From a virus, in IMG/VR virus record IMGVR_UViG_3300044712_000186, positions 1-35,154 of that record: a DNA stretch of 35,154 nt. The stretch is one strand, 5' to 3'. Within the stretch, counting starts at the first letter, position 1; each line of letters starts with the position of its first letter. Positions 1-35,154 of the stretch are shown piece by piece. The notes beneath the pieces are model-generated. The model worked only from the letters and a program-made list of their open reading frames with translations, was not told where the DNA came from and searched no databases. The translations under genes and the position numbers were made by a program.

Positions 1-127
1 CCATGCTCGCAAGTAATCTTGATTCTCAGTAGTAATCAAATAACTCCCCCACGCTCCATTACAAAATCTGTTGATGCCCAATGCACTTCAATACCTTGTG
101 ATGCAATACTTAGGGCAATACCAGCAG
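1..127. repeat. Terminal direct repeat, copy 1 (circular closure)
   Basis: Bases 1-127 are identical to 35028-35154. An exact overlap of 127 bases, an odd k-mer-like length, is what an assembler leaves at the ends of a circular contig, so the unit is 35,027 bp. It could also reflect a circularly permuted or terminally redundant phage chromosome. It carries the 3' end of the tail-hub gene and the 5' end of the acetyltransferase gene. Confidence 0.95.
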
Positions 128-1805
128 AATAACCCACGCCAGTAACGCCTTGCCATATTTTGCTAACTGTCAAACTACCGCCACCCCAAACGCAGTCATC
201 CCAATCCGTTGCATCCCAAATACCAAAGTTGCTTGTTGGATTGAATGTCACAGCACCAAGTTGGTTTTGCACATCAAAGTCCACATTTACGCCAGCCAAT
301 ACATTCGGAGTGCCATTGTTGGTCAAGAAAATAGGGCGAACCATTGTAAAACGCTTCTGCTGACCACGGCTATCAAAGTAGTTATAAGCTTGTTGCACAT
401 AACCTGTGATGTTTTGACCATCATCAGCAAAAGAGTCGTAATACTTACCAATGTAGCCATTACCGCCAAAATAAAGCTTGTCTTTATGGATTTCAAAGCA
501 AGAAGCGTTAATTCCTGTGAATTTAGCCCATGACTTTGTAATACTGTGCATTACATATTGTTCCCAACCTGTGCCAGTAGGAATATTAATAAGTAGCATA
601 TTGGCTTCAGCCAAATAGTTAATTTGCCAACCAAATTGGGTGCTAAAAAGACTAGCAGCTTGACTGATAGCATAGTAAATCTTGTCCGTTAGGTTTACCC
701 TTGGATCTAAACGGCTAGATTGCAAAGCAGAAGCCAAAGGTGTCAATCCATCCTTGGTTAAAAGCAATAAATCGCCTGACCATTTAAAAAAGCATCGTCT
801 TGTGAATGTTTGACCTAATTGCCAAACGCCACGCAAAGCCCAATTATTAGGGTCTGCTGGGTCTAAGCCAGCATAAACCATGACTTCACCCATGTTGGTC
901 ACAAATACAGCGTAATCATCCACGCCTTGACCAGCATCTAATGTCCATGTACCCATTGCTTGCAAGAATCCACCCATGCGAGCAATGCCACCAAAGTTAA
1001 TCTCACTAGCAGCACCAGCAATTGAGTCTACAGGCAAATACCATATCTTCATGGAATCTTCTTGCGTAAACCATAAGCGTTCTTTGTACAAGTTCACATT
1101 GATAAAGGTGTTGCTATTTACCCCTGTAATACCAACTGGGGTGTAACTGCCAACAACCGTAGCATTAGCAGATGGAGCTGTAGCCATCGTATAGGTAAAA
1201 GTAGTGCTACCTGTGACAGTTATCTTGTAAGTGCCGTTATAGTTGCTTTCTGTAGCCCCTGTGATAACAACTTGGTTGCCTGTTACCAATCCATGAGCAG
1301 TAGAAGTAGTCAATGTTGCCGTAAGGTTGCCTGTGCCACCCCTAGTTATTGTGCTGATTGTTTGACCAGTACCTGTAGTTGCAATTGAGAACCAATAAGA
1401 GCCGTTATATACCTGAACTGGGTCTACGCCATTACAAGCAACAAGAAATTGACCACCAGCCGTTGATATATTGATGTGTTGGAATCTATCGCTACCAAGA
1501 CCTGTGACTTGGCTAACAGGTGTTGAAGTGGTTACATCATAAATAACAGAATTTACGGCAGCAAATAGCTTTTGATCAGTTGAGCCTGAATAATTCATCA
1601 AGCTATCAGCCTGTGCTGACGGCAAGCCTGTGCAATGCTTTGTGTAGCCCTTTCTAAGAGTTACATCTGATGGTGTTGGAAACCAATTTTCTAGAGTGAC
1701 AGCATCTAAAGGACTCATTTCTGCCAATGAATCCCTTGCGTTCCAACCCCCTAAAGGGGCTGAGATTGAAGCTGTAACCGCACTTCTTCTCTGAGGTACA
1801 GTCAT
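36..1805 (-). CDS. Tail hub / DNA-stabilisation protein (P22 gp10-like)
   Basis: This 589-residue protein is probably the tail hub or nozzle component that closes the portal channel, in the role of P22 gp10. The N-terminal stretch (residues about 15-60, with SAPLGGWNARDSL and LENWFPTPSDVTLRKGY) is typical of this podophage family, and a beta-rich propeller-like body follows. Residues about 150-221 form an inserted module (HGLVTGNQVVITGA, then YNGTYKITV) of a kind found repeatedly in phage structural proteins. The gene starts three bases after the adaptor stop. Its TGA at 36-38 overlaps the TTG start of the acetyltransferase once the circle is closed. The family assignment rests on recognised N-terminal sequence and position; the precise virion role is inferred. 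Confidence 0.75.
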   Translation of the reverse strand: MTVPQRRSAVTASISAPLGGWNARDSLAEMSPLDAVTLENWFPTPSDVTLRKGYTKHCTGLPSAQADSLMNYSGSTDQKLFAAVNSVIYDVTTSTPVSQVTGLGSDRFQHINISTAGGQFLVACNGVDPVQVYNGSYWFSIATTGTGQTISTITRGGTGNLTATLTTSTAHGLVTGNQVVITGATESNYNGTYKITVTGSTTFTYTMATAPSANATVVGSYTPVGITGVNSNTFINVNLYKERLWFTQEDSMKIWYLPVDSIAGAASEINFGGIARMGGFLQAMGTWTLDAGQGVDDYAVFVTNMGEVMVYAGLDPADPNNWALRGVWQLGQTFTRRCFFKWSGDLLLLTKDGLTPLASALQSSRLDPRVNLTDKIYYAISQAASLFSTQFGWQINYLAEANMLLINIPTGTGWEQYVMHSITKSWAKFTGINASCFEIHKDKLYFGGNGYIGKYYDSFADDGQNITGYVQQAYNYFDSRGQQKRFTMVRPIFLTNNGTPNVLAGVNVDFDVQNQLGAVTFNPTSNFGIWDATDWDDCVWGGGSLTVSKIWQGVTGVGYSAGIALSIASQGIEVHWASTDFVMERGGVI

Positions 1806-1807
1806 GA

Positions 1808-2713
1808 TTAACTTCCGTAGCCAGTATCAGGGATGTTTGCGTAACCAATAAGCACTTTGCTTGGGTAAGGAGCAAATGATAGGTTTGGAGCACCTTTATC
1901 GTTAGATTTAGCAACGCTCAAGTAACGCTGATAATCCTGTGAAATAGCAGTTGTATCAAAGTTCTTGATTTGCAAGAATTTAAGCTTGGTAAGCAACACA
2001 AGAATACGGTCATCAAGCACAGTTAAGTCTGTGTCAGCAGTAAATGAGTTTTTTGGTGTGCCAGTTGCAGATTCAGCCCATGCTCTTGAGCGATATTCAA
2101 AGCCCAAATACTCTTGGGTATTCATCATTGGCCATACTTGGAAGTATTGACCTAGAATACGCCATCTAATGCGTGGGCCTGTTGAAATATAGCCTGATTT
2201 TAGCCATTGCCATTGTTGTGCATCCTCTGGCCCTAGCATTTCCCAATGTTTAGTCTTGTCCCATTGAGTGCGGTCAGTAATAACTTCGTAATCAGGTGGC
2301 AAATCGTACTTGGTTTGACCAAAAGTAAAGGTAATGCCAATGCCTGACTGCTCTAGAGGTTGATTTAGGGTAACTGTTGAGCCAACAACCGCTACAACAT
2401 AACAATCTTGTGGCACACCTGTGCCTGTAACCATCCATTTATTGGCAACAATACCTGTTGTATTTGCCACATTGATAATATCGTATGATCCATCAATCGC
2501 ATCGCCAGTAGTTGAAATCGCTTGGGTATAAAAGCGATATTCCCTTTGCATTGCTCGCCAATCGTACTCTTTGGTTAGCTCATATCCAGCAGCGTTCATT
2601 AAGCCCAATAATTGCACAACCTCTTGTGAAGTATTACCAGCAACATAAGTGGGTGATGCAAGACCTAATTCTGTGGTCGTTTGTTGCATCAATTGAAGCA
2701 TCGTAGATGACAT
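1808..2713 (-). CDS. Head-tail adaptor protein
   Basis: This 301-residue protein is likely the adaptor or connector that docks under the portal, equivalent in role to P22 gp4 or T7 gp11. The N-terminus (LMQQTTTELGLASPTYVAG, then LLGLMNAAGYELTKEYDWRAM) is the helical start characteristic of this family. The middle has FGQTKYDLPPDYEVITDRTQWD, a conserved hallmark, and the C-terminus is helical. AAGGATTTCTC precedes the ATG. It is the first gene after an intrinsic terminator and a strong extended -10 promoter, so it heads a tail transcription unit with the hub gene. The fold family is fairly certain; the exact ring it forms is inferred. Confidence 0.78.
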   Translation of the reverse strand: MSSTMLQLMQQTTTELGLASPTYVAGNTSQEVVQLLGLMNAAGYELTKEYDWRAMQREYRFYTQAISTTGDAIDGSYDIINVANTTGIVANKWMVTGTGVPQDCYVVAVVGSTVTLNQPLEQSGIGITFTFGQTKYDLPPDYEVITDRTQWDKTKHWEMLGPEDAQQWQWLKSGYISTGPRIRWRILGQYFQVWPMMNTQEYLGFEYRSRAWAESATGTPKNSFTADTDLTVLDDRILVLLTKLKFLQIKNFDTTAISQDYQRYLSVAKSNDKGAPNLSFAPYPSKVLIGYANIPDTGYGS

Positions 2714-2758
2714 GAGAAATCCTTTACTTTAGTGGTTTTCACCCTAAGTAATTAAGGT

Positions 2759-2774
2759 TTTATTCATTATAACA
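2759..2774 (-). promoter_or_regulatory. Promoter with extended -10, upstream of adaptor gene
   Basis: Read on the - strand, bases 2774-2766 spell TGTTATAAT, a perfect -10 hexamer with the TGn extension. The upstream -35 area falls in the T-tract of the terminator at 2783-2809 and has no good hexamer, as expected for an extended -10 promoter. Transcription would start near 2759, about 45 bases before the adaptor ATG. Confidence 0.6.
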
Positions 2775-2782
2775 ATTACTGC

Positions 2783-2809
2783 ACAAAATAAAAGGGGGCG
2801 AACCCCCTT
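2783..2809 (-). terminator. Intrinsic terminator after the coat-region genes
   Basis: On the - strand AAGGGGG, loop TTCG, CCCCCTT forms a 7-bp stem with a stable UUCG-type tetraloop, followed by TTTATTTTG. It begins two bases after the stop codon of the 207-residue gene. It is the clearest terminator in the window. Confidence 0.9.
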
Positions 2810-2811
2810 AT

Positions 2812-3435
2812 TTATTCTTCTACTTCTTCTTTAACTTTGCGTTTTGGTTTCTTTTCAGAAGCCATCAACAACAAAGCTTTCATTTGCTCTTGCATTTCTG
2901 CAATTTGTTTAGCAGTTTCAGCTTTGATTTGCTCATTTTGTGCCTTAAGTTCAGCAATTTCAGCTTCACGCTTGGCTTCTTCAGCAGAATCATTGGCTAG
3001 GTTCAAGAACGCTCTTGCCTTGTCACGCAATGAGTTAGGTGACATACCAGCAATCATACCAATTCTTTGCAATTGACCATCATTCGCATTGGCAATTAGC
3101 TCAACTGTAAAGAATTTCAATGCTCGCAGTTCTTCGGCAGCACTAGCGGTCAGTTGTGGCCATTCACCCACAGGTGTGCCAATAACTTGTTGCTGACCAG
3201 CTTGTTTGTTTTGGAAGTGAGCCCATTGTCTTGGGAATCGTGCTTTGTGATCCTCTCTAGCAATCGTGTCAATTTGGGTCAATTGGTCACTAGGGGTCAT
3301 GATTTTGACAAACACAACATCTTGAAAGATTGGTCTGCCAGCTTCTTCAGAAGCAAAGTTTTGTTTTACAGGTTTGATGTAGAACTCAGCGTACAGGTTC
3401 TCATCGCCATTACGGATGTCTGATTCAATAGCCAT
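2812..3435 (-). CDS. Conserved phage protein with C-terminal coiled coil, next to coat genes
   Basis: This 207-residue protein has no recognised function. Residues 1-120 look globular, with the phrase NFASEEAGRPIFQDVVFVKI and a segment (KARFPRQWAHFQN) that recurs in phage proteins next to coat genes. Residues about 145-195 are a long charged coiled coil with heptads of Ala, Glu, Lys and Gln, and the tail is KKPKRKVKEEVEE. A strong AAGGAG lies 8 bases before the ATG. It sits between two intrinsic terminators, downstream of the coat gene, so a virion-associated or head-assembly role is likely but inferred. Confidence 0.75.
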   Translation of the reverse strand: MAIESDIRNGDENLYAEFYIKPVKQNFASEEAGRPIFQDVVFVKIMTPSDQLTQIDTIAREDHKARFPRQWAHFQNKQAGQQQVIGTPVGEWPQLTASAAEELRALKFFTVELIANANDGQLQRIGMIAGMSPNSLRDKARAFLNLANDSAEEAKREAEIAELKAQNEQIKAETAKQIAEMQEQMKALLLMASEKKPKRKVKEEVEE

Positions 3436-3464
3436 TTAATACTCCTTAAGGGATTAAGGTTGTT

Positions 3465-3497
3465 AAAAGAAAAAAGGGCAGTCCGTTAAGACCGCCC
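3465..3497 (-). terminator. Intrinsic terminator after the 98-residue head gene
   Basis: On the - strand GGGCGGTC, loop TTAACG, GACTGCCC makes an 8-bp stem with one G-U pair, followed by TTTTTTCTTTT. It lies 24 bases after the stop of the 98-residue gene. It could cap the abundant coat transcript or only partly stop it, letting less RNA through to the 207-residue gene. Confidence 0.85.
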
Positions 3498-3520
3498 TCT
3501 TAGTTTACTACTTAAGTTAC

Positions 3521-3817
3521 TTAAACGCTAGTAGCAGCGAACCATGCGTAAGCACCTGATGGAACTGCAACGGCTGGACTTGCATAAGTACCGCCTGAAG
3601 CTGTAACAACAAATGTTGAAGCATTGATTGAGCAAGTAGCTGTAGAAGCAGTAATAGCTGCACCAGCAACACCTAGCACATAACGCTTGCCGTCTGAACC
3701 AAACACCTGTGATCCCAATGGGCCGTTTACAGGTACGCCTGTGCCAGCTGAGTTTGGATTTGTATTAACTACATCATCCAAGTTAATGCCAGCGGTTGGG
3801 GTAATGTTATAAGACAT
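3521..3817 (-). CDS. Small head-associated protein (possible decoration protein)
   Basis: This 98-residue protein is rich in Ala, Thr, Ser and Val with an expected all-beta fold. It begins MSYNITPTAGINLDDVVNTN and includes the phrase GSQVFGSDGKRYVLGVAGAAI, typical of small phage proteins encoded directly after the major capsid gene. A strong AGGAGAAAATT precedes the ATG, and an intrinsic terminator follows. High expression with the coat protein would suit a capsid decoration or fibre protein. No specific family function is recognised, so that role is inference from position and composition. Confidence 0.7.
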   Translation of the reverse strand: MSYNITPTAGINLDDVVNTNPNSAGTGVPVNGPLGSQVFGSDGKRYVLGVAGAAITASTATCSINASTFVVTASGGTYASPAVAVPSGAYAWFAATSV

Positions 3818-3852
3818 AATTTTCTCCTAAAAGTTAATGGATGTGACCGCAA

Positions 3853-4848
3853 TTAAGCAATCAACACGCCTTGCAAGAAGCTGTTAGAACAAGTCAAGTT
3901 ACCAGCCCAACCGTATAACTTCACGATTGCATCTTGGTTAATCGCTTGGCGTTCACCACCGATAGGTACAAAGTTACGCTCTTTGTGTGGGCGTAAGAAG
4001 ATGTAGTTTGTGTTCAAGAAGAACATATGGTTAGCCGTACAAGCATTACCAACACCACCGTCTAACACCACATCAGCAGATGTACCACCACCGTAGAACT
4101 TCAATGATGCGAAACCACCAGCAGCTGATTCTTCGCTAGTAATACGCTGAATTGCTTGTAGTGACTGAACATACAATGAGTAGTAGTTGTTATCAGCAAC
4201 GATCAAGTCAGCCTTGTCATTACCACGAACCAACTGAATAGCCAATGAAGTCATATACTTCTGGATGTTAGTAGCTGAAACTGCTGCGCCACCGTCAGAT
4301 GTACCAGAATACTTCTTAGACTGCCAGAAAGTCCAGTTTGCACGGTTAATACCACCGTATGTGCCTGATGTTGGAGAATCAGGAACAGCAGCTGCCAAAC
4401 CAGTAATGTTCTTACCACCGTTACCAGTACCGTCACCATAGATGTCAGAACCGATGCGGTTTAGCAAGCGAGCTTCAGAAACTTGCATACGACCATCTAA
4501 AAGGTCAATGATTGCTTCTTTGCTTGAGTTTTGCAACATTTCAAGACCTGACATTGTTACTGAGTCAGCATACTGAGTGATGCTGAACTGAGCAGCAGAA
4601 ATAGGGCTGTCAGGAGTAATGTTTAGAACTTCGTAACCTGAGTAAGAGTTAGCGTTGTTGGTATTTGGATCGTTGTACATCAATTCCTCAAGAATCACAT
4701 TACCACCTGAGAATGGGCGTACATTGCCCTTAGACTTCAAACGCTTCAATAACGCATTGTTGTTTGTTAAGTTGTCTGCCAATTCACCGCTACGGCTTTG
4801 AATAGTCGTTGCGATAATATCGGTAATAGCTGAGTTAGCGAATGCCAT
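3853..4848 (-). CDS. Major capsid protein
   Basis: This 331-residue protein is the likely coat protein that forms the icosahedral shell, presumably with the HK97 fold. The start (residues 10-60) with NNALLKRLKSKGNVRPFSGG and VILEELMY, then SGYEVLNITPDSPISAAQF, is the pattern of a large family of podophage coat proteins. The middle has a domain with DLIVADNNYYSLYVQSLQAI, and the C-terminus ends with an aromatic-rich strand region. It follows the scaffold gene by 22 bases and has AAGGAAATATC before the ATG. The portal, scaffold, coat order supports the call. I did not see a cleavable prodomain. Confidence 0.9.
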   Translation of the reverse strand: MAFANSAITDIIATTIQSRSGELADNLTNNNALLKRLKSKGNVRPFSGGNVILEELMYNDPNTNNANSYSGYEVLNITPDSPISAAQFSITQYADSVTMSGLEMLQNSSKEAIIDLLDGRMQVSEARLLNRIGSDIYGDGTGNGGKNITGLAAAVPDSPTSGTYGGINRANWTFWQSKKYSGTSDGGAAVSATNIQKYMTSLAIQLVRGNDKADLIVADNNYYSLYVQSLQAIQRITSEESAAGGFASLKFYGGGTSADVVLDGGVGNACTANHMFFLNTNYIFLRPHKERNFVPIGGERQAINQDAIVKLYGWAGNLTCSNSFLQGVLIA

Positions 4849-4870
4849 GATATTTCCTTAATTTAGTTTA

Positions 4871-5941
4871 TTAAACACGACTGCCTAGTTCGCCCATTTG
4901 TTCGGCTAATATAGACCGTCTATCCTTTTTGTCTGTTGCTCCAGCCTGAGTGTTAGGGGTAACGCTCTTAGGACTAACCGCAGCAGCTTTGGCTTTGGCT
5001 ACTCGTTGTGCTTGACTTGCTTGGTTTGTAGCCTGTTTCAGAAGTCTATTCTGTTCGGTCTGCCAAACTTCATCATTCAAACGCACAGCTTTTGCATAAG
5101 CCGTTTCAAGGTCGTTTGCCAAACCGTTCTCAAGTAATTGAGCCATCTGTTCACGCACCACCTCAAAATGTGGATGTTTGTCCACATCACTACTAAATCT
5201 TTGAATCTCGTTCATAAGAACGGATTGTTCCTGTTGCTCTCTCCAACTAGAAACTTGTTGAACTTGTTGGTTCAAATAGTCTATTTGTTGTTTCAACGCA
5301 ACAGATTGTGGGTCTTGATACTGTGTTGTATTTTCACCACTATAAGCCGAGTTTAAATCAATTCCGTAATCTTGTGCAAGCTTATTAAATAATTCTACTT
5401 TTTGTTGGTATGGTGCTTGGGAAAGAATCATGTGAGCACGACCCAAATTGTTGATCCAAGCAGCTGGGTGAATGCCATTTTTCTGCAATTCAGGCACAAA
5501 CGGACTAATGGCTTCAGTCAAAGCCCTAGCATTGTCAGCTTCAGCTTTGTAGGCAGATACGCCCTTCTTGTATTCGGTTTCACGCTGAGTTGAATACTCC
5601 AACATCTTGCGAGCTTCTTCAGGTGTTAAGTTTTCACCCTTGTCTAGCTTGTCCCATAGTGGTAGATACTCTTTTTTCCATGTAGTTGGGCGAGCAACGG
5701 TAGGCACATACTCTTGGGGTTCTTCAACGGCTTCTTCTACCGCTTCATCAGCCTGAGCTTCAACCTGTGTTTCTTCTTCTGACGGTTCTTCTTGCTTTTT
5801 TCTAGAAGCAAACTGTCCTTTTTCGTTGCGTATTGGGTCATCATCCACCTCAATTTCTCGTTCTACAGGTGCTTCCAATGTGCCATCTTCTGCTTGCTCC
5901 ATTGCAGCCATTAATTGTTCTCTACGGTCTAGCTCTGACAT
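4871..5941 (-). CDS. Scaffolding protein
   Basis: This 356-residue acidic, helical protein is probably the internal scaffold for procapsid assembly. Residues 1-85 are disordered and rich in Glu, with IRNEKGQFASRKKQEE. A conserved segment follows (TTWKKEYLPLWDKLDKGENL, then a Glu-rich helix), then coiled coils with many Gln, and a basic, helical tail that would contact the coat protein. I start at the ATG at 5941 because GGAG lies six bases upstream; the open frame can be pushed to a TTG at 5953, but that would bury the binding site. It sits immediately before the coat gene, the normal place for a scaffold. Confidence 0.82.
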   Translation of the reverse strand: MSELDRREQLMAAMEQAEDGTLEAPVEREIEVDDDPIRNEKGQFASRKKQEEPSEEETQVEAQADEAVEEAVEEPQEYVPTVARPTTWKKEYLPLWDKLDKGENLTPEEARKMLEYSTQRETEYKKGVSAYKAEADNARALTEAISPFVPELQKNGIHPAAWINNLGRAHMILSQAPYQQKVELFNKLAQDYGIDLNSAYSGENTTQYQDPQSVALKQQIDYLNQQVQQVSSWREQQEQSVLMNEIQRFSSDVDKHPHFEVVREQMAQLLENGLANDLETAYAKAVRLNDEVWQTEQNRLLKQATNQASQAQRVAKAKAAAVSPKSVTPNTQAGATDKKDRRSILAEQMGELGSRV

Positions 5942-5962
5942 AATGCTCTCCAAGTTGTCGGA

Positions 5963-6343
5963 TTATCGGTATCTAAGCTTTTCATACGCTATTTCAGCGA
6001 TGCGTTGCTTAAGTTTAGGGTCTTGCTTTGGTGTTGCGGTACTCTGTTTCTCGTTGCCAACCTCAATACAACCATGTTGTTTAAGGTGATTGCGGTGCTT
6101 GGACTTGGAATCTATCCATGATCCATCAATTTGGCTGATATAACCCTGAATGTCAGACTGAACCATTGGTGCATCTCGCTTGGTCATAGATTGCTTTTGC
6201 TTCCAAGCTTCTTCGGCTTCAGGTGTGCCTAGCTCATACTTCCAAAAGGTCAAGTAATACTCTTTTTCGGACATTTGAGTGCGGTCATATTCCTCAACTT
6301 CGTGATTACATAAAATACAGTTATGTTTTACTTTAACTAACAT
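5963..6343 (-). CDS. Conserved phage protein with CxxC motif
   Basis: This 126-residue protein has an N-terminal CILC motif (residues 9-12) that may bind zinc or be redox active. It has a conserved core with VQSDIQGYISQIDGSWIDSK, then RNHLKQHGCIEVGNE, which I recognise as a widespread phage family of unknown function usually found near head genes. The C-terminus is basic and helical. Its ATG shares one base with the stop of the glycosyltransferase (TAATG), so translation is probably coupled. No enzymatic motif is visible. Confidence 0.75.
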   Translation of the reverse strand: MLVKVKHNCILCNHEVEEYDRTQMSEKEYYLTFWKYELGTPEAEEAWKQKQSMTKRDAPMVQSDIQGYISQIDGSWIDSKSKHRNHLKQHGCIEVGNEKQSTATPKQDPKLKQRIAEIAYEKLRYR

Positions 6344-7251
6344 TACATCCTCGCTATAAGTTCAGTTACTTTGTGATATTCATCAGGTCGTAAGCAAACA
6401 ACGGAGTCATACCATCTAGCATTCTTCCATCGCCAGCATACAAATTCTTCTTTTGGCAACAAAACAATGGTTTTAACGCCCAAAGCACCAGCTAAATGGG
6501 CAGTTCCTGTATCAACTGTGACCACGCCCTTCATGGCTTTCATGTGTTTGGCGGTAATTGACCAATCTTTCTTCCATCCATCGTTTGGTAGTGGTCTAAA
6601 GTTGCCGTCACTCTCAGGATTTAGTGAATAAACATCGTCACCAACCAAGCTTTCCATGTGTTCAACAGAAATTGACTTGATCCATTGCAGATTTCCCTTG
6701 CTTGCACCCCAATTTACGCCTACTTTCTTAGGAATATGGCTTGGTTCTGCTTCAAAGTAACCTTCTGAGCCTACAACCTTTGCGTTGCTTACAGGGAATA
6801 GGGCTTTTACATAAGGCATGGCACAGTCAATGTAGTATGGAAGTGACATTGAGCCAATCCAGTAGTCACATTCGTGGGCTGGGCCTTCTTCTGTCTTGTT
6901 TGTTAGTTGGTCAATGCAGTCCATCTGACCTAAAACTTGCATTAATGCTGGCACACACAGCACTACAACCTTGCTCGCACCCATGACTTTAAGGGCTGGC
7001 AAGAATCTAGCGTATTGAAATATGTCACCAAAACCTTGCTCCATCTGAACCACGATAGATTTGCCAATCAATGACTCACCTTGCCATGTTTTTGGTGCTT
7101 TTGGCAGTCTTTCGTATGGTAGTTGTTGGTTGCTTAGGATGGCTGGATGCCAGCGGTATTCAAAAAGTCTAAAGCCAGCAGAATATCTGCCAGCGTGTAG
7201 ATGGTCGTAAGCCTTTTTGTACTCTGCGTGTGGGTTTAGATTAATAGTAAT
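6343..7251 (-). CDS. Glycosyltransferase, heptosyltransferase-like (GT9-type), with probable ATT start
   Basis: This protein of about 302 residues resembles phage glycosyltransferases related to ADP-heptose:LPS heptosyltransferases. The N-terminus has HAGRYSAGFRLFEYRWHP followed by a Trp-Gln-Gly-Glu linker, the start usual for this family. Then come the nucleotide-sugar fold motifs EQGFGDIFQYARFLP and, near the end, TVDTGTAHLAGALGV, which is the donor-binding loop. There is no ATG, GTG or TTG in frame before the TTG at 7071, which would remove the conserved first 60 residues. The best start is an ATT at 7251 (or 7254), with GAGGA six bases before 7251 inside the preceding gene. It could modify virion proteins or host surface sugars. 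Confidence 0.72.
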   Translation of the reverse strand: MTINLNPHAEYKKAYDHLHAGRYSAGFRLFEYRWHPAILSNQQLPYERLPKAPKTWQGESLIGKSIVVQMEQGFGDIFQYARFLPALKVMGASKVVVLCVPALMQVLGQMDCIDQLTNKTEEGPAHECDYWIGSMSLPYYIDCAMPYVKALFPVSNAKVVGSEGYFEAEPSHIPKKVGVNWGASKGNLQWIKSISVEHMESLVGDDVYSLNPESDGNFRPLPNDGWKKDWSITAKHMKAMKGVVTVDTGTAHLAGALGVKTIVLLPKEEFVCWRWKNARWYDSVVCLRPDEYHKVTELIARM

Positions 7252-7766
7252 AATGCTTCCTCATCATCTCGTTCAGCAGCCATTTGAGCTTCGTGAATCG
7301 CTAACAAAGCCTGAGCCTTTGCTATCTGATTCCGTAACTCAACCGTTTTCAGCAGTTGTTCTTGCTGGCGTTGAAGATTGATAATGGTCGCATTGAGTTT
7401 CTTAAGGTCAATTGACGGTTTATCAATCTTAACTTCTGAAACGGATTCTACTTTAGTTACTTTAACTTGTGAAGGTTTAGGGTCTACTAAGTCCCTGATT
7501 TGTTGCTTGCGTAGGTATTGCTTATCTAGTCTTGCTTGAATCTTGGCAGCTTCAGCTTGGGCTAGTTTCTTTTGTAGCTTCTTGTAACGCTTGTACTCGT
7601 CTTTTGTAAAGCCGTCATGTGTATCAACAGTAGGTTCACCACCGCCTGATACCGTTCCAATCATGTCGCATGAATCGTTTTGGTCTACCGCATAGATAGC
7701 ACCAGTTACTGGGTCTACTTGAAACCCAGAGTTTTGAAATGCGTTTGATTGAAAAGCTGTTGTCAT
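7236..7766 (-). CDS. Minor structural protein, coiled-coil rich
   Basis: This 176-residue protein starts MTTAFQSNAFQNSGFQV, a repetitive opening typical of small phage virion proteins encoded beside tail fibres or head genes. A Gly-rich linker is followed by a Lys, Gln and Ala-rich region (residues about 55-170) predicted to form long coiled coils. The ATG at 7766 shares a base with the fibre gene stop (TAATG); an ORF start 15 bases upstream was not chosen. The last 16 bases overlap the glycosyltransferase start and contain its ribosome binding site. Function unknown. Confidence 0.72.
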   Translation of the reverse strand: MTTAFQSNAFQNSGFQVDPVTGAIYAVDQNDSCDMIGTVSGGGEPTVDTHDGFTKDEYKRYKKLQKKLAQAEAAKIQARLDKQYLRKQQIRDLVDPKPSQVKVTKVESVSEVKIDKPSIDLKKLNATIINLQRQQEQLLKTVELRNQIAKAQALLAIHEAQMAAERDDEEALLLLI

Positions 7767-10051
7767 TAAACAACTGTCCAAGTAGAGCCAGTAGGCACAG
7801 TTACAGTAACGCCACTATTGACTGTTATTGGCCCAGCACTCATAGCGTTATTACCTGAACCAATGGTGTAATTTGCACTAATAGTCGCAGAGTTTTCGTA
7901 TAAACCTTGGGTAGTAATGTTGCTACTTGGTGCAGCAGCCCAAGCTGGAATACCGCCTGATACAGTTAATACTTGACCAGTAGATCCAATAGGCAATCTT
8001 GCAGCAGTTGTTGGCGATGCTTCATAAATAATATCGCCAGTTGTAGTCATTGGATTTAAAGCATTAAACGCTGCCGTTGCAGTTGTTTGACCTGTACCGC
8101 CATTGGCAATCGCTACTGTACCTGTGACATTTGATGCCGTTCCTGTAGTGTTTTGGTTCAAAGTTGGTACATCGGCTGCCTGAATAGCTGACATGACCAC
8201 ATCTGTACCATTACCACGCAAATATTGACCGCTTGTAACCGCACCAGCTAAAGCATCCATAGCATCTTGGCGTGATGTTGCACCTGTACCACCATTAGCA
8301 ATAGGCAAAGTACCTGTTACTTGTGTCCCAAGGTTTACGCCTGACAATGTGCCACCAAGGGTTAGATTACCGCTTGATGTAACAGTTCCGCTTAATGTGA
8401 TGCCATTTACTGTGCCTGTACCGCCTACGCTAGTTACTGTGCCACCTGTAGATGGTGATGTATTGGTAATAGTGAAGTTAGGGTAAGTTCCGCTAGTGCT
8501 AATACCTGTGCCAGCAGTCAATACAACAGTTTGATCAGGAGCAGTATTTGTGACTGTAAAGCTTGGGTAAGTACCGCTTGTAGATATGCCTGTACCAGCA
8601 GAAATGCTCACAGTTTGGTCAGGTGCAGAGTTAGTGATAGTTACCGCACCTGTAGAACCGCTTACGCTAATTCCTGTACCAGCTACCGCAGATGTCACGC
8701 CTGTATTAGTCAAAGCTACTGTGTCATTAGCCTGAACTACGGAAAGCCCTGTGCTACCTGTAACTCTAGTTTGGAATGAAATCCTAATAGTAAGAACGCC
8801 TGAGCCACCTGAGCCTGACTTGGCTACCGCAGCAGCAATAACAACAGGGCCACTTGAAGGGTAAGTCTTTGTAAATCCACCAGTAACGGCAGAGTTATAG
8901 TAAAGAATATCACCATCTAAGAAGGCAGAAGTGTCTACTCCTCTTAATGTTCCAACGCTTTGCACTAAACCAAAGCCGTTATTTGCAATATTTTCAGCAG
9001 CAACACCAATGATGGCTTCAGCAAATGGAATCGCAGTAGCTGGAGCAGCAGTTAAAACGCCACTTGAGCCAACCGCACCAGTAAACATACATAGCTGACC
9101 TTTGGTGATTGTGGCACTAGCTTTTACATAAAAGAATACATCTTCGCCAATATGCTGAATGACATTACCGCCAATCATTCCTAAGCCAAGTGTGTCGTTC
9201 CCGTTCCAACCTAATTGACCAGCACCAAGCGTTGTGGCGTAAGTGGTGTCAAAGTCTAAATAATTTAGGTTTGTAATAGTTGTAGCACCAGCAATACCGC
9301 CTGTGTCGCTGACAGTAACGACTGAGTTTTGAATAAGTTTGCCAGTTGTTGTGTCATATCTAGCAATTGCGTTATCTGTTGCAGAAGCTGGGCCAACAAC
9401 ATCGCCACCCAAAGATGGGCTTGAGTTAGTGATTACTCCTGTTGTGCTGTTGTAGCTAATGCCTGTTCCAGCACTTACTGAAGCTCTAGCTCTAGCAGTC
9501 GTAAAGTATTCGTTTGTGCCTTCAGCAATGTTGGTTGTTGTAAGCACCACAGTTCCGACTTGACCGTTTACTGAGGTCACGGCATCGGTGTTGTCTACTT
9601 TTTGCCATACTGAGCCGTTAAATATTGCCCAATCGCCTACTTTCCAATCAGTAATGCCGTTTAGGTTGGTAGAACCAGCCACATCCACGACATAGTAATA
9701 ACCCTGAGTGCCTGTTGAGCTAGTTAGGGTTGGTGTATTGGTGCTTGCATTCCATGTGCCTTGATAGTTGAGGTCACCTTGTAATGGAATCTGACTTGTT
9801 GGGACTTTACCGCCAGCATCTAGGGTTGCAACACCTAAAGGTTGGGCTTTTTCACTTGTAGGGATGTAACCGCTAACAGTCGTACCGCTAATTGAACCAC
9901 CTGTAATGCTGACATTATTGGCATTTTGCTCTGCCATTGTGCCAAGACCAGTAAGCGTATGGTCAGCGTTCCAATCCGATGGGCGTACTAAGCTTGTGTC
10001 TGCGGTATCAGGTACGGTGCTAACTTTGGTGTGTTTGACGGTAATAGCCAT
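7766..10051 (-). CDS. Tail fibre-like repeat protein
   Basis: This 761-residue protein is a probable fibre or receptor-binding component. It opens MAITVKHTKVSTVPDTADTS, then residues about 75-160 hold a compact domain (QGDLNYQGTWNASTNTPTL, then VGDWAIFNGSVWQKV) seen in many phage fibres. A central domain follows, then repeats from about residue 430 onward with AGTGIS and TNTAPDQTV units and two copies of a GGTGxTT motif (IANGGTGATS, IANGGTGQTT). The C-terminal 25 residues (SAGPITVNSGVTVTVPTGST) match the end of the protein at 29874-30566. It lies unusually between portal and scaffold genes. Confidence 0.78.
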   Translation of the reverse strand: MAITVKHTKVSTVPDTADTSLVRPSDWNADHTLTGLGTMAEQNANNVSITGGSISGTTVSGYIPTSEKAQPLGVATLDAGGKVPTSQIPLQGDLNYQGTWNASTNTPTLTSSTGTQGYYYVVDVAGSTNLNGITDWKVGDWAIFNGSVWQKVDNTDAVTSVNGQVGTVVLTTTNIAEGTNEYFTTARARASVSAGTGISYNSTTGVITNSSPSLGGDVVGPASATDNAIARYDTTTGKLIQNSVVTVSDTGGIAGATTITNLNYLDFDTTYATTLGAGQLGWNGNDTLGLGMIGGNVIQHIGEDVFFYVKASATITKGQLCMFTGAVGSSGVLTAAPATAIPFAEAIIGVAAENIANNGFGLVQSVGTLRGVDTSAFLDGDILYYNSAVTGGFTKTYPSSGPVVIAAAVAKSGSGGSGVLTIRISFQTRVTGSTGLSVVQANDTVALTNTGVTSAVAGTGISVSGSTGAVTITNSAPDQTVSISAGTGISTSGTYPSFTVTNTAPDQTVVLTAGTGISTSGTYPNFTITNTSPSTGGTVTSVGGTGTVNGITLSGTVTSSGNLTLGGTLSGVNLGTQVTGTLPIANGGTGATSRQDAMDALAGAVTSGQYLRGNGTDVVMSAIQAADVPTLNQNTTGTASNVTGTVAIANGGTGQTTATAAFNALNPMTTTGDIIYEASPTTAARLPIGSTGQVLTVSGGIPAWAAAPSSNITTQGLYENSATISANYTIGSGNNAMSAGPITVNSGVTVTVPTGSTWTVV

Positions 10052-10455
10052 TATTGATTGTTCCTAATGATAGTGCCACCTGAAATATTGACGGTTTGCG
10101 TAATGTTGATAGTAGTGGTGTCTAGGTTCAAGTCAGCACCTGAAGTGCCTACTGATCCATCCATAACAACTGTAGTGCCGTCAGACTTGAATATGCGGAA
10201 GAAACTAGCAGTTCCAGTAGCTACCGCAGTTCCATTATTGACTGTGCCAAGCGTAAGTGTTCCATCAGTATCCGTGCCAAATGCTCCAGCTAGAACGCAA
10301 GAAACCAACAAGGTTTGCGTAGAAATAGCAGTATTAGCATTCGCTGGTGCTGTGCCTTGGTAAATGTTAATGATTGCACCATTACCAGCGTAGGTTATCA
10401 AGCCCTCGTTTTGAGCGTGGCGAGTACCATTGGAATACTTCAAGTTTGAAGGCAT
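10051..10455 (-). CDS. Conserved phage structural protein downstream of portal
   Basis: This 134-residue beta-rich protein begins MPSNLKYSNGTRHAQNEGLI and contains NIYQGTAPANANTA and ASFFRIFKSDGTTVVMDGSVG. I recognise this as a common phage family encoded beside portal or fibre genes, generally annotated as hypothetical. The N-terminal part suggests a small jelly-roll or Ig-like fold. Both ends are tight: its ATG touches the portal stop, and its TAA shares a base with the fibre ATG. A fibre-base or capsid surface role is plausible but not shown. Confidence 0.72.
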   Translation of the reverse strand: MPSNLKYSNGTRHAQNEGLITYAGNGAIINIYQGTAPANANTAISTQTLLVSCVLAGAFGTDTDGTLTLGTVNNGTAVATGTASFFRIFKSDGTTVVMDGSVGTSGADLNLDTTTINITQTVNISGGTIIRNNQ

Positions 10456-12728
10456 TACTGAACTCCAACAATCTTGCCGTTTTCGTCACGAACTACCTGT
10501 TTAGGTTGATTGAGTCGTTCAATTAACATTGCCAACATCTGAGTCATTTGTTGGTTAGATTGATTCATGTTCTCTACAACTGGTTGCAAAGGATGATTTC
10601 TCATATCTGAATACCCCATAGTGTCTTGCATGATTCTAGCTGCTTCAACATTATCAACATAAGCTTGCTCACCTGTGTCGTAACCAGCTGAAATCCTTGC
10701 TGTTTCAATTTTAGTTGCGTTATCCAAATAAGACAATAAGACTTCTTTTTGAGTTTGAGCATCAATTTCCATCTGTTTAACTCGGACTTGCATTTCAGCT
10801 TCACGCTCATCACGCTCTGATTCCATCTGCATACGAACTTGAGTTTCTTGTGATTGATACTCTTGTTTAGCTCTTTCAAACTCAATGTTGGCTTGCATTT
10901 TTTGTTGTTCAAGCTGAGTTTGGAACTGCATCTTCTGTTGTTCAAGCTGGGCTTGCATCTGCAACTTCTGAACTTCAGGTGTTGGTGGCTTAGGCTGACC
11001 TTCTTGTGCCTTAGCTTGTTCACGGAACTTATCAGCAGTTTCGTCAATGATGCCTTCCAATTGTTTGCCAGCTTTGAATGCTGTTACGGCAAACTTAAGC
11101 ATTTCCATCAACATTGGGGTTGATTCAGGCACGGCAGTAGCCATTGGCACGGCTTGTTGGAAGAACTGACCCATAGCTTGCAAGAATGCCATTCTGTCGG
11201 CTTTTTCTTGTTGCTCATCCTGATAAATCATTGAATCGCTAGTGACTTCAATGCGGAAGTTCTTAGCAGATTCTTGTTTTAACAGAGCCAAAGCTTGCGG
11301 AACAAGCATCTTGTCGTTGTCAGATAGCTGATCAGCACCTGAAATCTTTAGAATCGTATCTTCAGAGAAGTGATTACAGATAATCTGTGCTTTGATGTTC
11401 AACAATGTAGTTGCAAACTGAACCACATGGTTTTGCATAGTCTTTAAGCGACCAGCAGCGTTGTTTGACTTGATAATCTGAGCACCAAGCGTTTCATTAG
11501 GGTCGGTTTGACCACGCTGAATGTCGGCAATACCCATCAATTCATAGATTTGACCCTTAACTTGCTCCATAGCTTGGTAGCATTGGGCTAAAGCTTGAGC
11601 AAATGGGGTAATGTCTACCAAATCAATCGCACCTTTCATGCCTTGCTTCTCAGCAAATGCCATCCAGTTGTGAACTGGGATCAAGGTGTTGTTCTCTCCC
11701 TCAGAGAATAGTCGTTGTAATTCGCTTGAGCTTGCATCGTAAACGCCACGAACCTTCAATGCGTTAATCAAGCCATCAATTCTGTCTGAAAGTGTGTCCA
11801 ATTCCCTTGCTTGGTCTTGGTACATCACAAAGTCAGGGATTGGTTCTAGGTTTTCAGTTGTAAGGTTAGCAAACAATGGCTTCGGACATGGCCAAAAGTT
11901 TTCCAATTGCAATGGATCAGGGCGTTCATCAAGAATCTTGCCTAATGATTTGCTAATCCAAAGTGCTGTGCCTGTTTCTTTGTCCCAAATCTCATAGATT
12001 GTGGCTTGCATAGCCATATCTTGCTGTTGGGCATAAGTCTTAGAGTCATGCGGTGTTGAATCCAATGGGATTTGGTAGCCAAGTTCTTCGCCAAAACGAT
12101 TAACCAAGGCATCACGGTTCATGTAAACCTTACGCCATACCGCAGTTACTTCTTCCCATGTTCTAGCTACTGAATGACCAAAGTCACGCCAATGAACATA
12201 ATCAATCGGAGCACATTCGTACTCAATGCGTTCTTGGCTTTCGTTCTCTAAACCTTCAACTGACTCGTCTGCTTCGTCAATATCTTCGGTAATCTGTACG
12301 CCATCTTCAGGTGTGCCTTCACCAGCAACGATGTGCGGTTCATAACGAACCCAAGCCGTGCCACGACCACCAATCATGCGGTCAAATACAACTGAGTCCA
12401 TAGCGGACTTGTAATCTGTGTAGTGTTCTAGCTCATACTCTAATGCTCGCTCAAGCATCATAGAAGCAACACGACCCACAGGATCATTGTCACGGAATCT
12501 ACGACTTACATCAGGTCTTGGTAGTCGTGCAAAGATGGCTGGAATAACCGTCTGCACATTGGAATATAGGATATTGAATCTAGCGTTAGGATTGTTCTGA
12601 GTCCTAGAATCGTCACGGTAGCGTTTGAGAATTTTATCTGCTCGCCCTTCCCATTTCTTGAAGGTACGCTCATAACTGGCAATCTCGTTATACCAGTTCT
12701 CATAGGTGTGCTTTGACGAATTTTCCAT
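10455..12728 (-). CDS. Portal protein
   Basis: This 757-residue protein is the portal, the dodecameric ring through which DNA is packaged and ejected. The N-terminal half has the phage portal pattern: NARFNILYSNVQTVIPAIFA, then RLPRPDVSRRF, YECAPIDYVHWRDFGHS, and FWPCPKPLF with NLTTENLEPIPDF. The latter half contains MGIADIQRGQTDPNETLGAQ, a very conserved portal segment. Residues about 570-680 form an unusually long Gln-rich coiled coil with repeated LEQQKMQ units, comparable in place to the P22 portal barrel. It lies directly after the large terminase, three bases from its stop. Confidence 0.93.
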   Translation of the reverse strand: MENSSKHTYENWYNEIASYERTFKKWEGRADKILKRYRDDSRTQNNPNARFNILYSNVQTVIPAIFARLPRPDVSRRFRDNDPVGRVASMMLERALEYELEHYTDYKSAMDSVVFDRMIGGRGTAWVRYEPHIVAGEGTPEDGVQITEDIDEADESVEGLENESQERIEYECAPIDYVHWRDFGHSVARTWEEVTAVWRKVYMNRDALVNRFGEELGYQIPLDSTPHDSKTYAQQQDMAMQATIYEIWDKETGTALWISKSLGKILDERPDPLQLENFWPCPKPLFANLTTENLEPIPDFVMYQDQARELDTLSDRIDGLINALKVRGVYDASSSELQRLFSEGENNTLIPVHNWMAFAEKQGMKGAIDLVDITPFAQALAQCYQAMEQVKGQIYELMGIADIQRGQTDPNETLGAQIIKSNNAAGRLKTMQNHVVQFATTLLNIKAQIICNHFSEDTILKISGADQLSDNDKMLVPQALALLKQESAKNFRIEVTSDSMIYQDEQQEKADRMAFLQAMGQFFQQAVPMATAVPESTPMLMEMLKFAVTAFKAGKQLEGIIDETADKFREQAKAQEGQPKPPTPEVQKLQMQAQLEQQKMQFQTQLEQQKMQANIEFERAKQEYQSQETQVRMQMESERDEREAEMQVRVKQMEIDAQTQKEVLLSYLDNATKIETARISAGYDTGEQAYVDNVEAARIMQDTMGYSDMRNHPLQPVVENMNQSNQQMTQMLAMLIERLNQPKQVVRDENGKIVGVQ

Positions 12729-12730
12729 GC

Positions 12731-14080
12731 TTATATTCTTCCGCTAGGTTTTGTGGTTTGAGTTCGCCACATATCATTCAATGTGGTTTTGTTCTCACCT
12801 ACTACAATACCCCTGATAGAGTTGTCTTTCGGAGTGGTTTTATCTTCTTCTTTCCATGCTATTGCAAGCATACGGAAAGCATCTGCACCGTGAGAAGTCC
12901 AATCGTGTTTGGGTTTATCCCTAAAAACCTTTTTGTCCTCATCGTATTCACGCTGATACTGCCGTAAGCACTCTATACCGTCATGACATCTATCTGCATC
13001 AAACCAGCTTCGCATTAATGCAAGTCTAGTGGCTTGAATACCGTCTTGAAGCGATAAGCTTGGTACTATTTTAAGCGAAGTCAATGGAATTTTGCTAGAT
13101 ATTTGTTCAATAATTGATTTTCCACCACTTGCCAATGTTTTTGCCCTAGCATCATGCGGTAGATAATGTGTGCCGTACTTATATCCAAACTCTCGTTCTT
13201 TGGCAGCCAATAGGTCGGTGTAGTAGCTCACCTGATGACCATTGCTTGAATGGTAGTCTAATATGCGTAGCTCACCAAACACGACTTGATACCACCAAAT
13301 AGCCGTATCGTCTGAATAACCCAAGTCCCAAGCTGTGTGGCATGGAAACATTTTGTCGTATTCAACCGTGGTAATACGCTTGGCATCGGTAAGGACTCGC
13401 ATCTCTTTACCATAGTAAGCACCCATGATGGCAGCTTCAAAGCTACATTCAAACTCTTGCTCGTACTGATCAGGTGACATAGATGTTTGGGCATCTAGCA
13501 ACTCAGCCTGTGGCAATAAGCCAGTTTGACTAGCTCTTAGGGTTTTCGTGTACCAGTTAGCATCTTTCGTAGCGTTTGTATATACATCGTAAAAGGCATT
13601 ATGTCCTTTAGGAGTACCAATAAACACAGCCCAGCCCAAACGGTCAGCAAGCAAAGGGCGAATAATCTCTCCCCACATCCTTGGTCGCATATCTGCGTAC
13701 TCATCAAGTACCACTCCATCAAGATACAAACCCCTGAGAGCATCAGGATTATCAGCACCATAAAGCTTGATTTTCGCTCCATTGACGAGTTCCACCCATA
13801 GTTCAGATTGATTGGCTTTAGCCATAACAGGCTTGGAATATCTTTGTAAGTAATCCCATGCGATGTTCTTGGCTTGTGAGTAGTAAGGGGCTACATAGGC
13901 ATATTGACCATGCTCTTTATCTTCGGTCAATGCCCTGTAAATAAGGTCGTTAATGCAAGATACAGTCTTACCGCATCTTCGGTGTGCGACAACTACTGCC
14001 CAGCGTTGTGTTCTGTCATGGAAATCAGCAAAAACATCCCTAGGCGAGTAGTCTAGTTCAATGTCTAAGACTTCTTCCAT
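12731..14080 (-). CDS. terL: Terminase large subunit
   Basis: This 449-residue protein is the packaging motor ATPase and nuclease. The Walker A motif is AHRRCGKT (residues 32-39), Walker B is GVVLDEY (122-128), and the coupling motif is IGTPKGHN (about 154-161). The C-terminal RNase H-like nuclease has AWDLGYSDD (250-258), an Asp in ILDYH (275) and the late LPHDARAK acidic residue (310). All key residues are present and the length is usual. It overlaps the small subunit gene by 16 bases and is followed by the portal gene. Confidence 0.96.
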   Translation of the reverse strand: MEEVLDIELDYSPRDVFADFHDRTQRWAVVVAHRRCGKTVSCINDLIYRALTEDKEHGQYAYVAPYYSQAKNIAWDYLQRYSKPVMAKANQSELWVELVNGAKIKLYGADNPDALRGLYLDGVVLDEYADMRPRMWGEIIRPLLADRLGWAVFIGTPKGHNAFYDVYTNATKDANWYTKTLRASQTGLLPQAELLDAQTSMSPDQYEQEFECSFEAAIMGAYYGKEMRVLTDAKRITTVEYDKMFPCHTAWDLGYSDDTAIWWYQVVFGELRILDYHSSNGHQVSYYTDLLAAKEREFGYKYGTHYLPHDARAKTLASGGKSIIEQISSKIPLTSLKIVPSLSLQDGIQATRLALMRSWFDADRCHDGIECLRQYQREYDEDKKVFRDKPKHDWTSHGADAFRMLAIAWKEEDKTTPKDNSIRGIVVGENKTTLNDMWRTQTTKPSGRI

Positions 14081-14388
14081 GAAACCTGTATCTTTACTGG
14101 AACTTTATCGTCACCAACAAGTTCTTGGCGAGCTAGTTTGGGGACATGGTATTCAACCACGGATTGAAGCATCGCAAATGCTTTCTCAGGATTAGGTGGG
14201 ACTAGCCACTTACCTGTTTCTTCGTCTTGAACGCCTGTAGCGACCTGTTCAAGCCACCCTTGCATCTTGTCTGTGTTGCCATCAACAAAACGAGCTATAG
14301 CTTCTCTAGCTATGCTAGTGGACTTATTTGGGCTACCAGCTGGTCTACCAGCACCCTTAATATTTCCTGATTGTTTATTTGCTGACAT
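14065..14388 (-). CDS. terS: Terminase small subunit
   Basis: This 107-residue protein fits the DNA-recognition subunit of the packaging enzyme. The basic N-terminus with KGAGRPAGSPNKSTSIAREA is characteristic of small terminases and their relatives, and the C-terminal region has LQSVVEYHVPKLARQELVGD, the usual last helix and tail. It overlaps terL by 16 bases. A promoter lies about 30 bases upstream. The family call is from these phrases and position. DNA-binding has not been shown, and the packaging site cannot be located from this sequence. Confidence 0.85.
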   Translation of the reverse strand: MSANKQSGNIKGAGRPAGSPNKSTSIAREAIARFVDGNTDKMQGWLEQVATGVQDEETGKWLVPPNPEKAFAMLQSVVEYHVPKLARQELVGDDKVPVKIQVSWKKS

Positions 14389-14417
14389 ACTCCGTACCTA
14401 AGTGTTTAGATAGATTA

Positions 14418-14446
14418 AGTATACCTACATTGTTGCTTTCTTACAA
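14418..14446 (-). promoter_or_regulatory. Promoter for packaging and head genes
   Basis: Read on the - strand, the -35 TTGTAA (14446-14441) and the -10 TATACT (14423-14418) are separated by exactly 17 bases, a good sigma-70-type match. Initiation would fall near 14411, some 23 bases before the terS ATG. A small inverted repeat (TGTTG and CAACA) overlaps the -35 and spacer and may be an operator. Confidence 0.65.
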
Positions 14447-14448
14447 CA

Positions 14449-14595
14449 TTAGAACTTATCTTTTACAACCTTGTTGAATTCTCTGTTTAGCATCTCTCTA
14501 CGAGCAATTCGTTTGGCTTCTTGCTTTTCAAGGGTTGATTCTTTGTGCGGTTGCAACAATGAGTCTTTTGGTTTGATTTTTTCTTTAGTAAACAT
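14449..14595 (-). CDS. Small basic protein (48 residues)
   Basis: This reading frame encodes 48 residues starting MFTKEKIKPKDSLLQPHKE, then a strongly basic helix with KQEAKRIARREMLNREF. Its ATG shares one base with the stop of the upstream gene (TGATG), and AAGGAT stands 6 bases before it. These features support a real gene although it is short. Function unknown; the Arg/Lys-rich helix could bind nucleic acid. It ends immediately before the terS promoter. Confidence 0.65.
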   Translation of the reverse strand: MFTKEKIKPKDSLLQPHKESTLEKQEAKRIARREMLNREFNKVVKDKF

Positions 14596-14777
14596 CACAT
14601 ATCCTTCATCTTGGATTCAATTACTTGTCTGCGTGTAGGCTTGGCGGTCTTAGCTGATTCTTTAAATGCTTCAGCCGTTGGTGCTCCTTCTGAGCCTACT
14701 TTTCTCATCTTTTCGCCTGATCCAGCTTTGATTCGCTCTCTCTTGGCGTGAATTGCAGCATAAAGTCCATGTTTCAT
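14595..14777 (-). CDS. Small basic conserved phage protein (60 residues)
   Basis: This 60-residue protein begins MKHGLYAAIHAKRERIKAGS and continues with EKMRKVGSEGAPTAEAFKES. I recognise this as a common small family found in phages and some plasmids, of unknown function. It is Lys/Arg-rich. Its start overlaps the preceding HNH gene stop as ATGA, and its stop overlaps the next start. It belongs to a run of small proteins between recombination and packaging genes. Confidence 0.75.
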   Translation of the reverse strand: MKHGLYAAIHAKRERIKAGSGEKMRKVGSEGAPTAEAFKESAKTAKPTRRQVIESKMKDM

Positions 14778-15271
14778 TTGTACGCTCCCACTACAAGTTT
14801 AAGTTCGTCATTGCCTAAAAACTTGGCAACTGATTGGCAAAGCATATAAAAATCTTCATAACTAAAGTCAGACTTCATGCGGTTTATCGCTTGGCATACC
14901 AATATTGTATTTTCTTTTGTGTATCCAATGTTGCTATCAATACGCTCAATAGAAACTGTATTCAATTTACCAGCTTCAAGGGTCATTTCTAAGCCTGAAT
15001 ATGCACAAATCATGTCTTGGTCGTTCCAAAACCCAACTACATCATTAACTTCTAAGGCGAATTCTTGATTGCGTTTTTTGGCACTTTTTTTGGCATTTTG
15101 TAGAAATACCTTAGCCCTAGTTTCAATTTTAGAGTTTAATTTGTCACGGCTTTTAGCATTACCTTTTTTGCAACACGCTTTACACCAGCTATGTAAGCCA
15201 TCATGGGTTTGCTTATGCTTAAAAAATAAGCTAGTTTCTTTGGCTTCTTTGCAACAAAAACAAGTTTTCAT
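14774..15271 (-). CDS. HNH-type endonuclease with N-terminal zinc cluster
   Basis: This 165-residue protein looks like a free-standing phage endonuclease. Residues 1-36 hold cysteines in CFCC and CKACC, a probable zinc ribbon like that in endonuclease VII-related enzymes. Residues 85-140 contain ICAYSGLEM, then VSIERIDSNIGYTKEN and CQAINRMKSD, an HNH-like fold in which Cys, Asp and Asn residues replace the classic histidines. I start at the ATG at 15271, which overlaps the preceding stop (TAATG); longer starts at 15277 (ATG) and 15283 (GTG) exist. Mobile or homing activity is plausible, as is a role in packaging. Confidence 0.75.
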   Translation of the reverse strand: MKTCFCCKEAKETSLFFKHKQTHDGLHSWCKACCKKGNAKSRDKLNSKIETRAKVFLQNAKKSAKKRNQEFALEVNDVVGFWNDQDMICAYSGLEMTLEAGKLNTVSIERIDSNIGYTKENTILVCQAINRMKSDFSYEDFYMLCQSVAKFLGNDELKLVVGAYK

Positions 15272-15537
15272 TAGCATTTCCACCTTGCTCTAGCTGCTTT
15301 ACCTCGTTCCCCAGTCCAGCCTTTAGACCTTGCACAAAAGCTATCGTGGCGTGGGCCACTAGATTGGGGTGCTTGTAAGTTGGCATTGTTCTTAGCGTTA
15401 TACGCTTTTCTGCCAGCTTCTGTCATGCCAGCACCTTCTTCAACTGACAAGTAATGCCTACCTTTGCCCTTAGTTGTCTTGGCAATAGGTTTGTCGTGCT
15501 TATCCATCGCAGCACGGATTTGGTCTTTACGACTCAT
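15271..15537 (-). CDS. DUF6321-like small basic protein
   Basis: This 88-residue protein begins MSRKDQIRAAMDKHDKPIAK and contains EGAGMTEAGRKAYNAKN, then HDSFCARSKGWTG and a basic C-terminus ending ARWKC. The phrases match the DUF6321 pattern found in many phages, of unknown function. The ATG at 15537 was chosen because AGGTG stands 6 bases before it; a GTG at 15546 is the alternative. It overlaps the 63-residue gene upstream by 11 bases and the HNH gene downstream by one. Confidence 0.78.
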   Translation of the reverse strand: MSRKDQIRAAMDKHDKPIAKTTKGKGRHYLSVEEGAGMTEAGRKAYNAKNNANLQAPQSSGPRHDSFCARSKGWTGERGKAARARWKC

Positions 15538-15718
15538 CTCTTTCACCTAAAAAGCGACCATAAGCTTCTTCTAGTTTGGCTTTACGGCTACCTTTTGCGT
15601 TGTCACGCTCTACATTTAGGGCAATGGCTACTGCTTGCTTCTTTGGCTTGCCAGCTTTCATCTCGGCTTTGATGTTCTTGCCAACTGATTCTTTTGATCC
15701 TGATTTATCTAAAGGCAT
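15527..15718 (-). CDS. DUF6496-like small protein
   Basis: This 63-residue protein carries KSGSKESVGKNIKAEMKAGK and KKQAVAIALNVER, the signature of the small DUF6496 family common in phages, usually close to terminase or head genes. Function unknown. It is very basic at its centre with an acidic tail. It is placed two bases after the DUF5856-like gene's stop. Confidence 0.78.
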   Translation of the reverse strand: MPLDKSGSKESVGKNIKAEMKAGKPKKQAVAIALNVERDNAKGSRKAKLEEAYGRFLGERDES

Positions 15719-15720
15719 GA

Positions 15721-16077
15721 TTACCCCAAAAATTTAAGTTTATAGGTGGTTGTATTGATTAAATCAGCGATTTCGTCAATGATATTCTGCAATTCTGAGT
15801 CTTGTGGCAAGTCTTGGCGAGCATCAGTCACAAAGCGTTGCAAAGATTCAAAGTATTTGAGTGGGTCTTTTGGTGAGTGGTAAACATTCGGATAGTCCTC
15901 AACTATGCCGTATTTGCCTTGATAGCTTTCAACTAAGCTGTCCACTAGGTCTACGATTTCATCGTAATAAGTACCCAAAGCCATGTGTTCTGAGAAAGAA
16001 CGAGTTTTGAAGTGCATCAAGTGTGCATTGGTCGCACTATGCAACAGCGTTAGGGTAAATAAAGCACACTCTTTCAT
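15721..16077 (-). CDS. DUF5856-like protein
   Basis: This 118-residue helical protein contains LLHSATNAHLMHFKTRSFSE, then GTYYDEIVDLVDSLVESYQG. I recognise it as DUF5856, seen in many phages and sometimes annotated as a starvation-inducible (Dps-like) protein because its His, Asp and Glu pattern recalls ferritin-like helices. Whether it binds metal is not established. GGAG lies 5 bases before the ATG. It is the first of the cluster of small proteins read toward the packaging genes. Confidence 0.78.
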   Translation of the reverse strand: MKECALFTLTLLHSATNAHLMHFKTRSFSEHMALGTYYDEIVDLVDSLVESYQGKYGIVEDYPNVYHSPKDPLKYFESLQRFVTDARQDLPQDSELQNIIDEIADLINTTTYKLKFLG

Positions 16078-16140
16078 AGCATCTCCAAAAAAGGTGGGTA
16101 CTTTCCACGGATTTCCCCAAATATCACTCTCGTAAGACCA

Positions 16141-16299
16141 TTATCGCCTGTTTCTTTTCTCGTAGCAATAGCCACATACCCATTTTTGATTCATTCCTTG
16201 GTTAAAAGGAACATATCTGCCAAATTCTTTTGGTTTTCGTAATTTACAGTTTGAGCATTCTTGCAAGGTTCTGTCACCGTTAGTCTTGTCGTGGTTCAT
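16141..16299 (-). CDS. Small zinc-ribbon-like protein (52 residues)
   Basis: This short frame encodes 52 residues, starting MNHDKTNGDRTLQECSNCKL, with a second pair CGYC and a basic end (EKRNRR). Two CxxC pairs spaced about 28 residues suggest a single zinc ribbon. It overlaps the rusA end by 20 bases. The ribosome binding site is weak (GATGA about 6 bases upstream), so the call depends mainly on the cysteine pattern. Function unknown. The 63 bases between it and the next gene hold nothing I can identify. Confidence 0.6.
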   Translation of the reverse strand: MNHDKTNGDRTLQECSNCKLRKPKEFGRYVPFNQGMNQKWVCGYCYEKRNRR

Positions 16300-16645
16300 T
16301 TAATTCATCAATCATTACTAGGCAGCCACCGCCTTTGCGGATCTCGCCCCTTTGTACTATCAAAATATCAATTTGTTCATCATCATCAAATACGCCAGCA
16401 TCTGTCAGGGCATCCCAAAGGGCTTTGATGCGGTTATCTATGTCTTGCTTACGCTTATCCCTTGGGTAGAGTGTAACTTGCATTTGTAGCCGTTTTTGAC
16501 CCATTTTAGGAACAGCGTTATCAAGCACATAGTCTTGAACCTGAAGTTTAAACTCTCTGCCAGCTTTACTGATGCCCATTCTATTCCTAAAAATGGTGCG
16601 GTATGAGTTTACCGATGGGGGTAGGGGTAAGTTAAGAATCAGCAA
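16280..16645 (-). CDS. rusA: RusA-like Holliday junction resolvase
   Basis: This 121-residue protein resembles RusA, the dimeric nuclease that cuts Holliday junctions and branched DNA before packaging. The start (LPLPPSVNSYRTI) is typical, and the catalytic core KQDIDNRIKALWDALTDAG with FDDDEQID (residues about 67-93) has the conserved Asp and Lys residues (Asp68, Asp70, Lys74 and the Asp cluster at 87-89). It overlaps the Ref-like gene by 14 bases. Length agrees with the family. Confidence 0.93.
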   Translation of the reverse strand: MLILNLPLPPSVNSYRTIFRNRMGISKAGREFKLQVQDYVLDNAVPKMGQKRLQMQVTLYPRDKRKQDIDNRIKALWDALTDAGVFDDDEQIDILIVQRGEIRKGGGCLVMIDELNEPRQD

Positions 16646-16907
16646 GTAGTTTCTCCGTCATTTCAAGCAAATCTTCTTGTCCAATTTGATGATGTTTTTC
16701 AAACCCTTTTGCTCCAAGACCATGAACACCTGTATTTCCTCGGTGGTGTTCAGGGCAAAGTCCGATAACTGGTGCATTAGCTCTTTTACCGCCAAATCGT
16801 CTAATGTGGTGGATTTCGCACTCTGTCCCTCGGTGGCCCAAGTGATAGCAAAGGATACATCCAAGTCTTGCGACTTTGGAGTAGTGTTCTTTTTCACTTT
16901 TGGTCAT
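16632..16907 (-). CDS. Ref-like RecA-dependent HNH nuclease
   Basis: This 91-residue protein matches the P1 Ref C-terminal nuclease type (recombination enhancement, HNH fold). It has CILC (17-20), EIHHIRRFGGKRANAPVIGL (31-50), CPEHHRG (51-57) and KHHQIG near the end, giving the Cys and His zinc and catalytic ligands. Phage relatives are compact, as here. It lies next to rusA, fitting a recombination module. Activity with host RecA is inferred from the family. Confidence 0.85.
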   Translation of the reverse strand: MTKSEKEHYSKVARLGCILCYHLGHRGTECEIHHIRRFGGKRANAPVIGLCPEHHRGNTGVHGLGAKGFEKHHQIGQEDLLEMTEKLLADS

Positions 16908-17115
16908 TTAGCATCTGACGAGCAATATCTTCTAGGTCATGCGTTAAGTCAACCAACGCAATACTAATGTCGTATGCACCATCCCAATCTTTTTTAAGGG
17001 TGGCTTCTTCATATGCCCTAGTTGTGCGTTTGATTTCAAGCAATGTTTCAGCAAAGTCTATGTATTTTGGGCTTTTAACGGCAAATTTAATGGCCTTTTT
17101 GAGAGTTTCGTTCAT
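16894..17115 (-). CDS. Hypothetical helical protein (73 residues)
   Basis: This 73-residue protein is predicted to be all-helical, with KSPKYIDFAETLLEIKRTTR and a Trp-containing acidic middle, then ALVDLTHDLEDIARQML. I recognise no family with a known function. It starts on the stop of the HNH-AP2 gene (TAATG) and overlaps the Ref-like gene by 14 bases, so it belongs to the same transcript. Confidence 0.7.
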   Translation of the reverse strand: MNETLKKAIKFAVKSPKYIDFAETLLEIKRTTRAYEEATLKKDWDGAYDISIALVDLTHDLEDIARQMLNDQK

Positions 17116-17594
17116 TAGTTATTCCTTGCAAATTGTTGGTGGTATTTATATCTCATGGCATCTGCAACAAACCTAGCGTAATCAATGTCGTTGTATCTGC
17201 CAAAATTTTTGTGAACATTGTTAATTTTTAATCTAACAACCCATTTTTTAGAATCTTTATCCCAAGAAATGTTTTTTAAGCCTGAAGTGTTATTTTTAGG
17301 TTTTTTATAGTTGTGTGAGTTTTGAGAAGCAGTAGCCACCCTTAAATTTTCAATACGATTATCGCTTGTGTTTCCGTTTATGTGGTCTACATACTCAGGC
17401 ATAAAACCGTGGTGCATTAAAAAAATTACCCTATGCAATTTGTATCTTTTTTGTTTTATGCCAACAATCCAATACCCTTTTGTTGATGGGCAGCCAGCTA
17501 ATTGTCCAGCTTTTATTCTTGCAAATGTATTTTTCCAATACAAATGACCATCTTTGTATGTAAATAACAAATTTAATAAATTTTTAGTAATCAT
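17115..17594 (-). CDS. HNH homing endonuclease with AP2 domain
   Basis: This 159-residue protein is a typical selfish phage endonuclease. The HNH_3 domain has LHRVIFLMHHG (53-63), YVDHINGNTSDNRIENLR (68-85) and a following Asn-rich stretch. The C-terminal AP2-type DNA-binding domain spans about 104-155 (SGLKNISWDKDSKKWVVRL, FGRYNDIDYARFVADAM). It is joined to its neighbours by ATGA and TAATG overlaps, so it does not disrupt translation. Codons look AT-richer than adjacent genes by eye, in keeping with recent gain. Confidence 0.9.
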   Translation of the reverse strand: MITKNLLNLLFTYKDGHLYWKNTFARIKAGQLAGCPSTKGYWIVGIKQKRYKLHRVIFLMHHGFMPEYVDHINGNTSDNRIENLRVATASQNSHNYKKPKNNTSGLKNISWDKDSKKWVVRLKINNVHKNFGRYNDIDYARFVADAMRYKYHQQFARNN

Positions 17595-17923
17595 CTTGAA
17601 ATCATCTTATCAAATTGTCGCTCATTAGCCTGAACGGTTCGCCACGTTTCCCATCTTAATTCAGCACATTTTATGTGCAGCTTGAGCATCTCTACTTCGT
17701 GGGTAGCTATGCCGATGGCTTTGCAATGTTGTTTATATTGTGGGCTTGAGTATGCTTCACGCTCCTGACCAGCAATGGTAGTTTCATTACTGGCTTTCAT
17801 CAAGTCCGCTTTGATTGAGCTTTTGGCGTTTTCTAGGTCAGCCAATATTGCTTTTGCCTTGGCAAATTCAGGTGCTTTTTCAAATATAAAATCTATACAA
17901 GCGTTTGGATCAATATCTTTCAT
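17591..17923 (-). CDS. Conserved phage protein (110 residues)
   Basis: This 110-residue helical protein contains KAILADLENAKSSIKADLMK and AGQEREAYSSPQYKQHCKAI, then EMLKLHIKCAELRWETWRTV. I recognise this as a common phage family near replication genes, of unknown function. The start at 17923 (MKDIDPN) is preferred to 17929, because GGAG stands 7 bases away and the start overlaps the previous stop as ATGA. It has no catalytic motif visible to me. Confidence 0.78.
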   Translation of the reverse strand: MKDIDPNACIDFIFEKAPEFAKAKAILADLENAKSSIKADLMKASNETTIAGQEREAYSSPQYKQHCKAIGIATHEVEMLKLHIKCAELRWETWRTVQANERQFDKMISR

Positions 17924-18129
17924 CGCCATTCTCCTTTTTTTCCTCTGTTACCTTTTGCCCATTGGTCTGCAATGTCCGTTCTGAGTTTTGCAATTCTGTT
18001 ACTAAATCCATAAGTTTCCAAATATCTTTGAAATCTTTGCAAACCCCATTCTTTACGCCATTGAATGAGTTGCCTGACTTCGCATTCGTGCCTGTATTGT
18101 TCGGAGTTTTTGTCATCAAATAAGTCCAT
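17920..18129 (-). CDS. Conserved small phage protein (69 residues)
   Basis: This 69-residue protein begins MDLFDDKNSEQYRHECEVRQ and ends NRGKKGEWR, a recognisable small phage family of unknown function. It overlaps the methyltransferase end by 14 bases and the next gene by 4. A longer frame on the same strand (17910-18161) covers it but has no sensible content and was dismissed. The helical, charged centre (LQRFQRYLETYGFSNRI) could bind DNA, though this is not shown. Confidence 0.78.
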   Translation of the reverse strand: MDLFDDKNSEQYRHECEVRQLIQWRKEWGLQRFQRYLETYGFSNRIAKLRTDIADQWAKGNRGKKGEWR

Positions 18130-19426
18130 CTTCTACCATTTGTATTCTGTTGCCAATCCATCTCATTACAGGAACTGCCATTGAATTACCCAAAGCTTTG
18201 TATCTTGGGCCATCAGGGCAATTTTCTTTAATATTGGTGTAATTGTCAGGAAAACCTTGCAATCTTTCGCATTCAACAGGGGTAAGCCTACGAACCGCCA
18301 TAGTTTGAGAATAAACATTGGGGACATGGTGATAATCACAGCCTGTGTCTAAAGTTTTGGATATGTTGCCAGTTACAGAACTATTGTAGGCATCAAACCC
18401 AACCGCTATTTGTTGATCCTGAACTGTAGACAAAGTAAAAGCCCTTTCATCTTGCCCAAGATAGCCTTTGCCACCACCTTCGCAACCACCACGAACCTTA
18501 AAAGCATGGGCAACTGCATGAACATTAGCGGTAGTTAATGTATTCATTGGGTCACCATTCTTGCCAACACCAAGACCATTACCTTTGCCGTCATCGTTTC
18601 TATTTTTACCGCCACCAGTTGATTGCACGGCTTGAGAATGAATTGGGATAGCTATGTAAGTTTCATGCTCAGTAACTGAATTACCAGTTCTGCTAAAGCC
18701 AGCCCCTGATGATAAAAGGGTAGGGGCTTTGGGTGCTACATAAAAGGTTTCGCTACCACCGCCTAAGACTCCACCACTTGCTTTGGTTGTTCCGGCGATT
18801 GTGTCTGGGCGATATTGACCAAAGCTGCTTTCAACATAGCTGGTAACTCCTTCCCTCTTCTTTCTGCTCTTTTTAGTATCCCCAAGCAAGCTTTCGGACT
18901 CAAAAAGAACTTTTGCGGTAGGTTGCCATTCTCCAAGATGTCCGACAACAAACACTCTTCTTCTTCGCTGTGCGACTCCGAAGTGTTGAGCATCAAGCAC
19001 CCTGTAGCTGAACCCATAGCCGAGTTCAACCAACGCCCCAAGGAAGGATCCAAAATCCCTTCCTTTGTTTGAACTGAGGACACCCGGCACATTTTCCCAA
19101 ATGCACCACTTGGGTCTAAACTTGTCAAGAATTGCAGCATAGGTAAGGGCAAGGTTTCCCCTTGGGTCATCAAGTCCTTTTCTGAGTCCAGCGACTGAGA
19201 ATGATTGACAGGGTGTTCCGCCAACGAGTAAATCCAATCTATTTGTTCCAAAGTCCCACTCCTTAAATTTAGTCATGTCCCCAAAATTTGGGATTGTAGG
19301 GTAATGATGTTTTAAAACTTCACTAGGAAATTTCTCTATTTCGCTAAAAGCCAAGGGATTCCAACCCATACCATCCCAAGCAACAGTAGCAGCTTCAATG
19401 CCAGAGCAAACGCTTAAATAATTCAA
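18116..19426 (-). CDS. dcm: DNA (cytosine-5) methyltransferase
   Basis: This 436-residue enzyme transfers a methyl group from S-adenosylmethionine to cytosine C5. Motif I is SVCSGIEAATVAW (5-17), motif IV GGTPCQSFSVAG (69-80, catalytic Cys73), motif VI WENVPG (110-115) and motif VIII QRRRRVFVVG (153-162). Motifs IX and X are RRLTPVECERLQGFPDNYT and KALGNSMAVPVM. Between VIII and IX is a Gly- and Ser-rich target-recognition region of about 200 residues. The start is TTG at 19426, overlapping the previous stop as TTGA, with GAGGA 9 bases before it. No partner restriction enzyme is seen; it likely shields phage DNA from host restriction. Confidence 0.93.
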   Translation of the reverse strand: MNYLSVCSGIEAATVAWDGMGWNPLAFSEIEKFPSEVLKHHYPTIPNFGDMTKFKEWDFGTNRLDLLVGGTPCQSFSVAGLRKGLDDPRGNLALTYAAILDKFRPKWCIWENVPGVLSSNKGRDFGSFLGALVELGYGFSYRVLDAQHFGVAQRRRRVFVVGHLGEWQPTAKVLFESESLLGDTKKSRKKREGVTSYVESSFGQYRPDTIAGTTKASGGVLGGGSETFYVAPKAPTLLSSGAGFSRTGNSVTEHETYIAIPIHSQAVQSTGGGKNRNDDGKGNGLGVGKNGDPMNTLTTANVHAVAHAFKVRGGCEGGGKGYLGQDERAFTLSTVQDQQIAVGFDAYNSSVTGNISKTLDTGCDYHHVPNVYSQTMAVRRLTPVECERLQGFPDNYTNIKENCPDGPRYKALGNSMAVPVMRWIGNRIQMVEDGLI

Positions 19427-19572
19427 AATGGAGCATCCTCATAAATGATTTTGGGTGCTTTGACCCTAATAAAAGTCCAACCATCACGCAAACTAGTGAT
19501 GTGTTTAGCTTCCCAAAGACTGCTGACAATACGCATTCTGTCGTTGTTTTCATCAAAAATGTGGTATTTCAT
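19423..19572 (-). CDS. Conserved small phage protein (49 residues)
   Basis: This short frame encodes 49 residues, with MKYHIFDENNDRMRIVSS, then a Trp-Glu-Ala segment and ending IIYEDAPF. I recognise it as a widespread small phage protein near replication genes, with no known function. It starts on the stop of the loader gene (TGATG), and its TGA overlaps the methyltransferase TTG start. The context makes it convincing despite its size. Confidence 0.75.
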   Translation of the reverse strand: MKYHIFDENNDRMRIVSSLWEAKHITSLRDGWTFIRVKAPKIIYEDAPF

Positions 19573-19946
19573 CACACCCTCTTGCATACTGTTTTTAAGA
19601 TTTCTTGAATCCGAGCCTTGTTTATCTCTTTTTGGGCTTCAGTCAATTGATTGTCAATTTGCAAGGTGTTTTCAGGCACATAGCAATATTTAAGCAATTC
19701 CATAAACTGTGGCAAGTTTGGTGGGTCGGTTGGTAAGTTGTTCAACACCTTACGCAAAGCTTCAGGTTTCTCATGGTATGGAGCAAGTTTAATTGCCCAA
19801 GCTTCCATAGCGTTAGCCATTCCATAGTCCAAGCCATTTGGCAAGGTTTTGCCCATTTTCCACAAATTAGTCCATCGTGATCCGTAATGAGATTGCATAG
19901 TGTCAAATATTTTGACAATCCAGCTATCAGGTAATCTGTTTGACAT
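19572..19946 (-). CDS. Helicase-loader-like replication protein
   Basis: This 124-residue protein resembles the C-terminal part of replication protein P-like loaders. It has MSNRLPDSWIVKIFDTMQS, then YGSRWTNLW, AMEAWAIKLAPY and NLPTDPPNLPQFMELLKYCY, a common pattern in phage replication proteins that recruit the host DnaB helicase. I chose the second of two adjacent ATGs (19946), since AGGGG stands 5 bases before it. It overlaps the YdaU-like gene by 20 bases. The role as loader is inferred. Confidence 0.75.
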   Translation of the reverse strand: MSNRLPDSWIVKIFDTMQSHYGSRWTNLWKMGKTLPNGLDYGMANAMEAWAIKLAPYHEKPEALRKVLNNLPTDPPNLPQFMELLKYCYVPENTLQIDNQLTEAQKEINKARIQEILKTVCKRV

Positions 19947-20619
19947 CATGTCCCCTTGCTTGCATAAATAGCTCTGCCAAGGCAGAAGTTCCAGTTTGTT
20001 GTTGTTTAGGGTTTTGGTCTTTTATCCACTCAGCTTTGAAACCAACCCATCCTCTAGCACAACAGAGTTCCATAGCATCTTGTAGTGAAATCCCAGCTTT
20101 TTCAGATTCTCGGATTAAACCTTTAAGTGCAGTTTCAGACCATTTAGCTTTTTTGGTTTTGCGAACTTCTAAGTAGTCTTTAAAAACAGACTCAGAAACA
20201 CCGTCAGGTGTATTTATATTTGGTTTTTGGTTATTGGTTCTTGGTTCTTGGTTAGCATTAGGGTCGCATTGGGTTGGCATTGGGATACCCATAGGTAAGT
20301 TATTGGATACCCTGTTTTTCCATCTTCTTTCAGCACCCTTTTTACCACCCTCTGATTTATTTAAATATCCTTGCAACTCCTTGTCACACCTAGAGTGTCT
20401 TAAAAACTGACCATCAACTTCAAAGTAAGTTTTAATAATCATCCTAATGGTTTTAACATCAGAACCAATTTCAAAGCTAATTTGCTCAGGATCATTAGAA
20501 ACAATCCCATCTTTGTCGTAATAAAGCCATATTAAGCGTAGGTAAGCCATAACTTGGCTATCGGTTAGCCTTGATGTAGCTTTTATAAAATCGCCTATAT
20601 GGTGCTGGTAATAGTGCAT
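19927..20619 (-). CDS. Replication initiator-like protein with DUF1376 (YdaU) domain
   Basis: This 230-residue protein has an N-terminal DUF1376 domain (residues 1-95): HYYQHHIGDFIKATSRLTDS, then AYLRLIWLYYDKDG and SEGGKKGAERRWK. A Pro/Asn linker follows, then a C-terminal segment with WSETALKGLIRESEKAGISL and ARGWVGFKAEW, typical of O-like replication proteins. It probably binds an origin and works with the loader next to it. An origin is often inside such genes, but I do not see obvious iterons. The leader RNA at 20631-20712 ends 12 bases before its start. Confidence 0.82.
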   Translation of the reverse strand: MHYYQHHIGDFIKATSRLTDSQVMAYLRLIWLYYDKDGIVSNDPEQISFEIGSDVKTIRMIIKTYFEVDGQFLRHSRCDKELQGYLNKSEGGKKGAERRWKNRVSNNLPMGIPMPTQCDPNANQEPRTNNQKPNINTPDGVSESVFKDYLEVRKTKKAKWSETALKGLIRESEKAGISLQDAMELCCARGWVGFKAEWIKDQNPKQQQTGTSALAELFMQARGHDVKQIT

Positions 20620-20630
20620 ATAGTCCTAAT

Positions 20631-20712
20631 AAAAAAAGCCCTAAACAGCAATCTCATCTTTTTTAAGGATGTTGGCGGACACCGAGTAGGTGCAGATTGC
20701 TGACTAGGGCTT
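20631..20712 (-). ncRNA. Structured leader RNA, three-way junction with U-tract
   Basis: On the - strand a long outer stem (20712-20694 with 20654-20636; 17 of 19 positions pair) encloses two hairpins. One is CACC, loop TACTC, GGTG (20692-20680). The other is CATC, loop CTTAAAAAA, GATG (20671-20655). The 3' side of the outer stem runs into seven T residues, so the whole acts like an intrinsic terminator. It stands between the Cro-like gene and the replication initiator, whose binding site AGGA and ATG follow at once. It may be a phage antisense or attenuator RNA similar in outline to C4 RNA. This is inference from folding by eye; no family was matched. Confidence 0.55.
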
Positions 20713-20753
20713 ACTCTCAACTCACCGCCAAGTGATGTGTTAATCATACCAAA

Positions 20754-20981
20754 CTATTCCAACTCTGGCCAAATAAATTTATAGACCTTTGGAAACATAT
20801 TTTTTCTGCTCATCAAGCCATAGCTTTTCTTCTCCAACTCAGCCCCTAAAAACACCATCTTGTCGTATGGTATTCCCTTGGTTTTCCATTGGGCAACAGC
20901 TGGTGGGCTTACTTTGCATAGCTTGGCAACAGCAGTTGTGCCACCTAATAAGTCTACGATTTGTGAGTCAGTTAATTTCAT
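20754..20981 (-). CDS. Cro/YdaS-like transcriptional regulator
   Basis: This 75-residue protein has a Cro-type helix-turn-helix: DSQIVDLLGGTTAVAKLCKV, then SPPAVAQWKTKGIPYDKMV, as in YdaS/Cro regulators that repress a nearby promoter. The start overlaps the HNH stop as ATGA. It probably acts on the divergent control region, where a perfect inverted repeat covers the rightward transcription start. A lysogeny-type CI partner was not found. Confidence 0.85.
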   Translation of the reverse strand: MKLTDSQIVDLLGGTTAVAKLCKVSPPAVAQWKTKGIPYDKMVFLGAELEKKSYGLMSRKNMFPKVYKFIWPELE

Positions 20982-21352
20982 AAAAAATCTTCTAACCTTC
21001 TTTTTCTTGATTTTGTGTAAATTGCTTTTTTTCTACCAATTTTGTGCTTTGCCCTACCTTTTGTTTTTTTATCAAGCATATTTTCTTGATGTGTTGCTAA
21101 AAACAAATGGTTAGGGTTTACGCACCAAGGGTTGTCGCATTTGTGGCAAACGCACAAATCTTCAGCAATTTGCCCTTTAAACAAGAAATAACTTGCTCTA
21201 CTAGCTATTACTTGATTTTTTGAATTGTTAATCTTGAATTGACCATAACCGTTTTCATTGGCAGCACCTGTCCAAGCCCAACAGTCTGTAAATGGGATTA
21301 GCTCAATTTTCTTTAAAAAGTTTTCTTTTTTGAAATCCATGATTAAGTTCAT
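20978..21352 (-). CDS. HNH endonuclease (homing type)
   Basis: This 124-residue protein has CWAWTGAANENGYGQF (24-39), SRASYFLFKGQI (51-62) and LCVCHKCDNPWCVNPNHLF (66-84), then NMLDKKTKGRAKH, the pattern of phage HNH enzymes with Cys and His ligands. I start at the ATG at 21352, with AAGG 4 bases upstream; the open frame extends to 21487 across the divergent promoter region, where it is unlikely to be translated. It precedes the Cro-like gene and probably inserted itself there. AT-richer than its neighbours by eye. Confidence 0.85.
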   Translation of the reverse strand: MNLIMDFKKENFLKKIELIPFTDCWAWTGAANENGYGQFKINNSKNQVIASRASYFLFKGQIAEDLCVCHKCDNPWCVNPNHLFLATHQENMLDKKTKGRAKHKIGRKKAIYTKSRKRRLEDFL

Positions 21353-21383
21353 TATGCCTTGGAAAATATATTTTGTAAACTCC

Positions 21384-21412
21384 TTGCAATTAAATTTTAG
21401 ATGGCTTAATAT
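21384..21412 (+). promoter_or_regulatory. Rightward early promoter
   Basis: A -35 TTGCAA (21384-21389), a 17-base spacer and a -10 TAATAT (21407-21412) give a good sigma-70-type promoter for the early operon. Initiation would fall near 21419, about 33 bases before the first ATG. The region just upstream (21363-21374) is the perfect 12-base palindrome AAAATATATTTT. Confidence 0.65.
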
Positions 21413-21418
21413 TTCTTT

Positions 21419-21434
21419 ACTACAATTTTGTAGT
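21419..21434. promoter_or_regulatory. Candidate operator (inverted repeat at the early start site)
   Basis: ACTACAATTTTGTAGT is a perfect inverted repeat with 7-base arms and a 2-base centre. It sits at the predicted transcription start of the early operon, a place where a bound Cro-like protein would block initiation. Symmetry and position support an operator. No second full copy was found. Confidence 0.5.
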
Positions 21435-21451
21435 GAGAAAAGGAGTAATAA

Positions 21452-21658
21452 ATGAATCAAGAAGAGTTCGTTGCTATGCAACAGCAAGAAGAACGCCTAG
21501 AACTAGCTTTGGAACGCATGGAAGCTGGTGATTTCTTATCCGATGATGATGTTTCTATCATTCGTTGGGCGTGTGGTAAACCTTCCAAACCAAAGTCAAA
21601 ACTATCCCCATTATTTGAGGATTGGGCAACTATTTTCCGTAAACAAGGAGCAATTTAA
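21452..21658 (+). CDS. Hypothetical early protein (68 residues)
   Basis: This 68-residue protein begins MNQEEFVAMQQQEERLELAL and includes LSDDDVSIIRWACGKPSK, then a Trp-rich acidic end. It is helical and acidic, with no recognised family. AAAGGAG stands 8 bases before the ATG. It is the first gene after the early promoter and overlaps the SSB-like gene start (TAATG), so it may be a host-directed early protein. That role is inference from position. Confidence 0.7.
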   Translation: MNQEEFVAMQQQEERLELALERMEAGDFLSDDDVSIIRWACGKPSKPKSKLSPLFEDWATIFRKQGAI

Positions 21659-22293
21659 TGATTATCAGAGAAAACCGTACAGAATCCACTTTTAAGCTAC
21701 CGCCATCAGGTTCACACCTTGGGCGTTTATACAGAATCCTAGACCTTGGCACTCAGAAGGTTGAATGGCAAGGTGCAATCAAGATGCAACGCAAGCTGAT
21801 GTTTAGCTTTGAGCTACATGGCGAAGATAACGATGGTCAGGCACTAACGACCAATGATGGCAAGCCATTAATGATTTCTAAACGCTATACCATGTCTTTG
21901 GGTGAGCAATCTACCCTACGCAAAGACTTGGAATCATGGCGTGGCAAGAAGTTCACAGCAGAAGAATTGATGGGTTTTGACCTAAATGTGTTGTTAGGCA
22001 AGTTTGCTATGTGTAATGTGACCCATAACGACAGAGAAGGCAAGACATACGCTAATTTGTCAGGACTTAGCCAAGTGCCAGCAGCATTGAAGAAGATGCC
22101 TGAGCCTACTGGCGTAAACGAACTGCTCATATTTAGCTTAGATGCGTTTGACCAAGCTAAGTTTGACAGTCTTTCAGACGGACTTAAGGACATCATCAAG
22201 AAGTCTGCTGAATGGCGTGGTACTAACGGAGAAGAAGAAGAAAACAAAGCCGTTGCTATGGCCACACTTGATGACGATACTATGCCATTTTAA
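21658..22293 (+). CDS. Single-stranded DNA-binding-like protein
   Basis: This 211-residue protein belongs to a phage family with SGSHLGRLYRILDLGTQKVE, then FELHGED, ISKRYTMSLGEQSTLRKDLE and WRGKKFTAEEL (residues about 15-110), probably an OB fold. The C-terminus is acidic and ends DDDTMPF, the tip that SSB proteins use to bind partner proteins. It is in the early operon with the exonuclease. Function is fairly convincing by tail and context, although the fold was not computed. Confidence 0.78.
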   Translation: MIIRENRTESTFKLPPSGSHLGRLYRILDLGTQKVEWQGAIKMQRKLMFSFELHGEDNDGQALTTNDGKPLMISKRYTMSLGEQSTLRKDLESWRGKKFTAEELMGFDLNVLLGKFAMCNVTHNDREGKTYANLSGLSQVPAALKKMPEPTGVNELLIFSLDAFDQAKFDSLSDGLKDIIKKSAEWRGTNGEEEENKAVAMATLDDDTMPF

Positions 22294-22295
22294 AA

Positions 22296-22380
22296 ATTAA
22301 GGGGTGAAAGCGGATGCTATTGTGCGACACCTGTATAAGGAATGTATTGCAGATAGACGCAGCGAGTAGCCCCACCTAAT
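22296..22380 (+). ncRNA. Candidate structured RNA between SSB-like and HTH genes
   Basis: The gap after the SSB-like gene folds well by eye. The ends ATTA (22296) and TAAT (22380) pair, followed by GG with CC and GG with CC steps (bulged A on each side). Inside, GCTATT and GAGTAGC pair, and then TGCG and CGCA. A 21-codon frame (22314-22379) occupies the same bases, so either reading may be true. No RNA family is recognised. Confidence 0.35.
22314..22379 (+). CDS. Possible 21-residue peptide with CxxC
   Basis: A frame of 21 residues begins MLLCDTCIRN and ends SSPT. It has AAGGGG about 9 bases before its ATG and ends two bases before the next gene. The CDTC motif would be unusual by chance. 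It could be a leader peptide or micro-gene, and it competes with the RNA fold reading of the same bases. Confidence 0.3.
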   Translation: MLLCDTCIRNVLQIDAASSPT

Positions 22381-22381
22381 C

Positions 22382-22720
22382 ATGCCTAAAAGATACGAAT
22401 CAAGAATACCTAAAATAAATCAAATGCTAGAACTTATGAAAACAACACCAATGGATAGGCATGAAATGGCTGAATTTATTGGTTTGTCTTACAAAAGTTT
22501 ATGCAAATATGTAAGTGTTTTACACAAAGAACGCAAGATTTTCATTTGTGGCCATGATCGCAAGCGAGTTATATACAAAGCTGGCAATCAAAATGATGCA
22601 AAAAGAGAACCTAGAGATGTTGCAGCTTATGTTCGTCAATACCGAGAGCGTAAAAAACAAATTCATTCAAACAAGCCACGCATGGATGAAGCAGCCAGTT
22701 GGATGTTTAACCCAAAATGA
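22382..22720 (+). CDS. Winged-helix DNA-binding protein
   Basis: This 112-residue protein has a wHTH-type segment (residues 10-70): QMLELMKTTPMDRHEMAEFI, then GLSYKSLCKYVSVLHKERKI and FICGHDRKRVIYKAG, as in small phage regulators with a recognition helix in SYKSLCKYV. The basic C-terminus (AAYVRQYRERKKQI) could add DNA contacts. It lies in the early operon, so it probably regulates phage or host genes, though which is unknown. The ATG follows the preceding frame by 2 bases. Confidence 0.72.
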   Translation: MPKRYESRIPKINQMLELMKTTPMDRHEMAEFIGLSYKSLCKYVSVLHKERKIFICGHDRKRVIYKAGNQNDAKREPRDVAAYVRQYRERKKQIHSNKPRMDEAASWMFNPK

Positions 22721-22815
22721 TGACTATTCTATGGGTCGTATTAGGTGGTATCGGAATGTTGGCTTTAGCCATTTTGTCTATTTTGTTTGCTTTATGGTGG
22801 ACTCAAAATGACTAA
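22717..22815 (+). CDS. Tiny membrane protein (32 residues)
   Basis: This 32-residue peptide is one transmembrane helix: VVLGGIGMLALAILSILFAL, followed by WWTQND. It begins at one of two adjacent ATGs (22717 or 22720) within the stop of the HTH gene, and its end overlaps the next gene's start by 8 bases. The coupling at both ends is the reason to trust it. Function unknown; possible roles include host membrane or restriction interference. Confidence 0.6.
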   Translation: MMTILWVVLGGIGMLALAILSILFALWWTQND

Positions 22816-22972
22816 AGTAGCTATCAGAACCGCTTGGGTGGCGTTATTTATTGTTTTGGTGGTGTTGGCTTATGGTCATGGCTACAAAAGCGGTAAACAC
22901 GCTCAATTAACGATGGATGCAGTTATGCAAATAGCTAAGTCTAATTTCAAATGCACAATGGAAATGAAATGA
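22808..22972 (+). CDS. Small membrane protein (54 residues)
   Basis: This 54-residue protein starts MTKVAIRTAW and has one membrane helix (WVALFIVLVVLAYGHGY), then a basic GYKSGKHAQ region. I start at 22808, with GGTGG 7 bases before it, not 22787. It ends with an ATGA overlap on the exonuclease. Function unknown. Confidence 0.65.
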   Translation: MTKVAIRTAWVALFIVLVVLAYGHGYKSGKHAQLTMDAVMQIAKSNFKCTMEMK

Positions 22973-23718
22973 TAATCAAACAAAAAAATAGCGAATCCTC
23001 TCATTGGTATACCAAAACTGGTGAATCAGCGTATCAAGTTGAAGCCAAGAACGGTGAGATGCGAGCCACCACCTTGCGTGATGCTCGTAAGCTAGACCTA
23101 GTGCCTAGCGTAACCACTATCTTGGGTGTGGCAGCTAAACCAGCACTCAATACTTGGTTACAGACTCAGGTGCTTTTATCAGCACTAACCTTGCCAAGAA
23201 ACCCAAACGAACCTGAAAAGGATTGGTTGGAGCGAGTCATGGCTGATTCTAAGGTTCAGGGCAAACAAGCTGCGGAGCGTGGAACGGCTATCCACGGCAT
23301 CATTGAAAGCTACTTTGAGCAAGTTTACTTACCTGAGTGGCCACAGTATGTGAAGAACATAGATAAAGCCCTTGCTAATGCGTTTGGAAGCCAGCTATGG
23401 CTATCAGAGAAGTCTTTTGCCCATGAGCTAGGGTATGGTGGGAAAATTGACCTATCAGCCCAAAATTTGGTCGTGGACTTTAAGACCAAAGAAACGGATC
23501 TTGAAAAGGTTGAGCCATATCACGAACATGAGATGCAACTGGCAGCCTATTGCGTAGGTCTTGGCTACAAACTTGAGGAATGTAGGGCAGCAATTGTATT
23601 TGTCAATGGCACTACGAATGAGGTAAAGTTATGCGAAATACCCCCTGATTCCCTGAAGTCGGCATGGGAATGCTTTACTCATTTGTTAGCGTTTTATAAG
23701 CTAAAGAACAATATTTAA
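22969..23718 (+). CDS. PD-(D/E)XK exonuclease (Cas4/RecB-like)
   Basis: This 249-residue protein resembles phage exonucleases that process DNA ends for recombination. It has ERGTAIHGIIESYF (104-116), with His109, then GYGGKIDL (155-162, Asp161), NLVVDFKTKE (166-175, Asp170 and Lys172/174) and EMQLAAYCVGLGY (188-200), which is the QxxxY motif. All PD-(D/E)XK motifs are present. I start at 22969, overlapping the previous stop as ATGA; 22951 is the upstream alternative. With the SSB-like protein it suggests an early recombination or replication module. No partner annealing protein was recognised. Confidence 0.85.
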   Translation: MIIKQKNSESSHWYTKTGESAYQVEAKNGEMRATTLRDARKLDLVPSVTTILGVAAKPALNTWLQTQVLLSALTLPRNPNEPEKDWLERVMADSKVQGKQAAERGTAIHGIIESYFEQVYLPEWPQYVKNIDKALANAFGSQLWLSEKSFAHELGYGGKIDLSAQNLVVDFKTKETDLEKVEPYHEHEMQLAAYCVGLGYKLEECRAAIVFVNGTTNEVKLCEIPPDSLKSAWECFTHLLAFYKLKNNI

Positions 23719-23727
23719 AGCGTGGTT

Positions 23728-23771
23728 AAGCCGTCAAACAAGGATGCAACAATCCAACGGTTTTACGGCTT
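23728..23771 (+). other. Long hairpin before the tRNA gene
   Basis: AAGCCGTCAAAC (23728-23739) pairs with GTTTTACGGCTT (23760-23771) over 11 of 12 positions, with a 20-base loop. GCAA and CCAACG in the loop could instead pair with CGTTGG and TTGC just downstream (23775-23784), so two exclusive folds are possible. It has only a weak T-tract, and may be an attenuator or RNA-processing signal. Confidence 0.45.
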
Positions 23772-23813
23772 TCTCGTTGGTTGCTAGTAGTTGCCAAATT
23801 GTCACGCCCCAAA

Positions 23814-23889
23814 TGCTTTGTAGCTCAGTTGGTAGAGCAACGGACTGTTAATCCGTGGGTCGCTGGTTCAAGCCCAGCCAAAGCAGCCA
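23814..23889 (+). tRNA. tRNA-Asn (GTT)
   Basis: The sequence folds as a standard 76-base tRNA with acceptor arms TGCTTTG and CAAAGCA, D arm GCTC/GAGC, anticodon stem ACGGA/TCCGT and loop CTGTTAA (anticodon GTT) and T arm GCTGG/CCAGC. Discriminator G and CCA are encoded. It closely resembles bacterial tRNA-Asn. It is the only tRNA I can see and is set in the early operon. Confidence 0.95.
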
Positions 23890-23893
23890 AATC

Positions 23894-23926
23894 TGTTGTA
23901 AATAAACAACATAGGGTTTGTCCCTA
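23894..23926 (+). other. Two back-to-back hairpins after the tRNA
   Basis: TGTTGT pairs with ACAACA (23894-23911, loop AAATAA), and TAGGG pairs with CCCTA (23912-23926, loop TTTGT). They begin 4 bases after the tRNA CCA and have no run of T, so RNA processing or stability is more likely than termination. The stretch to 24007 contains nothing else I can identify with confidence. Confidence 0.45.
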
Positions 23927-24007
23927 CAAAATAATTCTTGCATTGGTTGTTAAGTTAGCTAAACTATCAATACCGCAATGTTGTGGTGAGTAAATAAGGA
24001 GAAGCAA

Positions 24008-24205
24008 ATGAAAACATTTAAATGGGTTGTAGAGTTTGAAGTAACCGAAACTTGGGTAGCCGATGGCTTTAATATCACCCAAGGCAGAGCAATTGACATG
24101 ATGGCTAACGCATTGCCATACGCTAGTGGTGCAGAGTTCAAAGCGACTGTAGTAAAAGCACCAGACCCTAAATTAATTCGCCAAACTCAAGGTTATAAGG
24201 ATTAA
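24008..24205 (+). CDS. Conserved small phage protein (65 residues)
   Basis: This 65-residue protein begins MKTFKWVVEFEVTETWVADG and includes GRAIDMMANALPYASGAEF. I recognise it as a frequent small phage protein without known function, with a beta then helix layout. AAGGAG stands 6 bases before the ATG. It ends two bases before the next gene. Confidence 0.75.
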   Translation: MKTFKWVVEFEVTETWVADGFNITQGRAIDMMANALPYASGAEFKATVVKAPDPKLIRQTQGYKD

Positions 24206-24207
24206 TC

Positions 24208-24411
24208 ATGGAAAACTTTGAATACGATTATGACGGTATCAAACTTGATATTGGTTACTACACAGAAGATGGTGATTCTAGTGTAGGTCTGCATGGCACA
24301 CAGGTGTTTATTGAAGGCATCTGCCACAAAGGTGAGGACATCTACGAGTTGATCAGCGAGTCCACACGCAAATTTCTAGAAGAACGATTAATGGAGTATG
24401 TAAATGGTTGA
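24208..24411 (+). CDS. Hypothetical acidic protein (67 residues)
   Basis: This 67-residue acidic protein has NFEYDYDGIKLDIGYYTEDG, then VGLHGTQVFIEGI and a helical end with STRKFLEERLMEY. I do not recognise a family. Its last 8 bases overlap the start of the tiny membrane frame at 24404. It shares an operon with small early proteins. Confidence 0.68.
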   Translation: MENFEYDYDGIKLDIGYYTEDGDSSVGLHGTQVFIEGICHKGEDIYELISESTRKFLEERLMEYVNG

Positions 24412-24493
24412 TATTCTAAAAGGTTTGTTTTTGGGTGTTTGTTTCTTTGTTGTTCCTTTAACAGTATGGGTAATCCGCACAGGGGGTCTTTAA
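24404..24493 (+). CDS. Tiny membrane protein (29 residues)
   Basis: This 29-residue frame encodes one membrane helix (LKGLFLGVCFFVVPLTVWVI). It starts inside the end of the preceding gene and ends one base before the next ATG, the same tight packing seen elsewhere in the operon. Only its hydrophobic nature and coupling support it. Function unknown. Confidence 0.5.
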   Translation: MVDILKGLFLGVCFFVVPLTVWVIRTGGL

Positions 24494-24494
24494 T

Positions 24495-24692
24495 ATGAAT
24501 CAAAAAGAGATGGTGTTAGCTCACTTTAAAAAGCGTAAATCAATCACTAGCTGGGAAGCTATCCAAAAGTATGGCATCACACGCCTAGCCGATGTAATCT
24601 TTAGACTAAAAGATAGCCATAACATTGTTGCCACGATTCAAACCGCTGAAGGTAAGCGTTGGGCTAAATATACTTACATGGGGGTCAAATGA
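24495..24692 (+). CDS. Small helix-turn-helix protein
   Basis: This 65-residue protein resembles a phage HTH domain (HTH_39 type): MNQKEMVLAHFKKRKSITSW, then EAIQKYGITRLADVIFRLKD and GKRWAKYTYMG. A recognition helix would lie in ITRLADVIFRL. GGGGG stands 8 bases before the ATG. Probable DNA-binding regulator; target unknown. Confidence 0.78.
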   Translation: MNQKEMVLAHFKKRKSITSWEAIQKYGITRLADVIFRLKDSHNIVATIQTAEGKRWAKYTYMGVK

Positions 24693-24859
24693 TGCGACTT
24701 GACAATATCAACTGGAAATATACGCCAGCTGCCAAGACCAATATTGCAGAAACATTGCGTAGACTTGGCTTTGAGCCACCTAGCGAAGATAAGCGGTATC
24801 AAGAGAAATGGGCAAGATACCGCAACGCTTTAGCTATTAACGAAACTAAGCACTCTTAG
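24689..24859 (+). CDS. Small conserved early protein (56 residues)
   Basis: This 56-residue frame starts at one of two ATGs in the preceding stop (ATGATG, 24689 or 24692) and has RLDNINWKYTPAAKTNIAET, then LRRLGFEPPSEDKRYQEKW and YRNALAI. It looks like a genuine small phage protein of unknown function. It is the last + strand gene and overlaps the end of the convergent endolysin gene by 14 bases. No terminator is visible at this convergence. Confidence 0.65.
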   Translation: MMRLDNINWKYTPAAKTNIAETLRRLGFEPPSEDKRYQEKWARYRNALAINETKHS

Positions 24860-25307
24860 CGTATTCTTCAGCAGTCAAGATTCCTGATACATATTTATTC
24901 TGCGGTTTAAATATGGTCAGGAATTGGTTTCTCATTTCAGGTGCAAAAGATACATGAACCCAACGACCAAACTCATGGATAACCTGATCTACCTGAATAT
25001 CTGAATCTTTCAAGGCTTTAGCCACGGCATAAGGGTCACCATAGCTAGGGCATACAAAGTCAATAGCCCACCCATCCATGTGGCTTGATTTAGCAGCACC
25101 ACCAATCGCTTGATTAACAGCTGGTAGGCGTAACCATGAATTCACACGAATTGGCTTGCCTAAAAGCTTTCTGATGGCTTCCATGCCTTCTGCTGCCTTC
25201 TTCATATTATCCAACTGCTCAGGGCTTGGTTCGTTAGGTATACCCAAACGCACAGCAGTTTCGCTAAATGTGGCTTCTTCTAAGGTGAAATTGGTTGATA
25301 AGTTCAT
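24846..25307 (-). CDS. Endolysin, M15-family peptidase
   Basis: This 153-residue protein is a zinc peptidase of the D-Ala-D-Ala carboxypeptidase type that cuts peptidoglycan. It has RVNSWLRLPAVNQAIGGAA (54-72), then SSHMDGWAIDF (74-84; His76 and Asp83 are zinc ligands) and WVHVSF (116-121; His118). It has no signal peptide, so it needs the holin to reach the wall. It overlaps the holin gene as ATGA and is the last gene of the - strand transcript. Confidence 0.92.
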   Translation of the reverse strand: MNLSTNFTLEEATFSETAVRLGIPNEPSPEQLDNMKKAAEGMEAIRKLLGKPIRVNSWLRLPAVNQAIGGAAKSSHMDGWAIDFVCPSYGDPYAVAKALKDSDIQVDQVIHEFGRWVHVSFAPEMRNQFLTIFKPQNKYVSGILTAEEYAKSA

Positions 25308-25804
25308 TTTTTCATCATTCCTTTAATTTCTTCGGTCTTTTCTTTAGAGCCTTGGCTTGATCCAAAGTAGTAAGACAAGACCTGAGTTGCAGAACTAGAC
25401 AAGAATCCCAAAGCAAAAATAATGATGTTTTCTTGGCTATCAGGGAAATCCACAAAGAATATCAAGCCAGTCATAATCATTGAGCCTGACAAAGTGCCAA
25501 GGGCTAAGATAGAAGCAATGTTTTTAGTGATGAAATGCACATCTGACTTAGCCATTTCAATCTCACGATTGCGAGCAGAATTGCGGTCTTGAGCATCAAT
25601 CTTGGCAAACTCCAACTCCATCTCTTTTAGCTTGTTTAGCTTCTCAGGATCAGCAATGAGGGCTTTGGTCACGCCTTCTACAGTTTTGTCATCTAGACCT
25701 AGCTTGTCAGCAATCATAGATACGGCAGCACCACCTAATGGCCCAGCCACCGCAGTCGCTAATGCTGGTGCAGTCGCTTTTAATAATGTTAGTAAGTTAT
25801 CCAT
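25304..25804 (-). CDS. Holin (3TM-type)
   Basis: This 166-residue protein has an N-terminal Ala-rich stretch (LKATAPALATAVAGPLGGAA), a soluble helical middle and two or three C-terminal hydrophobic segments (KNIASILALGTLSGSMIM, then NIIIFALGFLSSSATQVL). It ends in a charged tail. The pattern is that of GTA-type 3TM holins. It lies between the endolysin and a coiled-coil membrane protein, as expected for a lysis cassette. Confidence 0.78.
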   Translation of the reverse strand: MDNLLTLLKATAPALATAVAGPLGGAAVSMIADKLGLDDKTVEGVTKALIADPEKLNKLKEMELEFAKIDAQDRNSARNREIEMAKSDVHFITKNIASILALGTLSGSMIMTGLIFFVDFPDSQENIIIFALGFLSSSATQVLSYYFGSSQGSKEKTEEIKGMMKK

Positions 25805-26244
25805 TAGTTCCCCAATCGGTTAGAAGTTGCTCGTTTGATGGCGTTTAGCTCAGATTTCATGGCTTCACCAAGAATCTTAAGTTCTTGCGTAGTCATACGC
25901 TCTACGGCATCAGCTTTGGCTTTGGCTTGCTTAGAATCCAATACGGCATCGGTCAATCGGTCTTGAGCCTTACCAATCTGATCACCTTGAGCCTGTAGTC
26001 TTTCACGCAAAGTTTGGTTATCACGCTCTAAACTGGCTACTTTTGACTTGTATTCGCTAAATTGCTCAACAATCTCTGTGAACTGAGAAAGGGCATCCTT
26101 GGCTTTATTTAGTTCGGTAATAGCGGTATAGCCTAAACCAAAAACAAATGGAATGGCAGTACCTAAAAAGCCCAATACGATGGCGTTTTCTCTTGCGAAC
26201 TTGATTGCGGACTCAATCTTGTCTAATTTATCACTATCACTCAT
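25804..26244 (-). CDS. Spanin-like membrane-anchored coiled-coil protein
   Basis: This 146-residue protein has an N-terminal membrane segment (residues about 20-40, VLGFLGTAIPFVFGLGY) and a long periplasmic coiled coil (about 48-120) with ASLERDNQTLRERLQAQ and KADAVERMTTQELK. This is the layout of an inner-membrane spanin. An overlapping lipoprotein partner is not evident. It might instead be a fibre or holin-associated protein; the spanin call is inferred from shape and place. Confidence 0.6.
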   Translation of the reverse strand: MSDSDKLDKIESAIKFARENAIVLGFLGTAIPFVFGLGYTAITELNKAKDALSQFTEIVEQFSEYKSKVASLERDNQTLRERLQAQGDQIGKAQDRLTDAVLDSKQAKAKADAVERMTTQELKILGEAMKSELNAIKRATSNRLGN

Positions 26245-27233
26245 TGCTCTAACTCCACAGCATCACTAGCGATGCGTTTTAATTTATCGGCTTGGTTGGG
26301 GTTAAACAATGAACCGTTAGTGATTAAGTCCATGTATGTTTGTTGCATGATTTTAATATCATTTGGTAGTTCTTGACCAATATTTAGGTCAGGAAATACA
26401 TTAGGTTGTGTGATTGGCTTAGAAAATAGCTCCAACGACAACGCAAGGGGTATAGTCTTGATGCTGAATGGGCTTTTTGGTGTAGGGGTTGCCGATGTAG
26501 CTGAGGTTGTCTGAGAAGCTGTCCCCTTTGCATCCGTCTGGGCAGTCAATGACGGAGCAGAGCTTACCATTGTCTGGGCAGATAAGCCATCCGTTGTCGT
26601 TGGGCTGTTGGGCACAGTTGTTTGGGGTGCAGTTACACTCGGTGTTGGAGTTATTAACGCATTGATGGGACTTACAGGCGAAACAGGACTCGCTATATTG
26701 GTCGGATTTGTTACTGACTTTGTACAAGTATTCTGTGTTGTTGTCCATGTGCCACTCCAAATTGGTTGCCCATACGGATTAGGGCAAGTTGATGTTTGTA
26801 CTTGCGTAATTGATCCAACATAACCTACTTGGCAAGAGAGCGTTTGGCTTTGGGTGCTGACTTGGCAACTTGGGGGGTTGGGCGTACAGGTGTTTTGCGT
26901 TGTTTGCCATTCTGTCCAAGTGTTTTGGGGGCAGATTTTGGTTCTGCTTTGCGTGATGATGCCTGAGTAGTTGATGGGGCAGCTTTGCGTTTGGAACTGG
27001 GTTTCTTGGTTGCAGATTTGGGGGGCTTGGTAGATGCTACCGCAGAAGGCTTGTTGCCAGCTTGTGGAGTACGCACCTTGTTGGCAAGCCCAGCAGTCTG
27101 CGTTGGCGGTACAGGCTTGTCCAAAGGTTGGGTTTGGTGACCAAGAAGTCGTGCAATAACACGCTTGAGCCAAAGCATCACTTGACCTCAGTAGGCTTAG
27201 TAGCAACAGTAGATAGAGGGGGTACTTTGCCAT
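26241..27233 (-). CDS. Secreted cysteine-rich protein with thrombospondin-like repeats
   Basis: This 330-residue protein has a clear signal peptide (MAKYPLYLLLLLSLLRSSDA, then LAQ) and mature Cys-rich domains. Residues 74-116 and 123-170 are two repeats of the form C, then SCPINYSGIITQ or SCQVGYVGSITQ, C, a Trp pair and TTQNTC, like thrombospondin type 1. A Pro/Ser/Thr-rich linker and an alpha-helical C-terminus follow. I start at 27233, with GAGAAG 4 bases before it. Function unknown; it would be a secreted partner in lysis or a virion surface protein. A basic 118-codon frame overlaps its 5' half. Confidence 0.72.
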   Translation of the reverse strand: MAKYPLYLLLLLSLLRSSDALAQACYCTTSWSPNPTFGQACTANADCWACQQGAYSTSWQQAFCGSIYQAPQICNQETQFQTQSCPINYSGIITQSRTKICPQNTWTEWQTTQNTCTPNPPSCQVSTQSQTLSCQVGYVGSITQVQTSTCPNPYGQPIWSGTWTTTQNTCTKSVTNPTNIASPVSPVSPINALITPTPSVTAPQTTVPNSPTTTDGLSAQTMVSSAPSLTAQTDAKGTASQTTSATSATPTPKSPFSIKTIPLALSLELFSKPITQPNVFPDLNIGQELPNDIKIMQQTYMDLITNGSLFNPNQADKLKRIASDAVELEQ

Positions 27234-27660
27234 AGAGCTTCTCAAATTTCTCAGGGTTTTTCTTAATCCAAGCATCTCTAGCAGCATCACCAATCAACCC
27301 ATCAATAGGGCATGGAGTACCTGACATCAACATAGCATCCCAAACCCTTTGGTCAGCACATAAAGTCGCTACAGCAGCTACTTTTAGACCAAGGTCATTG
27401 AGTGTTTTGGCAATCTTGATTCGTTCACAGTTAGCATCGGTATAGACTGTGCCACCTGATACTCCGATAACAGTAGAAGATACTGCACCGCTTACAGGAA
27501 TACCGCATACATCTTGGCTAAAAGCTGACATTGATGGTGCAATGGCTGAAGGCACAGGTTGGCCTTTGTAGTTCATTTCCATCACAGTAGTTTGAGCTTT
27601 GGCGTTGTAAGCAAATGCTACGCCAATCAATACCGCCCAAATAAAGAGTATTTCTCTCAT
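27178..27660 (-). CDS. Secreted protein in the lysis cassette (160 residues)
   Basis: This 160-residue protein has a signal peptide (ILFIWAVLIGVAFAYNAKAQ) and a mature domain with four cysteines (DVCGIP, ANCERI, TLCADQ and TPCPID), consistent with disulphides. I do not know its family function. The ATG at 27660 overlaps the stop of the 21-residue peptide (ATGA), so this start is preferred to 27750. It overlaps the Cys-rich secreted protein's start region by 56 bases. It could be a lysis accessory acting in the periplasm. Confidence 0.68.
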   Translation of the reverse strand: MREILFIWAVLIGVAFAYNAKAQTTVMEMNYKGQPVPSAIAPSMSAFSQDVCGIPVSGAVSSTVIGVSGGTVYTDANCERIKIAKTLNDLGLKVAAVATLCADQRVWDAMLMSGTPCPIDGLIGDAARDAWIKKNPEKFEKLYGKVPPLSTVATKPTEVK

Positions 27661-27722
27661 GCAATAACCCAAGCTAATAATCCGCCAATAACAAGACCAA
27701 TGATGAATATAAGCAGATTCAC
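27657..27722 (-). CDS. Tiny membrane peptide (21 residues)
   Basis: This frame encodes 21 residues, nearly all one helix (NLLIFIIGLVIGGLLAWVIA), starting with GTG. Its start overlaps the preceding stop as GTGA and its stop overlaps the next ATG as ATGA. This double coupling and hydrophobicity are strong signs of a real gene. It could be a small holin modulator or antiholin. Confidence 0.6.
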   Translation of the reverse strand: MNLLIFIIGLVIGGLLAWVIA

Positions 27723-27946
27723 TTAACCCACCAATGAAGAACCCATCCACCTACGGTAGATAAAACAGAAAGCATACCAATCGCTAACCAACCAGCACCT
27801 TTTTGTTGGGCTTGGTTGTCAAGCAATTTCTCAATGTTGCTTTCCATCTTGTCAATCTTCTTTTCTAGGGCTTCAAACTTAGCTTCGTAGTTTTCTACCT
27901 TTTGCCAAAGAACACCGTACTTAACAGGGTCAATCTCAAAAGACAT
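27719..27946 (-). CDS. XhlA-like holin-associated protein
   Basis: This 75-residue protein has an N-terminal coiled coil (YEAKFEALEKKIDKMESNIE) and one C-terminal membrane helix (GWLAIGMLSVLSTVGGWVL). That layout matches XhlA-like or DUF7201-type phage proteins associated with holins. AAAGG stands 8 bases before the ATG. It lies upstream of the tiny peptide in the lysis cassette. Confidence 0.7.
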   Translation of the reverse strand: MSFEIDPVKYGVLWQKVENYEAKFEALEKKIDKMESNIEKLLDNQAQQKGAGWLAIGMLSVLSTVGGWVLHWWVK

Positions 27947-27949
27947 TGG

Positions 27950-28120
27950 TTAAGCCTTTAAAGCATCAATCTGAGCTTGCAGTTTAGCAATCTGTTCTTC
28001 TTTAGTTGGCTGAGAAGCTAACCATTCTTGATACTGAGCTTGAGCTTGAGCAATTTCTTCAGCAGTAAGTTCAACAACTTTGCGTTCACCAGTAATAACA
28101 TCAATTTCTATTCTGTTCAT
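27950..28120 (-). CDS. Small phage protein (56 residues)
   Basis: This 56-residue protein has MNRIEIDVITGERKVVELTA, then a helical EEIAQAQAQYQEWLAS and ends IAKLQAQIDALKA, a coiled-coil tail. It is a frequent small protein next to tail-fibre genes in phages. GAG stands 6 bases before the ATG, right after the 174-residue protein's stop. Function unknown. Confidence 0.75.
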   Translation of the reverse strand: MNRIEIDVITGERKVVELTAEEIAQAQAQYQEWLASQPTKEEQIAKLQAQIDALKA

Positions 28121-28123
28121 GGT

Positions 28124-28648
28124 TTACTCGTATGAAATATTGATTGTGCCGTTATCAAAAGTATCTGTACCATTAGATGTAGTGATGCGTAATCTATTTA
28201 ATGTTCCAGCTAAAGATTTAGAACCACTTGAAAAGGTTGAATATGCTCTATCTGATTGTGATGCAACTCCTGCAGCAACCCATGTATTTGTTGCTGCATT
28301 CAATAAAGATATAGTTACACTCCCACTTAATACTACTGTTGAAGAATTATCAGGATAAAGTCCAAAGCCAGCAGTAACATTTACACCATTAGCAGCACTA
28401 CTACTAATTCCTGATGAAGAACCCAAATATCCACTTGTTTCTACTCCGCCAGATGGCCCAATTTGGATTAAATATGGTACAGAGCTACCATTAGTGCTAA
28501 CAGCACTAAACATTACAGTAACTCGCTTAACCCAAGATGGAATTGAAGTAAAATCTACAGAAGTACCACTTGTAGTTACAGCAGTACCCAATACAAAAGC
28601 ACCTGAGTTATCTTGAACACCTGTTGTACCGTTAAGGACTAATGGCAT
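28124..28648 (-). CDS. Tail fibre-like protein (174 residues)
   Basis: This 174-residue beta-rich protein begins MPLVLNGTTGVQDNSGAFVL, a familiar start for phage fibre proteins, and continues with SIPSWVKRVTVMFSAVSTNG, then the end SNGTDTFDNGTINISYE. It is probably a distal fibre or receptor-binding component. Its neighbour proteins are small fibre-associated proteins, supporting the call. The receptor cannot be deduced. Confidence 0.75.
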   Translation of the reverse strand: MPLVLNGTTGVQDNSGAFVLGTAVTTSGTSVDFTSIPSWVKRVTVMFSAVSTNGSSVPYLIQIGPSGGVETSGYLGSSSGISSSAANGVNVTAGFGLYPDNSSTVVLSGSVTISLLNAATNTWVAAGVASQSDRAYSTFSSGSKSLAGTLNRLRITTSNGTDTFDNGTINISYE

Positions 28649-28650
28649 GA

Positions 28651-28878
28651 TTAAACTCCAGCTTTAAGACTGCGTAATTCTTCCAATGTTGTTGCAGAAT
28701 CAGCCAAAGTCGTAATATCACGAAGTCTTTGCTTTTCAGCAACAATCGCAGAAGTGTCTGCACCTTCTTCTTGTGCTCTTTGGAAAGCTACATCTTGAGC
28801 TTGCAACAAAGGTGTGCGTTCTGCTCTTAGACGGTCTTTGGTAATTGATTTGGCTTTTTCTAAGTTAATGGTAATCAT
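28651..28878 (-). CDS. Tail fibre-associated protein (75 residues)
   Basis: This 75-residue helical protein starts MITINLEKAKSITKDRLRAE, and continues with RTPLLQAQDVAFQRAQEEGA. I recognise it as a small family encoded beside phage fibres, possibly a chaperone. The ATG at 28878 was chosen, with GGAG about 9 bases before it and an overlap with the previous stop (ATGA); 28893 is the alternative. Confidence 0.78.
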   Translation of the reverse strand: MITINLEKAKSITKDRLRAERTPLLQAQDVAFQRAQEEGADTSAIVAEKQRLRDITTLADSATTLEELRSLKAGV

Positions 28879-29051
28879 GCTGTGTACTCCCATGCGTTAC
28901 GGAATGTTCTGTCTGTTGGAATTTCAGATGCTTCTACAATCTTGTATGGCTTGCCTTCAGGTACATCTTTAATTGCTGCTTCAACAGATACTGCTGGAAT
29001 AATGATAGCTACGCCACCATCTTCAGTTGGGTAAATAATTCTTTGGTTCAT
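28875..29051 (-). CDS. Conserved small phage protein beside tail fibres (58 residues)
   Basis: This 58-residue frame starts MNQRIIYPTEDGGVAIIIPA, then has KDVPEGKPYKIVEASEIPTD and ends RTFRNAWEYTA. It is a very common small phage protein of unknown function near fibre genes. GGAG stands 7 bases before the ATG, and its stop overlaps the next start as ATGA. Confidence 0.82.
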   Translation of the reverse strand: MNQRIIYPTEDGGVAIIIPAVSVEAAIKDVPEGKPYKIVEASEIPTDRTFRNAWEYTA

Positions 29052-29074
29052 GGTTTACTCCTTAATAAATTTGG

Positions 29075-29464
29075 TTAGCGAAATACTGCAACATTAAAAT
29101 ACTTCACATCAAGGTCGGCATTGCTGAAAGACCCTGAAGTAACTCGCACCGCAGTTGTAGTAGGAGCTACCTCTGCTCCACTTGCATTGTTTCTATTGAT
29201 AGAAACGATACTTTTAGCAGTATTTCCGTCAAGAACACCATTTGCACAAACAACAGAATAATTTGCATCTGCAAAAGCATTGGTAAAATTAACTGTGTAA
29301 TCGCCAGTACCATTATCAGTAATACTGCTTACATTGTAAGAAGCCCTGATAGCTACTGTGCCTGTTCCATTAAAATTAACCCAAGCCTTTGCACCGTTAA
29401 TCACATTGGCTGTGCTAGTGCTTATTGTTCCGTTTGATAGTGTTTGAGCTACTAAAGTAGACAT
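29075..29464 (-). CDS. Tail fibre-like protein A (tandem paralogue)
   Basis: This 129-residue beta-rich protein has KAWVNFNGTGTVAIRASYNV, then SSITDNGTGDYTVNFTNAF and NYSVVCANG. It is a common phage fibre or neck-fibre family. Its neighbour at 29474-29863 has the same core, so they arose by duplication. The N-terminal SNGTISTSTA part is distinct. Likely part of a distal fibre. Confidence 0.78.
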   Translation of the reverse strand: MSTLVAQTLSNGTISTSTANVINGAKAWVNFNGTGTVAIRASYNVSSITDNGTGDYTVNFTNAFADANYSVVCANGVLDGNTAKSIVSINRNNASGAEVAPTTTAVRVTSGSFSNADLDVKYFNVAVFR

Positions 29465-29473
29465 GATTTATCC

Positions 29474-29863
29474 TTATCTGAATACAGCTGCAAAAACATA
29501 AGTAGCATCTACATGGGCAGTTCCACCACCACCACTTGATGTTACCAATTTGTAAGCCGTTGTAGTCGGAGCAACTCCATCAGGATTACCGCTAATTAGT
29601 ATTTTTGTGCCTGATTGTTGTGCAAAAGCTACAATGGAATAATCTGCATCAGGCATAGCATTTGTAAAATTTATTGTGTAATCACCCAAGGCATTGTCAG
29701 TAATAGAGCTAACATTAAATGATGAACGAATAGCTACAGTTCCTGTGCCGTTGAAGTTCACCCATGCACGACATAAAGTACCAATTTCCCTTGTGCTATT
29801 TCTAAAGGTTGGTGGGCTACTTGTATCGTTCTGAATTGTGGTTGCGGTTATCGTTCCAGCCAT
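29474..29863 (-). CDS. Tail fibre-like protein B (tandem paralogue)
   Basis: This 129-residue protein repeats the core of its neighbour: RAWVNFNGTGTVAIRSSFNV, then SSITDNALGDYTINFTNAM and DYSIVAFAQ. The two proteins are the same length and differ at the N-terminus and in the loops near the end (GTAHVDATYVFAAVFR). Two versions may form mixed or alternative fibre tips. Confidence 0.78.
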   Translation of the reverse strand: MAGTITATTIQNDTSSPPTFRNSTREIGTLCRAWVNFNGTGTVAIRSSFNVSSITDNALGDYTINFTNAMPDADYSIVAFAQQSGTKILISGNPDGVAPTTTAYKLVTSSGGGGTAHVDATYVFAAVFR

Positions 29864-29873
29864 AATTTATCCT

Positions 29874-30566
29874 TTAAACAATGACCCATGTAGAGTCGGT
29901 TGGAATAGTTACTGTTATGCCTGTATCAACCGTGATAGGGCCAGCACTTGAAGCATTTTTTCCAGTAGGTATTGTATAGTCATTTGTGACCGTTTGGTCA
30001 TTTAATACGAAAACTTGATTTGATCCACCACCAGTTGCACCACCACCTAGTGAACCCCAAGAACTTGCACCATAACCTTCAAATTGACCAATTGTGCTGT
30101 TATAGCGAACCATGCCAGTTGTAGGTGTAGGCTGTTGAGCAGTTGTACCTGAAGGCAGTTTTAAAGCACCAGTACCATTAAACTCACCATTACTACTAAA
30201 AGTTGCATAACCAGTTACCGCTAATGTGCTACTAGCTGCCAAAGTAGTAAATGCCCCAGCAGCAGCTGTTGATTGACCAATTGGCGTACCATTGATGCTT
30301 CCACCTGTAATAGCTACAGCACTCGTTACTTGGGTCACATTGGCAGCATCTGTGCCAAGAGTTCCTGTGCCTAAGCCAGTAACCTTGTTGCCACCCATTT
30401 TTAGGTTGCCAGTCATGGTCGTTTGACCATCCGCTGCCAATGAATCAGTTAAGGCATTAGCCAAATCTGTCATGGTTGTATTTGCCCATGTAGAAGCAAT
30501 GCTTGTGCCTGTTACTACTGGATTACCAGCTGGTAGGGTATATGTACCTGAACCGTTGCGTGACAT
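29874..30566 (-). CDS. Tail fibre protein with shared C-terminal tip
   Basis: This 230-residue protein starts MSRNGSGTYTLPAGNPVVTG, then STWANTTMTDLANALTDSLA and QTTMTGNLKMGGNKVTGLGT, the N-terminal pattern of many phage fibres. The last 30 residues (SAGPITVDTGITVTIPTDST) match the end of the protein at 7766-10051. It is likely the virion-anchored fibre of the second fibre locus. Confidence 0.8.
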   Translation of the reverse strand: MSRNGSGTYTLPAGNPVVTGTSIASTWANTTMTDLANALTDSLAADGQTTMTGNLKMGGNKVTGLGTGTLGTDAANVTQVTSAVAITGGSINGTPIGQSTAAAGAFTTLAASSTLAVTGYATFSSNGEFNGTGALKLPSGTTAQQPTPTTGMVRYNSTIGQFEGYGASSWGSLGGGATGGGSNQVFVLNDQTVTNDYTIPTGKNASSAGPITVDTGITVTIPTDSTWVIV

Positions 30567-30569
30567 TAT

Positions 30570-32174
30570 TTACTCTCCTATTATTTGATTAGCTGGTTGC
30601 AACATAAGCAATCTAGCAAGTTCAGATGATGGTCTTGGTGTTCTTTGAGCTAATCTATTCTGAATAGGGCTAGACAAAGCCAATTCTCTTAAAACAGGTC
30701 TACCAGCAGCAGCAACTAACAAAGCTGGGTTTTGAGTAGCTATTGATCCACCTACGCCAGCCATGTAATCTAATGGGCTAAATTGTGGCAAGCTACCCAT
30801 AGCTTCAGTTGTTTGAGTAGCTTTAGGGAATCTAGCACTAAATTCAGCGACATCTCTAAGTTCGCCTGATAATGGCTTGCCTTTTGCTAATTGTGTTGCT
30901 AGTTTCTTAGCATCAACAGTTCCTGTTACTGGGTTTACTGCCTTTTCAACGCTATAAGTCTTAGCAATTAACTGTCGTGCATCTCTAAACTTATCCAAAA
31001 GGTCAGTTTGCTTGGTGTTACCTAAATGAGCTTCAATTGTGTTCTCTAAGACTTCAGCAGCTTTTCTGTTAGCTCTGCCTAAAGCAGAATCACCTTGTCT
31101 AAATGCCTTATCTGCATCACCTCTAAGCAAGTTAATCTTAGACATAGCAGCACTAACATCAAAACTAGGTGATTTTAATGAATTAACTAACTCAATAACT
31201 TCGTTAGGCTTGGCGTTTGGGAATCCTTTTTGAGCTTGCACAGCTTCTTTAGCAATATCATCTAAAGCTTGGTTGTATTTAGAGCTTGTCTTGATAGTTC
31301 CTGATAAGCCTAGGTTTTCGTAAGCTTGACCAGCAGTTTTTCTAATATCTTGCAGAGTTTGAGCATTTAATACTGCATCATCACCCAAACCTAAAGCTTG
31401 AGCTGCCAATTTATTTGTAACGGCTTGATTTCTAGCACTTGCATTTTGAGATGTTGCAGCCTTACCTGAAATGCCTTCAATAGTGCGGTTTAATAAAGAC
31501 GGATTTGCTTGGGTAGGTGGCATAACATAGCCCAATGACCTAGCTTTATCAATTGCACCTGTCACTTCAGCAGTTTGTGGCTTTCCTCTTAAAAATGAGC
31601 CTAATTTTTCACCAGCGGTAGGCACTAAACCAATAGTTGCACCAATAGCACCTTCTTTAGCTTGTTGAGTATAAAAATCACCGCCAGTTTTTCCTGTTTC
31701 TTGAGGGGTCAATAACCCCATAATAGTGCCCGTAGTGACATTTTGAGCTAGTGGAGATGCAGCAAAAGAAGGAATCATTGAAGAACCCTTTAAAACTGCA
31801 GATGCTGGGGCTAATGAGCCAGCCACTTGACCAACACCAAAGCCAACAGGTGATGCTTTTTTGTATGGTTCTGCTTCTTGAGCGTATCTTTGTGATGCTT
31901 CTTGACCGACATTACCGCCTGTAAGAAGTTTTGTTGTGCCTAATACTGGATCAATAAACATTGACTTAACAGCCCCAGCACCAACAGATTCTAGTGGGCG
32001 TGGTTGGGGTTGAACATTAAGCTGAACATTACGCATGGGTCTACCAGTAGCAGCACCGCCACCAGTTTCACCAAATTGTTGCTGAGAAACAGGGGTTGGT
32101 TCTACTTGACCATATTGCTCCCAAGGAGCAGAAGCTTCAGGTGTTGCTTGATATTTTTCCCAAGGAGCAGCCAT
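30570..32174 (-). CDS. Internal virion / DNA-ejection protein with PWEKY repeats
   Basis: This 534-residue protein is a likely ejection protein that enters the cell envelope. The N-terminus has APWEKYQATPEASAPWEQYG, a repeated motif typical of such proteins. Residues about 65-185 are Gly/Ala-rich and may insert in membranes (GFGVGQVAGSLAPASAVLKG), and the C-terminal half is helical (AMSKINLLRGDADKAF). It is encoded next to two other internal virion proteins. The call is from motif and context. Confidence 0.72.
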   Translation of the reverse strand: MAAPWEKYQATPEASAPWEQYGQVEPTPVSQQQFGETGGGAATGRPMRNVQLNVQPQPRPLESVGAGAVKSMFIDPVLGTTKLLTGGNVGQEASQRYAQEAEPYKKASPVGFGVGQVAGSLAPASAVLKGSSMIPSFAASPLAQNVTTGTIMGLLTPQETGKTGGDFYTQQAKEGAIGATIGLVPTAGEKLGSFLRGKPQTAEVTGAIDKARSLGYVMPPTQANPSLLNRTIEGISGKAATSQNASARNQAVTNKLAAQALGLGDDAVLNAQTLQDIRKTAGQAYENLGLSGTIKTSSKYNQALDDIAKEAVQAQKGFPNAKPNEVIELVNSLKSPSFDVSAAMSKINLLRGDADKAFRQGDSALGRANRKAAEVLENTIEAHLGNTKQTDLLDKFRDARQLIAKTYSVEKAVNPVTGTVDAKKLATQLAKGKPLSGELRDVAEFSARFPKATQTTEAMGSLPQFSPLDYMAGVGGSIATQNPALLVAAAGRPVLRELALSSPIQNRLAQRTPRPSSELARLLMLQPANQIIGE

Positions 32175-33472
32175 TAGTTCACCTTTTCATAGTTTTTAGG
32201 GTCTGCTGGGTTACCACCCTTAAATCTATAACCATCAACTACTTGACCTATTTGAGGTGGTGGTGGCATTGTTTTAGTTCGCTCAATTTTTGGTGCTTGA
32301 ACCTTACTGATTCCAGTTCCAGCAAGAGCTTCTTGTGGCATTTTATCAACACGGCTATTCCATGAATCAATAGAAGCATTGGCTGCCTTAATTTCAAGGT
32401 TGGCTAAGTCACGCAATGTTTTATCGTTAAGCGTAATCGTTCCACCAACAACATTTTCCAAGAATTGGCGGTCTTTATCAGTAAATCCTTGCCCAGCACC
32501 TAAGCCTGAAGTTCTGATGTTGTTAAGAACTGCTTTACCACGATTAGCAACCAATTGTTCGGTGTTTTTAATGGTTTCATCATTGTTTGCACCAACAACA
32601 TTTAATGCTCTAGCTAAATTAAGCTTGTAATTAGCCCCTAACCCAGTAATTGCACCCTTATCTAATAACTCAAGTGTTTTGTTTGCATCAAGAATCTGTT
32701 TTGGTGCAGCATCAGCAGCATTAAACTTATTTAAATCTTGGTCTGCAATACCTTTACCAAAGGCACTTGTGTAAGACTGACCAGTATTAACTGTTAAATT
32801 ATTAGCCCCAGCCTTTTTAAGGGCTGTCTGATAATCCATAAATGAGCCTTGGAAGCCTTGTGACTTAGCAAACTCATATTCTTTTTGCTCAGTAGTTTTC
32901 TTAGGGCCACTTGTAACTGTTTCACCAGTACCGCCAATGCTACCTCTAACAATAGTGCCACCTTCAGGCAATATTTGTGTTTTAAGTTGATCAGCAAGTA
33001 AAGCTTGAGCCAAAGCTTGAGATTGTGGTGAGCGTGAGCCAAGCAAAATGCCCAAGCCCTTGTTGTAATCAGCCTTCTTCTCAGGGATAGCTTCAACTGG
33101 TGGCTTGTAACCCATTGTCGGCATACCTTGGTCATCAAGCATAGTTTGACCTTGAGGAATAAACTCAGGTTGAGCTTCAACGCCAGCCCTAGGAGTAACG
33201 GCTTCACCATAAGCCTGAATGTCTTGCATGGTCTGTTTACGCAACATATCAGCCAATTCTTGTTGCTTGCGGTCAGCTTCTTCAGCCATTTTGCGACCTG
33301 TGTAAGCTTGGTAAACCTTAGCAATACCTTGTAATGGACTAGCACCAACATAACGACCTGAAACCATTTGACCGCCTAGGTCGCTAGTATTCATGCCTTG
33401 CTGAAGCAACATTTTCGCCATTTCTCTTTGGCGAGTGATGTCTTGCATTTCAGGTAGGATTTGCTCTGCCAT
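32174..33472 (-). CDS. Internal virion protein, DNA-ejection type
   Basis: This 432-residue protein starts MAEQILPEMQDITRQREMAK, with VGASPLQGIAKVYQAYTGRK, and ends VVDGYRFKGGNPADPKNYEK, a hallmark of podophage ejection proteins. A segment of about 165 residues near the centre is helical (NKFNAADAAPKQILDANKTL). I start at 33472 with GGAG 6 bases before it; 33508 is an upstream alternative. It touches the next gene's stop. The exact step in ejection is inferred. Confidence 0.75.
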   Translation of the reverse strand: MAEQILPEMQDITRQREMAKMLLQQGMNTSDLGGQMVSGRYVGASPLQGIAKVYQAYTGRKMAEEADRKQQELADMLRKQTMQDIQAYGEAVTPRAGVEAQPEFIPQGQTMLDDQGMPTMGYKPPVEAIPEKKADYNKGLGILLGSRSPQSQALAQALLADQLKTQILPEGGTIVRGSIGGTGETVTSGPKKTTEQKEYEFAKSQGFQGSFMDYQTALKKAGANNLTVNTGQSYTSAFGKGIADQDLNKFNAADAAPKQILDANKTLELLDKGAITGLGANYKLNLARALNVVGANNDETIKNTEQLVANRGKAVLNNIRTSGLGAGQGFTDKDRQFLENVVGGTITLNDKTLRDLANLEIKAANASIDSWNSRVDKMPQEALAGTGISKVQAPKIERTKTMPPPPQIGQVVDGYRFKGGNPADPKNYEKVN

Positions 33473-33473
33473 A

Positions 33474-33767
33474 TTATTCTCCGTAATTCCCAAAGCCGTT
33501 TGTTCCACGGTTGTAATCGCTATATGGATTCCATGAGTTAGAGCCTAATTGCTCAATTTCTGCTTTTTGGGCATCAGATAACTGCATAGGTTGGTTTGAC
33601 TGTCTTAATGCTTGAGCCATTTGTTGTGGGCTAAAGCCGTTACCAGTTAAAGCTTGGTTAGCCAACTGATTGCCATATTGCATAGCTTGTTGAGTTTGTG
33701 CAGATTGGTTGTTCTGCATCATGGTTGGGTTAATGCCACCCAATTCAATCATTTTCATATAGTCCAT
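33474..33767 (-). CDS. Small Gln/Asn-rich virion protein (97 residues)
   Basis: This 97-residue protein is rich in Gln, Asn and Met: MMQNNQSAQTQQAMQYGNQL, then ALRQSNQPMQLSDAQKAEIE. The C-terminus is Tyr/Gly/Asn-rich. It is set between two internal virion genes, overlapping one by one base, and may be a small internal virion protein. Function unknown. Confidence 0.65.
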   Translation of the reverse strand: MDYMKMIELGGINPTMMQNNQSAQTQQAMQYGNQLANQALTGNGFSPQQMAQALRQSNQPMQLSDAQKAEIEQLGSNSWNPYSDYNRGTNGFGNYGE

Positions 33768-34630
33768 TATTTCTTCCCAGCAGCTGAACTACCAATACTG
33801 AACAAGCCTTGAATCATGGCGTTTCTTTGTGCGTTTTCTGCGTTTGCCTGTGCAATAGCAGCATTACCTGTCATGCCAGCAGCACTTAGGTAATCAGCAC
33901 CACTTGTTGTTGCTTGTTGCGGTGCATTAACAAAGTAACCGCTTGGCCCTGTAACTTGTGATCCTGAACGAACTGCGTTTAGCGTATTGATTGGTTCATT
34001 ACGCATATAAGCTTGCTCACCAAACTGTTGTTGTCGCATTCTTGAGCCAACATCAAAACCGCCTGTGATTGCACTTGTAAGCTTGTCGTTTTGACGAGCA
34101 TCAAACACTCGTCTAGCATTTTCGTAAGCTTCTGAACCTACAGGAATGCCTTGGTTTGCCATTTGTGCATCAAATGACTTAGTTTCAGCAGCAATTGTTG
34201 GAGCAAGCCTACGCATGATGGCATCTTCGTAGTTTTCGCCACCCTTAATGCCAAATTGAGCCAAATTTTGTGTGCTGAATGGTTGGTCAAGCATATTGCT
34301 TACATAACCAAGACCTTTTTGTTGCAACTGCCCCAAACCTTTGGATGTGGCAATGTCGTAGTTGTATAGAGCTTGTTGGTCAGGGCTTAGTGAAGTCGTA
34401 GCAGTCCATGTAGGATTGCCGTAAGGGTCTTGACCAGTAATTGAGTAATTTAGTGAACCATAAGGATTGACTTGATTAACACGATTAGCTGCCGTGGCTG
34501 CCCTTGCAGCATCCAAGTTGCCTTGTGCAGTTGCTTGTGCTGCCCCTGTGTAATCAGGTGTAGCTGGTGTGCTTGGCTTACCAAACAACGCATTTGTTAC
34601 ACCACCTAATAAACCGCCACCACCGCCCAT
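33767..34630 (-). CDS. Internal virion protein (Gly-rich start)
   Basis: This 287-residue protein starts MGGGGGLLGGVTNALFGKPS, then DYTGAAQATAQGNLDAARAA and NRVNQVNPYGSLNYSI, which I recognise from podophage internal virion or tail-associated proteins. The C-terminal half is helical (QGIPVGSEAYENARRVFDAR). It is the first internal virion gene after the acetyltransferase. The precise role, for example DNA transfer, is inferred. Confidence 0.72.
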   Translation of the reverse strand: MGGGGGLLGGVTNALFGKPSTPATPDYTGAAQATAQGNLDAARAATAANRVNQVNPYGSLNYSITGQDPYGNPTWTATTSLSPDQQALYNYDIATSKGLGQLQQKGLGYVSNMLDQPFSTQNLAQFGIKGGENYEDAIMRRLAPTIAAETKSFDAQMANQGIPVGSEAYENARRVFDARQNDKLTSAITGGFDVGSRMRQQQFGEQAYMRNEPINTLNAVRSGSQVTGPSGYFVNAPQQATTSGADYLSAAGMTGNAAIAQANAENAQRNAMIQGLFSIGSSAAGKK

Positions 34631-34631
34631 A

Positions 34632-35066
34632 TCAATCTCCTAGTTTCTTGCGTAATGAGCAACGAAGATTTAGCCATTTGCAATCTTCTTTTCTCATCGC
34701 CATTAAAAGTAAATCCCCATTTTCGTGAGCATCTTCAATTAACGCTTTATCTTGGAAACCAAGGTGTCGGTTTAGTTTTATGGCTTCTTCATTTGAAGCT
34801 TCCATAGTCGCTAATATAACCTTTTTTTCCAATTTGTTAAAGGGGTAATCAAAACAAGCCCACAATAAATTTCTATCCATCCAGTATTCACCAACACTTG
34901 CTATGTGCATTGCACAGGCATTGGGTATAAAGTTAGTGAAAGCTACTACTGCTACCAAGTTACCATCTTTTTCTTGCCCTATAAACTTGGCTTCATCGCC
35001 AAATTTCTGAAAAAGTATGCGTTCAATCCATGCTCGCAAGTAATCTTGATTCTCAGTAGTAATCAA
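34632..35066 (-). CDS. GNAT-family N-acetyltransferase
   Basis: This 144-residue protein has ITTENQDYLRAWIERIL (2-18), then FIGQEKDGNLVAVVAFTNF and MHIASVGEYWMDRNLLWACF, and KVILATMEASNEEAIKLNRH before LGFQDKAL. This is a GNAT fold of a type common among podophages, and the N-R/N-H-L-G-F phrase marks the acetyl-CoA end. I start at a TTG at 35066, which overlaps the tail-hub stop as TTGA across the circular junction, with GGGGGAG about 4 bases before it. The longer TTG at 35108 would overlap by 46 bases. The substrate, host or virion protein, is unknown. Confidence 0.85.
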   Translation of the reverse strand: MITTENQDYLRAWIERILFQKFGDEAKFIGQEKDGNLVAVVAFTNFIPNACAMHIASVGEYWMDRNLLWACFDYPFNKLEKKVILATMEASNEEAIKLNRHLGFQDKALIEDAHENGDLLLMAMRKEDCKWLNLRCSLRKKLGD

Positions 35067-35154
35067 ATAACTCCCCCACGCTCCATTACAAAATCTGTTG
35101 ATGCCCAATGCACTTCAATACCTTGTGATGCAATACTTAGGGCAATACCAGCAG
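35028..35154. repeat. Terminal direct repeat, copy 2 (circular closure)
   Basis: Exact copy of bases 1-127. It contains the end of the tail-hub gene and the start of the acetyltransferase, so a reader of the circle should count this block once. No inverted repeats or integration motifs flank it. Confidence 0.95.

Follow-up and report, generated by a model that had tools for sequence, protein, structure and literature searches.

The C4 antisense RNA of phages P1 and P7 and its a1/b1 target (RF01695 and RF03163, clan CL00128) lie in one phage leader, and the annotation of the P1 record gives the order a1 (UUGACAG), b1, C4 RNA, then a2 and b2 before icd. In the satellite phage P4, CI RNA pairs with a complementary leader site, and transcription terminates prematurely before the replication genes (PMC4825925). 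IsrK of the Salmonella prophage Gifsy-1 (RF01394) is a short RNA with its own promoter and an intrinsic terminator, past which some transcription continues into neighboring phage genes (PMC4825925). What is new in the RNA described here is a strongly covarying phage family that joins target, antisense and terminator in one unit of about 106 nt before replication genes.

A structured leader between a Cro-like gene and a replication initiator

The window analyzed here is the whole of IMG/VR record IMGVR_UViG_3300044712_000186, a linear stretch of 35,154 bases, and the element lies on its − strand. An earlier note on this DNA had proposed a three-way-junction RNA with a terminator tail at 20631-20712, located between a Cro-like gene and the replication initiator and thus in front of the replication genes. 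The fold was confirmed: the segment is predicted to have a 16-pair outer stem, broken by a single U-U mismatch, that encloses two inner hairpins and is followed immediately by U7, and its folding energy of -32.5 kcal/mol compares with -15.3 ± 3.0 kcal/mol for dinucleotide-preserving shuffles (z -5.77; 0 of 200 shuffles as good). The location also stood, as the upstream product matches P22_Cro, the downstream product is of the DUF1376/primosomal type, and relatives show the same placement; the view that the RNA is more elaborate than an ordinary terminator was likewise supported. The coordinates, however, hold only for the 3' part. The 5' part, comprising a hairpin (P0) and a linker, was missed, and the three-way junction and U7 run are merely the 3' portion of a conserved 106-nt RNA that begins at 20736. 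The features are as follows.

20754..20981, −, upstream gene, Cro-like repressor of 75 aa (PF14549 P22_Cro, 2.7e-07)
20743..20772, −, candidate promoter of the RNA, TTGGCC - 18 nt - TATGAT with an extended −10 (TG), from a consensus scan
20631..20736, −, whole 106-nt leader or small RNA (covariance model R1, 89.5 bits, E 5e-19, the window itself belonging to the R1 training set; 55-row alignment A1)
20722..20736, −, 5' hairpin P0, with loop and 3' arm UUGGCGG forming site a (20725-20731); covarying stem pair
20712..20716, −, linker segment b (GAGUA), immediately 5' of the outer stem; pairs with b'
20695..20711, −, 5' strand of outer stem P1, the putative terminator stem; compensatory changes, 99.4% of cells paired
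20680..20692, −, inner hairpin P2, with loop UACUC forming b' (20684-20688); stem and loop covary
20672..20678, −, junction strand a' (CCGCCAA) between the inner hairpins, with complementarity to site a in the P0 loop; 100% paired
20655..20671, −, inner hairpin P3, loop CUUAAAAAA; both variable pairs covary, CA/UG base invariant
20637..20653, −, 3' strand of P1, its last U shared with the U run; support as for the 5' strand
20631..20637, −, U7 run, putative intrinsic terminator tail; U run in 55 of 55 rows of A1
20624..20627, −, AGGA, Shine-Dalgarno sequence of the initiator, from the sequence
19927..20619, −, downstream gene, DUF1376/primosomal-type replication initiator of 230 aa (phrog_6451, 4.9e-27; PF07120, 5.3e-14)

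The −10 box occupies 20748-20743, which places the predicted start at 20736, the first base of the P0 hairpin, and the promoter overlaps the 3' end of the Cro-like gene. The initiator, which also matches phrog_678 (replication initiation O-like, 5.4e-18), has its ATG at 20619-20617, 11 nt past the U run. Immediately next to the Cro-like gene, and on its strand, is an ORF for an HNH homing-type endonuclease (window 20978-21343).

A search of the window with the whole Rfam 15 library at the gathering threshold returned tRNA only, and a search of 20500-20850 at E 10 returned nothing relevant; the comparison with C4 and other phage motifs that the earlier note had recommended therefore produced no family match at the element. 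The resemblance to C4 that it had drawn nevertheless holds for the layout, though not for the Rfam model. Sites a and b are followed by b' in a loop and a' in the junction, and because this order matches the P1 annotation, the resemblance is real. In both RNAs an outer stem surrounds two hairpins, b' lies in a hairpin loop and is followed by a' (CUGUCAA in P1) in the junction strand, and upstream of these a lies in a UUGRYRG-type hairpin loop and is followed by b, such that target and antisense share one phage leader. The core reads GC-hairpin-GUCUGUCAAC in P1 and GC-hairpin-GUCCRCCAAC here. In contrast, the accessory hairpin is 3' of a' here but 5' of the b' hairpin in P1, and a/b is directly upstream here but about 80 nt away in P1; the element lacks a2/b2 at the ribosome binding site, has a built-in terminator, and precedes a replication initiator rather than icd/ant.

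With the Rfam C4 model (RF01695), neither the window, at thresholds as loose as E 10, nor locus L103, at E 0.5, gave a match; P1 C4, the positive control, scored 68.8 bits with this model. Models for c4-a1b1 (RF03163), int-alpA (RF02996), isrK (RF01394) and PK-repZ gave no match in the window at the gathering threshold or in 20500-20850 at E 10. Conversely, R1 does not recognize P1 C4, and a core model of 27 positions located P1 C4 correctly but with an E value of 7.2, which is not significant. The descriptor GC-hairpin-GUYYRYCAAC matched three C4 loci (L247-L249) and had 0 matches in 0.77 Mb of shuffled sequence. By layout, then, the element appears to be C4-like, rearranged and with a built-in terminator; family membership is not claimed. 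A seeming excess of TTGGCGG in the window was discarded as mostly composition, with 12 copies against 2.5 in dinucleotide shuffles but against 8.2 under an order-5 expectation.

Members of the family and covariation of their pairings

A search with the initiator gave 80 loci, and several of the closest relatives share the structure, with compensating changes, upstream of the initiator. These relatives revealed an upstream hairpin whose loop, UUGGYGG, complements the junction sequence CCRCCAA, and a segment of the linker that can pair with the loop of P2, the first of the two inner hairpins. Scanning for the hairpin and junction pattern yielded 113 viral contigs. We examined 87 distinct pattern matches, at least one of which (L152, viral set) is a chance match, and R1 confirmed nearly all of the others at about 70-121 bits. 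R1 further confirmed L040, the variant L006 (41 bits), the bacterial genome contig L229 and the environmental phage MW202462. Two isolated phages, Pseudomonas phage AH02 (83 bits) and Leptolyngbya phage Lbo-JY16 (79 bits), carry the RNA according to R1, making it immediately testable. In a scan of 84,980 species genomes the pattern matched 40 times in bacterial genomes, and since L229 alone was confirmed by R1, most of these matches are due to chance; the plasmids scanned contained no member. Members are mostly metagenomic contigs, and the RNA is an uncatalogued family present in over a hundred mostly environmental phage sequences. A search of open-access papers for a UUGGCG pseudoknot or leader antitermination of phage initiators returned nothing about this RNA.

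The proposed structure was evaluated in 54 distinct sequences, in which 97.4% of cells are paired, compared with 37-42% when the partners are slid by 1-3 columns, and 28 of 41 pairs have double-sided changes. Compensating changes in the stem, named in the earlier note as a check, are found in 14 of the 16 pairs of P1, and P2 and P3 covary too. In P0, the pair at column 4/13 covaries (CG/AU/GC/UA) and the other inner pairs are invariant; the loop sequence of P3, CUUAAAAAA in the window, is not conserved across A1. The pairing of the linker with the P2 loop (b:b') is doubly changed in four of four counted pairs, which are 100% paired, a fifth pair, A-U, being nearly invariant; b:b' is fully paired over 5 nt in 52 of 55 rows. 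The pairing of the UUGGYGG loop with the CCRCCAA junction (a:a') is also 100% paired, with one covarying pair in A1 (C-G to U-A), and in the variant L006 it reads UGACAG/CUGUCA, with two further compensated positions. Because a:a' varies at a single pair in A1, the evidence for it lies mainly in that pair, in L006 and in its perfect conservation.

A regulatory contact between the loop AUCCUUAA and the ribosome binding site of the initiator, as the earlier note had envisaged, was rejected. The 5-nt match present in the window is not conserved in relatives, and the longest complementary run in 54 members averaged 3.54 nt, as against 3.60 nt with shuffled partners. The covarying contacts are instead the two pairings made with the 5' hairpin and the linker, both outside 20631-20712.

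G-U pairs occur at several P1 positions, and R1 scores on the opposite strand were 20-33 bits compared with about 70-121 bits, arguing that the element functions as an RNA on the − strand of the window. A DNA cruciform or origin structure was rejected on the same two grounds.

The position of the promoter was also conserved. A −10 hexamer with at least four of six matches to TATAAT lies exactly 6 nt before the first base of the RNA in 48 of 73 distinct members, whereas the mean count at other offsets in these members is 4.2; the −35 peak is weaker. With the −10 fixed 6 nt before P0, the predicted transcript starts with P0, and termination at the U run would make it 106 nt long. The start codon follows 8-15 nt past the end of the RNA in most members. 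Proteins encoded downstream mostly match primosomal or replication-initiation families, and 27 of the 67 scanned match phrog_6451; several upstream genes in relatives encode small Cro-like HTH proteins. Comparison of the sequences demonstrates the RNA, its helices, both extra pairings, the position of the promoter and the placement before genes.

These data bear on one alternative explanation, namely that the element is a plain strong terminator of the Cro-like gene, with a small RNA as by-product and the initiator unregulated. The stem and U run are excellent as a terminator, and phage genomes pack terminators tightly; nonetheless, such a terminator would explain neither the fixed upstream promoter nor the covarying a:a' and b:b' and the invariant junction, and the stop falls within the leader of the following gene, where another promoter would not fit. 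We find this explanation hardly credible.

A minority of members precede HNH or GIY-YIG endonucleases or other genes that are not initiators, which counts against the attenuator interpretation given below. In L110, L141, L166, L091, L111, L117 and L187, the RNA precedes a gene for a GIY-YIG, HNH or other small endonuclease, and these genes may have been inserted between the RNA and the initiator. In L125, L129, L135 and L190, an extra hairpin-like insert separates the promoter from P0, which is not the 5' end of the RNA there, and a box resembling TATCAT or TAGTAT lies about 25 nt further upstream.

Attenuation, action in trans and sensing as possible mechanisms

Segment b adjoins the 5' end of P1, where the stem is most distant from the junction, and b' occupies the P2 loop, at the junction. 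When b:b' was placed together with a complete P1 in idealized A-form helix geometry, neighboring nucleotides (alignment columns 33 and 34) were at least 21 Å apart, which means that b:b' can form only if 3-6 pairs beside the U run open; in this geometric model, b:b' is sterically incompatible with the complete terminator stem. Growing transcripts were folded by a nested thermodynamic calculation, which is distinct from a kinetic simulation and ignores pseudoknots. For transcripts ending before the 3' strand of P1, the probability of a:a' was above 0.5 in 55 of 55 sequences and that of b:b' in 40 of 55, whereas at full length both were about 0 in the 55 sequences and the lower P1 was at least 0.86. 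The switch in the window came at a transcript length of about 90-92 nt, and the intermediate had a:a' at 0.95, yet b:b' was weak (0.01). Mean stacking energies were -8.7 kcal/mol for b:b', -11.9 for a:a' and -14.8 for lower P1. Covariation, idealized geometry and length-dependent folding, all of them computational, thus point to a terminator and an antiterminator that exclude each other and are both conserved, which is what an attenuator calls for. As the terminator wins completely at full length, read-through would need a further factor or kinetic trapping.

On balance, we favor the interpretation of the element as a bistable transcription attenuator that forms the promoter-proximal leader of the operon for a phage replication initiator. 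The switching during transcription, the termination, the trigger and any action in trans, all of which we infer, would proceed as follows. RNA polymerase would initiate at 20736, and in the growing transcript a (UUGGCGG) and b (GAGUA) would pair with a' (CCGCCAA) and b' (UACUC), sequestering the 5' strand of P1 and serving as the antiterminator. Once the 3' strand of P1 emerged, P1, P2 and P3 would form, and the lower stem and U7 would terminate transcription 11 nt before the initiator start codon, freeing a stable RNA of about 106 nt. Initiator output would then be set by whatever extends or blocks the a/b pairing. With a' and b' retained, the terminated RNA may also pair with sites a and b on other transcripts still being made, favoring termination as feedback or immunity, as C4 RNA and P4 CI RNA do. 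The RNA probably acts as the on-off switch of the replication gene, and, if the attenuator interpretation is true, these phages time the onset of replication by RNA alone, like plasmids and satellite P4.

The element could instead act primarily in trans, as an antisense or immunity RNA like C4 or P4 CI; b' and a' of the terminated RNA, made by a phage that is resident or co-infecting, would then bind a and b of the nascent leader of another copy, and the pairings seen in cis would be merely the footprint of complementarity in trans. This alternative, which we consider rather unlikely, draws on the P1 layout, where a1 and b1 are likewise upstream of C4 with its b' hairpin loop and then a', on L006, which carries P1's exact a sequence UUGACAG, and on P4, whose replication genes are blocked by premature termination driven by CI RNA (PMC4825925). 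The P4 likeness is functional, residing in RNA-RNA pairing (CI RNA, seqA, seqC) that controls termination before replication genes; CI RNA, however, arises by processing of a long leader and is flanked by targets on either side, whereas the element combines antisense and target in a single terminated RNA and has its only target upstream. The diversity of b also fits action in trans, there being 15 five-mers in 55 rows that nonetheless match their own loop in 52 of 55, compared with 15% of unlike combinations. Arguing against it, the window has no second target, and a2-like UUGRYRG sites within 150 nt downstream occur in 7 of 73 members when 10.0 are expected; moreover, the single confirmed member among the species genomes scanned is at odds with an immunity RNA, which would be expected in prophages, and the constant spacing to the start codon points to action in cis. 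Carried further, the terminated RNA would be a diffusible replication-control and superinfection-immunity RNA that silences the initiator of a co-infecting phage with matching b/b', and the b types, at least 15 in number, would represent immunity groups among mostly environmental, perhaps non-integrating phages; we regard this proposal as quite doubtful.

The bistable attenuator was also weighed against a riboswitch or protein-sensing leader, in which the conserved junction and docked 5' hairpin would form a pocket and a ligand or protein would stabilize one state. Bases that are unpaired or in the junction around CUGC, GUCC and UGAG do not vary, which goes beyond the needs of simple attenuation, and the order of promoter, aptamer-like domain, terminator and start codon is riboswitch-like. 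However, the downstream genes suggest no metabolite, no ligand or protein partner is indicated, and the invariant bases may serve a/a' docking alone, which makes a sensing role very unlikely in our judgment.

Other phage RNAs similar in position or organization

Of the cases described so far, P4 CI RNA and IsrK come nearest to the element in function. The promoter, short terminated RNA and read-through of IsrK resemble the attenuator proposed here; IsrK differs in activating translation of the read-through mRNA in trans and in lacking the three-way junction followed by a'. On the leader with a1/b1 in P1 (L247:1031-1112), the Rfam isrK model scored 35 bits (E 3e-6), short of the gathering threshold; this score suggests that IsrK is related to c4-a1b1.

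The int-alpA RNA (RF02996) is also a three-way-junction phage RNA, and in relatives it occupies the position of the element, ahead of genes for the same initiator family. It differs from the element in its core sequences, GGCUAGG and CGAAAAG, and in that its hairpin loop is antisense to a downstream site rather than to an upstream hairpin. RNAs of the int-alpA type lie directly upstream of the initiator at L027:2910-2976, L030:2023-2099, L035:2911-2978 and L051:2911-2978, and matches just below threshold were found upstream of the same initiator family in L037, L042 and L048. The presence of these C4-like int-alpA RNAs at the same place suggests that phages recurrently put replication initiators under the control of RNA. 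The second loop of int-alpA (for example UCGUUAC, UCAUCAC or UCGUCAC) complements a site about 20 nt downstream (GUAACGA, GUGAUGA or GUGACGA, respectively), and changes in loop and site match between loci, as judged by eye.
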